Assembly (NCBI RefSeq): GCF_000007305.1
Contig: NC_003413.1
Location: forward strand, 1,662,141 to 1,726,140
Source: Pyrococcus furiosus DSM 3638
GTDB lineage: Archaea > Methanobacteriota_B > Thermococci > Thermococcales > Thermococcaceae
Direction: 5' to 3'
Length of the DNA stretch: 64,000 nt
Part shown: positions 1-64,000 of the stretch, piece after piece
Layout: every line of letters starts with the position of its first letter
How positions within the stretch are numbered: position 1 is the first letter of the stretch
Program-made: the position numbers and the translations under genes
The notes under the pieces: generated by a model
Told to the model about the DNA's origin: nothing
Database searches by the model: none
The model's input: the letters and a program-made list of their open reading frames with translations, nothing else

Positions 1-225
1 AGCATCGCTCTTGTGGATTATCTGAGGTGAAACTATCTTCATGACAACTGGATATCCAATCTCTCCTGAAAATTTTACAGCCTCTTCCTCGTTTCTAGCA
101 ACTTTAAACTCAGGTACTGGAATTCCATAAAGCTTCAGAATCTCCTTGGCCTCTGGTTCAACTAGTGGTCTATTTTCAGCTTTTGCCTTTTCGATAATTT
201 CCCTAGCCTTAGCAACCCTGTCCAT
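1..225 (-). CDS. acdB: ADP-forming acetyl-CoA synthetase beta subunit, N-terminal part (runs off the left edge)
   Basis: This is the first 75 codons of an ATP-grasp beta subunit that makes ATP from acyl-CoA, ADP and phosphate, the energy-conserving step of peptide and sugar fermentation. The visible N-terminus carries the LYGIPVPE and GYPVVMK motifs and the His of QIIHKSDA. That His falls at residue 71, the phosphohistidine position known for the P. furiosus type I enzyme. ATG at 223-225 is preceded by GAGGTGA. The alpha subunit is not adjacent, which is usual for this family in Pyrococcus. A second beta-alpha pair lies at 30362-32497. The gene is cut by the window edge, so its length is unknown. 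Confidence 0.9.
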   Translation of the reverse strand, partial: MDRVAKAREIIEKAKAENRPLVEPEAKEILKLYGIPVPEFKVARNEEEAVKFSGEIGYPVVMKIVSPQIIHKSDA

Positions 226-271
226 CTCAATTCACCTCATAATCTTGACAATTCCAAATAATTTCATGTAG

Positions 272-1195
272 TTAAAAGTATTTCCATTTTTTAAACCATT
301 CAAGTGTTTCCTTTAACCCCTCCTCTAGAGAATAAGAAGGCTCGAATCCAAGCTTTCTAATTTCATTTATATCTGCAACACTTCTCTTTATATCCCCAGG
401 CCGTTCAGGAGCAAATAAAATTTGAGAAGAGGAGCTTGTGAGGTCTATAATCTTTAAGGCCAGCTCAAGTATCGATGTTTCCTTTCCAGTGGCAACGTTG
501 AAAATCTTTCCATTGGCTCTCTCTTTCTCAGCAACTAATAAATTGGCCTGAACGACGTCTTTTACATATATAAAGTCCCTCGTTTGCTTTCCGTCTCCAA
601 AGATAACTAAAGGTTCATTTTTAAGGGCATTCTTCATGAAAATGCTTATCACTCCAGCATATGCTGAACTCTGCCTTGGACCATAAACGTTAAAATAACG
701 AAGAATAACACCAGGGACTCCATAGAGCTCGTAAAATACCCTAACATAATGCTCTCCTGCCAATTTGCTAACTCCATATGGAGATATCGGCTTCGGTAGA
801 TAATCCTCCTTAAGTGGAAGGTTCTTATTCTCTCCATAAACAGCAGCAGAAGATGCAAAAATTATCTTTCCTGACCCCTCACTTAGGGCTTTCAAAATAT
901 TCAAAGTTCCAATAACGTTGACTTCATCCGTAAAGATAGGATCCCTAACACTCTCCTCAACGCTTATTTGAGCAGCCTCATGGAAAACATAGTCGGCTTC
1001 CCTTATTATCTCAGCTATTGAAGAGTAATCCCTTATATCAGCCTCAATGAATTTTGCACCCTGGGGGATGTTTTCAATTTTTCCAGAGTACAGGTTATCA
1101 ATAACAATAACTTCATTCTCTTCAACCAAGGCCTCAGCTATGTGGGATCCTATGAACCCCGCTCCTCCCGTTACAACAACTAACTTATTCTTCAT
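272..1195 (-). CDS. NAD-dependent sugar-nucleotide epimerase/dehydratase (UDP-glucose 4-epimerase-like)
   Basis: The 307-residue extended short-chain dehydrogenase has the Rossmann motif TGGAGFIGSH at residues 9-18, an SSAAVYG strand near 115, and the catalytic YGVSK (Tyr-x3-Lys) near 140. These are the hallmarks of GalE/RmlB-type enzymes that modify UDP- or dTDP-hexoses for glycosylation or surface polymers. Length fits a small archaeal GalE-like epimerase. The exact substrate cannot be read from the sequence. It is divergent from the HAD gene at 1252 and shares a 56-bp intergenic region with it. Confidence 0.88.
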   Translation of the reverse strand: MKNKLVVVTGGAGFIGSHIAEALVEENEVIVIDNLYSGKIENIPQGAKFIEADIRDYSSIAEIIREADYVFHEAAQISVEESVRDPIFTDEVNVIGTLNILKALSEGSGKIIFASSAAVYGENKNLPLKEDYLPKPISPYGVSKLAGEHYVRVFYELYGVPGVILRYFNVYGPRQSSAYAGVISIFMKNALKNEPLVIFGDGKQTRDFIYVKDVVQANLLVAEKERANGKIFNVATGKETSILELALKIIDLTSSSSQILFAPERPGDIKRSVADINEIRKLGFEPSYSLEEGLKETLEWFKKWKYF

Positions 1196-1251
1196 TTTTC
1201 GAACCCGGAACTGATTTAAGTTTCTGAGATAAAAGGATTTTGGGGTTTGAA

Positions 1252-1908
1252 ATGATCAAAGGGGTTATATTCGATGTAGATGAAACACTAGTTTATTACG
1301 AGGGCTACTCACTCAAGGAATGGTATGAAAAGATAGCAAAGCCCACAATGAAAAAGCTGGGGATTTTAATTGACTGGGAAACTTTTAGAAAGATGGCCAA
1401 AGGAGAGCTTCCAAGGAGTTACGTTGAAGAATTCGGGATAGATCACGTGACCTTCTGGAAAGCTTTGGATAAAGCGAATAGAAGATACAGGGAAGAACTA
1501 TTAAATGAGGGAAAAATTCGCACATATGATGACGTCGAAGCAATAAAAGAACTAAAGAAGTTGGGATTGAAGCTTGCCGCAGTAAGCAACGCTTCTCAAG
1601 ATAACACAGAACTTGTCCTCAAGGCTTTTAATCTTCTCGACTATTTTGACGTAGTTTATGGAAAAGATTACACCTATTTAGATGGTGTGAAACCGAACCC
1701 ATACCTAATAAATAAGGCCCTAAATACCCTTGGCCTCAGGCCAGATGAAGCTATTCTGGTAGGAGATAGTGATCTGGATATAATTGCAGGGAAAAGGGCT
1801 GGAGTTACCGTTGTTCAAATAGTAAGGGAGAAGAAATACGAAGGAGCAGACTATTATATTCAAAATTTGTGGGAATTGGTGGATCTAATCAAAAGATCAC
1901 GATGTTAA
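1252..1908 (+). CDS. HAD-superfamily phosphatase
   Basis: The 218-residue protein starts MIKGVIFDVDETL, giving the nucleophile and acid/base aspartates of HAD motif I at residues 8 and 10. VSNAS is motif II, VKPNP supplies the motif III lysine, and GDSDLDIIAGKRAG is motif IV with the magnesium ligands. An alpha-helical cap lies between motifs I and II, typical of phosphoglycolate phosphatase-like members. I chose the ATG at 1252 because TGGGGT lies just upstream; an in-frame TTG at 1240 has no Shine-Dalgarno site. Its substrate is unknown. Confidence 0.85.
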   Translation: MIKGVIFDVDETLVYYEGYSLKEWYEKIAKPTMKKLGILIDWETFRKMAKGELPRSYVEEFGIDHVTFWKALDKANRRYREELLNEGKIRTYDDVEAIKELKKLGLKLAAVSNASQDNTELVLKAFNLLDYFDVVYGKDYTYLDGVKPNPYLINKALNTLGLRPDEAILVGDSDLDIIAGKRAGVTVVQIVREKKYEGADYYIQNLWELVDLIKRSRC

Positions 1909-1933
1909 AGACTCTCTCACAGGAAACGAAAAA

Positions 1934-1970
1934 GCTTAAAATTAAGTTTTACTTACAATATGTTAGAAAA
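1934..1970 (+). promoter_or_regulatory. phr promoter and putative Phr autoregulatory operator
   Basis: A TATA-like GCTTAAAAT lies at 1934-1942, placing transcription initiation near 1963. An imperfect inverted repeat TTTTACTTA (1947-1955) / TTAGAAAA (1963-1970) spans the region between TATA and start site. Phr is known to repress its own gene by binding at the start site using spaced TTTT/AAAA elements, so this repeat is the likely operator. The boundaries are inferred by eye. Confidence 0.6.
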
Positions 1971-1991
1971 GCGAGAATAGGGTGAGGTGAG

Positions 1992-2600
1992 ATGGGAGAG
2001 GAGCTAAACAGGTTATTAGATGTATTGGGGAATGAAACAAGGAGAAGAATACTATTCCTGCTTACTAAAAGACCTTACTTTGTCAGCGAGCTAAGTAGAG
2101 AATTAGGAGTAGGACAAAAAGCAGTCTTAGAGCATCTAAGGATACTAGAAGAGGCAGGGTTAATCGAGAGTAGAGTTGAGAAAATTCCCAGGGGGAGACC
2201 AAGAAAGTATTACATGATAAAGAAAGGCCTAAGGCTAGAGATACTTCTCACACCAACCCTATTTGGTTCAGAGATGTACGAGGCAAAAGGAGTAAGAAAG
2301 AGCCCAGAGTATGAGCAGGCAAAGGAGTTAATAAAATCTCAAGAACCCATTAATGTAAAAATGAGAGAGCTGGCCGAATTCCTCCATGAACTGAATGAAA
2401 GGATAAGAGAAATAATCGAAGAAAAGAGAGAGCTTGAAGAGGCCAGAATACTAATAGAGACGTACATAGAAAACACTATGAGAAGACTTGCAGAAGAGAA
2501 TAGGCAGATTATCGAAGAGATATTTAGAGATATTGAGAAAATACTTCCCCCTGGGTATGCGAGAAGTTTAAAGGAAAAATTCCTAAACATTAACATTTAA
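1992..2600 (+). CDS. phr: Heat-shock transcriptional regulator Phr (ArsR-like winged helix)
   Basis: The 202-residue regulator has a winged helix-turn-helix at residues 5-85 (FVSELSRELGVGQKAVLEHLRIL, then wing RGRPRKYY) followed by a long charged coiled coil at about 120-190 for dimerisation. The sequence is recognisable as Pyrococcus Phr, which represses the small heat-shock protein, an AAA ATPase gene and its own gene in unstressed cells and releases on heat shock. The start ATG has GGTGAGGTGA upstream. It is followed 13 nt later by gar1 in the same direction, so the two may be co-transcribed. Confidence 0.92.
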   Translation: MGEELNRLLDVLGNETRRRILFLLTKRPYFVSELSRELGVGQKAVLEHLRILEEAGLIESRVEKIPRGRPRKYYMIKKGLRLEILLTPTLFGSEMYEAKGVRKSPEYEQAKELIKSQEPINVKMRELAEFLHELNERIREIIEEKRELEEARILIETYIENTMRRLAEENRQIIEEIFRDIEKILPPGYARSLKEKFLNINI

Positions 2601-2613
2601 AATTAGTTTAAAA

Positions 2614-2928
2614 ATGGAAAAACAGGGTGAAAAAATGAAGAGGTTGGGAAAAGTTTTACACTATGCAAAGCAGGGCTTCCTAATAGTTAGGACTAATTGG
2701 GTACCATCTCTAAATGATAGAGTGGTAGATAAAAGACTGCAATTTGTGGGAATTGTAAAGGACGTTTTTGGCCCTGTAAAGATGCCATACGTAGCAATAA
2801 AACCAAAAGTTAGTAATCCAGAAATATACGTGGGAGAAGTATTGTATGTAGATGAGAGAAAGAGAAAAGAATCTCCTAAAAAGAATAAGGAGAAGAGGAT
2901 GAAAAAGAAGAAAAGGCTGAATAGATGA
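2614..2928 (+). CDS. gar1: H/ACA RNP component Gar1
   Basis: The 104-residue protein contains the Gar1 beta-barrel core (residues about 9-75: LGKVLHYAKQGFLIVRT, VGIVKDVFGPVKMPYVAI) and a lysine/arginine-rich tail. Gar1 joins Cbf5, Nop10 and L7Ae on H/ACA guide RNAs and helps product release during pseudouridylation of rRNA. A second possible start, MKRLGKV at 2635, would give a 97-residue protein. It lies between phr and a phosphoesterase gene on the same strand, about 1.2 kb from the H/ACA RNA at 4174. Confidence 0.93.
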   Translation: MEKQGEKMKRLGKVLHYAKQGFLIVRTNWVPSLNDRVVDKRLQFVGIVKDVFGPVKMPYVAIKPKVSNPEIYVGEVLYVDERKRKESPKKNKEKRMKKKKRLNR

Positions 2929-2946
2929 TGAGAGGGGACCTCTCTG

Positions 2947-3441
2947 ATGAAAGTTGGAGTGCTTAGTGACACCCACATTCCTAAAGCATATTTTCCTCCT
3001 CAAATATTTGAATTTTTAAAGAAGAGAAACGTTCAGTACATTATTCATGCAGGAGATATAACGAGTAAAGAGTTTTTAGAAAAGTTAGAGGAAGTAGCTC
3101 CAGTGATCGCAGTTAAGGGGAATATGGATAGAATTGATTTACCAGAAGAAGAAAAAATCGAAATTGGAAATTTCTCAATACTAATTTTACATGGACACCA
3201 GTTTCTCTCGCTAAACTTAGATAATTTAACTTACAAAGCCTTAGAAGAAGAGGTTGATATACTCGTTTTTGGACACACTCATAGGCCTTACTATAACGTA
3301 GTTAGAAGCTATGGTCGTGAAATAATTTTGTTAAATCCCGGCTCACCAACCCTTCCCAGGATGAGCGAGCCTACATTCGCTATATTAGAAGTGAGCAATG
3401 AGGACATTGATGTCCATTTTTATAACGTCTTTTCACTATAG
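2947..3441 (+). CDS. Metallophosphoesterase (YfcE/MJ0936-like phosphodiesterase)
   Basis: The 164-residue single-domain calcineurin-like phosphoesterase shows all five metal-binding blocks in order: LSDTHIP (DxH) near residue 6, GDI near 38, GNMD (GNxD) near 58, HGH near 80 and GHTH near 105. The family uses two divalent metals and hydrolyses phosphodiesters such as cyclic nucleotides in vitro. Its cellular substrate is not known. It follows gar1 after 18 nt, and its 3' end overlaps the convergent cas4 gene by 22 bp. Confidence 0.88.
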   Translation: MKVGVLSDTHIPKAYFPPQIFEFLKKRNVQYIIHAGDITSKEFLEKLEEVAPVIAVKGNMDRIDLPEEEKIEIGNFSILILHGHQFLSLNLDNLTYKALEEEVDILVFGHTHRPYYNVVRSYGREIILLNPGSPTLPRMSEPTFAILEVSNEDIDVHFYNVFSL

Positions 3442-4049
3442 AAAGACAAGAAAGACTGTGAGCAAAGGTAATTATATGGACAAAACTTACATGAAGGCCC
3501 TTTCCAAGCTGGTGGGAGAGAATCCTCTTTTATATACAATTTAAGTTCATAGAAGAATTTCACAGTCTCCTTAAATAGCGTTCCATCGTAGGGAACTTCG
3601 AATACCCTAAGGTGTTTTCCCTTAATTCTTGGAAACCCTCTAAAATCAATGCTTTCTACAATCCTCTCTGGATTATCGTGAAGTTTTACATAATAAATGA
3701 ATCCACGCTCAGCTTCGGCCCACCTCAAATATATGTTAAGCTGAGCCAAGTGATATTCAAGAGGAAATCTAGGAAGAATGGACTTCCCTTTAATCTCAAT
3801 AGGAAATTCCTTGTATGCATCCATTCTCCCATGAATCTCAAATCCCAACCTAGGAAACCTTAGTATCATGTGCTTTTCCAATTCAAAACCAAATTCGTCC
3901 CTCAGAATTTTACCCATAACTTCATGGGTCTTTACCCCTTTGTTCAACCTGGGAATAGCTATCTCGGGCCATTTTTCTGGAAAACCTTTAATTCTAAACC
4001 AAACCCTTCTTGGACATATTAAAGCTTCACTCGCATAAAATTCTATCAT
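3420..4049 (-). CDS. cas4: Orphan Cas4 family nuclease
   Basis: The 209-residue protein has the Cas4/RecB architecture. An N-terminal Cys (ALICPRR, residue 12) and a C-terminal CKFC-x5-C triad form a 4Fe-4S site. Nuclease motifs are HGRMD, the ExK of PIEIKGK, and QLNIY (QxxxY). Cas4 nucleases trim prespacers and set PAM, length and orientation during CRISPR spacer acquisition. No cas1, cas2 or array is present here, so it stands alone; the locus corresponds to the second P. furiosus Cas4. The 5' leader contains a C/D box sRNA (about 4066-4124), and GGAGGGA precedes ATG 4047-4049. Confidence 0.92.
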   Translation of the reverse strand: MIEFYASEALICPRRVWFRIKGFPEKWPEIAIPRLNKGVKTHEVMGKILRDEFGFELEKHMILRFPRLGFEIHGRMDAYKEFPIEIKGKSILPRFPLEYHLAQLNIYLRWAEAERGFIYYVKLHDNPERIVESIDFRGFPRIKGKHLRVFEVPYDGTLFKETVKFFYELKLYIKEDSLPPAWKGPSCKFCPYNYLCSQSFLSFYSEKTL

Positions 4050-4065
4050 TTATTTCCCTCCGGAA

Positions 4066-4124
4066 AAGCGTCAGCTAATACCGACATCATCACCTTTCAG
4101 GCTGGGCAAGGCACATCATCCGCT
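4066..4124 (-). ncRNA. C/D box guide sRNA in the cas4 leader
   Basis: On the minus strand the order is: terminal stem AGCG (4124-4121), C box GATGATG (4120-4114), a 13-nt guide, D' box CTGA (4100-4097), C' box TGATGA (4092-4087), a 12-nt guide, D box CTGA (4074-4071), and closing stem CGCT. Spacing and order match archaeal 2'-O-methylation guides. Guides are GCCTTGCCCAGC before D' and GTCGGTATTAG before D, predicting methylation at the fifth paired base from each box. A TATA centred near 4149 would start transcription at about 4123, the observed 5' end. The targets were not identified. Confidence 0.82.
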
Positions 4125-4142
4125 AATCCTCTATACCGTAAG

Positions 4143-4152
4143 TGTTTTTAAG
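4143..4152. promoter_or_regulatory. Shared bidirectional TATA element for the two guide RNAs
   Basis: The only good TATA-like element between the C/D sRNA and the H/ACA RNA is TGTTTTTAAG. Its centre is about 25-26 nt from the 5' end of the plus-strand H/ACA RNA (4174) and of the minus-strand C/D sRNA (4124). Both distances equal normal archaeal TATA-to-start spacing, so one TBP site could serve both directions. This is inferred from geometry; a second AT-rich element at 4155-4172 cannot be excluded. Confidence 0.55.
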
Positions 4153-4173
4153 AATTTTATTGAATAATTTTAT

Positions 4174-4333
4174 GCCGACAGCGAGGGTACAATACCCTCG
4201 CAAGGGCTCGGTCAACCCGCCCCCGCAAGGTTTCGGGTTCGATGAGCGGGGTGTGCTCACGCCGAGCCTACAGGGCCGGTGCATCCGCCCGCGGGATCAA
4301 TGACCGCTGGGTCTCTGTTGCCGGCCCACAAAA
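4174..4333 (+). ncRNA. H/ACA box guide RNA (GC-rich, multi-hairpin)
   Basis: The tract is strikingly GC-rich in an AT-rich genome. A perfect hairpin sits at 4181-4201 (GCGAGGGTA/TACCCTCGC). A second unit has outer stem GGCTCGG (4205-4211)/CCGAGCC (4262-4268) followed by ACA at 4270-4272. A third has GGGCCGG (4273-4279)/CCGGCCC (4321-4327) followed by ACA at 4328-4330. The third unit has an upper stem capped by GA-TCAA-TGA, a k-loop for L7Ae, and 16 nt from pocket top to ACA, as required for pseudouridylation guides. It resembles the high-GC RNAs found in hyperthermophile screens. Targets are not assigned. Confidence 0.85.
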
Positions 4334-4335
4334 GT

Positions 4336-4370
4336 ATTTTAAATACACACTCTTATCGATAACTGGAGGT
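4336..4370 (+). promoter_or_regulatory. Promoter and ribosome site of the HTH-CBS gene
   Basis: TATTTTAAATAC directly follows the H/ACA RNA 3' end, and GGAGGT is at 4365-4370, ten bases before ATG 4380. Initiation about 25 nt below the TATA would give a very short leader beginning around the Shine-Dalgarno site. Confidence 0.5.
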
Positions 4371-4379
4371 TATTGAAAC

Positions 4380-4943
4380 ATGGTTATCATCCCAAGACCA
4401 ATAGATCCAAGGGATATTAGAAGGATAAGAAAGGAGTTAGGAATAACCCAGGAAGAACTAGCTAGAAAAGCAGGAGTTACTCAAGCATATATTGCAAAGT
4501 TAGAGGCTGGAAAAGTTGACCCTAGGCTTTCAACATTCAACAAAATTCTGAGAGCTTTGATAGAATGCCAAAAAGCAAAAATCACAGCAAAAGCAATAAT
4601 GTCATCTCCAATAATCTACGTAACCCCCACTGACAAAGTCGAGAAAGTCGTGAAGTTAATGAAGAAGTATAACATTTCCCAGGTGCCTGTAATAGAAAAA
4701 GATAGGGTTGTTGGCTCCATAACTGAGAGAATTTTAGTAAGAAGAAGTCTAGAAGAGGAGGACATATATTCAAAATCTGTAAAAGAAATAATGGAAGAAC
4801 CATTTCCTTTAGTCTCTGAAGACGAAGATTTGGAAGTTATAAAGTATTTGCTCGAAGAGCACCCTGCAGTTATAGTTCAAGGTAAAGATGGAAGGCCTAT
4901 TGGGATAATAACTCGTTCAGACATATTTAAGTTGAGAACCTAA
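4380..4943 (+). CDS. HTH (XRE) plus CBS-pair transcriptional regulator
   Basis: The 187-residue protein combines an XRE helix-turn-helix at residues 13-65 (ELGITQEELARKAGVTQAYI) with a tandem CBS domain at about 70-187 (IMSSPIIYVTPTD..., IMEEPFPLVSEDED...). CBS pairs usually bind adenosine nucleotides or SAM, so it probably couples DNA binding to a metabolite. It lies upstream of the proline dehydrogenase operon in the same direction, 66 nt before pdhA, and could regulate it. That link is only positional. Confidence 0.85.
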   Translation: MVIIPRPIDPRDIRRIRKELGITQEELARKAGVTQAYIAKLEAGKVDPRLSTFNKILRALIECQKAKITAKAIMSSPIIYVTPTDKVEKVVKLMKKYNISQVPVIEKDRVVGSITERILVRRSLEEEDIYSKSVKEIMEEPFPLVSEDEDLEVIKYLLEEHPAVIVQGKDGRPIGIITRSDIFKLRT

Positions 4944-5009
4944 AGTGAAAAACGTTTGTATTAAAAAATGCTCATAATAAATTTTTTGATATTTTATCTA
5001 GGTGAAATT

Positions 5010-6434
5010 ATGAGAATAACAGATCATCCTATTCTTGATTTCAAGAAAAAGAGAACGAGAAAAGTAACGATATATTACAATGGAAAGCCCATCGAAGCTT
5101 ACGAAGGAGAGACAATAGCAGCAGCTCTCCATGCAGCGGGTGTAAGGACACTCAACTATTCCAGAATAAAGAAAAGGGCTAGGGGCTTATTCTGTGCAAT
5201 AGGAAAGTGCTCCTCTTGTTTAATGACGGTAAACGGAATTCCAAATGTCAGAACGTGCATAACGCTAGTTGAAGACGGTATGAAAATTGAGGAGAACAAA
5301 CCAGTTCTCCCCCCAGCTAACTCCAACGGGAGCAAGGCAAAAACCGTGAAAGGAGATATAATAGTCATTGGAGGAGGGCCTGCTGGTTTAATGGCTGCAA
5401 TAAGTGCCCACGATGCTGGGGCTAAGGTAGTTCTCATTGACGAAAATCCAATCCTAGGAGGTCAGCTGGTTAAACAAACCCACAAATTTTTTGGAAAAAG
5501 GGAACAGTTCGCTGGAATAAGAGGAATAAAGATAGCTCAGATCCTAGAAGAAGAAATAAGAAAGAGAAACATTGAAACATTCCTCGAAACTTCAGCCGTT
5601 GGAATTTTCCAAGAGGGAAATGAGAAGATTGTGGTTGGAGTTAGAAAAGAGAAAGAACTCATAGAATTTAGAGGTAAAGCGATAATTGTTGCCACTGGCG
5701 CTATGGAGAGAGCAATACCCTTTGAGAACAACGATCTCCCAGGGATATATGGGGCAGGAGCAATTCAAACTCTAATGAACACTTACGGAATTAAGCCAGG
5801 AGAAAAGGCACTAATAGTGGGAGCTGGGAACGTTGGATTAATCCTAGCTTACCAACTTCTTCAGGCGGGAGTTAAAGTTGAAGCGATTGTAGAAGCAATG
5901 CCAAAAATAGGAGGATACTTTGTTCATGCAGCAAAAGTGAGGAGATTAGGAGTGCCAATTCTTACTAGACACACAATTCTTAGAGCTGAAGGAAATGGAA
6001 AAGTTGAGAGAGCGGTAATTGTGGAGATAGATGAAAACTGGAATCCTATTCCAGGAACAGAAAAGGTTCTTGACGTTGACCTAATTGCAATAGCCGTAGG
6101 ACTAAGACCAAGCATAGAGTTACTCCAACAAGCAGGGTGTCAAATTAGATATATTAGGGAACTTGGAGGACATGTTGCAGTAAGAGACGAATGGATGGAG
6201 ACAACAGTAAGGGGAATTTTTGTGGCAGGAGATACAGCGGGGATTGAAGAAGCAACAACTGCAATGCTGGAGGGAAGAATAGCGGGGGTTGCAGCAGCTC
6301 TTAGGCTTGGGATTGCAGACGAATCTTGGGTTAGGGAAATAACTAAAACACAAAAGGAGCTCGAAGAATTCCGCTCTGGACCTTTTGGGAAGCATATAGT
6401 TGAAGGCATTAAAAAGCTTCTGGAGGGATCATGA
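5010..6434 (+). CDS. pdhA: Dye-linked L-proline dehydrogenase, alpha subunit
   Basis: The 474-residue flavoprotein has an N-terminal 2Fe-2S-like region (residues about 15-95, CAIGKCSSC and RTC) fused to a pyridine-nucleotide-disulphide-type oxidoreductase. The FAD motif VIGGGPAGLMAA is near 115, a second GAGNVGL dinucleotide motif near 275, and a C-terminal GDTAG. The same fold is shared with sarcosine oxidase alpha and HcnA-type proteins. I chose ATG 5010 because GGTGA lies at 5001-5005; an upstream ATG at 4968 would add 14 hydrophobic residues with no ribosome site. It heads the pdhA-F-X-B operon of proline-oxidising Thermococcales. Confidence 0.88.
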   Translation: MRITDHPILDFKKKRTRKVTIYYNGKPIEAYEGETIAAALHAAGVRTLNYSRIKKRARGLFCAIGKCSSCLMTVNGIPNVRTCITLVEDGMKIEENKPVLPPANSNGSKAKTVKGDIIVIGGGPAGLMAAISAHDAGAKVVLIDENPILGGQLVKQTHKFFGKREQFAGIRGIKIAQILEEEIRKRNIETFLETSAVGIFQEGNEKIVVGVRKEKELIEFRGKAIIVATGAMERAIPFENNDLPGIYGAGAIQTLMNTYGIKPGEKALIVGAGNVGLILAYQLLQAGVKVEAIVEAMPKIGGYFVHAAKVRRLGVPILTRHTILRAEGNGKVERAVIVEIDENWNPIPGTEKVLDVDLIAIAVGLRPSIELLQQAGCQIRYIRELGGHVAVRDEWMETTVRGIFVAGDTAGIEEATTAMLEGRIAGVAAALRLGIADESWVREITKTQKELEEFRSGPFGKHIVEGIKKLLEGS

Positions 6435-6937
6435 TGGAAATTCCCAATTATTTAAGGAGAGGTTATATAACCCCCGATGAACTCTTTTCGATCATCCCAA
6501 GGCCGAGCGAAGAAAGACTCAGAAAAAGACCCGTAGCAATACCAGAGTGCCCTCAGCAAATTCCATGTACTCCATGTAAGGAGATATGTCCAGTTAATGC
6601 AGTAATGATGGATCATCCAAACGATATACCTAAAGTGGACTATGAGAAGTGCATAGGATGTTCTCTATGCGTTCAAGTTTGCCCTGGGCTTGCATTCTTC
6701 ATGATTCACTATGTGGGAGACAAAGCTAGAATAACAATGCCCTATGAGCTATTACCCCTTCCAGAAAAAGGAGAAGAAGTCATTCTTCTTAACAGAGTTG
6801 GGGAAGAAGTTGGGAAAGGAAAAGTACTTGCAATTGTTCCCAGGGAGAAGTCAAAAGGAGATACTCCTATTATAACTGTTGAAGTTCCAATAGAGCTCGC
6901 GTGGGAAGTTAGGGCAATTAAGGTGGTGAGAAAATGA
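6431..6937 (+). CDS. pdhF: Proline dehydrogenase gamma subunit, ferredoxin-like
   Basis: The 168-residue iron-sulphur protein has two cysteine clusters: a modified CPQQIPCTPCKEICP near residue 36 and a classical CIGCSLCVQVCPG 4Fe-4S motif near 75. It presumably wires electrons between the flavin subunits or to an acceptor. The start overlaps the pdhA stop (ATGATG at 6431-6436), implying translational coupling. It is the second gene of a pdhA-F-X-B order known from Thermococcus profundus and P. horikoshii. Confidence 0.85.
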   Translation: MMEIPNYLRRGYITPDELFSIIPRPSEERLRKRPVAIPECPQQIPCTPCKEICPVNAVMMDHPNDIPKVDYEKCIGCSLCVQVCPGLAFFMIHYVGDKARITMPYELLPLPEKGEEVILLNRVGEEVGKGKVLAIVPREKSKGDTPIITVEVPIELAWEVRAIKVVRK

Positions 6938-7194
6938 AGATAATTTGCCGATGTAATGATGTCACACTTGAAGAAATTGAAAGGCTGATAGATGAAGGGG
7001 TAACGGAGTTAGAAGAGCTTAGAAGACTACTAAGATTGGGAATGGGACCTTGCCAGGGAAGAACTTGCATTCCGTTAGTTATCTCAATTCTCGCAAGAAA
7101 AACTGGGAAAAAGATAGAAGAGATCCCCCTTCCAAATGCTAGATTTCCAGTGAGACCTGTAAAAATAGAGGCATTTGTGGAGGGAGAAAAATGA
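6934..7194 (+). CDS. pdhX: Proline dehydrogenase delta subunit, BFD-type 2Fe-2S protein
   Basis: This 86-residue protein is a stand-alone BFD-like 2Fe-2S domain. It has CRC near residue 5 and GPCQGRTC near 40, the four cysteines of the bacterioferritin-associated ferredoxin fold. In related multi-subunit oxidases this domain is fused to or associated with the alpha subunit. It overlaps pdhF by 4 nt (ATGA) and pdhB by 4 nt, so the four genes form a tight translationally coupled unit. Confidence 0.85.
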   Translation: MKIICRCNDVTLEEIERLIDEGVTELEELRRLLRLGMGPCQGRTCIPLVISILARKTGKKIEEIPLPNARFPVRPVKIEAFVEGEK

Positions 7195-8327
7195 TTGGTA
7201 TCATTGGTGGAGGTATTATAGGAGTGGCTACAGCCTATGAATTAGCGAAGCTTGGAGAGGAAGTAGTCGTATTTGAAAAGAGGTATTTTGGTTCTGGTTC
7301 AACCTTCAGATGTGCCAGTGGTATAAGGGCACAATTTACAGATGAAGCTAACATAAAGCTGATGAAGTATTCAATAGAGAGATGGAAAACATTAAGCGAG
7401 GAACTCGGTCATAACATTATGTTCCAACAAACTGGATACTTATTCTTAGCCACCACTGAGGAGGAAGTAGAGGCATTTAAAAAGAACATAAAGCTCCAGA
7501 ATAAATTTGGCGTTCCAACAAGACTAATAACACCAGAGGAAGCAAAAGAAATAGTTCCTCCTTTAAATGCTGATGCATTCCTTGCTGGAGCATGGAACCC
7601 AGAAGATGGCAAGGCAAGTCCATTCCATACTCTCTATGCTTATAAGAAAGCAGGTGAAAGGCTTGGAGTGAAGTTCTATGAGTACACGAAAGTAGTTGGG
7701 ATAGAAAAGGATGGAAGTAAGTGGAAAATAAAGACTACAAGAGGAGAGTTCAAGGTAGACATCATTATTAACGCCACAAATGCTTGGGCAAGAGAAATTA
7801 ACAAGATGATTGGTAAAGATATAATTCCCGTAACACCATACAAGCACCAACTGGTAAAGACTGAGCCTATAGAAAGAGGGCAAATTGAACCCCTTGTCTG
7901 CCCCCCAGCATGGAATGATAGCTATGTGATTCAAGATGGAGAGGATGGAGGGGTAATCTGCGGAACGGCTTTAGAATACGAATCTTCTCCCGATGATGTA
8001 ACTCCAACATATGAATTCGTTAAAGAAGTGCTAAAGTGGGCAGTCAAGATAATACCAGCCCTTAAGCACGTTCACGTGGTCAGACAATGGGCCGGCCATT
8101 ATGCAAAAACTCCAGATAAGAACCCAGCAATTGGAATGATTGAAGAGAACTTTTACGTTGCAGTGGGATTCTCGGGCCATGGATTCATGATGGCTCCTGC
8201 AGTTGCTCAAGCGTTGGCAGAAAAGATAGTTGAGGGAAAAACAAAAGTTCCACTAGACTGGGAGTGGTTCGATCCATGGAGGTTTGAGAGGGGTGAACTG
8301 AGAGCTTCTGCCTTCCAGATAGGCTAG
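7191..8327 (+). CDS. pdhB: Proline dehydrogenase beta subunit (catalytic DAO-family flavoprotein)
   Basis: The 378-residue D-amino-acid-oxidase-like flavoprotein begins MIGIIGGGIIGVATAYELAK, the FAD dinucleotide motif at residues 2-16, and has a conserved C-terminal GFSGHGFMMAPAVAQAL near 325. In characterised pdh complexes this subunit binds FAD and oxidises L-proline to pyrroline-5-carboxylate. Sarcosine or glycine-derivative oxidation is the main alternative. It is the last gene of the operon and converges on the DUF106 gene with a 4-bp overlap. Confidence 0.87.
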   Translation: MIGIIGGGIIGVATAYELAKLGEEVVVFEKRYFGSGSTFRCASGIRAQFTDEANIKLMKYSIERWKTLSEELGHNIMFQQTGYLFLATTEEEVEAFKKNIKLQNKFGVPTRLITPEEAKEIVPPLNADAFLAGAWNPEDGKASPFHTLYAYKKAGERLGVKFYEYTKVVGIEKDGSKWKIKTTRGEFKVDIIINATNAWAREINKMIGKDIIPVTPYKHQLVKTEPIERGQIEPLVCPPAWNDSYVIQDGEDGGVICGTALEYESSPDDVTPTYEFVKEVLKWAVKIIPALKHVHVVRQWAGHYAKTPDKNPAIGMIEENFYVAVGFSGHGFMMAPAVAQALAEKIVEGKTKVPLDWEWFDPWRFERGELRASAFQIG

Positions 8328-8857
8328 GCCATATCTAATATTTTTCTTAGTATTGATCCAACCACATAACTGGTTAGGAAGTACCATCCTATGAATCCCA
8401 GCTCATCTGGTTTAAGAGCAGAGTGATACATTTTGTGGAAGATGTCGAAGAGGAAGAAGCTGAAAGGATACTTTACTATAGCCACCTCAACATACCATCT
8501 CCTGAGCCATCCCCAGAATATTATAATTATTGGCCAGCTGATGAGCATTGGCTTAAAGAATGCATTTACCATTAATTCATTCTGCATTTTTAGGAGTTCT
8601 AATTGCTTTTGTTGGATTTTTCTAAGCTTCTTCTCGTCTTTAGCTTCCATGGCTTTTCTATATTCTTGCTGTATTTCCTTGGCCATCTTCTGAAGTTTCT
8701 TGAGTTTTTCTTGATCAACAAAAATGTAGTTTAGTAAAACGAAGAACGCTCCAAGTATTATTCCTGCTACAGTAACAACCCATATTGGGTGAGTTTCGAC
8801 TATTAATGGACCAAATAGCTTGTCAAGTGCTAAATAAATTCCCTCAAGCATATTCAT
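8324..8857 (-). CDS. DUF106 membrane protein, archaeal YidC/Oxa1/EMC3-like insertase
   Basis: The 177-residue protein has a transmembrane segment at about residues 24-47, a charged coiled coil at about 50-95 and two more membrane segments (about 100-117 and 155-172). This matches archaeal DUF106 proteins, which have the YidC fold and bind ribosomes. It is the last gene of the secY-adk-DUF106 tail of the ribosomal cluster and overlaps adk by 14 nt, consistent with a role in membrane-protein insertion. Confidence 0.85.
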
Positions 8858-9434
8858 TCACCGCCAAATCTAATATCTTGACCAGCTCATTAACAGCTTC
8901 CTCTAAACCTTTATCCTCATGATTTTCTATAATCTTGATGAGAGCATTTGAGTGCATTGCATAAGCTATCGCGGCAGCCCTATTTAAGTCTTGATGCCTC
9001 TGAATCTGCTCTTCAGTCTCAACATCCCTGTCCCTCTTTAAGTCCCTTAGGCGCCTTCCCAGAATCTCCGAAGGAGTAGCCTCAATTATTACAATGAAGT
9101 TCGGATTTAATGTTTTAACTACCTCATAAGGCAGGCCCAGCATATAGCCGTGAGGAGTCTTTATTGTTGCATGAGTATCAACGAGTATTGGATGCTCTTT
9201 TGCCATTTCCGTTATTTTCTTTGCAGCCTTCATTTGAAGCTCTCTCTGTATTTTAAGGGGAAGCTTCCTCATCTCATCTCTATGCTTAACCAACCCTGCC
9301 TTGACAGCTTCCTCAAACATTAAATCTCCAAAATTTATTAATCTAAATTTAGCTTTCGTTCGCTGGAGTGCGAGTCTCGTGATAGTGCTTTTTCCAACCC
9401 CAGGAATACCCGTAATGATGACCACAAAAGGCAT
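8844..9434 (-). CDS. adkA: Archaeal-type adenylate kinase
   Basis: The 196-residue kinase has P-loop GIPGVGKST at residues 8-16 and DTHATIKTP near 91. Length and sequence fit the archaeal AdkA family, which converts AMP plus ATP to two ADP and is distinct from bacterial Adk. It lies 74 nt downstream of secY. A possible minus-strand TATA (GTTTTAAATAC, about 9463-9473) suggests it may also have its own promoter. Confidence 0.9.
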
Positions 9435-9508
9435 TTCTCACCCCAAAATTTTACAATTCTGAAAGTATTTAAAACTATTATGGAGAAAGTTAAGAAAAGG
9501 CAAAAAGA

Positions 9509-10915
9509 CTAAGCGCCAAACAATTTCCTCAAAGCTGGGAACATCTCTGTTATCTGTTCTCTTGCAATTTCCTCGTAGAACCTGTAGAGGATACCGACCG
9601 TAAGTAATATACCAGTTCCCGTTCCAAGAGCTCCAAGGAAGTCTGCCAACACAGCTATTAAAGCTACTGTCAGTGAACCCCAGAAGGTCACATATGGAAT
9701 ATATCTTTGCAAGACCTTCTCCAAAGTTCTTGGATCCCTTCTAAATCCTGGAATTTGAAGTCCAGCCCTCTGGAGCTGCCTTGCTATTGACCTTGCATCG
9801 AGTCCCGTCAGTTCTACCCACAGGTATCCAAATAGCAAACTGAAAATTACCGTCAGGATGAGATATACTATCGCCCTAACGGGGTTATCTATAACGCTGA
9901 ATATGTTTCTTGGAGGTATTACGTAGAGTACAAAGCCCGAGATTGGAGAACCTGTAGTGGGATCAAATCTTCCAAGCCATGGATGGCCAAGCCTATCAAG
10001 CACTCTGGCCCAAAGCTGAATGTTAGCGTAAAGGGCAAACGTTAGGATTATCGGAATGTTACTTACATAAAGGAATCTTATTGGATAACTTCCCCTCACT
10101 GTTACCCCTCTATATCCCAATGGAATTTCAACACGCATGCTCTCAAAGTAAACCACTATAAAGAACACCACTATTGTTGCAACGACGCTTAACATATCTG
10201 GAGCTGACCCTCCTCTATATATAGCCCCCCATAGATCTCCTTTAAGGATGTGCTGGATGAAGTATGGGATTGCACCTACTATTGCAGGTTGTCCTGTTAA
10301 GGGGTCAATTATGTTGGGATCAGTTAATGGATTAAGGCTTCTTGTGAGTATAGTTTGAGACACTCCAGCAGCTATGAAGAGACTTATACCGCTTCCTATT
10401 CCCCACTTACTAACGAGCTCGTCAAGGATTATTAGGACTATACCACCCATTGCAAGTTGAAGTATCATCAACACTGCTATAGCATACGTAACATCAACTC
10501 CAACCCTACCAAATGCCCCGCCTAGTATCCACACTGCAGCCTCAAAGAAACACATAAACACTGAGAAGACTCTCTGCAGTGCTTGGTAAAATCTTCTATC
10601 TTCGGGATTTGCCAGGTCAAGCTTTATTATCTCAGAACCTACAAGAAGCTGGAGAATAATTCCCGCGGTAACAATGGGCCCAATTCCTAAAGTTAATATT
10701 GATCCATTTCTTCCAGCCAATACCACTCTTAAAAACTGGAAGTAGTCCTGAATTCTTTCAGGGATTCCATAGACGGGAATTTCAGCGAGAACATAGTAGA
10801 GAATTAGTGCAACTCCAGTCCACATAAATCTTTCTCTTAATGGAACACGTCTCTTTGGCCTTTCAACCTCGGGAAACCATCTTTCTAGAGCATAAATTAT
10901 GTCCCTAGCTCCCAT
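9509..10915 (-). CDS. secY: Preprotein translocase subunit SecY
   Basis: The 468-residue protein has about ten hydrophobic membrane segments and archaeal SecY/Sec61alpha features, including the pore-ring region and cytosolic loops such as [19 protein letters not shown] and [28 protein letters not shown]. It is the protein-conducting channel core with SecE and Sec61beta. It sits 51 nt downstream of the L15 gene in the classic spc order, so it is probably co-transcribed with ribosomal protein genes. Confidence 0.95.
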
Positions 10916-10966
10916 GTTTCAACACCTTTGCTCGTTTATTCTCATGAAGCAAAAAAATAAGGGAGA

Positions 10967-11410
10967 TTAAACGAGAACAGCTTCTCCTCCAGCAGCCTTA
11001 ATTTTCTCTTCTGCCTTTGGAGAAAATGCCCTTGCCTTAATTACTAGAGGTCTAGTGAGCTTTCCAGTACCTAAGACTTTATCAGCAAATTGCGTTACAT
11101 CGACGATTATTTTTCCTCCTTCTTCATATGCTATGCCCATTTGCATTAGCTCATCGAGGTGTTCATCGATAAACTTTAGGTTTACAACTCTAACTTCCCT
11201 CTGGACTTCTGGGGGTCTTGAAAATCCTCTCTTACCCAGGTGGTCGGGGGCATATTTTATTGTCCAAGTCCACTTGCTCTTGTTTCTCTTTCCAGTTCCT
11301 GCCATACCTCTACCGCCCTTGCTACCTCCTCCCCTGTGCTTCTTCTTACATCCCCATCCGTGAGTGTGACTGCCTCTCAACTTTCTGACCTTCTTCCTTC
11401 TCCTTATCAT
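10967..11410 (-). CDS. rpl15: Ribosomal protein uL15
   Basis: The 147-residue large-subunit protein begins [20 protein letters not shown] and has the glycine-rich [20 protein letters not shown] loop. I chose ATG 11408-11410 because GAGGTGA lies just upstream. A longer in-frame start would overlap the L30 3' end and adds residues absent from L15. It lies between L30 and secY. Confidence 0.95.
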
Positions 11411-11420
11411 CGCTTTCACC

Positions 11421-11888
11421 TCACAGCATTCTCTCAATTAGTTCATTAATTTTCTCGCCACGATAACCCAGGGCCCCTCCTTCTTTGAAGGAACGCTTCT
11501 TGCTTCCCCTGAATCCACCTCTTGGTGGGTGAAGTCTGAAGACTGGCTTAAGGTTTGGAAGATCCTTCAAGCTCATCTCGCCATTGACGACCTTTTGGGC
11601 AAATTCTTCGATTGTCATTCCTAGCTTTTCTTTCACATACTCATCAGTTACTGGCTTGTTCCCTATGAGCCTGCCTCTCTTTCTAATTAGCTTTGCTAGG
11701 GTTTCTGCATTAATCTCTCCCCAAGTTATGTAATCCTTTGCCTTTTGGAGCATTCCCAGGTAGCTGGGAGTGTCATCAACTATAACACAGTGATTTACCC
11801 TATGAAGTCTTAACATTGCAAGTGTATCTCTCACGGGCCTCTTAACATTCACTCTACCCCTGATCCTAATTACAGCTAATTTTGCCAT
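11421..11888 (-). CDS. rpl30: Ribosomal protein uL30
   Basis: The 155-residue protein has the L30 core ([35 protein letters not shown]) and the long archaeal/eukaryotic C-terminal extension, so it is about 2.5 times the bacterial length. It follows S5 after 11 nt and is followed by L15 10 nt later. Confidence 0.95.
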
Positions 11889-11899
11889 TCTCAGTCACC

Positions 11900-12610
11900 T
11901 CATTCTAATGTGAACGTTGTTGGCATAGCTCTTCCAACAACGATACCGTATCTCTCAATCATCTCAGGGCTAATAGCTACCCTGTTGGTGTTGTATAGGG
12001 CATTGAACACTGCCTTTGCGAAGTTCACAGTTGTTCTAGTTTCACCAAATGTCTGAGACCACACATCCTGCACTCCAGCAAGCCTTAGAATCTTCTTTCC
12101 TACGTCACCTATAACGAGTCCAAGTCCTCTTGGTCCTGGGATTAGTCTAACTCTCACGCTTCCTTCCTTCCCCTCAACTGCAAATGGAACTGAGTGAGGT
12201 CTCCTACACCTGCACTCCCAGGATCCACAGCCCCTCTTTATCTCGATGATGTTCAGCTTTGCATAGTTTATTGCTTTTCTTATTGCAATACCAACTTCTT
12301 TTCCATGCCCAATTCCAAGTCCAACGTAACCATCTCTATTACCAACAGCAGCTAAAACCCTGAACCTAACTCTTCTTCCACTGTCAGTCATTCTAACCGT
12401 CAAAGCTATATCGAGAACTTCCTGGTTCTCTCTTGCATTAACTTCTGGCAAGAGGACATCTATTATTTCAGGCTCCTTGATCTGATAACCTCTTCTGAAT
12501 ATTTCATGAATGTCAGTTATCTGCCCTTCCTTAACCATCATTCCGAGCTTAGTCTTTGGTTCCCACTCATCTAAAACCCTTTTAGCGTATTCCTTCCACT
12601 CCTGGCTCAT
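11900..12610 (-). CDS. rps5: Ribosomal protein uS5
   Basis: The 236-residue small-subunit protein has the double-stranded-RNA-like N-domain ([24 protein letters not shown]) and a C-terminal ribosomal S5 domain. An archaeal insertion with a [11 protein letters not shown] cysteine cluster is visible near residue 125. It overlaps the L18 stop by 4 nt. Confidence 0.95.
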
Positions 12611-13218
12611 TCTCTCGCCCCCTCACCTTCAAACTTTTCAATTATTCTCGCTTTGACTTCTTCAAAGTGCTCGGGAAGCTTTTCAGGGTCTAACCCTTTG
12701 ACAAGATAACCACCAAACTGCCTTCTAAACTTCTCCTCATCTTGCTCCTTAAGCATCTTTGCATATTCAGCTATGTGCTCTCCTCTAATTCTGTACTCAT
12801 CTGGGAATATCTCTGGACTGTGCGGAACGTTAAGTCCAGCATCAACGGCACCTTTTAGCACGGCAAATACTGAGCTACCCCTAACTGGAGGGTGAAGGCC
12901 TATATCGAGTATAGCCTCTTCAATTCCAGCTTGCTTTGCCTTATACCCAATGAGGAGTCCCAGGAGATATGCTGAAGGAGTATTTCCACAGTGGCCCTTC
13001 CATCCGAAGTCTCTAATGAGCTCTCTTGTGTGAGCTGAAACTAGAGTTCTATCACCTTTTGGATCATAGACTATTATCTGAGCAATGTGGTGGTTAAGGG
13101 ACTTTCTAACAACTAACCTTGGCTTGCCTGACTTGAGGAGCTTGAGTCTCTTTCTATAGTTTGTCTTTCCTTCTCTCCTTCTTCTGAATGGAACTCTATA
13201 CCTAGGACCGTGAGCCAT
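12607..13218 (-). CDS. rpl18: Ribosomal protein uL18
   Basis: The 203-residue protein binds 5S rRNA. It shows [28 protein letters not shown] and [15 protein letters not shown], with the archaeal/eukaryotic C-terminal extension. It is 11 nt from the L19e gene upstream and overlaps S5 downstream. Confidence 0.95.
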
Positions 13219-13229
13219 TTTCTTTCACC

Positions 13230-13682
13230 TCACTTCTTCAACAAACCATGCTCTTCAAGGAAGAGGTATAGCTGGTGCTTGTTCTTGAATTGTCCACCCT
13301 TAGCCCTAATGTAGAGCATTCTGTAAGTCTTCCTATCAATCTTCTTCTGGGCCTTAAGCTTCCTAAGTTCCTTTCTTAGGGCTCTAATTGTCTTAATCCA
13401 GAGCTCCTTCTTACCCATTCTTGCTGTCTTTTTACCCTTTCTACTTCCTGGGCCTCTGTGTCTTCCCTTCTTCTTTTGTTCGTGCCTAATTTTAGCCCTA
13501 TATCTGCTCTGCCCCTTAATGGGTTTCTTTTTGATGACCCCCTCTTTTATGAGCCTCTTGATATCTTCCCTTGTTATAGCAGAAGCAACATCATCAATTC
13601 TCTCAGGGTCAATCCATATTCTATTCTCACCACATTTGAGGATTTCAGCAGCTATTCTTCTTTGCATCTTGAGAGTGTTCAT
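13230..13682 (-). CDS. rpl19e: Ribosomal protein eL19
   Basis: The 150-residue protein is the archaeal/eukaryote-specific L19e. It starts [23 protein letters not shown] and has the basic [19 protein letters not shown] segment that threads through 23S rRNA. Its presence between L32e and L18 marks the cluster as archaeal. Confidence 0.95.
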
Positions 13683-13693
13683 ACTTTTTCACC

Positions 13694-14086
13694 TCACACC
13701 CTGGGGTTCAAGACTTTAATTCCAAGTTCCTCAGCTCTCTTTATAATCTCGATTCTCTTCTTCTTTCCTACGGTGTGTGCAATTCTCGCGGCCTGCCTCT
13801 TTGGATCAAGAGCCTCAAGTTCCTTTACATTGTGAACGAGCACTTCCTCGTATCCACTTGGGTGTAAACCTCTAACGAGCTTTGGAGAGCTCCAACCGAT
13901 GCTTGGTGATCTTGGCTTTCCTTTTAACTTGAGCCTCATCTTGCTATCAATACCCTTTGGTCTTCTCCATTTGGGATCATTCTTGAACTTTGGATACCTC
14001 CACCATTCTTGTCTTAGGAACCTTGGCTTCTTTCTCTTGAGTCTCGCTCTAACACGGAGGAGCCTCTTAAACTCCTTCTCATCCAT
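13694..14086 (-). CDS. rpl32e: Ribosomal protein eL32
   Basis: This 130-residue archaeal/eukaryotic-specific large-subunit protein is identified by [21 protein letters not shown] and the [19 protein letters not shown] core. It lies between L6 and L19e, each about 10 nt away. Confidence 0.95.
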
Positions 14087-14096
14087 TTATCTCACC

Positions 14097-14651
14097 TCAG
14101 AATGTTATGGGCTTTCCAGCCTTCTCAACAATGTATATTCCATCCTGGAATATTCTTCTATCCCACTTAGTTATCCTTGTAGCTTGTTCTATATTGGCCG
14201 CAGTTTGACCAACAGCCTCCTTATCTATTCCTTCTACAATAATTTCCTGTCCTCTAACTTTTACAGTAACTCCTGGGAGTATCTTTGCTTTTCTTGGCGC
14301 TTTTTCACCAAGGAAGTTCTCAATAATTACCTCATCTCCCTGAACTTTCACTGAAATTGGGAAGTGGCTGTACACGACCTTCAACTTGTAAGTAAAGCCC
14401 TCAGTAACGCCCTTTATCATGTTCCTTATGTGAGCTGCAAATGTACGAGCTATTGCAACATCTTTTCTTCTTGGAAAGTCCTTGTATATCACTACATTTC
14501 CATCTTCAGTGAATATCTGAATTCCTGGCCAGAAGAATTCTCTCTCTAGCTCGCCCTTTGGACCCTTAACTTTAACCTTGTACCCTTCAACTGTAACTTC
14601 AACACCTTCTGGAATTTCAACTTCCTCACGAATCCAGGCATCTACTGGCAT
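14097..14651 (-). CDS. rpl6: Ribosomal protein uL6
   Basis: The 184-residue protein contains the two repeated L6 domains ([26 protein letters not shown] and the second YVEKAGKP-type C-terminus). I chose ATG 14649-14651, preceded by GGAGGG; the in-frame TTG at 14666 overlies that ribosome site. Confidence 0.94.
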
Positions 14652-14670
14652 TCTTTCTCCCTCCAATCAA

Positions 14671-15063
14671 TCAATATACATACGCTATTAACCTTCCTCC
14701 AATTCCCTTCTCGATGGCCTCTTTGTGACTCATGACTCCCTGGGACGTTGAGACGATCAATATTCCAAACTCGAATGCTGGAAGGAATCTCTTCTCCCAC
14801 TTTTCGAACTCTGAAACTTTCACTGGGAACCTAGGCTTTATTGCTCCTGCCTTGTTTATTCTACCCAACAACTGAACTCTGTAAACTCCTGCTCTTCCGT
14901 CGTCGATGAACTCGAACTCTCCAATGTATCCATACTTCTGCATAACCCTCAAAACTTCTCCAATTAACTTTGAGGCTGGCTTAATGTAAACCTCTCTCTT
15001 TCCAACCCTCTCGCTATTTGTTATGTGAGAGAGAGCATTTGCCAATGGATCCAATAGAGTCAT
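14671..15063 (-). CDS. rps8: Ribosomal protein uS8
   Basis: The 130-residue small-subunit protein binds the central domain of 16S rRNA. It begins [20 protein letters not shown] and ends with the conserved [12 protein letters not shown]...GGRLIAYVY. It lies 15 nt downstream of the short S14 gene. Confidence 0.95.
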
Positions 15064-15078
15064 TTCATTTCACCTCGC

Positions 15079-15249
15079 TCACTCATATTTTCTAAATCCA
15101 AGCTTTGGAGCGACTTCTCTAAAGCAGTGCCTACAAAGCATTAAGCCCTGTATCCTTATTATTGGCCCATATTGTCCACATCTTATACATCTTCTCGCTC
15201 CCTTCCCAAACTTTCTAGGCTTCCTCTTGTTATAATCAGCCTTCGCCAT
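15079..15249 (-). CDS. rps14: Ribosomal protein uS14, zinc-binding type
   Basis: This 56-residue gene begins [17 protein letters not shown]. Its four cysteines, CIRC and CRHC, form the zinc ribbon of the short S14 type, and it ends KLGFRKYE. It fills the gap between L5 and S8, the conserved archaeal order, with GGAGGGATGAGGG before its ATG. It is easily missed because of its size. Confidence 0.95.
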
Positions 15250-15253
15250 TCCC

Positions 15254-15814
15254 TCATCCCTCCACTATTTCAACCCCAAACTCCTCCATCATGTAAACCA
15301 TTCCCTCTTCCTTCGTAAGCTTGTGCCTTGTGGGGATCTTAGCCCTCTTCCTCTTTCTTCTAGCCACTCTAAACCCAGGTCTCTCGAGGGTGACACAAAC
15401 GTCCATACCAAATATTCCAATCTCGGGGTCATACTCCACTCCCGGTATGTTTATGTGCTCTTCAATTCCGAAACATACATTTCCGTGCTCGTCAAAGCTT
15501 GAAGCCTTTAGTCTGTTGTCCACTGCAGCAAGTAATCTCTTCAGTAGCTCGTAAGCCTTTGGCCCTCTTAGAGTCACCTTTACAGCAATTGGCTCTCCCC
15601 TTCTGATACCAAAGTCTCTGTTTGTCTTCTTTGCCTTCCTCCTAATTGGCTTCTGACCTGTCAATTGTTGAAGCATTATCTCCGCCTTAGTTAGTCTCTC
15701 ACCGCTCTCTCCAACACCTATGTTTATGGTAACCTTCTCTATTCTAGGCCTTCTCATTGGATGAGCTTCCCAATCAGCTAAAATTTGCTCCTTGTTTGGT
15801 ATCTCTACTGCCAT
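15254..15814 (-). CDS. rpl5: Ribosomal protein uL5
   Basis: The 186-residue protein contacts 5S rRNA and tRNA. It is recognised by [22 protein letters not shown] and the [22 protein letters not shown] loop. It follows S4e after 10 nt and precedes S14. Confidence 0.95.
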
Positions 15815-15824
15815 CTAGCCCACC

Positions 15825-16556
15825 TCACGGAAGAGAAATCTTTGGCTTATCTGTGCCAACTACAAATGCATACTCTTTTAACGTGTCGAAGAGCTCTCCT
15901 TCTTCATCTTCAATTGTGACTACATCTGGCCAACCCATTGGGAATCTCTTTATTTCCACTATTCTACCTTTCCTAGCAACGTTCTTACCTTGGGTTACGA
16001 AGACGTAAGCACCCTTCTCGAATGGTAGCACTTCAAGGATTTCCCTCTCGGGAACCTTCATCAACACTGTGTATGAGGTGAAGTAGTTGTCCTTTTCGGC
16101 TATTGAGACTATGTGGTTAGTCCCATCGTGGAAGTTAAGCTGAACCCTAGCTCCCTTTATCATTCTCTTGTTTCTAATTCTCAGAGGCTTTATGAATGCC
16201 TCATCTTCAGATATTGGGTGAAGGATTAGCTTGCCTATTCTATTTGGCAAGACTCTGTAGTGCTCTCCTGTTTCTGGAATTGAGACAACATCCATTATAC
16301 CGACAGGGAACTTGTAGTCCTTTCTAACCCTTCCATCAACTAGGAACTTGCCCTCGTTTAGTATTTTTCTTGCTTCTCTAGCAGTCTTTGCGTACCCCAA
16401 GTAGTCTCTTACTATGTATAGGAGAGGTATTGATGTTCTCATGTTGTGAGGTCCAGGTCTGGGCCTAACAGCCCATTTGTAGGCCTTCCTCTCAATATAC
16501 CATGAAGTTGGAGCAGCAAGTCTCTTAAGGTGCCTCTTAGGACCCTTTCTCGCCAT
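15825..16556 (-). CDS. rps4e: Ribosomal protein eS4
   Basis: The 243-residue archaeal/eukaryotic S4e begins [19 protein letters not shown], contains an S4-like RNA-binding segment (residues about 40-100) and a KOW/central domain. It is unrelated to bacterial S4. Its start codon overlaps the L24 stop by 1 nt (ATAATGG). Confidence 0.95.
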
Positions 16557-16921
16557 TATCCAGCCCTCCTCTCAATTATTTTCTTTCTCTTCTCATCCTC
16601 TAAATTTAGCTCAATAATCATCACGTTTGAAGGGTGAATTGGATAGAAGACCTCTGTCCCGTTTGTCTTTCTTAGAGTAGCTCCTTCAACATATATCCTA
16701 TATCTCTTTAGGTCAACTTCGACTACTTTCCCTTCATGACCCTTGTAGTCTCCCCTCATTATCCTAACCTTATCACCAACCCTCACTGGAAGGTTTCTTA
16801 CCTTGTACTTCTCCCTTAACTCCCTACTTAAAGGAGCAGACATCAACTTTTGCCTCACGTGAAGGGGAGCATTATATAGGAACTTTCTCTGCTTCCTGGG
16901 TTGCTTTGAGCTTATCTTCAT
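16556..16921 (-). CDS. rpl24: Ribosomal protein uL24
   Basis: The 121-residue protein has the KOW motif [23 protein letters not shown] at about residues 45-67. I chose [12 protein letters not shown] at 16921 because GAGGTGGTAATA precedes it; an upstream in-frame start falls inside the L14 3' end. It assists early folding of 23S rRNA. Confidence 0.94.
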
Positions 16922-16931
16922 TATTACCACC

Positions 16932-17357
16932 TCACACAATTATGCTAGCTATACTTCCTATTCTAACCCATCTTTCTGCAGCCTCTCTAGCCACAGGACC
17001 TCTAATTTCAGTTCCCCTTGGAACTCCTTCGGGCGTTACAATGACAGCTGCGTTGTCCTCGAACTTTACTCTCATCCCATCAAGCCTTCTATATTCTTTT
17101 CTCTGCCTTATTATTACAGCCCTAACCACTTGATGCCTCATGTCAGGTCTTCCCTTCTTGACTGTAGCAACTACCATATCTCCAACGCCAGCTGAGGCAA
17201 GTCTCCTCCTTGTTCCGTGGTATTCAACAACTCCAATTATTTGGATAACCTTTGCTCCACTGTTATCTGCTACAGTAAGATAAGCACCTACAGGTAATGC
17301 CCTAGTTGGTCTTACGGCAGATACACCCCTAGTTGCACCTGCACCTTTCTTTGCCAT
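16932..17357 (-). CDS. rpl14: Ribosomal protein uL14
   Basis: The 141-residue protein is recognised by [17 protein letters not shown] and [17 protein letters not shown] 17355-17357 has GGAGGTGA seven bases upstream, which decides against the GTG at 17366. It lies on the subunit interface and is placed between S17 and L24. Confidence 0.94.
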
Positions 17358-17362
17358 TTCCT

Positions 17363-17704
17363 TCACCTCCTCTCTTCAGCTCTTTCAAGGACTGCAACTA
17401 CAACGAAGTGCTTGGTCTTGCTCAAGGGCCTTGTCTCTGCAATTAGCACTTTATCTCCAACCTTTGCGTTTATGCATGGTGGGTTGTGAGCGTGTATCTT
17501 GCTTCTTCTGAGCTCATATCTCTCATATTTGTTTAGATAAAAGTAGTATTGTCTCTCCACGGTAACCGTCTTTCTTGGCTTGTCGCTGACTACTATTCCC
17601 TCAAATACCCTACCGTGTATCTTTAGGTTTCCATGCCAAGGGCACTTTGGATCGTCACATTTTTCAGCGGGAGGCTGTACTCTCAAACCTATATCTCTCA
17701 TCAT
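17363..17704 (-). CDS. rps17: Ribosomal protein uS17
   Basis: The 113-residue protein shows [49 protein letters not shown], typical archaeal/eukaryotic S17 with an N-terminal CDDPKCPWH cysteine pair. ATGATG at 17704/17701 offers two adjacent starts; GAGGTGG upstream suits either. Confidence 0.93.
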
Positions 17705-18084
17705 TTTCTCCACCTCTTCTTTAGTCTCATCTCGGGTCTGCCCACCAATTTTTCACCAGATATTTTAATCTTTGTCCCATCCCATGTTTCAAACTCAAAT
17801 ATGCAGACATCCTTGGGAACTTTCCAAACTTTGTTTTCCCCAGCTATCACGAGCATGTTTCTTGTTTCATCTATTACGTATCCTTCTATCCCAACATATC
17901 CAGGATGGGTAGAGTTAACTACCCTAACTTTCAGTCCGATTAGTTCGTGCCATACTATATTTTTCTTGTTTACTCTACCTCTATGAGCTCCTCTGAAAAT
18001 CCAAGTTCTACCAATAATTTCTTGATACGATCCCTGTGATCTCCCTGAAGTTCTATTCTCCCGTTCTTCGCTGTTCCTCCACAT
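17701..18084 (-). CDS. rnp1: RNase P protein subunit Rpp29/Pop4
   Basis: The 127-residue protein ends in the Sm-like barrel of archaeal Rpp29 (residues about 45-120: [36 protein letters not shown]). It binds the RNase P RNA specificity domain with Rpp21 for tRNA 5' maturation. The only ATG, GTG or TTG ahead of the core is ATG 18084, which lies 115 nt inside the preceding SUI1 gene in another frame. The first 38 codons therefore also encode the SUI1 C-terminus. No good ribosome site precedes it. Confidence 0.9.
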
Positions 18085-18266
18085 GCTAACTTCGCCTTGA
18101 GTTTCTTTGCTATCTCCTCGAGGTCAAACTCTTTTTCATCAATTCCTTCAATTATAGTCTTTATCTTTCCGTATCTTGCCCTTTCTGTGTAGACTCTAAT
18201 CCTCTGCTGCTCCTTTAGTACCTCCTTAAATAGCATTTCATCCAAGGGGTTTACAATCCTGGGCAC
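17970..18266 (-). CDS. Translation factor SUI1/eIF1 homologue
   Basis: The 98-residue SUI1-fold protein has [22 protein letters not shown] and [25 protein letters not shown], the eIF1/YciH signature. Archaeal aIF1 promotes start-codon fidelity on the small subunit. GTG 18264-18266 with GGTGGTG upstream is preferred over the adjacent TTG. Its last 115 nt overlap the Rpp29 start region. Confidence 0.9.
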
Positions 18267-18278
18267 CAAACACCACCT

Positions 18279-18497
18279 TCACTTTTTCACCTTACCTTTT
18301 TCTCTTTCCCTAAGCTTCTCCTTCTTAATTGTCAGGAGGCGGGCGATATCTCTCCTCAAATTCCTAATAACCATAGGATTTTCGAGAGATGTTCCCATTG
18401 TTAGGAGTCCCCTCTCCTTTGCAAGCTGAAGCCTTAACTCCCTAATTTTAGCGTCAATCTCCTCAATACTCATTTCTCTGATTTCACTCGGCTTCAT
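18279..18497 (-). CDS. rpl29: Ribosomal protein uL29
   Basis: The 72-residue two-helix protein begins [21 protein letters not shown]. It sits near the polypeptide exit tunnel. It overlaps the end of the S3 gene by 14 nt, suggesting translational coupling. Confidence 0.94.
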
Positions 18498-19116
18498 TGC
18501 TCACCACCTCTTCCTCAACTGGTTTTTCTATGATCTCAATTTCATCGGGAAGTCTTGCTCCTGGAGGCATAATTGCGACTTTAACTCCAATGACTCCAAG
18601 CTTAAGCAATGCCTGAGCATAGCCTTTACTTACCAAAGTTTCCGCAGGGTTACCTACTTTTGCTAGGTATCCTTGGTAGAATCTTATGCTCTTAGCTCTT
18701 TCTCCCGTAAGCTTACCGCTAAGCCTTATCTCTACTCCTCTTGCCCCATTGTTCATTATTGCTCTAAGTGCTGCATATGCCGCCCTTCTGAAGTGAATAC
18801 CTCTTTCCAAGGCCTGAGCCAACCTCACTGCTTGAACTTTAGCATTAAGGTAGGGATTCTTTATCTCTTCAACTTCAATTTGTGGATTCTCAAGACCAAA
18901 CTGCTTTTCAAGTATTCTGGTAAGCTCTCTTATTCTTCTTCCTCCCCTTCCTATTACGTATCCTGGATTTGCAGCAAAGATTATGACCTTAGTTCCCAAG
19001 GGGGTCTTCTTAATGTCAAGACCCCCATAACCTGCCCTTCTTAACTCTTTTTCAAGGAATTCATCGATGAGCATCTCTCTTACAGCCTCACGAATAAAGT
19101 ACCTCTCAATTGCCAT
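18484..19116 (-). CDS. rps3: Ribosomal protein uS3
   Basis: The 210-residue protein has a KH domain ([21 protein letters not shown] near residue 60) and the S3 C-terminal domain, with an acidic tail. MAIERYF at 19116 is chosen because AGGAGGTGA lies four bases upstream. It is the mRNA-entry protein of the small subunit. Confidence 0.95.
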
Positions 19117-19120
19117 ATGC

Positions 19121-19588
19121 TCACCTCCTAATTTCCTCGACGACAACTTCTATGTGAGTAGTTTGTTCATTAAAGGGTGTAGCTCTTCCAAATGCTCTAG
19201 GATACCATCCTCTAAGGACTGGGCCCTTGTGAGCGGCAATGTGAATAATCTTAAGCTTGTCAGGATCGAGACCTTTTTGCACAGCATTGTTTTTTACATT
19301 AAGCAGGACTTTCTTTATGGCCTTTGCCACCTTAACTGGATATCTTCCAGGTCCAAATCCTTTACCAGGCTTGTGGCCCTGACTGTCGTTGTATCTCTTT
19401 AGTGGAACTGGTCTCTTTAGGGCAATTACATCATCCAGATATCTTAGAGCATCATTTAGCATCATGCCCCTAAGCTCTCTGCACACTTCAACTGCGAGTT
19501 TTGGAGATATTCTAAGATCTCTCGCACTAGCCCTAGCCATTCTCTTGGGGTCAAAATTTTGGAAAGAGTAGCCAAAGCGCTTTGCCAT
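19121..19588 (-). CDS. rpl22: Ribosomal protein uL22
   Basis: The 155-residue exit-tunnel protein is recognised by [25 protein letters not shown] and HIEVVVEE at its C-terminus. It lies between S19 and S3. Confidence 0.95.
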
Positions 19589-19598
19589 TTAAACCACC

Positions 19599-19997
19599 TC
19601 ACTTCACTGCGACGAACATTGATGATCTTGTAGCACCAACACCAGGAGCTCCGTGCTCAACCTTCTTTCTGGTTGGTGCAAATTCTCCTAGGTAGTGACC
19701 GATCATTTCAGGCTTTATTTCCACTGGAACGAATTCTTTTCCGTTGTGGACATAGATTGTCAGCCCTACCATCTCTGGAAGGATTATCATGTCCCTACAG
19801 TGTGTTCTTATTGGCTTTTTGTATTTGCCCTTCTTTGCAAGCCTAATTTTTCTAAGCAACTTCTTCTGTTCTGGTGTAAGTCCTCTCTTAAGGCTTCTCC
19901 TCTGTCTTGCAGGGAATAATCTAGCCAATTCCTCAAGAGACATATTCATCAACTGCTCAAGGGTATAACCGCGATATCTAAACTCTTTCCTCGCCAT
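19599..19997 (-). CDS. rps19: Ribosomal protein uS19
   Basis: The 132-residue protein begins [18 protein letters not shown] and contains [15 protein letters not shown] and [12 protein letters not shown], the S19 core of the small-subunit head. It follows L2 after 10 nt. Confidence 0.95.
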
Positions 19998-20007
19998 CTA
20001 CACCACC

Positions 20008-20727
20008 TCACTTCCTTCTACCAGTTCTTCTCGCAGCAATATGACCAACCTTTCTTCCTGGTGGAGCCCTTCTTGAAGTTGTTGTTGGCTTACCTGGATG
20101 GTGCTCCTTACCACCGAATGGGTGGTTCACAGCGTTCATCTTAACACCTCTTGGAGTTGGCCAGAACTTGTTCCTTGCCTTGTACTTGTAGTAAGCTTTA
20201 CCAGCCTTAACCAATGGCTTTTCTAACCTTCCACCACCAGCAACAACCCCAATTGTTGCCCTACACATTGGGTTGAAAGCCTTAAGCTCACCACTTGGAA
20301 GTTGTACTATTACTTTATCTGGCTCTCTAGAGACTACTAAAGCGTAAGTTCCTCCTGCCCTCACGTATTTTCCTCCATCTCCAGGAATGCCTTCAATATT
20401 ATATACGTATGTACCTTCAGGGATCTTAGCCAATGGTAGTGTGTTCCCCACGGCAATTGGAGCGTCTGGCCCTATATAGATTTCTTGTCCCACGAGTAAT
20501 CCTTCTGGGGCAATTATCAACTTTTCAATACCATTCTCAAACTTAACTCTTGCCACTGGAGCAGTTCTACCGGGGTCATGCATGATTTCCTCTACTACTC
20601 CCCTGAGAGTCTTTTCTTGAGTATAGTTGAGTGGGATATACTTCACAGCACCCCTAAACCTATGAGAGGGGGATTTAAATGTGGGACTTCCTTTACCTCT
20701 CCTTTGCTGAATTAAACTCTTACCCAT
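20008..20727 (-). CDS. rpl2: Ribosomal protein uL2
   Basis: The 239-residue protein near the peptidyl-transferase centre shows [22 protein letters not shown], an OB-fold and the C-terminal [19 protein letters not shown] with the essential His. It is placed between L23 and S19. Confidence 0.96.
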
Positions 20728-20738
20728 TTTCCATCACC

Positions 20739-20999
20739 TCAGAACAATCCTAATCTCGCAGCTACTTCACTTGCACTATACTCTGGCTTGAGCTTCACAT
20801 ATGCCTTCTTTTCTCCTCTTGGGGTAATAAGAGTGTTAACTTTTTCAACTTTTACATTGAAGATCTCTTCTACAGCTCTCTTAATGTCCTGTTTTGTGGC
20901 TCTCCTGTCAACTATAAATGTAAGCTTGTTCTCTTTTTCAATTAACGATATCGCTTTTTCCGTAACAACGGGCCTAATTATAACCTTGTAAGGATCCAT
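20739..20999 (-). CDS. rpl23: Ribosomal protein uL23
   Basis: The 86-residue exit-tunnel docking protein begins [17 protein letters not shown]. The ATG at 20997-20999 has GGGTGAT just upstream; another ATG at 21005 overlaps the L4 stop and is less well placed. The core [19 protein letters not shown] is present. Confidence 0.93.
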
Positions 21000-21004
21000 T
21001 TTCA

Positions 21005-21772
21005 TCACCCATACAACTCCCTAAGTCTCTCTATAGCACTAACTGTCCAAACAGTTAATCTACCTGGGTGAGTTCCAGGAGCCAAATGTTCAACTCCGAG
21101 GTTGTCCACAACCACTACATCAACACCTGGGTGGTTTCTTGCTCCAAGGACAATTCCCTCATTCTTTCCAACTACGATCAATGGACCCTTGGCCTTCTTG
21201 TACCTTCTTCCTCTCATTTTACCCTTTCCAGCTCTTACTCCAGACTTCTCTTTTGCTCTAACGATATCATCCCATATTCCAAGCTTCTTGAATATTTCTC
21301 TAGTTTCCCTTGTCTTCTGAACCTTTTGAAGATCATCCACAACTATCAACGGAAGTTGAGGAACGTTATCAATTATGTGGCCTCTAGCTCTTACTAAATC
21401 ATAGTTAGCGGTAGCTGCTATTGCACTCATTAATGCCAGTCTCTTCTCCTTCTTGTTAATATCTTCCCATATTATCTTCTCAACCTTTGGTGGGTGCGTT
21501 CTTCTTCCACCTCTGGCAAATGGGACAAATGCTGCATACCTTGGAGGTGTCTTTAGCCTTTCAACTCTTGCCATGCTGTGTCCCTTTCCAATGTTTTCGG
21601 TAACTCTCCTTTTACCAGCCATTGGATCTCTTCCTTGAGGTTGAATTCTGTGAGTCCAGGATGCAATAACAGCTCTTCTAATAAGGTCTGGCCTAAAAGG
21701 AGTGAAGAATACCTTCGGAAGCTCTATTTCGCCAACAGGTTGACCGTTAAGGTCAAAAACCTTTACCTTCAT
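21005..21772 (-). CDS. rpl4: Ribosomal protein uL4
   Basis: The 255-residue protein has the archaeal/eukaryotic L4 core: [25 protein letters not shown] (extended loop reaching the tunnel) and [23 protein letters not shown]. It lies between L3 and L23. Confidence 0.95.
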
Positions 21773-21787
21773 TTATCTCACCCCATC

Positions 21788-22885
21788 TCACTGCTTTGAT
21801 TCTACACTTACATAAGTTATCTGAGGCCTTTGGACAGGTGGCTTCTTCTTTGGAGGTCTTATAGCAGGTCTTACTCTAATTATTCTTTTTATTGCTCCAG
21901 GAACGCTTCCAGCTATCATCATGAAGTCGCTTCTAACAATTCCATAGTGTGGAAATCCACCCTTTGGAGTAATTTCAATCTCAGTATTCTCGTCGAGCTT
22001 GAGCTTACCGTTTTCTCCGATAGCTATTAGTCTCTTATTAAGCTCAGTCCTGTGGTGGAATCCCATTTGTCCGGCCATTGGAACAGTCCACATTACTCTT
22101 GCTGGATGCCATGGACCAATTGAACCTACTTTTCTTCTTCCCTTACTATCCTTGTGGGCTCTAAGCTTAATTCCCCATCTCTTTACAGGACCCTGGGTTC
22201 CCTTACCCTTTGTAACTGCAATAACATCAAGGAGTTCCCCTTCCTTTAGGACTTCTCCAACCCTTAGCTCTTTTCCTAGTTTTTCCTTTATGTAGTTAAA
22301 CTTCTCCTCCACGCTAGTTCCACCAATAGCATATTCCATAACTTCGGGCTTCTTCTTGAGCTTAATAACCCAGGGCTGAGTTGCAACTATAGCCCTAACA
22401 TCAACTATCTCTCCTTCTTTTATCATGTCCTCTAACTGGCCAAGCTTCTGTTCAAACATTTCCTGGGTGTAATTCTTTGGAAGAGTAGCTATTCTTCTCT
22501 CTAGTAGCTTGTAGAAGGTCATTTTTGGCTTAGGTTTGCCTTTTCTTTCTTTTGCTGGATAGTTGTCCAATGGAAAGTCTGGAACTATAACTTCTGTGGC
22601 TGTTTCAAGTCCCAGGTATCCCATTCTATAAGCTCTAATTCCGAATACCCTGAGTGGTGGAGTCTCTATAATTGTCACAGGCATAAAGATCTCTTTCCCG
22701 TTAGTCAGCCCTGGCTCGTCATCTATCATTAATATGTGAGTCATTCCAGCCTTGTATCCAGCGAAACCTAACATCCTTACTTCAGTTTCCTTTGGCCAAC
22801 TCCTAATTCTCGGAACTATACTTTTTGCCCTTTTTCTTGGGCTGAATCCCAATGATCCCCTTCTTGGTCTGTGAACCTTACCCAT
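21788..22885 (-). CDS. rpl3: Ribosomal protein uL3
   Basis: The 365-residue archaeal/eukaryotic-size L3 begins [22 protein letters not shown] and has the [15 protein letters not shown] loop near residue 255. It assembles early near the peptidyl-transferase centre. It starts 2 nt after the SPOUT gene stop, so both share the cluster promoter. Confidence 0.95.
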
Positions 22886-22887
22886 TT

Positions 22888-23670
22888 TTAATCACCCCTT
22901 TTCCTCATGAAATTAAATATCGCCAATGTAGCAAGCAAGGCTTCCTCCGTTCTAACGGTCTTTGTTTTTTGTTCAGGGATTGTATTTAGGATTAAATCAA
23001 ATTCATAATCCTCATTGTACTCCTTTAATATCTCTATTACACCTTTTTTTGGAGAGCCGAATACTATTCCTACCTCGCCCTCCAAGGGCACTTCGGCACT
23101 TCTCACATCAACACCCTTCCTCGAGGTTGCGATGACCACGTCGAGGTTTGCCTTTTTAAGTGTTTTTGCCAATGTTTTCCTACTGAGATGTACCTTGTAT
23201 CCCCAGTACTCCGAAGGTTCTGCTGGAATCACTCTTAGAGGGTTTACTGATATTATCTTAAAGGTTCCTCTCCCTTCTCTTGCAACTCCCTTGATCAAAG
23301 CTGGTCTATCTAGCCCTATATCTGCAAACAGTTTCTTTCCTTTTCTGTAGGCATAGCCTTCTCGTATTTCCCCTATCCTTGGTGGAGCCTTTGGTTTATG
23401 GCTTGGAATTTGGAGGGGTGGAATGACTCCTGCATACTTTAACTCTGGAGTAATAGGAAATATTCTTTTTCTCAGGTACTGAGGGGTTTCTGCATATTCT
23501 AGGAGGAGTTTGATAAATTTCCCATCCTTTCCTCCCGCCTTGTATATCCATATGTGCTCTACTCCGAAGATTGCACATGCCCTTGCTACTTGGCCTACTT
23601 TGTATGCCTTTATTTTGGGGTCATTTGCTTCCTCCAATAGAGAGTCTGGAATGAAGACATGCCACGCCAT
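22888..23670 (-). CDS. SPOUT-fold RNA methyltransferase-like protein
   Basis: The 260-residue protein belongs to the archaeal/eukaryotic SPOUT1 (C9orf114, DUF171) family. It has [21 protein letters not shown] near residue 33, an inserted beta-barrel, and the knotted C-terminal cofactor site [16 protein letters not shown] near 200. A methyltransferase role on rRNA is inferred from the fold and from its fixed place as first gene of the ribosomal cluster, 2 nt before L3. The exact substrate is unknown. Confidence 0.82.
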
Positions 23671-23705
23671 TTCTGCTCTCCAACACCCTTTTTAATCATG
23701 AGAGC

Positions 23706-23743
23706 TGTTGTGGTGTTTCAATAATAAATTTAAAAGGGTTTCG
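23706..23743 (-). promoter_or_regulatory. Promoter of the ribosomal protein supercluster
   Basis: Reading the minus strand, CGAAACCC-TTTTAAATTT (BRE then TATA, about 23743-23727) places initiation near 23706. A leader of about 36 nt with GGGTGTTGGAG precedes the SPOUT gene start at 23670. It is the only strong TATA before the first gene. Confidence 0.6.
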
Positions 23744-23764
23744 AAGGTTTCCACCCTCACAATT

Positions 23765-23787
23765 CAAAAATTTTTAAAAAATTTTTG
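23765..23787. repeat. Perfect A/T inverted repeat between the CBS gene and the ribosomal cluster
   Basis: CAAAAATTTTT at 23765-23775 and AAAAATTTTTG at 23777-23787 are exact inverted copies around one A. The element lies 32 nt downstream of the CBS-protein stop (minus strand) and upstream of the ribosomal promoter. It may act as a T-rich terminator or bent DNA; no function is shown by the sequence. Confidence 0.55.
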
Positions 23788-23818
23788 CAATTTTCAAGAA
23801 AAAGGAGAAAACCAAAAA

Positions 23819-24658
23819 CTACTTAACGAGAACCTTTAAAAGATCAAAATCCCTTATCAAACCTACTAAATCCCCATCTCCTCTAATCACAGGAAGTTGT
23901 TCTATTTTATATTTAACCATTTTTCTTGCAACTTCATGCACAGTCATGTGAGGAGTTGCCACTATAACATCCCTAGTCATAATATCCTCGACTGGCTTAT
24001 TTGGCAATTTAAGTTCAAACTTCTCAAAGAGCAGGGTTGGATGGCTCTCAAGAATCCATTCCTCTTCACTTGAGGCGGCAAGTTCAGTGCTTTTCATAAT
24101 CCTAACGATTTCGCTATCTCTAAGGAGATCAGTCTCATCTACTATTCCAATTAACTTACCGTCGTCATCAATTACTGGCAATGCCATTGCGTTTGACAAC
24201 AGCAAAGCCTTAAGTGCTGCCATAAGAGGAGTTCCTCTCCAAACAACACTCACATATCTCTGATAATAGGGTTCAATTTCAACATCTTTGTATTTTTCGC
24301 TTTTTGCTAGATATCTCCTGATGATATCTCCAACGGTTAGTATACCAACAGGTTTACCTTCCTCATCAATAACTACAACCCTTCTATAGTCATACTCGAG
24401 CATTAATTTGGCGGCTTTCTTTAAGGTATCATCTGGCTTAACTGTGGGAACGTCTCTTTTAACTAGCATTGCTAGTTGTTCCTCATCTACGTTAGTTAGC
24501 ACTCTTTTTATGCTTATTATTCCAACTAATTTTCCTTCTTTATTAACTACTGGGAAACTTCTTACCTTATGCTTCCTGAAAAGCTCTAGTGCATAGTTTC
24601 TAGTAGCAGGAAGTGTTATAGTCACTGGATTTGGTGTCATTATTGTTTTAACTTTCAC
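23819..24658 (-). CDS. Four-CBS-domain protein
   Basis: The 279-residue protein consists of four CBS motifs in two Bateman pairs, starting at about residues 3, 65, 135 and 222 (VKTIMTPNPVTI, VKRDVPTVKPDD, YVSVVWRGTPLM, VEDIMTRDVIVATP). It has no attached catalytic domain. Such proteins sense AMP/ATP or SAM and act on partners, which cannot be named here. It is separated by 160 nt from the ribosomal cluster. Confidence 0.85.
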   Translation of the reverse strand: MKVKTIMTPNPVTITLPATRNYALELFRKHKVRSFPVVNKEGKLVGIISIKRVLTNVDEEQLAMLVKRDVPTVKPDDTLKKAAKLMLEYDYRRVVVIDEEGKPVGILTVGDIIRRYLAKSEKYKDVEIEPYYQRYVSVVWRGTPLMAALKALLLSNAMALPVIDDDGKLIGIVDETDLLRDSEIVRIMKSTELAASSEEEWILESHPTLLFEKFELKLPNKPVEDIMTRDVIVATPHMTVHEVARKMVKYKIEQLPVIRGDGDLVGLIRDFDLLKVLVK

Positions 24659-24762
24659 TGTCTACCACCCAAATGAGACTACGGGATTTTAGATATATTT
24701 AAGTTTTATCACAGAGGTAAAAAGAAACAACATAAAATACTGAGCAAAGAAAAAGAAGGTAT

Positions 24763-25158
24763 TTACTCTTTCGCAATCTTAATTTCTGGAGGAGTTAAGA
24801 TTACCTTTAAAGGACTTCCGCATATCTTGGCATAATCCCCTCCTATGATTGAGGCTGTTGTCATTAATTGTTCAGCTATTTTCTTCAGTAATTCAGGCTT
24901 CTGTTCTAGCGGTGTAAGCTCTACAATTACTATATTACCACTTTTTAGCTCGTCACTAACCCTCTTGAGATCAGCATGAGTAGAAATCACAATTTTCTTT
25001 ATGTATACTACCTTTGGCTTTACTAACTCTTTTGCCAAAACCTCTTCTTCCACTGGTACAAGTTCAACTTCAGAGGGCTCTTCCTTTATTCTACTCTTAA
25101 GAGATGAGGGAACCTTTTTCTGAACTTCCGCCTTTTTAAGCTTGTCAAATAGCCCCAC
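24763..25158 (-). CDS. sepF: SepF-like cell-division protein
   Basis: The 131-residue protein starts MGLFDKLKK, the short amphipathic membrane-targeting helix of SepF, then a linker of about 45 residues and a SepF beta-alpha-beta domain (residues about 52-128: VVYIKKIVISTHADLKRVSDELKSGNIVIVELTPL). In archaea SepF anchors FtsZ to the membrane. I chose GTG 25156-25158, preceded by GGGGTGGT, over the GTG at 25167. Regional neighbours are not division genes. Confidence 0.87.
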   Translation of the reverse strand: MGLFDKLKKAEVQKKVPSSLKSRIKEEPSEVELVPVEEEVLAKELVKPKVVYIKKIVISTHADLKRVSDELKSGNIVIVELTPLEQKPELLKKIAEQLMTTASIIGGDYAKICGSPLKVILTPPEIKIAKE

Positions 25159-25242
25159 TTTAACCACCCCAGTTTAGTAATTAGAGTGCTAAAGAAAATT
25201 TAGTTTGCAAGCTTATAATCTTTTTCCATTTTTTCAATACTT

Positions 25243-26481
25243 CTAAAAGATAACTTTTCTCCAAACACTTTTTACTTTCTCTACATAATTAGGGGGTGTT
25301 GCTATTATAAGGATCCATCTAGGAGTTTGTCTTCTCTTAATTGCAGAAGCTAAAGGAGTAACCTTTGTTAAAGGTTCTTTTTTTCCATCACCAAGAAGAA
25401 TTGATATTTCGATTTGCTTAAGACGAGGCTCGCTTATGATTAATTCAGGAACAGAGAGTTCAATTATCACTTCTCCTTCGCTTGCACCCACTCTATCAGC
25501 AAGTTCATTTTCCAGCTCTCTTATTTTTTTGGTATTCTTGTAGAGAGAAGCTATTATTCTTCTCTCGTCCCCCGTTAGATCCTGAGGCCCTACAATAACT
25601 GCTGGTTTATACAACTCCCTTCTCCTAATTTTTTGTATAATTTCACTCGGAAAGCCACCAATATCTTCAAGTTCGACTATTAGCCTATCATCAGTCATTT
25701 TCCAAAAATCAAACAGTTCTCCACTATCTAGAGCAAATTCCACACCCTTTATCAACATTGCCTCGGCTATCTTAACAGTCCTATGGAAATATACCCTAGA
25801 ATACATTAGAGATCTAGCAACCAGCATACCTTCAACGGCTTCAAGTCCTTTTTCATCAACAACAAGTTCATTATCGTGTATTTTCATCACATTTAAGAGT
25901 CTCTCCAAGTCGATTATCCCATGAGCAACTCCAGTATAGTGAGCATCTCTAGCCAAATAATCAAGCTGGTCTACATCAATGTCTCCATTTATTATCATGC
26001 TTAGATACTTCTTTTTATGTACTCCACATATTAATTCCCCGACCTCTTTTGGACTATATCCTAGATCAGAAATTATATCAGGTATCTCCCCACCATTCTC
26101 AACTATATCTATTTTCCCCTCAATAATTTTCCTACTAATTTCCATGTGGTCCCCAATCTTTAACCTTTCTTTGTAAACTCTCTCAAAAGTATGACTAAAT
26201 GGCCCATGTCCTATATCATGAAGTAATGCAGAAATTTGAACCAGCAAAGCTTCATCCCTTGGGATGTCCAATTCACTGCTTAGCTTTTTTGCTAAATACC
26301 AAACACCTAAAGAGTGTTCAAACCTAGAGTGGTTAGCTCCAGGGTATACTAAGTTAGCGAGCCCCAACTGGCGAATATATCGCAACCTCTGAATCTCAGG
26401 AGTGTCTACAAGTTTAATTAATTCCTCAGGGATTTTCATACTGCCATGGACTGGATCGTGAATTATTTTCCCATCGCTCAC
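25243..26481 (-). CDS. HD-domain phosphohydrolase (SAMHD1/dGTPase-like)
   Basis: The 412-residue protein has the metal-binding H...HD...D set: FEHSLGVWYLAKKL near residue 55, LLHDIGHGPFSHTFE near 85, and DQLDYLARDAHYTG near 172. The opening IIHDPVHGSMKIP is typical of the large HD family containing dNTP triphosphohydrolases. Substrate specificity is not defined by sequence; dNTP or nucleotide hydrolysis is the best inference. Confidence 0.82.
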   Translation of the reverse strand: MSDGKIIHDPVHGSMKIPEELIKLVDTPEIQRLRYIRQLGLANLVYPGANHSRFEHSLGVWYLAKKLSSELDIPRDEALLVQISALLHDIGHGPFSHTFERVYKERLKIGDHMEISRKIIEGKIDIVENGGEIPDIISDLGYSPKEVGELICGVHKKKYLSMIINGDIDVDQLDYLARDAHYTGVAHGIIDLERLLNVMKIHDNELVVDEKGLEAVEGMLVARSLMYSRVYFHRTVKIAEAMLIKGVEFALDSGELFDFWKMTDDRLIVELEDIGGFPSEIIQKIRRRELYKPAVIVGPQDLTGDERRIIASLYKNTKKIRELENELADRVGASEGEVIIELSVPELIISEPRLKQIEISILLGDGKKEPLTKVTPLASAIKRRQTPRWILIIATPPNYVEKVKSVWRKVIF

Positions 26482-26543
26482 GCTATGCCCCCAGCTAGAT
26501 TTAGGAAGTAATTTATTTTAAGTTAACTGTCTTCAAAACTAAC

Positions 26544-27011
26544 ATGATTAGATTGCGAGACCTAGTGGAAGACAAGGGAGTTTTACTTCTTATTGGAAAT
26601 CCCCGATGGCTACTGAAGATACTTGTAGATAAATGGAGCAGAGAAAAGAAAGTCATAATATTTGGTAAACTTATTATAAGCCCACAACATCCAAAAAACG
26701 TAATAATACATTCGGACATTCCATCCTCTACAACTGATATCTATCCGACCGTAATAGAGGGGTACTTTGATAGAAAAGATATCGAAAAAGAAAGGATACT
26801 AACGTTTATCAGTAACAATTATAGAAAAGCTCCAGTAATTATTTATGAGGAAAAGTACTACTTTAAGAGAGCCTTTAAATCAAAATTATGCCATTATCTT
26901 TCTTATATAGCAGCCTACAAAAGAGAAACTGTCAATTTCGACAAAATAGAGATTTTTAAGTTAGAAAATTGCAAAATAATCAACAGAAGTATATACATAA
27001 GAAGGTTGTAA
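26544..27011 (+). CDS. Uncharacterised 155-residue protein
   Basis: I do not recognise this family. It has an alternating hydrophobic-strand pattern near the N-terminus (GVLLLIGNPRWLLKILVDKW, KKVIIFGKLIIS, KNVIIHSD), suggesting an alpha/beta fold, and a basic C-terminus. The arrangement faintly recalls P-loop-like nucleotide-binding folds, but no Walker motif is present. It lies between the HD hydrolase (divergent, 63 nt) and the histone gene. Confidence 0.65.
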   Translation: MIRLRDLVEDKGVLLLIGNPRWLLKILVDKWSREKKVIIFGKLIISPQHPKNVIIHSDIPSSTTDIYPTVIEGYFDRKDIEKERILTFISNNYRKAPVIIYEEKYYFKRAFKSKLCHYLSYIAAYKRETVNFDKIEIFKLENCKIINRSIYIRRL

Positions 27012-27147
27012 TTTTGTAACTTTGAAGAGATAATGGGGTAAGTAATGGTAATCGGCAGGGATAAGACAAAAATGAAATTTCCTAAAGGGAAGACCAAGAA
27101 TATATGGCATTTAATCATGGCAATCTATTTGGAAATCGCTCTGAATC

Positions 27148-27218
27148 CGAAAAGTTTATATATCTCTTTTTTCAAAAAACAAAATGCAAATCCCTTACAA
27201 ACAAAAGGTTCGGAGGTG
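27148..27218 (+). promoter_or_regulatory. Strong histone promoter and ribosome site
   Basis: CGAAAAG (BRE, 27148-27154) followed by TTTATATA (27155-27162) is one of the clearest BRE/TATA pairs in the window, predicting initiation near 27184. GGAGGTG at 27212-27218 is an optimal Shine-Dalgarno site seven bases from ATG 27225. Both fit a highly expressed gene. Confidence 0.75.
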
Positions 27219-27224
27219 TAGGAA

Positions 27225-27428
27225 ATGGGAGAATTGCCAATTGCCCCAGTTGACAGGCTTATAAGAAAGGCAGGTGCTGAAAGAGTTAGCGAGCAAGCAG
27301 CCAAAGTCCTAGCAGAGTACCTCGAAGAGTACGCTATTGAGGTCGCAAAGAAGGCAGTAGAGTTCGCAAGGCACGCAGGTAGAAAGACTGTTAAGGTTGA
27401 AGACATTAAGCTCGCAATTAAGAGCTGA
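27225..27428 (+). CDS. hpyA1: Archaeal histone A1
   Basis: The 67-residue histone fold protein ([37 protein letters not shown]) matches Pyrococcus HPyA1. It dimerises and polymerises to wrap DNA; the [12 protein letters not shown]-terminus holds the DNA-contacting lysines. It has its own strong promoter and an optimal ribosome site. Confidence 0.96.
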
Positions 27429-27514
27429 AATCTTTTTTAGCACTTTTCTTTTTCCTTAAATTTTCGCAAATAATTTTTAACTATGAGGCTTATCTTTTTC
27501 TAGGGTGAGAAAAA

Positions 27515-28318
27515 TTGACAATAGAAACACAAGAAGAGCCTCCCGAAATTAAAGTATATCTCCCAAGAGTTGGGATAACAAACTTAAAAAGTGTAGCAAA
27601 GATTGAGTGGAAGGGAAGAATATACACTTTTATTCCCACATTTGAAGTTGCAATAGACCTCCCCGAAGAGAAAAAAGGAATTCACATGAGTAGACTTGTA
27701 GAAAGCATCACCGAAACAATGAGTGAAGCTGTTGAAGAAGAAGTAAAGAAAGTTCACACTTCACTTGAAGATCTTGCCCTATGTATCATAAGAAGAATAG
27801 AAAAGAAACACTCCCATAAGAGAGCAGAGGTATGGATAAAAAGCACGCTAATTTTAGAAAGACAAACTCCTGCAAGCGGAAAAACTAGTTATGAACCCTA
27901 TGACGTAGAAGTAGGAGTGATAAAGAACTCAGATGGAAGCATAAAAAAGGTACTAAAGGTAAAGGTTATCGGAAATACAGCCTGTCCTCACGCAATGGCA
28001 AACAACCAAGGAAAAACTCACATACAAAGAGCAATCGCCGAGCTAGAAATAGAGACGCATTTCAATGAGGATATAGCTCTAGAGGATATGATCGAAGTTG
28101 TAGAAAGCTCATTTAGCTCTCCAACTTACACCCTTCTAAAAACTCCTGACGAAAATGCTGTTGTGAGGAGAATGTACGAGAATCCAAAGTTTGTAGAGGA
28201 CGTTGCTAGAGAAATAGTATACAAGGCAAGGAACAGATTCAAGGGGAAAATACATGTGAAGGTAATAAGTCACGAGAGCATTCACAAACACGACGTTATA
28301 GCTGAAGTTTGGGCATGA
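27515..28318 (+). CDS. mptA: GTP cyclohydrolase MptA (FolE2 family)
   Basis: The 267-residue tunnel-fold enzyme has the metal-ligand cysteine in [10 protein letters not shown] near residue 155 and the FolE2 segment [20 protein letters not shown]. MptA makes 7,8-dihydroneopterin 2',3'-cyclic phosphate from GTP, the first step to archaeal tetrahydropterin cofactors, using Fe(II). The start is TTG at 27515-27517, supported by GGGTGAG. Its 3' end overlaps the convergent archaemetzincin by 23 bp. Confidence 0.9.
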
Positions 28319-28910
28319 GCTCTTCCTTATTCTTTAATTTTCTCAAGCAGGTATTGCAATATGTAGGAGTCCTAAGATCCCAGTCTTTGATATCTTTTGG
28401 GGGATTCATTACACAATCTTCATGACAGTGTGAGAGCCCATATAAGTGGCCGATCTCATGAAGAACGCCCTTAAAAACCCTTTCGATAAACAAATATTTA
28501 TTTTCTGTAAAAAATGGCTTTATTGAAAGAGCCAAAACATGATAATCCCCAACATTAACTTGGATTCCAAGGTACTTTTTGTATATGTCAAAATATCTAT
28601 CTCTTGAGCCAATAGGAAACGTCGTGATTCCAAAAATCTTTGTTATGCTATCGTCATTTACATCGTCTCTCATTTCGACTAACTTCCCATATAAAGCCTC
28701 AACAACTGCCTCAAAAGAATACATATTAACAAACCCACTTGCAGTCTCAACTCTAATTAATGTCCCAGGAGGAAGGATAATTTTTCCAGCATAGACAATG
28801 TTTATTGGTAATCTAACATCTCTATAGAACCGCCTCACTCGATCATATACTTCAAAAAATAGCCACTCATACTCTTTTCCGCCCATATATGCAAAGGCTA
28901 TTGTATCCAT
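28296..28910 (-). CDS. amzA: Archaemetzincin zinc metalloprotease (paralogue 1)
   Basis: The 204-residue protein has the extended archaemetzincin site [12 protein letters not shown], then CVMNP and C-x2-C (CNTC) near the C-terminus, giving one catalytic zinc from three His and a structural zinc from four Cys. The glutamate of HEIGH is intact. Physiological substrates of this family are unknown. A second family member lies at 54755. It is divergent from the DUF998 operon. Confidence 0.9.
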
Positions 28911-28936
28911 ACGAGGAAAAAAAGACTTAATCTTGG

Positions 28937-28945
28937 TTTATATTA
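28937..28945 (+). promoter_or_regulatory. TATA element of the DUF998 operon
   Basis: TTTATATTA is centred 14 nt before ATG 28955, but 29 nt before an in-frame ATG at 28970. Normal TATA-to-start spacing therefore predicts a transcript starting close to 28966-28970, favouring a leaderless start at 28970. Confidence 0.5.
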
Positions 28946-28954
28946 TTTTCCACC

Positions 28955-29467
28955 ATGAAGGCCAAAAAGATGCTCCCCATAATCACAGCAGTATATTTTG
29001 CCGTTGGTCTTTCGATAGTTATTTCAAATAATCCGTGGTTCTTATTCACTAAAAATGCTCTCAGCGACATGGGGTCAATACAAAATCCCAAGGGATGGAT
29101 GTTCAATACCTTTATTGTAATTCTCGGGATTTTGGGCGCTCTAACTGCCTTGGTGCACAAGAGAAAAATCCTCACGATGGCAATGCTCTTCCTAATAATG
29201 GTTGGCATTTTTCCTGAAGAGTACACCCCTCATACTCCATCAGCAATTCTCTTTTACATCCTCTCCTTCATAGATATAGCGACTAATGGAAAGAAAGCAG
29301 GGTTATTGGCTTTTGCAACTTTTCTCACAATGATAGGGTTGGTAGCAGTGGGTATTGGGCTAGCAATTCCAGAGCTAATAGGAGGTACAGTAATTCTTGG
29401 ATACATGATATATCTGGGCTTGCGAGAAGAAAAAATATATACCAAAAACTCAACCTCTAACCCATGA
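28955..29467 (+). CDS. DUF998 integral membrane protein
   Basis: The 170-residue protein has about five hydrophobic helices and the DUF998 signature NALSDMG...NPKGWMFN. Function is unknown in this family. The start may be ATG 28970 (MLPIITAVY) rather than 28955, because the TATA at 28937-28945 would put transcription there. It overlaps the next gene by 4 nt (ATGA), the first step of a three-gene operon. Confidence 0.75.
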   Translation: MKAKKMLPIITAVYFAVGLSIVISNNPWFLFTKNALSDMGSIQNPKGWMFNTFIVILGILGALTALVHKRKILTMAMLFLIMVGIFPEEYTPHTPSAILFYILSFIDIATNGKKAGLLAFATFLTMIGLVAVGIGLAIPELIGGTVILGYMIYLGLREEKIYTKNSTSNP

Positions 29468-30069
29468 AGGTTGTAGCCCTCCTAAGCTCAGGCATAGACT
29501 CTCCCGTTGCAATTCATCTTATGGCTAGTAGGGGGGTAGAAGTTTACCCTCTTCATTTTAGACAGGACGAGGTGAAGGAGAGAAAAGTTAGAAAAGTTGT
29601 CAAAAAGCTCCAAGAAATTCATGGCGAAAAGGTTAAAGATCCACATACAGTGAACGCCTACGAAGTTCAAGCTCCTGTTTTCGAAAAGCTTAAGGAAATA
29701 AAGAAAGGCAAGTGGACATGCGTGTTTTGTAAGTATACTATGTATATTGTTGCAGAGAGCTATGCAAAAAAAGTTGGAGCTAGTGCAATAATTACGGGAG
29801 ATTCACTAGGCCAGGTGGCTTCCCAAACTCTTGACAATCTCCTAGTCATAAGCACAGCTACAAAATTGCCAGTAATAAGACCACTAATTGGGCTTGATAA
29901 AGAGGAGATAGTTAAAATAGCAAAGGAAATTGGGACGTTTGAAATTAGCATAGAAGAAGAACCTCCTTGTCCATTCGTTCCGAAGTTCCCAGTGGTTAGA
30001 GCTGGATTAGGAGAATTTCAGAAGATTTTATCTCAAGTGAAAGACAAACTTCCCAGGGGAGATTTATGA
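29464..30069 (+). CDS. Stand-alone ThiI-like PP-loop protein
   Basis: The 201-residue protein has the ATP pyrophosphatase P-loop LSSGIDSPVA at residues 6-15 and the ThiI adenylation core, including CVFCKYTMY and GDSLGQVASQTLDNL. It lacks the N-terminal ferredoxin-like and THUMP domains that ThiI uses to bind tRNA. A sulphur-transfer or nucleotide-modification role is inferred; tRNA 4-thiouridine synthesis is doubtful without THUMP. It is coupled by ATGA overlaps on both sides. Confidence 0.8.
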   Translation: MKVVALLSSGIDSPVAIHLMASRGVEVYPLHFRQDEVKERKVRKVVKKLQEIHGEKVKDPHTVNAYEVQAPVFEKLKEIKKGKWTCVFCKYTMYIVAESYAKKVGASAIITGDSLGQVASQTLDNLLVISTATKLPVIRPLIGLDKEEIVKIAKEIGTFEISIEEEPPCPFVPKFPVVRAGLGEFQKILSQVKDKLPRGDL

Positions 30070-30353
30070 AACCCTTAAAGCTTGCAACTTATCTTCTAAT
30101 CTTAAATTCCTTTCTTCTGCTTTTATATAGTTATTCAATCTACTATGCATTCGCAATATTTAGCTTTGTTTTAGCAATTGGAGTTATGAAAAGAATAAGG
30201 CTTGCAATAAAATTAGCTCTAATTTATGCTGGGATAGAATTGTTTTTCTCACTTTTATTTTTAATGGCTGGAAACATTGCATCGGCTGTCGACGCTACAA
30301 TAAGCCTATTAATACTTCACGATATAATCTCGTATGTACAAGAAAAAGGGTAA
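30066..30353 (+). CDS. Small hydrophobic membrane protein
   Basis: The 95-residue protein has about three predicted membrane helices (LLILNSFLLLLYSYSIYYAF, LALIYAGIELFFSLLFLM). I do not recognise it. It overlaps the PP-loop gene by 4 nt, so it is part of the DUF998/PP-loop operon. Its 3' end is 8 nt from the convergent acdB gene. Confidence 0.65.
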   Translation: MKPLKLATYLLILNSFLLLLYSYSIYYAFAIFSFVLAIGVMKRIRLAIKLALIYAGIELFFSLLFLMAGNIASAVDATISLLILHDIISYVQEKG

Positions 30354-30361
30354 AGAAGAGG

Positions 30362-31072
30362 CTATCCCTTAAGGATTATTCTTGCATCAACAACTACTGC
30401 TCCCTCGCCTTTTCTATATACAAACACTGGATTTAGATCCATCTCCTTTATGTAGTCCTTAAGATCATCGACAAGCTTTGAAACTTTTAGCAACATGTCC
30501 ACTATAGCCTCTATATCTGCTGGTTCTTCCCCTCTAGCTCCTGCCAGTATTGGATAGGCCTTAATCTCTGTAATCATTTTTCTTGCATCTTTTTCTGTGA
30601 TTGGAATTATTCTAAATGTTACGTCTTTCAGGATTTCCACGAATATTCCACCAAGTCCAAACATTATTGCATGCCCAAACTGTGGATCCTCAGTAACACC
30701 GATTATCACTTCTCGCCCAGGCTTAAGCATGGGAGCAATTAGGACACCAAAAATCTCTGCATCTGGCCTATATTTCCTAGCGTTTTCGTGTATTTCTTCC
30801 CATTTCTTCTTTAATTCTTCTGGACTTTTGATATTTAACATGACAACTTTTGCATCACTTTTGTGGAGAATTTGAGGAGACATAAGTTTCATAGCTACTG
30901 GATATCCAATTTCCTCGGCATATTTAAGGGCCTCATCAAGAGTTTTTGCCAGCTTTTCTTCTGGGACGGGTAGACCGTAAGCTTTTAAAACTTGCTTAGC
31001 TTCATATTCAACCATCGCCGTCCTTCCTTGTGCCAACACTTCCTCTATTATCTTAAGGGCCTCCCCCTTCAT
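30362..31072 (-). CDS. acdB2: ADP-forming acyl-CoA synthetase, beta subunit
   Basis: The 236-residue ATP-grasp subunit resembles the one at 1-225 (AYGLPVPEEK, GYPVAMKLMSPQILHKSD with the phosphoacceptor His near 70). The family couples acyl-CoA cleavage to ADP phosphorylation. It follows the alpha subunit gene by 3 nt in the same direction. By locus position this would be the type II beta subunit, which acts on branched-chain and aryl acids. Confidence 0.88.
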   Translation of the reverse strand: MKGEALKIIEEVLAQGRTAMVEYEAKQVLKAYGLPVPEEKLAKTLDEALKYAEEIGYPVAMKLMSPQILHKSDAKVVMLNIKSPEELKKKWEEIHENARKYRPDAEIFGVLIAPMLKPGREVIIGVTEDPQFGHAIMFGLGGIFVEILKDVTFRIIPITEKDARKMITEIKAYPILAGARGEEPADIEAIVDMLLKVSKLVDDLKDYIKEMDLNPVFVYRKGEGAVVVDARIILKG

Positions 31073-31075
31073 CTT

Positions 31076-32497
31076 TCATTCCCCCATCTTCCTCAAATAT
31101 TCAGCATATCTAACTAACCCAGCGAGAGCTCTAACACCCCTCTCAGGGGTTGGATAAACAGGAACTCCTTTTTCCTCCAACATTTTAGCATATCTGTCTG
31201 TCTTGTAACCTCCCATTGATACAGCAACTATCGGTTTATCACTCTTCTTCGCATAGTCTGCAATGATTTCAATGACTTCCTCTTCATCCAGTAATGGAAC
31301 CTGGAAGAGGACTATGACGAGAATTGCATCAACGTTTGGATCCTTTGTGAAAGCCTCTAGAGCTAACCTGTATCTTTCTGCATCAGTGTCTCCAACGACA
31401 TCAGTTGGATTTCCAACAACTGCATGAGGTGGGAACTTTTCCCTTAGGAATCTTAGGGTCTCTTCACTCAACTCAGCTAATTTTAAGCCAAACTTTGCAA
31501 CGGCATCACTAGCCATTACTCCAGCTCCACCACCATCTGTAATGATTCCAATTCTGTCTCCCTTTGGCAACTTACATTTTGCAAAAGCTTTTGCCAAATC
31601 AAACATGTGTTCAAAGTCTTCAGCCCTTATTATACCTGTCTGCTTGAAAACTGCGTCGTATATGACATCTTGACCCGCTAAGCTTCCAGTGTGAGACGAA
31701 GCAGCTTTTGCTCCATACTCTGTTCTTCCACTCTTTAAGGCAATTATTGGCTTTATCTTTGTTACTCTTTTGGCAACTTCCATGAATCTCCTACCATCTT
31801 TGACTCCTTCAATGTAAAATGTCATCACTTTAATCTGTTCATCCTGGGCAAAGTATTCCATGAGGTCAGCATCATCTACATCTATTTTGTTTCCATAACT
31901 AACCATTTTTCCAATCCCAATGCCCGCCATCGCTGCCCAGTCAAGCATTGCTGCAGCGAATGCACCACTTTGGCTAACAAATGCTATTGGACCACTCTTC
32001 GGTCTGTCCATCTTTTCTTCTGGTAAGAAAACTGTATCAACGCCAGTATCGGGAACATAAACACCTACACAGTTGGGCCCTATCACCCTAATTCCATGAG
32101 CTCTTGCTATTTCCAGTATCTCTTGCTCCATTCTTTTACCTTCTTCCCCGAGCTCACCAAATCCTCCTGTAATTATTACAACGGCCTTTATTCCCTTTTC
32201 TGCAATTTTTCTCATGGTTTCTGGGACTGCAGGGGCCGGAATTGCTACAACAGCTAAATCAGTGTCGTCTGGAAGTTCTTCGACACTATGATAAACCTTG
32301 TATCCATCAATTTCGTCAAGTTTGGGGTTAACTGGGTATATGTTGCCCTTGAATATTCCTCTCTCCTTGTTTCTCTTGAAATTCTCAAAAATAACATTCC
32401 CAACTTTTCCTTTCTTGTTTGTTGCTCCAATAATCGCTACAGCCTTGGGATCAAAAAATGACCTTAGTTGTTCTTTAATGTCCAAGTTGTTAATCAT
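31076..32497 (-). CDS. acdA2: ADP-forming acyl-CoA synthetase, alpha subunit
   Basis: The 473-residue alpha subunit has a CoA-binding domain (SFFDPKAVAIIGATNKKGKVGN at residues 11-32), succinyl-CoA-ligase-like domain and the catalytic SSHTGSLAG His near 253. I chose ATG 32495-32497 because GGAGGGGAG precedes it; an upstream start adds 17 residues lacking that site. It is transcribed with the beta gene. Confidence 0.9.
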   Translation of the reverse strand: MINNLDIKEQLRSFFDPKAVAIIGATNKKGKVGNVIFENFKRNKERGIFKGNIYPVNPKLDEIDGYKVYHSVEELPDDTDLAVVAIPAPAVPETMRKIAEKGIKAVVIITGGFGELGEEGKRMEQEILEIARAHGIRVIGPNCVGVYVPDTGVDTVFLPEEKMDRPKSGPIAFVSQSGAFAAAMLDWAAMAGIGIGKMVSYGNKIDVDDADLMEYFAQDEQIKVMTFYIEGVKDGRRFMEVAKRVTKIKPIIALKSGRTEYGAKAASSHTGSLAGQDVIYDAVFKQTGIIRAEDFEHMFDLAKAFAKCKLPKGDRIGIITDGGGAGVMASDAVAKFGLKLAELSEETLRFLREKFPPHAVVGNPTDVVGDTDAERYRLALEAFTKDPNVDAILVIVLFQVPLLDEEEVIEIIADYAKKSDKPIVAVSMGGYKTDRYAKMLEEKGVPVYPTPERGVRALAGLVRYAEYLRKMGE

Positions 32498-32578
32498 AAT
32501 CTCCCCTCCTTCATGAAATTTTCCATAAATTTCCAAAAAGTATCTCAAAAGAGCAGATTAAAAGTTTTATGTGTATAA

Positions 32579-34643
<2,065 letters not shown>

Positions 34644-34661
<18 letters not shown>

Positions 34662-35015
34662 AATATCCTTAGCTTTTATCATGCTCCCTATCGCAATAAT
34701 AGCCGTAACAACGATTCCACCTATCCCAGCATTAAAGAAGAACTTCCAAAGTGGATAGCTCAACATTCGGGTTAAGTAAGAGCAGAAAAACTCCCAGAGA
34801 GATGCTAGCAAAAACGCTGAAACGGTAGAATACCTAAATTCCTTTTTTGAAACTGTAGAAATGATGACCCAAGGGACTAAAATAGCTAGAACAGTGCTCA
34901 CTAAGGCTAAAGCTACTGCCATTGGCAGAGAATAATACTCAGCTAATGAAATGCTTATCCCTATCAAAAATATAAAGGAAATAGCCAAAATGTACTTTTT
35001 TCCAATTTCCCTCAT
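34644..35015 (-). CDS. Small integral membrane protein
   Basis: The 123-residue protein has about four membrane helices ([39 protein letters not shown], and two more). No family is recognised. GGAGGTG lies just before its ATG. It is 17 nt downstream of the frameshifted gene at 35033-35330 and probably shares its promoter. Confidence 0.65.
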
Positions 35016-35032
35016 ATTAACACCTCCACATC

Positions 35033-35330
35033 CTAAGGTCTTGGTTCAGGAAAAATAGACTCGCATTTGCTCCCTTTTTCGGTACAACAGCTCTCACCAC
35101 ATAACATTCCAAGGCTTAGCCAGCTTCCAGAAATTCCTGTTTGTGGTAAGTTAAAAAAATATATGGATTTTAGACCAGTTCTTCTGAACTCTAGCAATAG
35201 GTCTTACAACTTTAAAAGGATTTATACAATTATCAACTTCTGGATATTTGGGATAACTGAGCACGTAGGCACTATAGGCTACAATTAAAATTAAAATTAT
35301 ACTAATTGCCAGCAATACATGTTTTCTCAT
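35033..35330 (-). pseudogene. Small membrane-anchored cysteine-rich gene with a one-base frameshift
   Basis: From ATG 35330 (GAGGCGA upstream) the frame reads MRKHVLLAISIILILIVAYS, a single membrane anchor, then a soluble stretch until TAA at 35151-35153 inside a run of seven T (minus strand, 35153-35159). Removing one T continues into NLPQTGISGSWLSLGML, CGESCCTEKGSKC, ending at TAG 35033. The joined product is about 98 residues with four cysteines. It has a TATA (35362-35376) and stands 17 nt before the next gene, so it was an intact gene. Sequencing error, polymorphism or slippage are all possible. Confidence 0.72.
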
Positions 35331-35384
35331 TGTCTCGCCTCAACAAATACTTTCTGCATTCAATATTTATAAAACTTTCCTATT

Positions 35385-36023
35385 TTACATTGGAACTACT
35401 AAGATCTCGCCAAAAGGCTCTTCTTGGATTATCTCAACCCTCCCCATATTCTCAAGGAACAAGAGATATAGAAAAGTTCTCGCTATTATCTTTGGCTCAA
35501 CATCAGGAACTAAGTCCCAGAACTTTATTGGTGTTCCTGTTTTTTCGTAGATTTTCTTAACAACCTTGTAAAGCTCTTCAACGTATTTTTCGATGTCCAC
35601 TCTAAAGTCATCAATAACAAATATCTCCTCATCAATCTCGACTTTCTTCTTTTTCTTTGGTTTTCTCCTCTCAGCTTCTTCCAATGCCTCCATTAGAGCG
35701 TCAATTAAGTCATCCAAGGTATAGTATCTCTCAACCCTCCTTAATGGTGGAACTAAGGGATCTACCTCCACCCTTATTCTTTCCTCTTCCTTTTCTTCTT
35801 GCTCCCTAGAGTCTTCATTTAGCAAAGCCTCACTTTTCATCCTAACTAGTATTGCAGCAGCTAAAATTGCCCTCGCTGAAATTCTCAAGTCTAGCTCCTG
35901 CATCTCCCTAAGCATTTTAATGTACTTTTCAGTTAGATCGACAATATCGATATTCCATGGATCAACTTTTCCCATCTTAACAAGCTGAAGCAAAATGTCT
36001 ACAGGAGTAACCTCAATTTCCAT
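35385..36023 (-). CDS. scpA: Segregation and condensation protein ScpA
   Basis: The 212-residue kleisin starts MEIEVTPVDILLQLVKMGKVDPWNIDIVDLTEKYIKM, the ScpA N-terminal domain that contacts the SMC neck. A charged linker (EEKEEERIRV, KPKKKKKVEIDEE) and a winged-helix C-terminus follow. It overlaps the end of smc by 11 nt, confirming a coupled SMC-ScpA condensin unit. ScpB is not seen here. Confidence 0.9.
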   Translation of the reverse strand: MEIEVTPVDILLQLVKMGKVDPWNIDIVDLTEKYIKMLREMQELDLRISARAILAAAILVRMKSEALLNEDSREQEEKEEERIRVEVDPLVPPLRRVERYYTLDDLIDALMEALEEAERRKPKKKKKVEIDEEIFVIDDFRVDIEKYVEELYKVVKKIYEKTGTPIKFWDLVPDVEPKIIARTFLYLLFLENMGRVEIIQEEPFGEILVVPM

Positions 36024-39000
36024 GTTCCCACCCTTGCTTCTTTCTTATCTCCTCAAGTATCTTCATTGCCTTCTCCAGGCTTAGAGAGACCACCTTGCTC
36101 ACTCCATCTCTCATGCTTACACCTATTATCTTGTCTGCATTTGCCATCATTACATCTCTTAGCGTTATTACTATGAACTGGCTCTCCTTTGATGACTCTT
36201 TTATCAAGTCTGCAACCCTCTTGACGTTTGCATCATCTAAATGAGCATCTATCTCATCGAAGAGATAAAATGGAGCAGGCTTAAATTTCTGAATTGCAAA
36301 CACAAAGGCCAATGCCGTTAAAGCTTTTTCCCCACCACTCATAGCTTCAATTCTCTTGACATCTTTTCCGGCTGGCTTGGCCTCTATTTCTAACCCTCCG
36401 GAGAAAGGATCCTCTGGATTTTCCAATATTAGTCTAGCTGATCCACCTGGGGAAAGCTTTGCAAATATCTCTGAGAAATTCCTCGAGATTGCCTCAAAAG
36501 TCCTCATAAAGACATTTTTCTTTTCTTTTTCGATTTCATTTATGAACTCTATTATGCTCTCCTTTTCTGCTTCTAACTTTTCTCTCTTGCTCTTAAGCTC
36601 TAGATACCTTCTCTCAACGATCTCAAAATCCTCAATAGCTTTCATGTTAACAGGCTCTAGAGACCTTATCTCCTCCTCCATCTTCTCAATTTCCTTCTTA
36701 ACCTTCTCTAAGTCGAGAGGAATTTCCTTTATCGACTTAATGAGGTTTTTATCATAGTGCGTAAGTTGATACTTCTTTTCTTCCAGCTGGGCGTTCAGTT
36801 GAGCATCTCTTACTTTTAACGTGTTAGCTTCAATCTCGAGCTCTTGAAGCTTGCGTTGAAGCACTTCTTTTTTCTCTCTAAGCTTTGATATATCTTCTTC
36901 GAGCTTTTTCCGCTTTTCTCTCAATGTTCTAATCTCACCCTTAATGTTTTCTTCTATGGACTTCAATTTTTCAAGCTCCTTGTTCAGAAGTTCTAAAGCC
37001 TTCTCATTTTCAGATATGTTGTTCTTAAGGGCATTTATCTTGTTAACTAATCCTTCAATTTCCTCCTCTAATGAAGCTTTTCTTGGAAGTAACTCCTCAT
37101 TGAGCCTAGACTCTAGACTTTCTATTCTACTTTCAATTCTGCTAAGTTCTTCCTTGAGAGAGGAAATTTCTCCATCGATTATTCTTATCTTTTCCATTAG
37201 CTCTCTAGCTTCTGGATTTTCTAGGGCTTTCTTAAGTTTCTCTTTCTTCCTTTCAAGCCTCTGAATTCTACCCCGTAACTTAGCTAGCTCACTTTTCTCA
37301 TTTTCAATTTTCTGCTCAATTTCTTGTATTTTCCTCTCAGATTCTTCAATTTCTTCCTTTACTGCATTCTCCTCTTCCAACAACCTGTTTAGGTCTTTGC
37401 TAGCAAGTTCAAGCTCCTTTTTCTCATCACTAAGCTTTATTCTCAACTCAAAGCTTGCATTTTCTAAACTCCTAAGTTCGATTTTTAGGGAATTTAATTC
37501 TCCCTCCAAAGCTTCTTTCCTCCTCCTTAGAGATTCCACTTTTTCCCTAAGTTTCGTTGTATCTACTGCAAGGCCTCTCGCTCTAAAATGTCCTCCTGTT
37601 ATTGCGCCACTTCTTTCATAGAGCTCTCCTTCAATTGTTACCATTCTAACCTTTCCTATGTGAGGTCTAGCTTCCTCCATAGAGTTGACTATAACTGTAT
37701 CTCCAAGAGCAAACTTTACAGCATTCTCTATTTTTTGATCATACTCAATAACATCAACAGCTGGTAATCCTACGGAAGAATCAACGTGTTTAGGTTTTAT
37801 CTTGTTAAGAGGGAGAAAAGTCAATCTACCTAGCTTATGCTCCTTCAAGTATTTTATCGCCTTTTCAGCCACGAGCTCATCTTCAACAACTACATTGTCT
37901 GCTCTATTTCCCAGGGCAACTTCGATTGCGAGGGCATAAGCTTCGTCTTTGACCTTTATTAACTCGGCGAGTGTTCCATAGATCCCGCCAATCCCAGAAC
38001 GCTTTAACTCCTCGGCAGCCCTATTTCCTCTCACTTCTCTTTGGGCCTCAGCAGCTATTAATTCTCTCTCTGAGGATTCTAACTCTTTCGAAACTTTTTC
38101 TAATTCATTACTCTTTGCCTCAATTTCCTTTTCAACTTTAATCCTTTTGGCCTGTATTGTTGAGAGCTTTCCTTCTATTTCACTAATTTCTGCCCTTTTA
38201 TCTTCAACAACTGCTTTAAATTCATTAATTTTTTCCTTAATTCCTGGAAGTTTTGCTCTTAGGAACAATATTCTAGAGTGGAGCTTTTCTTTTTCTTCTT
38301 GGAGTCTCCTTATATTCCCTTCGATTTCGTACATCTTTCTCGTTGTTTCCTCTAGTTCCTTAACAACTGAGTCAAACTCTTCTCTTGCAGCTCCAAAAGT
38401 TTTATCAATTTCCCCAAGCTTAACTACGAGAACGTTTCTTTCCTCCTCTTTCTTTTTGATTTCATTTATCAGAGCATCTCTCCTCTTTTTCCATCTTGTT
38501 ATAGCTCCTTTTGATTTCTCTATTTCTGATAGAACTTTTCTAAGTTCCTCCTTAGTTTTCGCAAGCCTTCTTTGAGCATCCTCCAGTTCCTCTTTTGCAA
38601 CCTCAATGTTCCTCTTTGTCAATTCAATTTTTGATGTAACTTCTCCAATTTTCTTAGTTATTTGAATTGCCTCTTCCCCGCTTTCTTTCTCAATTCTTTC
38701 TTCAATTTCTCTTAGAACTTTTACTTTTTCAACAATTTCTTTTCCAATTTTTTCTATCTCTTTTTCGATTTTCTGAATTTCCTCTTCTATTTCAGCCCTT
38801 CTCTTTTCCCCTTCTTTTATTTGAGTTTCTAGTATCTTTATTTCACCCAGGAGAAGAGAAACTTTAGCTTTCTCAAGCTTATCTTTTAAATCTAGATATC
38901 TAAGCGCGTCATTTCTTTCCTTTTCAAGCTTGTCAAGTTGCTTCTTTACTTCTTTGATCAGGAGATCCACCCTAGCTAAATTTTCCTCAGCTTGCTTTAA

Positions 39001-39546
39001 TTCCTCTAAAGCTTTCTCTTTCTTAGAATCATACTCAGCAATTCCAGATATGTCATCTATAAGGAGTCTCCTCTCTAAAGGACTCATCTTAATGAACTTC
39101 GTTATATCTCCCTGGAGAACTATATTATAACCATCTGGGGATATCATGGCAGCGGTCAAAATATCAAGAATTTCACTTCTTGTAGCTCTTCTCCCATTTA
39201 ACCAGTAAGAACTCCTACCGTCGGGGTAAACCCTCCTTCTAATCACCACTTCATCTTCATCAATTGGAAAGCCTCTATCCTCGTTGTTAAAATATATTGC
39301 AACTTCAGCATACTTAGCTGGGGGTTCATTTTTACTTCCAGCAAATATGAGATCACTGATTCTACTGGCCCTCATGGCCTTTGCTGATAACCCTCCCAGT
39401 ACAAAGAGAATAGCATCTCCAATGTTGCTCTTTCCAGATCCATTAGCTCCTACTATTGCCGTGAATCCTTTTGAAAAGGGTATTACCACTTTCTTGTTCC
39501 CATAAGATTTGAATCCCTTTAGTTCAAGCTTCTCTATGTAGGGCAT
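36013..39546 (-). CDS. smc: Chromosome segregation ATPase SMC
   Basis: The 1177-residue protein has Walker A GANGSGKSN near residue 33, two long coiled coils, a hinge at about 500-680 (GIGGIYGTLAELIKVKDEAYALAIEVALGNRADNVVVEDE), the ABC signature MSGGEKALTALAFVFAI near 1085 and Walker B FYLFDEIDAHLDD near 1108. It is the ATPase of archaeal condensin. MPYIEKLELKGFKSYG at 39546 is the family start; a longer open frame upstream to 39888 lies antisense to lrgA and is not SMC-like. The minus-strand TATA near 39581-39589 supports this. Confidence 0.95.
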   Translation of the reverse strand: MPYIEKLELKGFKSYGNKKVVIPFSKGFTAIVGANGSGKSNIGDAILFVLGGLSAKAMRASRISDLIFAGSKNEPPAKYAEVAIYFNNEDRGFPIDEDEVVIRRRVYPDGRSSYWLNGRRATRSEILDILTAAMISPDGYNIVLQGDITKFIKMSPLERRLLIDDISGIAEYDSKKEKALEELKQAEENLARVDLLIKEVKKQLDKLEKERNDALRYLDLKDKLEKAKVSLLLGEIKILETQIKEGEKRRAEIEEEIQKIEKEIEKIGKEIVEKVKVLREIEERIEKESGEEAIQITKKIGEVTSKIELTKRNIEVAKEELEDAQRRLAKTKEELRKVLSEIEKSKGAITRWKKRRDALINEIKKKEEERNVLVVKLGEIDKTFGAAREEFDSVVKELEETTRKMYEIEGNIRRLQEEKEKLHSRILFLRAKLPGIKEKINEFKAVVEDKRAEISEIEGKLSTIQAKRIKVEKEIEAKSNELEKVSKELESSERELIAAEAQREVRGNRAAEELKRSGIGGIYGTLAELIKVKDEAYALAIEVALGNRADNVVVEDELVAEKAIKYLKEHKLGRLTFLPLNKIKPKHVDSSVGLPAVDVIEYDQKIENAVKFALGDTVIVNSMEEARPHIGKVRMVTIEGELYERSGAITGGHFRARGLAVDTTKLREKVESLRRRKEALEGELNSLKIELRSLENASFELRIKLSDEKKELELASKDLNRLLEEENAVKEEIEESERKIQEIEQKIENEKSELAKLRGRIQRLERKKEKLKKALENPEARELMEKIRIIDGEISSLKEELSRIESRIESLESRLNEELLPRKASLEEEIEGLVNKINALKNNISENEKALELLNKELEKLKSIEENIKGEIRTLREKRKKLEEDISKLREKKEVLQRKLQELEIEANTLKVRDAQLNAQLEEKKYQLTHYDKNLIKSIKEIPLDLEKVKKEIEKMEEEIRSLEPVNMKAIEDFEIVERRYLELKSKREKLEAEKESIIEFINEIEKEKKNVFMRTFEAISRNFSEIFAKLSPGGSARLILENPEDPFSGGLEIEAKPAGKDVKRIEAMSGGEKALTALAFVFAIQKFKPAPFYLFDEIDAHLDDANVKRVADLIKESSKESQFIVITLRDVMMANADKIIGVSMRDGVSKVVSLSLEKAMKILEEIRKKQGWEHGN

Positions 39547-39578
39547 TATTGTACACCTATACTGGTATGCGAGTAGAG

Positions 39579-39589
39579 AAGTATATAAC
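39579..39589. promoter_or_regulatory. Compact TATA region between smc and lrgA
   Basis: AGTATATAACT reads as a TATA box on both strands. It is about 36 nt before ATG 39620 of lrgA and about 38 nt before ATG 39546 of smc. Only 73 bp separate the two divergent starts, so they probably share or compete for this element. Confidence 0.5.
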
Positions 39590-39619
39590 TTCTTTCCCCT
39601 AATGTTGAAGGGTGGTTTC

Positions 39620-39949
39620 ATGTACAAGGGATTAGCTATAATCTTTGGATTTCTATTTCTGGGAGAATTAATAGAAAGCTTAGGAATTCCAGTTCCTGGG
39701 AGCGTTCTTGGAATGCTATTATTGACAATTGCGTTGATAACGGGAATTATAGAAATTAGAGATGTAGAAAAAGAAGCAGAATTCCTTGTGAAAAACATGA
39801 GCATAATGTTTATCCCCCCAGGAGTTGGGATTATCCTATACTTAGATCTCCTAAAGGAAAACATTGTGGCAATAGTAACTGCCCTCATTTTCAGCTTTCT
39901 GATAACTCTGTGGGCAACAGGAAAGGTTGTGGAGGTGCTTAGAAGATGA
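39620..39949 (+). CDS. lrgA: CidA/LrgA holin-like membrane protein
   Basis: The 109-residue protein has four membrane helices and the family motif LGIPVPGSVLGMLLL near residue 20. Bacterial CidA/LrgA act with CidB/LrgB in membrane export (pyruvate uptake or holin-like lysis control). I chose ATG 39620, with GGGTGGT upstream, over ATG 39602. It overlaps lrgB by 4 nt. Confidence 0.85.
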   Translation: MYKGLAIIFGFLFLGELIESLGIPVPGSVLGMLLLTIALITGIIEIRDVEKEAEFLVKNMSIMFIPPGVGIILYLDLLKENIVAIVTALIFSFLITLWATGKVVEVLRR

Positions 39950-40620
39950 ACACATTTGGAATATTTCTCACAATCTCAGCATATACATTTTTCTCCTGGG
40001 CATATTCCAAGAAGAAAACTCCAATATTAAACCCAGTTCTCCTCTCAATACTTCTAATCGCTCTCATTCTTAAAGTTGGGAATATTAGCTACGAGAAATA
40101 TATGGAATCAGCGAGATTTCTGAGCTTTTTACTAGGACCAGCTGTTGTAAGTTTAGCTATCCCCCTATATAAGCAAATCAATATTGTGAAAGAATATAAG
40201 AAGGAGATTGCAACTGGGATCATCACGGGTGGAACTACGGCAATTCTTTCAGCTGTATATATCTTGAAAGCTTTTAATAGCCCAGAAATTCTCCAGAGAA
40301 CTATTGCCCCAAAAAGCGTGACAACGGCAATTGCAATGGGGGTTAGTGAAAAGATTGGTGGAATTCCAGAACTAACAGCAGTTCTAGTAATCTTAACGGG
40401 AATTCTTGGAAATGCCCTTGCTCCAGAGTTACTTGACTTCTTCAAGATCAAAGATAGGGTGGCGAGAGGACTAGCTACGGGAGTTTCTTCTCATGGCCTC
40501 GGCACCGCAAGAATAATACTTGAAGATGAGTTATCCGGAGCAGTAAGTGGACTAGCTATGGCTCTCAACGGTGTTTACACGGCCTTCCTGCTTCCTTTAA
40601 TAATAGAACTAATAGTGTGA
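39946..40620 (+). CDS. lrgB: CidB/LrgB membrane protein
   Basis: The 224-residue protein has about seven hydrophobic helices and the LrgB core ILQRTIAPKSVTTAIAMGVSEKIGGIPELTAVLVILTG, GVSSHGLGTARI. It is the partner of LrgA in the preceding gene (ATGA overlap). The CPBP protease gene starts within 6-9 nt of its stop, making a three-gene operon. Confidence 0.88.
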   Translation: MNTFGIFLTISAYTFFSWAYSKKKTPILNPVLLSILLIALILKVGNISYEKYMESARFLSFLLGPAVVSLAIPLYKQINIVKEYKKEIATGIITGGTTAILSAVYILKAFNSPEILQRTIAPKSVTTAIAMGVSEKIGGIPELTAVLVILTGILGNALAPELLDFFKIKDRVARGLATGVSSHGLGTARIILEDELSGAVSGLAMALNGVYTAFLLPLIIELIV

Positions 40621-40626
40621 TTGGAG

Positions 40627-41211
40627 ATGATGAAAGAATACGTAGCACCACTAATCCTACTTCCTCTTTCCTTTATCCCAATTTTGGCTAGAACCTTCTA
40701 CTTCTGGGTAGTCTTAGTCGTCATTTTTTACCTTATAATTCCAACAATAATTTATCAACTTCTGGGGATAACTCCTAGAGAAGTTGGCTTTAGGACTCCA
40801 AATAGCTTGAGATCCACTGAATTACTTCTGGTTTTTGCATTCTTGCTGGGTTTTGCTGGACTAGCAATTCCTGAAATGAGAAATTATTATCCAATATTCT
40901 CTTACTCAAGTGCACTGGACTTTGCTTTGAAGGAAATCCTTATAGGAGTAGTTATGTTTGCCCACGAAGCATTTTTTAGGGGATTTTTACTGTTCCCTAT
41001 TGCAAAGAAATCTCCAACAATTGGTATTATTTTCCAAGATATCCCATACACAATCATCCATGTAGGAAAACCCACTATAGAGATCCCATATTCATTTATC
41101 GCGGGCATAATATTTGCAAAAATAGATTTAAAAGAGGAAAGTATAGTACCAAGCTTTTTAGTTCACTGGATTGGTTCACTTTTCTTTGACATTCTCTGCT
41201 CAATCACTTGA
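40627..41211 (+). CDS. CPBP-family intramembrane metalloprotease
   Basis: The 194-residue multi-helix protein has the CAAX/Abi pattern: HEAFFRGFLL (motif 1, with His for the first Glu), FQDIPYTIIHV (Phe-x-His motif 2) and HWIGSLFFD (motif 3). Members cleave within membranes or act in bacteriocin self-immunity. Either ATG 40627 or 40630 could be used. The 3' end overlaps the TIP49 gene by 8 bp. Confidence 0.8.
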   Translation: MMKEYVAPLILLPLSFIPILARTFYFWVVLVVIFYLIIPTIIYQLLGITPREVGFRTPNSLRSTELLLVFAFLLGFAGLAIPEMRNYYPIFSYSSALDFALKEILIGVVMFAHEAFFRGFLLFPIAKKSPTIGIIFQDIPYTIIHVGKPTIEIPYSFIAGIIFAKIDLKEESIVPSFLVHWIGSLFFDILCSIT

Positions 41212-42529
41212 GCATTCCTTCCACCTTCTCTACAAAGGCTATGCTTCTCTTCACGTCTGCGAAGTATTCCCTAGCCTTTTCAACGTGCTCTTTCTCAACC
41301 CTCTTTCCTCCAGCAATTATGCTAGCTGGAGCCAGTAGTTGCACTGCATATCTAAGGCTCGTCTGCTCACCCAGCTCTGCTAGATATTCGAGAGCCTCTT
41401 CGCTAAGCTCTATCTTCTCTTCTCTTGCTCTTATCTTTACAATCTCCCTTATCTCTTCCTTCTTGTATGGTTCGGTATTTATTATGAGTAATCTGTCAAG
41501 CATGTCAAGTGGAATTCCATGTGGAGACTCTATGTCAGTTCCTCTTATCTTTGTCATACCCCTGTTCGTAGCTAAGATTAGGATCGGAGCAAGCTCACTT
41601 TCCATGGCTCTAGCCAAGAATGAGAATGCTTCAATATCTAACATGTGACATTCATCAATGAAGAGCACTCCTGGGACCAAAGTTGCCTTTCCTTCCTCAA
41701 CCCACTGTTTAACTGTTTGATCTACTCTCTCCCTTATCTCGTCGTTAATTTCCATTCTACCTCCAAAGAGAAGGCTAAATATTCCACCAGCTCTTGCATT
41801 AACAACATCCAAATCGTGAAGAGTAACAGTATATGTAAATTCCTTAATCTTCAATACTGGACCAGTGGGCATCTCAACTTTCTTTCGGAAGAAGAGCCCT
41901 TCTTCCTCTTTAGTAGTCCCAATTCTTGAAACTCTTCCAGTTTCAGCATCAATTTGAATAACATCTCCCTCTTCAATACCCATCTCAAGTATTTGATATG
42001 CTATCTCTCTTCCTGCCCTTATGGTCTTTGAGTCGTCCTTTGTTTTTAGAGTTAGGACTACACTTTCCGGAATTTCTATGTAAGGATTGAAGGGATGCCT
42101 TGTTCTTCTTATTTCAATCTTTTCTACTTTTCCTTCGTATACTTTCCTTTCCTCACTTATTCTCACACCTATGGCCCTTCTCAAAGCTTGCTTGAGGAAT
42201 TCTGTCTTTTTCATCTCTGCTGAATATATTTCACTCCCGCTTATTTGAACAAATGGAACGTCTTCACCAAGCTCTCTCGCGATACCCATTGCAATTGCGG
42301 TTTTTCCACTCCCTGTTGGACCTACTAAGAGAATTCCCTTTCCAGCTAGTTTACCTTGTTTAATCAATTTTACCGCTATTCCCGCCGCTTCTCTCGCCTT
42401 TACTTGACCAACCATTCCATCTCCAATGAACTTTGCCTTACCATTCTCATCTAGTCCAAGGCCCTTTATGTGGGAGTGCATTCCTACTCTCTCAAACTTC
42501 ACGGTTGGAATCTCTTCTATTACTGGCAT
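41204..42529 (-). CDS. TIP49/RuvBL-family AAA+ ATPase
   Basis: The 441-residue protein shows Walker A GPTGSGKTAIA near residue 70, Walker B LFIDECHML near 290, sensor ATNRG and the TIP49 OB-fold insertion (residues about 125-240). It is the archaeal counterpart of eukaryotic RUVBL1/2 of chromatin remodelling and RNP assembly complexes. The archaeal partner is unknown. ATG 42529 is preceded by GAGGTGAG. Confidence 0.9.
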   Translation of the reverse strand: MPVIEEIPTVKFERVGMHSHIKGLGLDENGKAKFIGDGMVGQVKAREAAGIAVKLIKQGKLAGKGILLVGPTGSGKTAIAMGIARELGEDVPFVQISGSEIYSAEMKKTEFLKQALRRAIGVRISEERKVYEGKVEKIEIRRTRHPFNPYIEIPESVVLTLKTKDDSKTIRAGREIAYQILEMGIEEGDVIQIDAETGRVSRIGTTKEEEGLFFRKKVEMPTGPVLKIKEFTYTVTLHDLDVVNARAGGIFSLLFGGRMEINDEIRERVDQTVKQWVEEGKATLVPGVLFIDECHMLDIEAFSFLARAMESELAPILILATNRGMTKIRGTDIESPHGIPLDMLDRLLIINTEPYKKEEIREIVKIRAREEKIELSEEALEYLAELGEQTSLRYAVQLLAPASIIAGGKRVEKEHVEKAREYFADVKRSIAFVEKVEGMLK

Positions 42530-42604
42530 CTACTCACCTCCTCAGAATTTTTGTTCCATTTTGTTATTAAAATATGCAAATTAAAAAATTGACGGTAGAA
42601 GAAA

Positions 42605-43831
42605 TCATCTCCCAAGCATTTTATGAGCCCTAGCCAAATGTTTGGCGGCAATTGCGGCCAGAAGAGAGAGCTCACCAGCCAAAACCGCACCAGCAACTAT
42701 CTCCGCAAATTTCTTAGCATTCATCCCTGGAGGATCTCCTCCTCCAGCAACCCCCATAATTTCTAGAGCTTCTCTTTGAGGAGGTACTCTAGTCCCACCT
42801 CCAACCGTCCCTATTTCTAGGCTCGGCATTGTTATGCTTATGTATAGATCTCCATCTTCAGTGACTTCAGCGAGGGTTATTCCATGTGCACCTTCCGTAA
42901 TTTGAGCCTCATCCTGACCTGTGGCTAGGAATATCGCCCCTACAATGTTGGCAAAGTGAGCGTTAAAACCGTAGGAACCTGCTTGGGCCGAACCCACTAA
43001 GTTCTTTAGGTAGTTTACTTCAGCGATAAGCTCTGGAGTGGTCTTTAGCTTTTTCTTAACAATCTCTCTAGGAACTACAGCTTCAGCAATAATGGTCTTT
43101 CCTCTTCCCAGGATGAAGTTTAAGGCGTTTGGCTTCTTATCTACGCACAGATTACCAGAAAGAGCCAAATATTTTACATCGGGGAATTCTTCTTCTATTA
43201 CTTTCATTATCTCTTCGCTCGCTATTGTAACCATGTTCATTCCCATGGCATCTCCAGTTTCGAATTCAAATCTTAAGTATAAGTTTCTCCCAACGATAAA
43301 AGGCTTTACCCCCCTAAGCTTTCCGTGACGAGTAACCTTACTAACAGCTTTTTCTTGGAGGTAATCCAGATTATTCTTGACCCATTCAGCTACTTCTCTC
43401 GCCCTTCTGGCGTTTGGACATTTCAATAGAGGAGCTCTAGTCATCTTGTCATCTATTAGGGTTGTGTAAACTCCACCAGCCTCTGTTAGAGCAGAACAAC
43501 CTCTGTTTACTGAAGCAACCAAGGCCCCTTCAGTTGTGGCTAGGGGAATGTAAAACTCACCTTTTGCATATTCACCATTAATCTTTAGAGGACCCGCAAT
43601 ACCCATGGGTATTTGAACGACACCTATCATGTTTTCAATGTTCCTTCCAATAACTTCGTTTGGATCAATTGAGTAGTGGCCAATGTGCTTTAGCTGTATT
43701 CCAAGTTTTTTCTCCAAGGCTCTCCTTCTTATCTCAGTTGCAAGCCTTTTATCCCCATTCACATAGTTTTCTACTTGATGAAACTTGATCTCTCCCCTAG
43801 CAACTTTCTCTATAATCTCCTCTATTTCCAT
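42605..43831 (-). CDS. hmgA: HMG-CoA reductase (class I)
   Basis: The 408-residue enzyme makes mevalonate for archaeal isoprenoid lipids. Motifs are NMIGVVQIPMGIAGPL near 46, the CoA-binding TTEGALVASVNRGCSAL near 80, DAMGMNM near 180, and GTVGGGTRVPPQ near 335. The second ATG of ATGATG (43831) is better spaced from GGGGTG. It lies 12 nt upstream-adjacent to the MinD gene and is probably co-transcribed. Confidence 0.95.
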   Translation of the reverse strand: MEIEEIIEKVARGEIKFHQVENYVNGDKRLATEIRRRALEKKLGIQLKHIGHYSIDPNEVIGRNIENMIGVVQIPMGIAGPLKINGEYAKGEFYIPLATTEGALVASVNRGCSALTEAGGVYTTLIDDKMTRAPLLKCPNARRAREVAEWVKNNLDYLQEKAVSKVTRHGKLRGVKPFIVGRNLYLRFEFETGDAMGMNMVTIASEEIMKVIEEEFPDVKYLALSGNLCVDKKPNALNFILGRGKTIIAEAVVPREIVKKKLKTTPELIAEVNYLKNLVGSAQAGSYGFNAHFANIVGAIFLATGQDEAQITEGAHGITLAEVTEDGDLYISITMPSLEIGTVGGGTRVPPQREALEIMGVAGGGDPPGMNAKKFAEIVAGAVLAGELSLLAAIAAKHLARAHKMLGR

Positions 43832-43846
43832 CATAGCACCCCCTAA

Positions 43847-44608
43847 CTAAGGAGAAGACTCAGATGATCCAAAAATCCACTCTTCAGTTATCTGTCCACA
43901 CTCTTTAAAAGCTATAGCGGCCTCACTCCTGGGCTTATATACTATAACTGGAATTCCAGCATTTACAGACTCTGGCACTGCCTCATCAAATGGAATAACT
44001 CCAAGAACGGGAACTCCTATCTCCTCTTCAATAACTTCAACTATCTTGTCTATAACATCTGCAGCTTCTCTAACCTTGTTGAGCACTACACCCACTTTTA
44101 ACCCAAATTTATCCCCCAGAGCCTTAAGCTTTAGAACTTCATTTTCCACCATAACTTCAAAGGAGTAAATAGGAGACCTCTCAACTTCCACTACAATAAT
44201 TTGGTAGTTTGAAATTTCAAACGCTGGAAGGGTATCGAAGGGAACTCCTGTTGGAGAATCTAAAAATATAAGGGGATACTTATACTTGAGATCCTCCAAC
44301 ACGTCTCTCAACCTTTGAGCTGAGACTCCTATCACATCCTCAAGCCTAGGACTTCCAGGCATTACGTAAACTCCAGTCTCTCTATGTCGATAAATTGCCC
44401 ATTCCGGATCAATATTGGGATCTTTGACTACTGAATGAATGGTGTATTTTACATTGTCTAAAGCGAAGTGAAGCCCTAAATTTGGAAGATACAAATCTCC
44501 ATCCACCGCCAATACTCTATATCCTCGCTGAGCGAAATAAGTACTCAAGTTAGCAGTCGTTGTGGTCTTTCCTGCTCCTCCTCTTCCAGTGACAACTATT
44601 ATTGACAT
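43847..44608 (-). CDS. minD: MinD/ParA-family P-loop ATPase
   Basis: The 253-residue ATPase begins MSIIVVTGRGGAGKTTTTANL, a deviant Walker A with the signature Lys replaced by Arg at GRGGAGKT, and has the LAVDGDLYLPNLGL and LIFLDSPTGVP switch motifs. MinD family proteins position cell division or other complexes. The C-terminus has no clear membrane-targeting helix. It is divergent from the MATE gene across an unusually symmetrical promoter. Confidence 0.85.
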   Translation of the reverse strand: MSIIVVTGRGGAGKTTTTANLSTYFAQRGYRVLAVDGDLYLPNLGLHFALDNVKYTIHSVVKDPNIDPEWAIYRHRETGVYVMPGSPRLEDVIGVSAQRLRDVLEDLKYKYPLIFLDSPTGVPFDTLPAFEISNYQIIVVEVERSPIYSFEVMVENEVLKLKALGDKFGLKVGVVLNKVREAADVIDKIVEVIEEEIGVPVLGVIPFDEAVPESVNAGIPVIVYKPRSEAAIAFKECGQITEEWIFGSSESSP

Positions 44609-44667
44609 AGCTTAACCTCTCCTGCCAAAGTTGTTCAAAGCTAAATTATCTTGATTAAAGGCAAGCA

Positions 44668-44720
44668 TATAAGATTTTTGTCTAAAAAACAAGGGGAAGC
44701 TTTTCCACAAAAATCTTATA
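44668..44720. promoter_or_regulatory. Perfect 14-bp inverted repeat forming both TATA boxes of a divergent promoter
   Basis: TATAAGATTTTTGT (44668-44681) and ACAAAAATCTTATA (44707-44720) are exact inverted copies separated by 25 nt. Each arm contains a CTTATA TATA box, one pointing to minD (minus) and one to the MATE gene (plus). The layout suggests symmetric paired promoters or an operator bound across the divergent region. Confidence 0.75.
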
Positions 44721-44762
44721 AATTACAACTTTCCTTTTATCGTTTAGATACAAATTGTAATT
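44721..44762 (+). repeat. 8-bp inverted repeat flanking the predicted MATE transcription start
   Basis: AATTACAA (44721-44728) and TTGTAATT (44755-44762) are exact inverted copies 26 nt apart. They bracket the predicted start of the MATE transcript near 44743 and end 10 nt before its ATG. A drug-responsive repressor operator is a reasonable inference but not shown. Confidence 0.6.
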
Positions 44763-44772
44763 GGGATGATGC

Positions 44773-46140
44773 ATGAGTGAGCTAAGAAGGAAAATATGGA
44801 GCCTAGCATGGCCAGCAATAGCTGGGAACATAAGTCAAACATTGCTCAACCTAGTCGATATGATGATTTTAGGTCATGTCAGCGCTATTGCCTTGGGAGC
44901 TGTTGGACTAGGAGGACAGATTAGTTGGTTCATGTTTCCAATAATGATCGCTGTTTCCACTGGAACTTTAGCTATAGTAGCTAGAAGGGTTGGGGAAGGA
45001 AAACTTGAAGAGGCTTCAAGGGTAGCAGAGCAAAGTATGTACTTAGCTTTTCTTCTTGGTATTCCAGTAATGCTTTTCGGAATTTTCTTTGGAGATGAAA
45101 TTCTAAGAATCATGGGTGCCAAAGGAGAAGTTCTCGAGATTGGATACGAATATCTAAAAGTGTTATTCCTATTCTATCCAATTAGATTTGTGGGGTTTGT
45201 ATTTTTCTCAGCTCTTAGGGGAGCGGGAGATACAAAGACCCCAATGAAACTCAATATTCTAATGAACGTCTTAAACGGCGTGTTTGATTATCTTTTAGTT
45301 TTTGGAAAACTTGGATTTCCCAGGCTTGGCCCAGTAGGCGCCGCCTGGGCTTCAGGAATAGGAATTACAGTCTCGTTTTTAATTGGAATGTTGTTGTTTT
45401 TGAATGGCAAACTCGTCATTAAGCCTGTGATAGAGTGGAGGTTGCATCTTGATATAGTTGAAAAGATATTGAGAATCGGCACTCCCGCTTTACTTGAGAG
45501 AGGGCTATTTAGCTTCTACAACTTCCTTTACATGGCTATAGTCACAAGGTTCGGAGAAATAGCATTATCGGCTCATCAAATTGGGCTGAGAGTGGAGAGC
45601 ATAGCATACATGCCAGCATTTGGATTTAGTATCGCAACTTCTGCCCTAGTAGGACAGAGCTTAGGAGCTAAAAAGCCTGATGAAGCTGAAAAGATAGTTA
45701 AAGAGTCTCTAAAGATGACAACGATCTTTATGAGCGTAATGGCTTTTGTGTTGATGGCATTCCCAAGTATCCTAGTTAGGCCATTTCTATCCCCGACAGA
45801 CCCTTACTATGAGGAGGTTAAGAGACTAGCAGTTATATACCTCATAATAGTTGGGATAAGCGAAATACCTTTGGGAGTAATCTTCGTGTTGAGTGGAGCC
45901 CTTAGGGGAGCTGGAGACACAAAGAGTCCCCTATATGTAACAGCAATTAGCAAACTTCTCTTTAGAATTATGCCCTCCTATATTCTGGGATTTGGAGTTT
46001 CACTTCCAAGTCTAGGCTTGGAATTCAAAGGGTTGGGAGTAATTGCCGCCTGGATAGGAATGAGCCTTGAAACATTTATTTCAGCCGGGCTGTTCTGGAT
46101 AGTATTTAGAAAAGGAAGATGGAAAAAGATAAAGATTTAG
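44773..46140 (+). CDS. MATE-family efflux transporter
   Basis: The 455-residue protein has twelve membrane helices in two homologous halves, each starting with the MATE pattern (LAWPAIAGNISQTLLNLVDMMILGH near residue 10; IGTPALLERGLFSFYNFL near 235) and LRGAGDTKTP/LRGAGDTKSP in both halves near 152 and 380. These antiporters export drugs or metabolites in exchange for protons or sodium. It overlaps the convergent HTH regulator by 4 bp. Confidence 0.92.
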   Translation: MSELRRKIWSLAWPAIAGNISQTLLNLVDMMILGHVSAIALGAVGLGGQISWFMFPIMIAVSTGTLAIVARRVGEGKLEEASRVAEQSMYLAFLLGIPVMLFGIFFGDEILRIMGAKGEVLEIGYEYLKVLFLFYPIRFVGFVFFSALRGAGDTKTPMKLNILMNVLNGVFDYLLVFGKLGFPRLGPVGAAWASGIGITVSFLIGMLLFLNGKLVIKPVIEWRLHLDIVEKILRIGTPALLERGLFSFYNFLYMAIVTRFGEIALSAHQIGLRVESIAYMPAFGFSIATSALVGQSLGAKKPDEAEKIVKESLKMTTIFMSVMAFVLMAFPSILVRPFLSPTDPYYEEVKRLAVIYLIIVGISEIPLGVIFVLSGALRGAGDTKSPLYVTAISKLLFRIMPSYILGFGVSLPSLGLEFKGLGVIAAWIGMSLETFISAGLFWIVFRKGRWKKIKI

Positions 46141-47087
46141 GTGCTACTCCTTAGCTCTTTAATAATCTCCATTAGCTCATCCACGTCCCTAACTTTATTG
46201 AGAATGTCTTTAGGAATTATTGGAACTTTCCCAACAACTTCCGTTTTCTTTTCATTTAGAACAAATACACCCTCACTTTCTACGAATTCTGCTATTTGGT
46301 TAACTAATCTTACCCTCCTAATTGTCGAGGGGGTCTTTTTCTCATCAATTCCAGTGAGTAGATTAACCTCTTCATCTTCCTCTTTTGTGACTGCATTAAA
46401 GGGAGCCCTCTTTATTTTTACAACACTCATCCCAAGTCTTTCTAACCTATCAAACACCTCTTTCTCCAATTCATTTTCTGGAGGGGATGACAATGTTACT
46501 TTCTCGATTTTTGCCTTAAATATATCTATTGGCTTTACCAATGGCTCGTCGAAGATTTCTTCAAGCCTTATTGCCACATCTATACTTACCATGCCCTCCC
46601 CCTTTTCATACCTTTGAACGCTCTTTCTCGATACTCCAAGCATTTCTGCAAGTTCGGTTGTAGAGTATCCATATTTTTCCCTAAGCTCTCTTAGCCTCTC
46701 CCCATCAATTCTAACGAAGAATCCTCCCCTCTCAGCCATTACAAGAGGATATTCAGTTCCTGCCAATATGGAAAACAAGGTCTCTGGGTTAACAGCATAT
46801 ATTCCGAACCTCTCATAAACAACTCCATCTTCCAATTCTATGTTTTTAGTTCTTAACCCTACTAAAAGAGCTGAGGCTCTAAAGAGTTTTGCCAACCTCT
46901 TTAAATCCTCAGCTTGTTCCTCTGTGAATTTGTCAATATTCACCAACGTCTTTATAAATAGCAAGAGAATTTGCCTGGTAGCAACTAAGTCAAAGCATCC
47001 TCCCCTAAACGACACTCTGGCAGTTTTAAACCCTATACTATTCAACATCTTTTCAACTACTGTCGTAAGTTGCTCTTTGTCCATCAT
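46137..47087 (-). CDS. Archaeal HTH (XRE) transcriptional regulator, COG1395 type
   Basis: The 316-residue protein has a central XRE helix-turn-helix near residues 127-180 (LRELREKYGYSTTELAEMLGVSRKSVQRYEKGEGMV) flanked by larger conserved domains; the N-terminal domain (GFKTARVSFRGGCFDLVATRQ) recalls a nuclease-like fold. Such proteins are found in most archaea with unknown targets. It is convergent with the MATE gene and could in principle regulate it. Confidence 0.85.
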   Translation of the reverse strand: MMDKEQLTTVVEKMLNSIGFKTARVSFRGGCFDLVATRQILLLFIKTLVNIDKFTEEQAEDLKRLAKLFRASALLVGLRTKNIELEDGVVYERFGIYAVNPETLFSILAGTEYPLVMAERGGFFVRIDGERLRELREKYGYSTTELAEMLGVSRKSVQRYEKGEGMVSIDVAIRLEEIFDEPLVKPIDIFKAKIEKVTLSSPPENELEKEVFDRLERLGMSVVKIKRAPFNAVTKEEDEEVNLLTGIDEKKTPSTIRRVRLVNQIAEFVESEGVFVLNEKKTEVVGKVPIIPKDILNKVRDVDELMEIIKELRSST

Positions 47088-47121
47088 TTAAAGATTAGGA
47101 AGAAAAGTTTATAAAATCTAT

Positions 47122-48174
47122 CTAACACTGAGTTGCGCTCTTCGAAATGTCTCTAAGGGAAACAGGATAAGAAAGTCTGATATTTAGGAATGCATGCTCA
47201 GTTAACCATGCTTTTATCTCTTCAGCTACTTTTCTACCCTCTCTAATTGCTGTTCCTATATTCCTGGGAGATATAACGTCTCCAGCGAAAAATATTCCAG
47301 CATTTTTGAGAATATCCTCATTCGAACATAGAACTTCTTTTATAGGATTTGTGGGGATTTGACCTATTGCAAATATAATGACATCTGCAGGGATAGTTCT
47401 TTTCTCTTCTGTTGTAATCACAGATCCTCTAACTACCTTTGTTTTAGCAAATTCAACTTCTCTAACATTTTCATCTCCAAAAATCCTTACAGGAGTTACA
47501 TATTCAAGGAACTTAACTCCCTCTTTTATAAGTTTTTTAAACTCATTTTTTGCGTATGAATCCTGTAGACTCCTTCTATATGCAATCGTTACTGATTTTG
47601 CCCCCAGCAACTTTGCTTCTTTAGCAACGTCAACTGCAGTATAACCTGCACCAATTACTACAACCCTCTTTCCCTCGAAGGAAGGCATTTTTGTTTGAGG
47701 TAGATATCCAATTCTAGCTAAGTTTATCCTTAAAAGAAGTTGAAGAGCATTTTCAACACCTTTAAGCTCTTTCCCTGGAATATCTAAAATTCTGGGCCGC
47801 CATGCTCCAGTGGCAATTAAGATTGCGTCATATTCCTTCATAAGTTTCTCTAAAGACACGAACCTCTCAGCAAATTCATCTCCAAGCTCCTTTGGAGAAT
47901 CATACACAACCTTTGTTCTCATATGAAACACTACTCCAAGCTCCTCAATTTCTTTAACTGCCTGTCTTACTTTACTTATTGGAATTCTCCACTCAGGAAT
48001 ACCAAAGGCCACCATTCCTCCAGGTTCAGGCATTTTGTCATATACATGAACATCAAACCCATCACAAGCTAGTGAGCATGCTGCCGATAATCCTGCTGGA
48101 CCTGCTCCTATTATAGCTACTCTGAGTGGTTTAACTCTGCTATCTTTTTTCTCCCCACAAAAACAAAACTTCAT
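47122..48174 (-). CDS. gltA: GltA/NfnB-like NADPH-dependent FAD oxidoreductase
   Basis: The 350-residue flavoprotein has FAD motif IGAGPAGLSAACSLACDGFDVHVYDKMPEPGG near residue 22, NADPH motif IGAGYTAVDVAKEAKLLGAKSV near 170, and GDV near 305. It resembles the small subunit of glutamate synthase, but no large subunit is nearby; in Thermococcales such proteins are annotated GltA, SudB or Nfn-type. I chose ATG 48174 with GGGTGAG upstream over ATG 48195. An N-terminal CFCG may bind iron-sulphur. Confidence 0.82.
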   Translation of the reverse strand: MKFCFCGEKKDSRVKPLRVAIIGAGPAGLSAACSLACDGFDVHVYDKMPEPGGMVAFGIPEWRIPISKVRQAVKEIEELGVVFHMRTKVVYDSPKELGDEFAERFVSLEKLMKEYDAILIATGAWRPRILDIPGKELKGVENALQLLLRINLARIGYLPQTKMPSFEGKRVVVIGAGYTAVDVAKEAKLLGAKSVTIAYRRSLQDSYAKNEFKKLIKEGVKFLEYVTPVRIFGDENVREVEFAKTKVVRGSVITTEEKRTIPADVIIFAIGQIPTNPIKEVLCSNEDILKNAGIFFAGDVISPRNIGTAIREGRKVAEEIKAWLTEHAFLNIRLSYPVSLRDISKSATQC

Positions 48175-48233
48175 CTCGCTCACCCTCTTTTCCATAAGAA
48201 ACCTAGCTAATTTAGGTTATCCAAATTACAATA

Positions 48234-48320
48234 GTCAATTTGACAAATATATATAGTGATCATCCATCTAATTTCATTCTCTCTAAGACAATTTAAAATA
48301 AATTTCAGTCAAAAGTTGAC
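48234..48320. promoter_or_regulatory. Two GTCAA-TTGAC operator-like repeats between gltA and the SDR gene
   Basis: GTCAATTTGAC (48234-48244) and GTCAAAAGTTGAC (48308-48320) are each short palindromes, both followed by AAAT. They share the motif GTCAA-(1 or 3 nt)-TTGACAAAT. The first overlaps the minus-strand TATA region (ATATATAT, 48247-48254) of gltA. A dimeric regulator is inferred. Confidence 0.6.
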
Positions 48321-48362
48321 AAATTCTCACGTTTGTGTAATAAAAATGACCACATAGGAACG

Positions 48363-48371
48363 TTTTAATAG
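48363..48371 (+). promoter_or_regulatory. TATA element of the SDR gene
   Basis: GTTTTAATA is centred 28 nt before ATG 48395, and there is no clear Shine-Dalgarno sequence, so a leaderless mRNA is predicted. Confidence 0.5.
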
Positions 48372-48394
48372 GGGAGTACACTAATGTCAATCGT

Positions 48395-49174
48395 ATGAAC
48401 ATTTTAATAACAGCTTCTTCAAGAGGAATAGGCTTCAATGTGGCCAAGGAACTCCTCAAAAAAGGACACAGAGTAGTAATATCGTCTAGCAATGAAAAAA
48501 ATTTAGAAAAAGCCCTAGAAGAGCTAAAAGAATATGAAAAAGTCTATCCGATTAAAGCAGATCTCTCAAAAAAAGAAGAAATTAAAAACATGGTAGAAAA
48601 GGCCTGGGAAATTTTAGGAAAAATAGATGTCCTTGTTTGGAATGCCCCTAATGTAAAGTGTGAACCCTGCATGATTCACGAATTAGATTATGAAGATTGG
48701 GTAGAAGGAGCCTTGCTTCACATAATTGCCCCAGGCTACCTAACAACTCTTCTCCTTAATAAATGGTTGAAAAATAACACAAGAGGGATAATAATCTACT
48801 TAAGTTCTGCTTCAGTTTTAGAGCCAATGCCTCCCCTCCTTCTCGCAGACAGTACTAGGGCAGGATTAATTCAGCTTGCTAAAGGAATATCTAGGGCCTA
48901 TGGAAAGAGAGGAATAAGGGCATACACAGTACTACTTGGGAGCTTTGATACCCCAGGAGCTAGAGAAAACCTAAGAAGACTAGCAGAAAAAAGGGGTGTT
49001 GATCCAGAAGAGCTATGGAAAAAGGAAGTTATTGAAAGAACTCCTCTTCAAAGAACTGGAAAATGGGAAGAACTAGGAGAATTAATAGAATTCTTACTTA
49101 GCGATAACGCCGAATATATGCTAGGCTCTACAATTCTCTTTGATGGAGCAATGACTAGGAGCGTTCTTCTTTAA
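48395..49174 (+). CDS. Short-chain dehydrogenase with atypical active site
   Basis: The 259-residue SDR has the cofactor motif [14 protein letters not shown] at residues 7-20 and the SSAS serine strand near 146. Where YxxxK is expected (near 159-163) it reads [10 protein letters not shown], so the catalytic Tyr and Lys are replaced. Similar sequences are often annotated glucose or 3-oxoacyl reductases; activity should not be assumed. The 3' end overlaps moaC by 20 bp. Confidence 0.82.
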
Positions 49175-49625
49175 TTTTCTCTACAACCCTTATCTCCTCT
49201 ATTTTAGTATAGGGATATTGGCCTTTCTCATCTTTTTCTACAGCCTTTACCATGTCCCAAATCGTTAAGAGAGCCACAGAAACCCCTGTTAAAGCTTCCA
49301 TCTCTACTCCAGTCTTGTAAATAGCTCTAACCTCACATGTAACTTCAATGTAGTCTTCGCCAAAGTCAAAGGTTATATCAACCCCAGTTAATGGAATTGG
49401 ATGACAAAGAGGTATTATGTCAAAGGTCTTCTTCACAGCTAATATTCCAGCAATTTGAGCAGCTGCTAGAACGTTTCCCTTCTCAATTTTTCCCTCTCTA
49501 ATGAGCTTTATAGTTTCAGGCTTAAGTTTAATTCGACCCTTTGCTATGGCTCTCCTATACATATCCTTCTTATGTCCAACTTCTACCATCTTAACTCCTT
49601 TTTCATCTACATGAGTTAGCTTCAT
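49155..49625 (-). CDS. moaC: Cyclic pyranopterin monophosphate synthase MoaC
   Basis: The 156-residue enzyme converts the MoaA product to cyclic pyranopterin monophosphate in molybdenum/tungsten cofactor synthesis, fitting the tungsten-dependent metabolism of Pyrococcus. Motifs include [20 protein letters not shown] and [20 protein letters not shown] with the conserved active-site His/Glu/Asp. It is divergent from tiaS. Confidence 0.95.
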
Positions 49626-49676
49626 CTTTAACCCCCTGGGATATTATTTTTAAGCATCCCTTAAGAGCCTTTATCG

Positions 49677-50951
49677 ATGCTCATCCACATAGGTATTGAC
49701 GACACCGATTCACCAAATGGAATGTGCACTACATATATTGGGGCTATTCTATATAGGGAAATTTCCAAGATAGCTGAGCCTCTAGACTTTCCAAGATTAA
49801 TTAGGCTAAATCCAAATGTTCCTTACAAGACCAGGGGAAATGGGGCCGTTGCAATGAGTTTTAAAATCGATGAAGAAAAGATAAAGGAAGTAAAGACACT
49901 TGTAATACGGTATGTAAGGGAATTGGCCGATATAGATCACGAGAACACAAATCCAGGGATTGTTTTCTTAATTGGGGAAGTGCCAAAGGAATTAGAAGAG
50001 TTTTCTCTAAGAGCATTAAGAGAGCACGTTACAATCGAAGAAGCAGAACATGTAGCTCGAAAAGTCAACGCAGAAGTTTACAAATTCAAGCTCGGAAGAG
50101 GAATAATTGGGGGATTAGCAGCTATAGGCTATCCTCTAGAAAAGTTCACTTACGAATTACTTGCCTACAGGAAAAGAGAGTACTGGGGAACTCCAAGAAG
50201 AGTTATTAAGGAAAGTGTATTTTATGCAGACAAATGGAGCTATCCGTTCACCTACGATAACGTTGACCCTTACAAGAGAACTGTCCTAATAACTCCTCAT
50301 GGAAAAGACCCAGTTCTTGTGGGGATAAGAGGAATTGATGTAGGAAAGATTCTTCAGGTCTTTGAGATGATTAAAATAGAAGAACCAATTGAATTCTTCC
50401 AAGTTTACAAAACAAATCAAAATACCGACGATCATTTGGTTGTTAAGAAGATAAAAGATGTTAAGCCTTATGATAACGTTGTCATAAGGGGAAAAGTCGC
50501 TGGAAAATACTGGGAAAAAGGAAGACATGTATTTTTTGAACTTGAGGATGAAACAGGGAAGATTAGAGTGGCAGCTTTTGAACCAACTAAAAAGTTTAGA
50601 AACTACGTGAGGAAACTCCTCCCAGGAGATGAGGTTATAATAGCTGGCGGAGTCAAAGAATTCGAAGGAGTATTAACCGTAAACCTGGAAAAATTTTACC
50701 CAGTAAATCTTGTTCCCAAAGTGGAATATGAAAAGCCAAGATGTCCAAAGTGCGGAGGAACGATGAAGAGCAAGGGAGATTATCTAAAGTGTAAAAAGTG
50801 CGGATATAAGATGGAAAAAATATTGACTCCAGTTAAGAGGCCAAGAGACTTAAAGAAGAAGATTTATGAAGTTCCTCCAGATGCTCGGAAACATATTTCT
50901 CGCCCCTTAGTTCTCCCAGGAGGGGAAGATAAGATATTAGAGGCTCTATAA
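49677..50951 (+). CDS. tiaS: tRNA-Ile2 agmatinylcytidine synthetase TiaS
   Basis: The 424-residue enzyme begins [22 protein letters not shown], the ATP site of TiaS, and has an OB-fold (residues about 275-350: [29 protein letters not shown]) and a C-terminal zinc ribbon [24 protein letters not shown]. It modifies C34 of tRNA-Ile to agmatidine for AUA decoding, an essential archaeal function. Confidence 0.93.
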
Positions 50952-50960
50952 AAAGAAATG

Positions 50961-50974
50961 TTTTTATTTTTAAC
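50961..50974 (+). promoter_or_regulatory. Promoter of trkH
   Basis: TTTTTATTTTTAAC centred near 50967 predicts initiation at about 50992, two bases before ATG 50994. No ribosome site precedes this ATG, suggesting a leaderless transcript. Confidence 0.5.
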
Positions 50975-50993
50975 ATGCAAAATAGGCAACCGT

Positions 50994-52475
50994 ATGGTCA
51001 AATTAAGGACATTTATAAACATCTCAGAAGATCTCTTCGTAATCAGAAACTTAATTGGAGCAATTTTGCAGGGTATTGGATTAGCTTATTTAGTTCCAGT
51101 TTTGCTTGCCTGGTTTTATCCAGAAGAGATACCCTTGGTAATCTACTTCGCAATTCCTGGGTTTTCCTGTATTATTTTGGGGTGGGTGTTATCTAAACAC
51201 ATGGAAAAGATCGAAGACGTAAATCTAAGACAGGCAATGATGGCGTCGGCATTTATTTGGCTTTTCGCTTCCTTAGTTAGTGTTATTCCCTTTATGGGAA
51301 TAGCAAAGATGAGATTTGTAGATTCATACTTCGAAACAATGAGCGCATGGACAGGGACTGGACTAACAATGATGAGCAACCTAGAGAGCTATCCAAAAAT
51401 TCTCCTCTTTTGGAGAGCTTGGATGCAATGGCTTGGTGGGATAGGAATAGTTTTGGTTGCACTAACAGTTCTCATAAGACCTGGTGTAGCTGCAGCTAGG
51501 CTATATAAGGCTGAGGCCAGGAGCGAGAGAATATTGCCTAACTTTGTAAACACGGCAAAAATTATAGTTCAGATTTATGCAGTCCTAACGCTCCTAGGCA
51601 TTTACTTGTACTATAGCAATGGGATGAGTTTGTTTGATGCAACAATTCACTCAATGACTGGCCTGGGAACTGGTGGTATGAGTAGTCATGACTTGAGCAT
51701 TGGATACTTTAATTCTCTTGCAATAGAAACAGTTACTGTATTCCTCATGATAATGGGTGCCACAAACTTTACTGTCCATTATAGGATGTTCAAAAATCGT
51801 TCTCTCAAAGAATTCTTCAGAGATATTCAAGTTAGGTATATGCTTTACTTTATTACTTTAATAGTGGCTCTAATGACATACTCTCTGGTCTTTTTTGGAC
51901 ATTTAACTCCAATAAGGGCACTAAGAGAATCAATATTTCATGCAGTTTCAGCAATTACATGTACTGGATTTGGAATAAGCAATTTGGCCGAATATCCAGA
52001 GATAGATAAGATACTCCTGGCAATATTAATGGTCATAGGAGGAAGTGCAGGTAGTACTTCTGGTGGTATAAAGTTGATTAGAATAGTTCTCATGTACCAA
52101 AGCCTTAAGTGGACCATAGAACAGGCAATTCTTCCCAAGGGGGCGGTAATAAGAAAGAGAGTCAATGGATATGAGTTCACAGAAGAGGAAATTCAAGAAG
52201 TTTTAGGCTTTACAATGACGTACATAGCATTTCTCCTCCTGGGAACTTTATATATTATGCTAAGGCTAGGAGTTAGATTTGCAGATGCACTATTTGAAGT
52301 AGCCTCCGCAATTGGAAACGTAGGGCTTAGCGTCGGAATAACGTCTCCACTGCTTCCCCTAGACATAAAAATTCTTCTCACAATATTAATGTGGGTGGGA
52401 AGGCTTGAAATATTCTCGACGATAGTCTTTATAGTTGGACTAGCAATGATTTTCTCCAGGAGGTCCAAAGAGTGA
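50994..52475 (+). CDS. trkH: TrkH/KtrB-type potassium transporter
   Basis: The 493-residue membrane protein has four pore-loop repeats (TGTGLTMM, TGLGTGGMSS, TCTGFGISN and VGLSVGITS) with conserved glycines, and roughly ten helices. It imports K+, usually gated by TrkA, which is not adjacent. I chose ATG 50994 over ATG 50958 because the TATA at 50961-50974 lies between them. The ABC ATPase start GTG overlaps its stop. Confidence 0.9.
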   Translation: MVKLRTFINISEDLFVIRNLIGAILQGIGLAYLVPVLLAWFYPEEIPLVIYFAIPGFSCIILGWVLSKHMEKIEDVNLRQAMMASAFIWLFASLVSVIPFMGIAKMRFVDSYFETMSAWTGTGLTMMSNLESYPKILLFWRAWMQWLGGIGIVLVALTVLIRPGVAAARLYKAEARSERILPNFVNTAKIIVQIYAVLTLLGIYLYYSNGMSLFDATIHSMTGLGTGGMSSHDLSIGYFNSLAIETVTVFLMIMGATNFTVHYRMFKNRSLKEFFRDIQVRYMLYFITLIVALMTYSLVFFGHLTPIRALRESIFHAVSAITCTGFGISNLAEYPEIDKILLAILMVIGGSAGSTSGGIKLIRIVLMYQSLKWTIEQAILPKGAVIRKRVNGYEFTEEEIQEVLGFTMTYIAFLLLGTLYIMLRLGVRFADALFEVASAIGNVGLSVGITSPLLPLDIKILLTILMWVGRLEIFSTIVFIVGLAMIFSRRSKE

Positions 52476-53331
52476 AGATAATTGAAGTTAGGGATGTTAG
52501 CTTCAAATATTTTGGAGCTAAACAATACTCCTAAGGGATGTTAATTTAACTGTTAGAAAGGGGGAATTTTTAGGAGTAGTCGGTCCAAGCGGAAGTGGCA
52601 AATCAACTTTCTGCTTAACATTAAATGGTATTATTCCTCACTCCATCAAAGGTGAGTTTTCGGGAGAAGTAATTGTGGATGGATTAAACACCCTTAATTA
52701 TCCAGTTTCAAAACTTTCTCAAATTGTCGGTCTTGTGTTTCAGAATCCAGAGTCACAGCTCTTCAACATGACTGTGCTCGAAGAGGTGGCCTTTGCACTT
52801 GAAAATCTTGGAATAGAAAGAGAAGAGATGTGGAAAAGAATAAGATGGGCCCTAAAGCTAGTAGGGCTTTGGGAAAAGAAGGAACACTCTCCCCTAGCAC
52901 TAAGTGGTGGAGAAAAACAGAGATTAGCAATAGCCAGCGTTCTCGTCATGAAGCCAAAAGTGCTAGTGCTCGATGAGCCAACTTCTCAGCTAGATCCCTT
53001 AGGGAAAGAGGAGATCCTAAGTCTGGTTAAACTATTAAACAAAGAGGAAAAAATTACTGTTGTCTTAGTTGAGCACAACACTGACTTTCTACTTGAACAT
53101 GCAGATAGAATTGTTGTTTTTGACAAGGGGACTATCATCCTAGAGGGAAAACCCGAAGAAGTTTTTGAAAATGTCGATATTTTGATGAGTATAGGTATTA
53201 AAATTCCGACAAGGATAAAGGTTGGGTATGAGCTTAAGAAGAGGGGAGTTGTAGACAAGAGCGTTCTATCATTAAATGAAATTGTCAAAGTGTTAAGATC
53301 TTTGAGAGAGAAAAAATTGCCGCAATCATAA
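52472..53331 (+). pseudogene. ABC transporter ATPase (EcfA/cobalt type) with one-base frameshift
   Basis: GTG 52472 has an ideal AGGAGGT (52458-52464) and reads MKIIEVRDVSFKYFGAKQYS for 20 codons, then hits TAA at 52532-52534. One missing base near 52531 restores LRDVNLTVRKGEFLGVVG and Walker A GPSGSGKST. The rest is intact: Q-loop FQNPESQ, signature LSGGEKQRLAIAS, Walker B VLVLDEPTSQLDP and H-loop VEHN. The corrected length is 286 residues. Truncated translation from GTG 52675 would lack Walker A. No transmembrane partner is adjacent. Confidence 0.85.
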
Positions 53332-53374
53332 AATACATTAGGCAATGTCCCGCCCTTATATTGGTGATCAAAAG

Positions 53375-54308
53375 ATGAACGTATTTTCAAGTACCTTAGA
53401 GCTATTCGAAAAGTACAAACCAACTCCACTAGTGAAGCTAGGAATAGGGAGGGATGTTTTTTGCCAAGCTTGAGTTCTTTAATCCATTCAGTAGAAGCAT
53501 CAAAGACAGGCCAGTCTACAACATGATAATGAAAGCAATTGAAAGCGGAGAAATCGATGGAACAGATACTTTATATGAGGCAACATCTGGGAACGTTGGA
53601 ATTGCTCTTGCGGCATTGTCTGCAGTACTTGGACTTAAATTCAGAGCTTATGTCCCAAAACCCACTCCAAAAATAACTGAAATTCTAATCAAAATGTTTG
53701 GAGCAGAAGTAATCAGGACAAAATTCGAGACTATTGATCCAGAGTTCATAAATTTTGTAAAAGAAGAGGCCAAGAAAGACAAAGCAGTGAATTTAAATCA
53801 GTTTGAGAACGATGCAAATTTCGAAGCCCACTACTATGGAACTGCCAAAGAACTTGATGAACAACTCAAAAGCATAAAAAAGAAGCCTGAAGTAATAATA
53901 GCTGGAGTGGGAACCTCTGGACATATAGCGGCCCTTTCAAAATATTTCAAAGAAAAGTATGGGACTAAGATCATAGGAGTTGTACCTGCAGAGGGAGAAA
54001 AAATTCCAGGGATAAAGAGAATAGAAACGAAACCAAAATGGTTCTTCCAGGTAAAAGTTGACAAAGTCGTTGAGATCACAACAAGGGAAGCTGTTGAGGG
54101 GGCCTTACGAGTAGCTCGAACAGATGGCTTAATAATAGGGCTGAGCTCAGGAGCTGTAGTTAAAGCTTATGAAAAAATAAATCCCAAGGGAACTACAGTA
54201 TTGATCTTTCCCGATGACGGGTTTAAGTATGTCGAGATCTTTCAAGCTTTTCTACAAGAAGCTCAAGATACGACCTCCTCTCAAACTGCTCGACACCAAT
54301 CTCCCTAA
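53375..54308 (+). pseudogene. Cysteine synthase-like PLP enzyme with one-base frameshift
   Basis: ATG 53375 (GGTGAT upstream) encodes MNVFSSTLELFEKYKPTPLVKLGIG, the usual N-terminus of O-acetylserine/O-phosphoserine sulfhydrylase-type enzymes, but meets TGA at 53471-53473 after a run of six T (53457-53462). One T fewer joins FAKLEFFNPFSRSIKDR with the PLP lysine, then SGNVGIALAALS and GVGTSGHIAALS. A shorter start at ATG 53454 would lack the conserved TPLV segment. Corrected length is 310 residues. The last 86 nt overlap the convergent CYTH gene. Confidence 0.82.
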
Positions 54309-54774
54309 GGATTGCCTCTAGCTTTTCCACTGCCTGCGGGATTTCTTCCTCATTTTTTACAAGAGTTTCAATCTCAACAAATTTACCTAACCCTTCAACA
54401 TCGTCTAAAGTTATCGTTACTCCTTTCTCAACATAATACTTTTCCCTGGTTTTTGTTATGGTTAGGATTTCTCTAAATCCTAAGAGCTCAAGCAATTGAG
54501 AATACTTATCGACGTCATCAATCTCAACCTCAATCTCTAACCTTGTCTTTGACCTTTCATCAATTTTTGGACCTTTGTATGTAAGAAAGGCCTCAAAATG
54601 GCCGTTGAATCTTTTTATTCTAATTCTCAAGGCTTCATCTGTCTTGGAAAAATCCCTACAGGGGTGTTGATAATAAATATCCTCATGAATCTCTCTCCTC
54701 ATAAACTCAAATTTCTCCCTAACTCTCTCAAATATCTCATCGTTTGCATATCCTTTAAGTTCTACCTCGTACAT
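54223..54774 (-). CDS. cyaB: CYTH-domain protein (class IV adenylate cyclase/thiamine triphosphatase-like)
   Basis: The 183-residue protein begins MYEVELKGYA, giving the ExExK signature at residues 3-7, and contains LRIRIKRFNGHFEAFLTYKGP and EIETLV, the triphosphate-tunnel residues. It may hydrolyse inorganic or nucleoside triphosphates or make cAMP. ATG 54774 is preferred over the longer frame because GGGGAGGGG precedes it. Its start overlaps the archaemetzincin stop by 20 nt. Confidence 0.85.
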   Translation of the reverse strand: MYEVELKGYANDEIFERVREKFEFMRREIHEDIYYQHPCRDFSKTDEALRIRIKRFNGHFEAFLTYKGPKIDERSKTRLEIEVEIDDVDKYSQLLELLGFREILTITKTREKYYVEKGVTITLDDVEGLGKFVEIETLVKNEEEIPQAVEKLEAILREIGVEQFERRSYLELLVEKLERSRHT

Positions 54775-55324
54775 AGCCCCTCCCCAGCCTCTCTTCAAGT
54801 TTCCTAAGACAGTTCTTACAATACATCCAAGACTTTATATCTGTATCTATAATTGAGTTTGAAAAATGCATTACACACTTGGGATTCGGACAATGTTCCA
54901 AGCCAAACACGTGACCAAGCTCGTGCATAGCCTCTTTCAATGCCCTTTCCTTCAAAAGTTTTCTATCTGGGGGTTCTCCATAGAATTCTGGATAAAGCCT
55001 GTGAAGAGAAATTAAAGCAACTCCAAACCCAGGGTGAGCTATGCCAAAGATAAAATTTAGGCCAGACTCATAAAGATCAACTTCCGTAACTCCCATTACT
55101 GCCAAGGCTTTATAATCCCTTCTTATGATGGAAAGGGCTGGTAAAAAATGCCTAGCTAAATACTGATTTCTATAAAAGTCATAGGCATGAGAAAACGCCG
55201 AGATTGGAAGGCTGCCAATAATCTTAACTCCTATTCCAAACTTCATGTAAAAGCTTTCAATATTTTCAGAAAGAAAAGAAAGAACATCGCTAGGAACTTC
55301 ACCAATTGGGACTACTATTATCAT
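54755..55324 (-). CDS. amzA: Archaemetzincin zinc metalloprotease (paralogue 2)
   Basis: The 189-residue protein has the complete archaemetzincin site HELGHVFGLEHC near residue 130, then C-VMHF and CKNC, with catalytic Glu intact. It differs in sequence from the paralogue at 28296. ATG 55324 (GAGGG upstream) is preferred to GTG 55333. It is packed between the M42 peptidase and CYTH genes with overlaps, suggesting an operon. Confidence 0.88.
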   Translation of the reverse strand: MIIVVPIGEVPSDVLSFLSENIESFYMKFGIGVKIIGSLPISAFSHAYDFYRNQYLARHFLPALSIIRRDYKALAVMGVTEVDLYESGLNFIFGIAHPGFGVALISLHRLYPEFYGEPPDRKLLKERALKEAMHELGHVFGLEHCPNPKCVMHFSNSIIDTDIKSWMYCKNCLRKLEERLGRGYVRGRT

Positions 55325-55329
55325 ATCCC

Positions 55330-56370
55330 TCACGGTGTAAAGTCCATTGGCTTTAGCTCCTCAAGTAACGCCTTAGCAAGTTTTATTGTATTGTCAACAT
55401 CTCTAGCATCAGCTAATTCAACCTGGGAATGCATATATCTGATTGGTATACTGAGAACTGCCGTCGCAACACCTTCTCTGTTTATCTGCATTACATTTGC
55501 ATCAGTTCCAGTAGGCCTTGGACTTGGTTCAACTTGTAATGGGATCTCATATTTCTTTGCAACCTCGTCAGCAAACTGCCTTAGTTTTGGATTAATATTT
55601 GGCCCAACATCCATAACGGGACCCTTACCCAACTCTGGAACTATCTTTCCTTTGTCATTTGGTTGCTTTGCAAAGGTGACATCCATAGCAATTCCAACTT
55701 CTGGGTCTATAGCAAAGCTCGCGACCCTCGCTCCTCTGAGCCCAATCTCCTCCTGCACAGACGCTACAATGTATATATCTGCTTCATGCTCTCCTAATTG
55801 TCTAGCAGCTTCAATCATCGCATATAGGCATATCCTATCATCCAAATAGGGGGTGGCAAACCTGTGCTCGCTAAGCCTTGTGAAGTTTGGTGCAAACTCT
55901 CCAATTGTCCCAATTCTGAATCCCATCTCTTCAGCTTCTTCCCTGCTAGAAGCTCCAACATCCACTATAATGCTATCCCAATCTATCTTACCACCTTGAT
56001 CCTTGGCTTCCCTTCTCAAGTGAGGAGGCAAAACTCCTACAACACCATATCTCTCCCCTTTTTCTGTGAAGAATCTTATCTTCTGAGCTATTAAGGTTTC
56101 AGGCAAAACCCCACCAATTGGGACAACACGTAGATAGCCATCTTTGTCAATATGATTTACCATGAGTCCTATCTTATCCATGTGAGCAGCAACCATTACC
56201 TTGGGAGCAGAGCCCTTAAAGTGGGCAATCACATTCCCAAGCTTATCAATTTTTACTTCATCCGCAACATCTTTAAGAATATCTACCACAAGGTCTCTAA
56301 TTCCCAGGTGTTCATACCCAGAAACTCCTGGAGATTCTATTATTTTTTTCATTAGTTCCCAATCTACCAT
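55330..56370 (-). CDS. M42-family TET aminopeptidase
   Basis: The 346-residue metallopeptidase has the co-catalytic metal motifs [10 protein letters not shown] near residue 67, LDDR near 179, QEEIGLRGA near 212 and AMDVTFAK near 234. Members form 12-subunit tetrahedra that trim peptides. By position it corresponds to the P. furiosus enzyme reported as a lysine aminopeptidase; I recall this from the literature. The ATG is preceded by GGAGGTGAAAGG. Confidence 0.9.
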
Positions 56371-56651
56371 CCTTTCACCTCCATTAAGATCTATTTCTCA
56401 GTGCAAATAAAGATATTTAAATACTTTGCTTGCCTAAAATACTTGACTTTATCAAAAAGAGAAAGAGAGCTAAGATACCAAAAAGCAAAAGGTTTGTCTA
56501 ATTCTCTTCTTTAACTGGACCCTTTCTACAAACAAGAACTTTTCAAAAGAGGAAAATAAAAATGGTACAATGTACAACTTATTAGAACAAAGAGTATACC
56601 AAATGATAAAAGTATTAAACTCCTCTACTATAAAAAGAGGGGGGATGAATA
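56371..56651. other. 281-bp AT-rich intergenic region
   Basis: It holds the minus-strand TATA of the M42 gene (TATTTAAATA about 56412-56421) and, at the right end, GGGGGGATGA preceding the DUF655 ATG. I see no reading frame or structured RNA in the middle. Confidence 0.55.
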
Positions 56652-58093
<1,442 letters not shown>

Positions 58094-58118
58094 TAATTTT
58101 TTCAAAAAGTTTATCTAT

Positions 58119-58126
58119 ATATTATG
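58119..58126. repeat. Left target-site duplication of the IS element (ATATTATG)
   Basis: ATATTATG directly flanks the left end. An identical copy flanks the right end at 58909-58916, as expected for the 8-bp duplication of IS6-family insertion. Confidence 0.9.
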
Positions 58127-58908
58127 GATACTGTCAGGATAACTGGGGCATCACCTCTTGAAGCCACTCAGTCACATCACCAGGCGGACAACCAAACCGA
58201 GAATGAAACCTAACAAAATTATACCAGAACGCAAACAGAAAAACAAACCTGTGAACCCTCCTCCAGTCTCTAGCCCTGAAATTATTCCAGAAACGCTTTG
58301 TTCTTTCTTTTAAAGTCCTGAACCAGCGTTCAATACAGTTCCTCGGCCCGAAGGTTACGTGAACAAAATCCAGTCCAAGGGATTTAAAAGCAGACTTGTA
58401 CCACTTCCCACCATCAACCAGAAAAACAGGCTGTCCTTTGCAGGATTTCAAAACAACCAGAATGAAGTCTCTAGCAATCCACCAGTTTCTGGTTGTTGTA
58501 ATCCAGACTGCGAGAACTTCCCTGCTCTCAACGTCAAGTGCAGCCCAGAGAAATCTCTTCTCCCCGTTGATTTTTACGACAGTCTCATCAACTGCGATAA
58601 AATTCCTCTGTTTTCTTACTGCGAGGAGTGTTGGCTGGTAAACTGCTTCTGCTAGTTTTTGAACTGCCTCCCAGACTGTTGTGTGGCTGATTTTGAGGAT
58701 TTTTCCGACTTGTCTGTAGCTGAGGCCTCGCAGGTATAGTTCTACTGCTCTGATTTTCTTTTCTGGTGGGATTTTGTTGCGGCGAAAAGGTTTTAAGACT
58801 GAAATCAGTGAGTATAGAATGCTCTCAGCCTTCATTTCTCTCCCTTCTTTTTCTGAAAAATTATCAGAAACTTAAACCTAACGCCCTACCGCTTATCCTA
58901 ACAGTATC
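58127..58908 (-). mobile_element. IS6-family insertion sequence (ISPfu-type), 782 bp
   Basis: Both termini start GATACTGT and are 15/16 identical as inverted repeats (GATACTGTCAGGATAA on the left; GATACTGTTAGGATAA from the right). An 8-bp target duplication ATATTATG flanks it. The single transposase gene occupies nearly the whole element on the minus strand, and the size matches known P. furiosus IS6 elements. The element is complete and appears recently inserted, since the duplication is perfect. It lies inside the promoter of the downstream DUF835 gene. Confidence 0.93.
58134..58835 (-). CDS. IS6-family transposase
   Basis: The 233-residue DDE transposase has an N-terminal helix-turn-helix (LRGLSYRQVGKILKISHTTVWE) and the catalytic triad in VDETVV (about residue 83), LVDGGKWY (about 142) and IERWFRTLKERTKRF (Glu near 168-178). 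No frame disruption is visible, so it may be active. A TATA-like GTTTAAG and AAGGGAGAG lie between its start and the right end of the element. Confidence 0.92.
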   Translation of the reverse strand: MKAESILYSLISVLKPFRRNKIPPEKKIRAVELYLRGLSYRQVGKILKISHTTVWEAVQKLAEAVYQPTLLAVRKQRNFIAVDETVVKINGEKRFLWAALDVESREVLAVWITTTRNWWIARDFILVVLKSCKGQPVFLVDGGKWYKSAFKSLGLDFVHVTFGPRNCIERWFRTLKERTKRFWNNFRARDWRRVHRFVFLFAFWYNFVRFHSRFGCPPGDVTEWLQEVMPQLS

Positions 58909-58916
58909 ATATTATG
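58909..58916. repeat. Right target-site duplication of the IS element (ATATTATG)
   Basis: This exact copy of the left duplication supplies the first in-frame ATG (58914) of the neighbouring gene, although the native start is probably 58941. Confidence 0.9.
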
Positions 58917-58940
58917 AGTAAAAACTACCTGGCGAGCAAT

Positions 58941-59693
58941 ATGGCATATATCTCATATTTTAAGTTTCTAACCGAAACACTTTTAGTTATCATTTCAACA
59001 ATTTGGATATATTACATTCTCAAGCACAAACATTATACTCCCCTTAACCAAAGAGAGCACTATCCCCTTCTCATAGGGGCCCTTTTAATATGGATAGGCT
59101 TCATAACAAACCTCGTAAATGAGTTTCTACCTCTCCTAATGGAACTTTCTCAAAATGCCATAATTTTTTCAAAGATAGCGGATGACATATTTGTATTTTC
59201 AGGGATAGCAACTCTCACACATTATTTTTATCAGAGAAGCAAAATAGAAATAAAAGTTCAAATTAAAGATGGGAAAAATTCTCCAAACCTAAAGCCTGGT
59301 GGATATATAGTTAGTGCAAGCAAAAGCTTCAGCATAGATTATTCAAAGGCTGTAGCTATAACAAGAAATCCAGAAATTTACAAAAATATTGGAATACCCT
59401 ACATATGGATATCTAAGGTTGAGGGAGAGAATGCTATCTCCCCAACAAATCTCCCCAAACTTCTCCATACGATGATATCCCTAAGCAAGAAACACCCAGG
59501 AGTTACGTTTATCATAGATTCGGTAGAATACTTAGCCCTAGAAAATGGTTTTGAAAGTACCTTTAAATTCCTAATCTCTGCAAAAGATCACTTGATGCTC
59601 AATAACTCTTCCTTAGTTTTGATCATAGAAGATAAAGCTTTCAAACCTAATGAACTTGCTCTGCTAAAAAAGGAATTTAAGGAAATTAGCTAG
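58941..59693 (+). CDS. DUF835 membrane protein
   Basis: The 250-residue protein has three N-terminal membrane helices (residues about 4-27, 42-60, 65-95) and a cytoplasmic DUF835 domain (residues about 125-245: [23 protein letters not shown]...[18 protein letters not shown]). DUF835 proteins are common in Thermococcales; their function is unknown. In the pre-insertion sequence TTTATCTATATAT would lie about 30 nt before ATG 58941. That TATA is now separated from the gene by the 782-bp IS. An upstream ATG at 58914 lies in the duplicated target. Confidence 0.8.
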
Positions 59694-60895
59694 AACACAG
59701 AGATCTTGTCCTCGAGAATCATCTTCTGAACTTTTGTTATATTTGCCAACCACTCGTCAGCTATTGAATACGCATCCTTTTCGAATTCCTTCACGCTATG
59801 TCCAGGCTTTGGAATTACCTGTATGCTAGCTACTAATGGCTGGTCAATTGGCTTTCCGATCTGACTTAATATTCTCACATAAACTTCCTCCACTGGAAGT
59901 GTCTTAGCTATGTCCTCTGCAATTAGCATTGCGAGAATGTTGTAGATCTTTCCAACGTGGCTGACGGGGTTCTTACCCGCAGCAGCTTCCATGCTCATGT
60001 GCCTATTTGGGGTTATAAGACCATTAACTCTGTTTCCTCTTCCAACCGAACCGTCATCTCCTGCCTCGGCACTAGTTCCAGTAACTGTTATGTAGTATAT
60101 CCCTCTCTCGGGATCGTCAGCTGTGTTGACGTATATGTTAACTTTTCTCGAGGTTATCTCTTTAGCTAATTCTTCTACGGCCTCTTTTATCTTGTCCTTT
60201 ACTTCCAGGTATTCTTTGGGAGTTGCCACTTCACTATCAACAATGGCAGCTGCTATAGTCAAATCGATCTCGTTTCCTCTTCTTAGACCCATTACCTTAA
60301 TGTCCTCTCCAACGGCTGGGTATTCTTTCTTGAACTTCTCGCTGTTAAGCAACTTCTCAGTTTCAAGAACTAATCTCTCTGTCTCGCTCAATGGGGCGTA
60401 TCCAACTCCAAATGAAGTATCATTTGCCAATGGAATTGGGTTTTCCCTTGCCTTGTTAAATACACTTACAAGATCAACGCTACCCTGCCCAATTCTTGAA
60501 TCAATGATAACATGGTTTTCAACGTCTAAGTGTCTAATTGCATTCTTGAGATAGTTCTTTGCAGCCTTAATGGCAACTTCATGAACTGGAAAGAGTTCTT
60601 GATCAACTAGCTCAACTGCTCTACCTGAAAGTAAAATGTAGATTGGCTTTACAACCTCTCCACCACCAAACCTGGGATACGCCCTACCGCCGACAACCTC
60701 AACTTGATCGGTGTTGTGATGAAGAATTACTCCATACCTCCTAATATACTCCCTACATAGAGCTCTGCTAACCGCTTCAGCGATTCCATCAGCTATGCTG
60801 TCTGGATGACCAATCCCCTTTCTCTCTACAAGTTCAACCTGCTGCATCTCCACTGGAGTTCTAACTATCTCCTCAACAACTATGTTCCTCGCCAT
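59690..60895 (-). CDS. metK: Archaeal S-adenosylmethionine synthetase
   Basis: The 401-residue enzyme belongs to the archaeal MAT family, distinct from bacterial MetK. It makes SAM from methionine and ATP. Visible features are [21 protein letters not shown] near residue 27, [21 protein letters not shown] and [17 protein letters not shown] prefer MARNIVVEE (60895) over a GTG at 60904. The 3' end overlaps the DUF835 gene by 4 bp. Confidence 0.92.
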
Positions 60896-61050
60896 GAGCG
60901 TCACCTCGCTTATCCAACTTTGTCAAATGTTTATATAATTTTCGGCATATAAAATATTCAATCCTTATTACTCCCAGTTATTTAGACCCACAATGCTTAA
61001 TAGTCCGTCAAGAAAATCAAGTTAAAGAGGGAAAAACCGAGGTGAGGGGA

Positions 61051-61920
61051 ATGACGATAGTTGATGTTAGGATTCTTGTTGAAGGAGCAAGTGACGTTGA
61101 AGTTGTTAGTAAAGCTTTACAAGGTTTAGCCCTGGGAAGTGAATATAACATAACCATTTCCTCCATAATTCCGACAACAAACGTAGAGATAGCAAAAAGT
61201 GCAGCCGCAGGGGCCGATTTGTTGATAATAGCAACCGACGCAGATAGAGTGGGCAGAGAACTTGCAGAAAGACTATTCACAGAGCTTAGTGAGATGGTAG
61301 GGCATATAGAGCGGATGAAACTCCCCCTAGGACATGACTTGGAGCATGTAGATGTTGAACTTGTCAGAAAGGAGTTAAGGAACGCATTAGTTAGGGCAGG
61401 TCTAAAAACACTCCAGAGAATTCCAGAATATATGGAGCTCAGAAGAGACTATCTCGACTTAAAAGGTAAATATGAAGAAATTGAAAAAGAAAAAGAAGAC
61501 CTATTACAAAAAATCGAAGAACTTAAAGCAAAGCTTGAAGAGATAGAGGAAGAATATGCCAGGGTAAAAGAAGAAAATCTTGAATTAAGGGAGCTCCTCA
61601 AAAAAAGAGCCAAAGTTTACAAGCTAGAAGAGAAGTGGAAAGAAATGTTCCCAGGAATAAAGATGCCATCAATTGACATATTTAGCAGGGCAATAGAGAC
61701 ACTTGGATTTGCAGGAAAAATAATTGTGGGACAAGGTCATGTGTATGCTGAGGACGACCACATACTCGAACAACTTTTCAAAACAGTCTATCTAAGCCTA
61801 CAGCTCACACAATCAATTGAAAGGGAGGAAGAGAACATTGAGGTAATTGAAGGGGAAGAAGAGAAGCTTGAAGAAGAAGTAGAGGTCATTGAGAATGAGG
61901 GAGAAAACATTGAGGAGTGA
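61051..61920 (+). CDS. TOPRIM-domain protein with coiled coil
   Basis: The 289-residue protein has an N-terminal TOPRIM domain ([18 protein letters not shown] with the Glu, and [11 protein letters not shown] as the DxD-like motif), then a coiled coil (about residues 135-190) and an acidic tail. TOPRIM catalyses nucleic-acid strand chemistry in primases, topoisomerases and nucleases. ATG 61051 has GAGGTGA six bases upstream. The 3' end overlaps xerA by 26 nt, so they are coupled. Confidence 0.82.
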
Positions 61921-62755
61921 GGTACTAGAGGAATTTGCAACGTATCTTGAGCTAGAAGGAAAGAGCAAGAACACGATTAGAATGTACACATACTTCCTCT
62001 CTAAATTTTTGGAAGAAGGCTATTCTCCGACAGCAAGAGATGCCCTAAGATTTCTAGCAAAGTTAAGAGCCAAGGGGTATTCAATTAGGAGCATTAATCT
62101 AGTTGTACAAGCCTTAAAGGCCTATTTTAAGTTTGAAGGACTCAACGAAGAAGCTGAGAGGTTAAGGAATCCAAAAATCCCTAAAACATTACCAAAAAGC
62201 CTGACTGAAGAGGAAGTAAAAAAGTTAATTGAAGTTATTCCAAAGGATAAAATTAGAGATAGACTCATAGTTCTTCTTCTCTATGGAACAGGCCTAAGAG
62301 TTTCCGAGCTCTGCAATCTTAAAATAGAGGATATTAACTTCGAAAAAGGATTTTTAACTGTGAGAGGGGGAAAAGGTGGAAAAGACAGAACAATCCCAAT
62401 TCCACAACCCCTCCTAACCGAGATAAAAAATTATCTGAGAAGGAGAACTGATGACAGCCCATATTTGTTTGTAGAGAGTAGGAGAAAGAATAAGGAGAAG
62501 CTCTCTCCAAAAACTGTGTGGAGAATATTAAAAGAATATGGGAGAAAAGCAGGAATAAAAGTCACACCTCATCAACTAAGACATAGCTTCGCCACTCACA
62601 TGCTTGAGAGGGGAATAGACATAAGGATAATTCAAGAGCTCCTAGGCCATGCGAGTTTGTCTACAACTCAAATTTACACTAGGGTGACAGCTAAACATCT
62701 GAAAGAGGCCGTTGAAAGGGCAAACCTATTGGAAAATTTAATTGGAGGTGAGTAA
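61895..62755 (+). CDS. xerA: Tyrosine recombinase XerA
   Basis: The 286-residue tyrosine recombinase has an N-terminal SAM-like core-binding domain and the catalytic set: [10 protein letters not shown] (Arg), GGKGGKDR (Lys), [11 protein letters not shown] (His-x2-Arg), [14 protein letters not shown] (His and Tyr). It resolves chromosome dimers at dif. No dif site is seen here. ATG 61895 gives the known 286-residue length; a TTG lies at 61889. Its TAA directly precedes the pantoate kinase ATG. Confidence 0.92.
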
Positions 62756-63661
62756 ATGCTAATTAGAGCCTTTGTTCCGGCTCATATAACAGCTTTTTTT
62801 GTTCCAATAATTAGAGATAACCCTCAAGATTCAGGCTCCTTAGGAGCGGGGATAAATCTTGAGAAAGGAACAAACGTATTTCTAAACATTGAAGAAGGGC
62901 TTGAAAGACATATTCATGTTGCGTTTAATGGTGAACCCGTAAAAAAAGAAGAAGCACCTATAACCATGCATGTGGCTAATAAAATAGTGCCAGAAGACTT
63001 TGTCGGAGAAATAGAAATCTGGCAGTATTTTGATTTCCCAACTGGATATGGATTTGGCAATAGTGCGGGGGGAGCCCTTGGTTCAGCCTTAGTGCTGGGA
63101 TATAAGTTTGGAGGAACAGTGCTTAGCCTAGCAAAAATAGCTCATGAAGCTGAGGTTGTCCATAAGGGTGGATTAGGAGATGTAGTAGCTCAACTCACCG
63201 GAGGAATTGAAATTAGAATAAAAGAAGGAGGCCCAGGAAAGGCTATTGTTGACAACATAATTAACCATGAATATAAAGTTCTTGCAATACCAATCGGAGA
63301 GCTAAGAACAAAAGAAGTCCTCGATGATGATGTTATAAGAACGATAGAAAAAGAGGGCAGAATAAGTCTTCAGAGATTACTTCAAAATCCTACACCAGAA
63401 GTTTTAATGAATGAAGCTCGAAGATTTGCGGAAGCAACTGGACTGTTAAGCAATGACTTATTGGAAATTGCAAGGGAGATAGACAAGGTCATATTCCTCC
63501 CTTCATCAATGATAATGCTCGGAAAAAGCATATTTGCACTTCTTAGAGATGAAGAAGAAAAAAAAGTAAAAGAAGTCCTAAAAGATCTTGATCTGCACTA
63601 TGAAATTTGTAGGGTGTATTGGGGAAAGCCCTTAGTGGAGAGGTGGATACCAAATGAGTAA
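62756..63661 (+). CDS. Pantoate kinase
   Basis: This 301-residue GHMP-family kinase phosphorylates pantoate in the archaeal route to coenzyme A. Motif PTGYGFGNSAGGALGSAL near residue 98 forms the ATP loop, and RAFVPAHITAFF opens the chain. It follows xerA with no gap, using GGAGGTGAG at 62744-62752. It overlaps the next small gene by 8 nt. Confidence 0.88.
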   Translation: MLIRAFVPAHITAFFVPIIRDNPQDSGSLGAGINLEKGTNVFLNIEEGLERHIHVAFNGEPVKKEEAPITMHVANKIVPEDFVGEIEIWQYFDFPTGYGFGNSAGGALGSALVLGYKFGGTVLSLAKIAHEAEVVHKGGLGDVVAQLTGGIEIRIKEGGPGKAIVDNIINHEYKVLAIPIGELRTKEVLDDDVIRTIEKEGRISLQRLLQNPTPEVLMNEARRFAEATGLLSNDLLEIAREIDKVIFLPSSMIMLGKSIFALLRDEEEKKVKEVLKDLDLHYEICRVYWGKPLVERWIPNE

Positions 63662-63869
63662 GGATTTGCTTTTCTGGCTAACTATACTTCTAGTGTTGAT
63701 TTCAGGATACTTGAGTTATAGAAAGAAAAGAATTGAATCACTAACTACCGCCGGACTTGCAGGAGGATTTGCACTTTCATTCATGCTGTATGAAAAGTTC
63801 CCAGTATTATTTTCATTCCTCCTAGGTTTTATAGCAACTTTTGCATTTGAATGGACAAGAAAACGCTAA
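63654..63869 (+). CDS. Small membrane protein
   Basis: The 71-residue protein has two to three predicted membrane helices ([51 protein letters not shown]). No family is recognised. It starts inside the end of the pantoate kinase gene and ends 4 bp into the convergent trm1. Confidence 0.6.
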
Positions 63870-64000
63870 TTTTTCCTCATTACTTCAACAAAAACCTCGT
63901 AAGGAGCGTTAGTCTTTATTCCAGTTGGAGAAAAGTGTGTTCTCGTCGCCTCATACCCCATGCTTTTTAGCTCTTTTATTATTTCTCCAAGTTTCTTTGG
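63866..64000 (-). CDS. trm1: tRNA (guanine-26) dimethyltransferase Trm1, C-terminal end (partial)
   Basis: The final 44 codons read [43 protein letters not shown] then stop. [12 protein letters not shown]-like sequence is the conserved Trm1 C-terminal tRNA-contact segment. The rest runs off the right edge. Confidence 0.85.

Follow-up and report, generated by a model that had tools for sequence, protein, structure and literature searches.

Two rRNA guide genes placed head to head around a predicted pseudo-symmetric TATA element in Pyrococcus

Two known rRNA-guide genes, a C/D box guide RNA on the minus strand and the H/ACA guide RNA HgcF (Pab35) on the plus strand, lie head to head between a cas4-like gene and an HTH-CBS gene in Pyrococcus furiosus (table 1). 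On balance, we favor the explanation that both are transcribed from one pseudo-symmetric TATA element, TTTTTAAGAA, which would seat the initiation complex in either orientation. In the plus orientation, transcription would start near 4174 and yield HgcF, a guide for 23S L2672 and L2549. In the minus orientation, it would start near 4125 and yield the C/D guide for two 16S 2'-O-methylations; this transcript would probably continue into cas4, with the guide doubling as an mRNA leader from which the C/D RNP might release it. The arrangement would have arisen on the Pyrococcus side by the joining of two modules that are apart in Thermococcus. The elements with direct support are the two RNA families, the conservation of the pair, the linkage of the C/D gene with cas4, the predicted TATA positions, and the pairing of guides with targets. 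Positions are those of the window, that is, the whole stretch of 64,000 nucleotides that was analysed.

Table 1. Features of the guide RNA pair and its neighbours in the window
Feature	Position	Strand	Basis
cas4-like gene	3420..4049	minus	TIGR00372, 113.1 bits (cut-off 65); PADLOC Cas4
C/D box guide RNA	4068..4123	minus	Rfam snoPyro_CD RF00095, guide invariance, 16S pairing
D box CUGA	4074-4071	minus	sequence reading
C' box GUGAUGA	4093-4087	minus	sequence reading
D' box CUGA	4100-4097	minus	sequence reading
C box AUGAUGU	4119-4113	minus	sequence reading
TGTTTTTAAG, predicted TATA of HgcF	4143-4152	plus	last A 4151, 23 nt from 4174
pseudo-symmetric TATA element TTTTTAAGAA	4145..4154	both	matrix scan; putative function
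HgcF / Pab35 H/ACA guide RNA	4174..4341	plus	Rfam RF00058, fold, P. abyssi transcript
ACA after second HgcF hairpin	4270-4272	plus	sequence/fold
ACA after third HgcF hairpin	4328-4330	plus	sequence/fold
HTH-CBS gene	4380..4943	plus	Pfam HTH_3 and CBS; downstream of HgcF

Two guide RNAs of described families

The plus-strand RNA matches the Rfam family HgcF (RF00058) at 4174-4341 with 213.2 bits and an E value of 1.6e-51 at gathering thresholds, and the match extends over model positions 1-168 of 168. The stretch 4174-4333 folds into three hairpins at -83.3 kcal/mol (z -4.85) and is more stable than all of its shuffles (0/200 as stable). The multi-hairpin H/ACA RNA with two ACA boxes that the original prediction placed here is therefore borne out both by family and by fold, and its placement between cas4 and an HTH-CBS gene also agrees with the TIGR00372, PADLOC, and Pfam assignments. 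Beyond the covariance match to the whole RNA, we find pocketed hairpins with ACA that fit rRNA uridines. In a pocket scan, hairpins 2 and 3 fit 23S uridines 2698 and 2575, as counted within the bounds of the Rfam match, and each of these equals a published target of HgcF/Pab35, L2672 and L2549 (PMC4652768, as excerpted), plus 26. The L2672 site ranked first for hairpin 2 in one of six registers tried. The L2549 site ranked fourth to fifth for hairpin 3 in one of three registers and has one pair only on one side, a feature stated too for Pa35.2-L2549 in the excerpt of PMC4652768. The registers were set by hand, and other registers put other sites first; the scan agrees with the published targets and is no independent discovery of them.

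The excerpted text of PMC4652768 gives a P. abyssi Pab35 transcript, seen by RNA-seq, at 318,227-410. The HgcF of locus L088 (genome G007) sits at these coordinates, and the RNA-seq start is 4 nt upstream of the Rfam start. HgcF is also named among the T. onnurineus transcripts in a passage of PMC5316973, and seven P. abyssi H/ACA genes were recovered by the screen described in a passage of PMC3124441.

The minus-strand RNA is matched end to end by snoPyro_CD (RF00095) at 4123-4068, with 55.9 bits (gathering score 45) and an E value of 5.2e-9 at gathering thresholds. Its C, D', C', and D boxes were read in the order that had been predicted, and its termini, GCG and CGC, are able to pair as a terminal stem. 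The last base of the C box is U in place of the consensus A. Guides complementary to a target RNA are present at both D' and D: with P. abyssi 16S, the D' guide forms 12 exact Watson-Crick base pairs, and the D guide, whose first base is unpaired, forms 11 pairs, of which 9 are Watson-Crick. Based on this pairing, the RNA is predicted to guide 2'-O-methylation at 16S G459 (D') and U488 (D) in P. abyssi numbering, counted from the start of the Rfam match. Both positions presumably belong to the 530-loop region.

These guides also bear on a quite different reading, in which the C/D-like sequence would act chiefly in cis, as a leader of cas4 that binds L7Ae, and would not work as a guide. The C/D sequence is indeed fixed in the cas4 leader, and some leader snoRNA predictions in the T. 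kodakarensis map may be cis-regulatory, as passages of PMC4247193 have it. However, both guide stretches are invariant in 9/9 Pyrococcus-type loci while the D'-C' loop varies, and together with the pairing to 16S this leaves a chiefly cis-acting role very improbable in our view.

A further C/D RNA, sR52 (RF01306, 87.5 bits), is found at 2892-2949 on the plus strand of the window, a span that includes the 3' end of gar1 (2614-2928) as well as the ATG (2947) of a gene of the yfcE family. It is matched too in L176 and L181, and in L183 below gathering score. The Gar1 and Phr proteins encoded nearby align along their full length with solved P. furiosus chains, 2hvy_B and 2p4w_A.

Conservation of the pair and the cas4 leader

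HgcF is matched in 91/94 family genomes at E up to 0.001, and in 90 of them above cut-off. We surveyed the DNA upstream of HgcF at 90 loci, which comprise the window and 89 of these 90 genomes; G001 was left out, its contig beginning inside HgcF. By box pattern, an opposite-strand C/D gene lies upstream of HgcF in nine of the 90 loci (the window, L084-L090, and L101), and none was recognised in the other 81, a count that C/D genes with odd boxes could escape. We take the nine paired loci for Pyrococcus, and the protein tree described below is among the grounds. The C box and HgcF are 53-55 nt apart in seven of them, 42 nt in L085, which we take for P. horikoshii, and 79 nt in L090 (genome G014), which we take for P. 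yayanosii. A head-to-head pair throughout the family is ruled out, given that 81/90 loci are without a C/D gene there by box pattern and that a covariance model places the C/D gene elsewhere in the genomes read. The pair is kept in Pyrococcus and is not seen in the sister genus Thermococcus. Conservation in relatives, which had been proposed as a check, thus holds for the nine Pyrococcus-type loci and does not extend to genome G026, presumably that of T. kodakarensis, which has both RNAs about 1 megabase apart. In G001, a close relative, two contig edges (C70/C93) were found, one contig beginning inside HgcF and the other ending inside the C/D gene, as if the assembly broke between the pair.

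The covariance model, built from the C/D RNA and searched in the 94 genomes, found matches in 92 of them at E up to 0.001, some of which are weak. We fetched 87 C/D loci, namely 86 matches of at least 60 bits and the one at the contig edge of G001. By tblastn, cas4 was found in 84 of the 87 and was not found at L241, L255, and L258. The C/D gene is readable by box pattern in 83 of the 87 (that of G001 in part only), and cas4 lies downstream on the same strand in 83/83, Pyrococcus included. An HTH-CBS gene is found downstream of HgcF in 65/90 loci; an obligatory link between the two is unsupported, with 25/90 loci having no match in the stretch fetched. Because the C/D gene elsewhere in the family sits at another locus, directly upstream of a cas4-like gene, we regard Pyrococcus as the place where two modules meet, one of the C/D gene and cas4 and the other of HgcF, often with HTH-CBS.

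The cas4-like protein has no match to a Pfam family at 0.001. The ATG of its gene has GGAGGG in front of it and follows the end of the C/D match at a distance of 18 nt. The guide's own TATA-like site is outscored by none between the C/D start and this ATG, neither in 8/8 Pyrococcus-type loci (L101 was left out) nor in 75/75 other loci, in a test that is biased by the GC-rich, conserved guide; a separate cas4 promoter behind the guide is unsupported at all of these loci. Because there is no better TATA-like site in this interval, cas4 is probably read through the guide, which would make the C/D RNA the leader of the cas4 mRNA as well. On the other side of the pair, the HTH-CBS gene has a weak TATA-like site of its own, which scores 6.6 in the window and 3.7-6.9 over the nine Pyrococcus-type loci.

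The T. kodakarensis map includes snoRNAs in 5' leaders and possible cis-acting K-turns (PMC4247193, in passages), and L7Ae is reported to control its own mRNA via a leader K-turn (PMC6298567). At 55 of the 75 pattern-readable non-Pyrococcus loci, for example L198, the C/D gene and cas4 have between them a GC-rich hairpin whose core (GAGG, loop, CC, nAUGA) is K-turn-like; the Pyrococcus loci L177 and L183, chance fits to the loose K-turn pattern, are not in this count. Among 36 distinct but related sequences, standard pairing is kept in 247/252 cells of its seven stem pairs; three of the pairs show changes on both sides, and the stem is for the most part nearly unvarying. Eight such loci were scanned, and the hairpin matched no Rfam family at 0.01. 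Our guess from the motif is that this Thermococcus leader hairpin may bind L7Ae. The steady link of a 16S methylation guide to a cas4-like gene, along with the K-turn-like hairpin that many Thermococcus have between the two, prompts the question whether RNP proteins control cas4; no paper on this was recognised among the literature matches listed. At L185, a fluoride riboswitch match (RF01734, 53.2 bits) occupies 1281-1356 of the minus strand; the C/D-cas4 unit is on the other strand there, with the start of the C/D gene about 145 nt away.

Predicted TATA geometry between the two starts

Starts were predicted by placing the last TATA adenine 23 bp upstream, a rule taken from the excerpted text of PMC6640164, with HgcF nucleotide 1 taken as the plus start. 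The plus core, TTTTTAA, spans 4145-4151, and the best-scoring minus core, TTCTTAA, spans 4154-4148 with its last A 23 nt from 4125, so that TTAA at 4148-4151 is common to both. The bounds first predicted for the RNAs thus stand for the plus start at 4174 and shift slightly elsewhere, with a predicted minus start at 4125 rather than 4124 and an HgcF match that runs past 4333 to 4341. With the P. abyssi RNA-seq start of HgcF, the distance to the TATA would be 19 rather than 23 nt.

For the TATA matrix, we aligned 53 distinct HgcF promoters, drawn from 80 non-Pyrococcus loci, on the TTTTTAA-like core; L170 was left out for an HgcF start that is out of line. The matrix is weakly selective, sites of at least 6 occurring at 2.6 per kb per strand in flanking DNA; the site of the window scores 6.3 on the plus and 7.0 on the minus strand. 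In 9/9 spacers the best minus-strand site falls 28-30 nt before the C box, with scores of 3.5-12.8. Of 2000 mononucleotide shuffles per spacer, 0.1% to 6.8% score as high, the 6.8% being that of L085. The nine loci are related, hence these are not nine independent tests. In seven of the nine, the minus core and the HgcF core share 3-4 bp, and the predicted distance between starts is 49 bp in all seven despite a 2-nt variation in spacer length. The cores are fully separate in L085 and L090, whose predicted starts lie 38 bp and 73 bp apart, respectively. The single shared TATA of the original prediction is accordingly supported as sequence in 7/9 loci, whereas one TATA in every Pyrococcus is ruled out by the separate boxes of the other two, where sharing would be dispensable. 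Plus scores are 6.3-10.5 where the cores overlap and 12.8 and 13.8 where they are separate, a drop that may be the price of sharing.

Published work on P. furiosus attributes pairs of starts some 50 bp apart to one TATA; the case assayed in vitro had 49 bp, and the genome-wide spacing of bidirectional starts peaks at roughly 50 bp (excerpted text of PMC6640164). The agreement of the constant 49 bp with this published spacing argues against a mere overlap or abutment of two promoters, in which each RNA would have a TATA and a BRE to itself and the shared bases would be a by-product of a short spacer. The separate boxes in two loci and the offset of the best cores in the other seven, which share 3-4 bp, do speak for such a pair of promoters. 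We consider this possible but doubtful, as one TBP would not easily sit on two cores with a common TTAA at once. It is likely, judging from the sequences, that a single TATA serves both directions.

The minus-strand site could also be a chance occurrence, the C/D RNA being trimmed from a longer minus transcript begun elsewhere. According to the passages of a review (PMC7994747), most archaeal C/D genes sit within longer precursors and can do without a dedicated promoter; a TATA-like motif is present in about 20%, and many overlap protein genes. Yet any start further upstream would fall in or beyond HgcF, and a TATA-like site before the guide is found at the right distance in 9/9 Pyrococcus-type loci and is the better site in 75/75 others (median 9.7). 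We therefore judge trimming from such a transcript to be quite unlikely and retain the single TATA element as our preferred explanation.

In a tree of the cas4 and HTH-CBS proteins, G014 (L090) groups with the two Thermococcus rows (100/99), and the genome of L085 falls within the other eight. The simplest promoter history would run from separate boxes to overlap and then to a second separation.

We also put forward, as a speculation to which we give little credence as a whole, that one TBP site used in one orientation at a time could tie the supply of a 16S methylation guide to that of a 23S pseudouridylation guide and also feed the mRNA of the Cas4-like protein, with the methylation guide as its leader. 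Guide RNP assembly on the nascent leader would decide between guide and mRNA, and the Thermococcus K-turn hairpin would let L7Ae control cas4. Coupled supply to both ribosomal subunits is offered as an idea.

Comparison with known guide genes and promoters

Both RNAs belong to described families; the parts are ordinary, and their fusion is a modest novelty. The plus-strand RNA is itself identical in kind to HgcF / Pab35 (RF00058), the neighbour on the opposite strand being the sole difference, and the minus-strand RNA differs from snoPyro_CD in nothing that matters, the U at the end of its C box included. We found no description of this pair or of the cas4 leader among the literature matches listed, which cover titles, abstract starts, and passages.

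The pair is not unique as a divergent pair of guides, a possibility that is ruled out by sR34 and sR12. These are two guide genes head to head at three loci, at 247-354 of L265 with 2 nt between matches and at about 301-446 of L263 and L264 with 36 nt. In contrast to the pair described here, both are C/D RNAs, and with 2 or 36 nt between matches the 49-bp geometry does not fit. Pab21 and snoR9 of P. abyssi, as described in the excerpt of PMC4652768, resemble our pair in that an H/ACA and a C/D guide are made from one place, but theirs are on the same strand in one transcript and are not divergent.

In its predicted geometry, the pair resembles the bidirectional BRE-TATA-BRE promoters of P. furiosus described in the excerpted text of PMC6640164, in which one TATA has starts about 50 bp apart, 49 measured there in vitro and 49 predicted here. 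The second product is regarded as antisense noise at those promoters; here both products are conserved guide RNAs. If both RNAs start from one TATA, this would be a natural bidirectional archaeal promoter with two conserved working RNAs, as against the published view of the second product as mostly noise, and the relatives with overlapping, separate, and unlinked promoters would provide a ready comparison of the cost of orientation choice.
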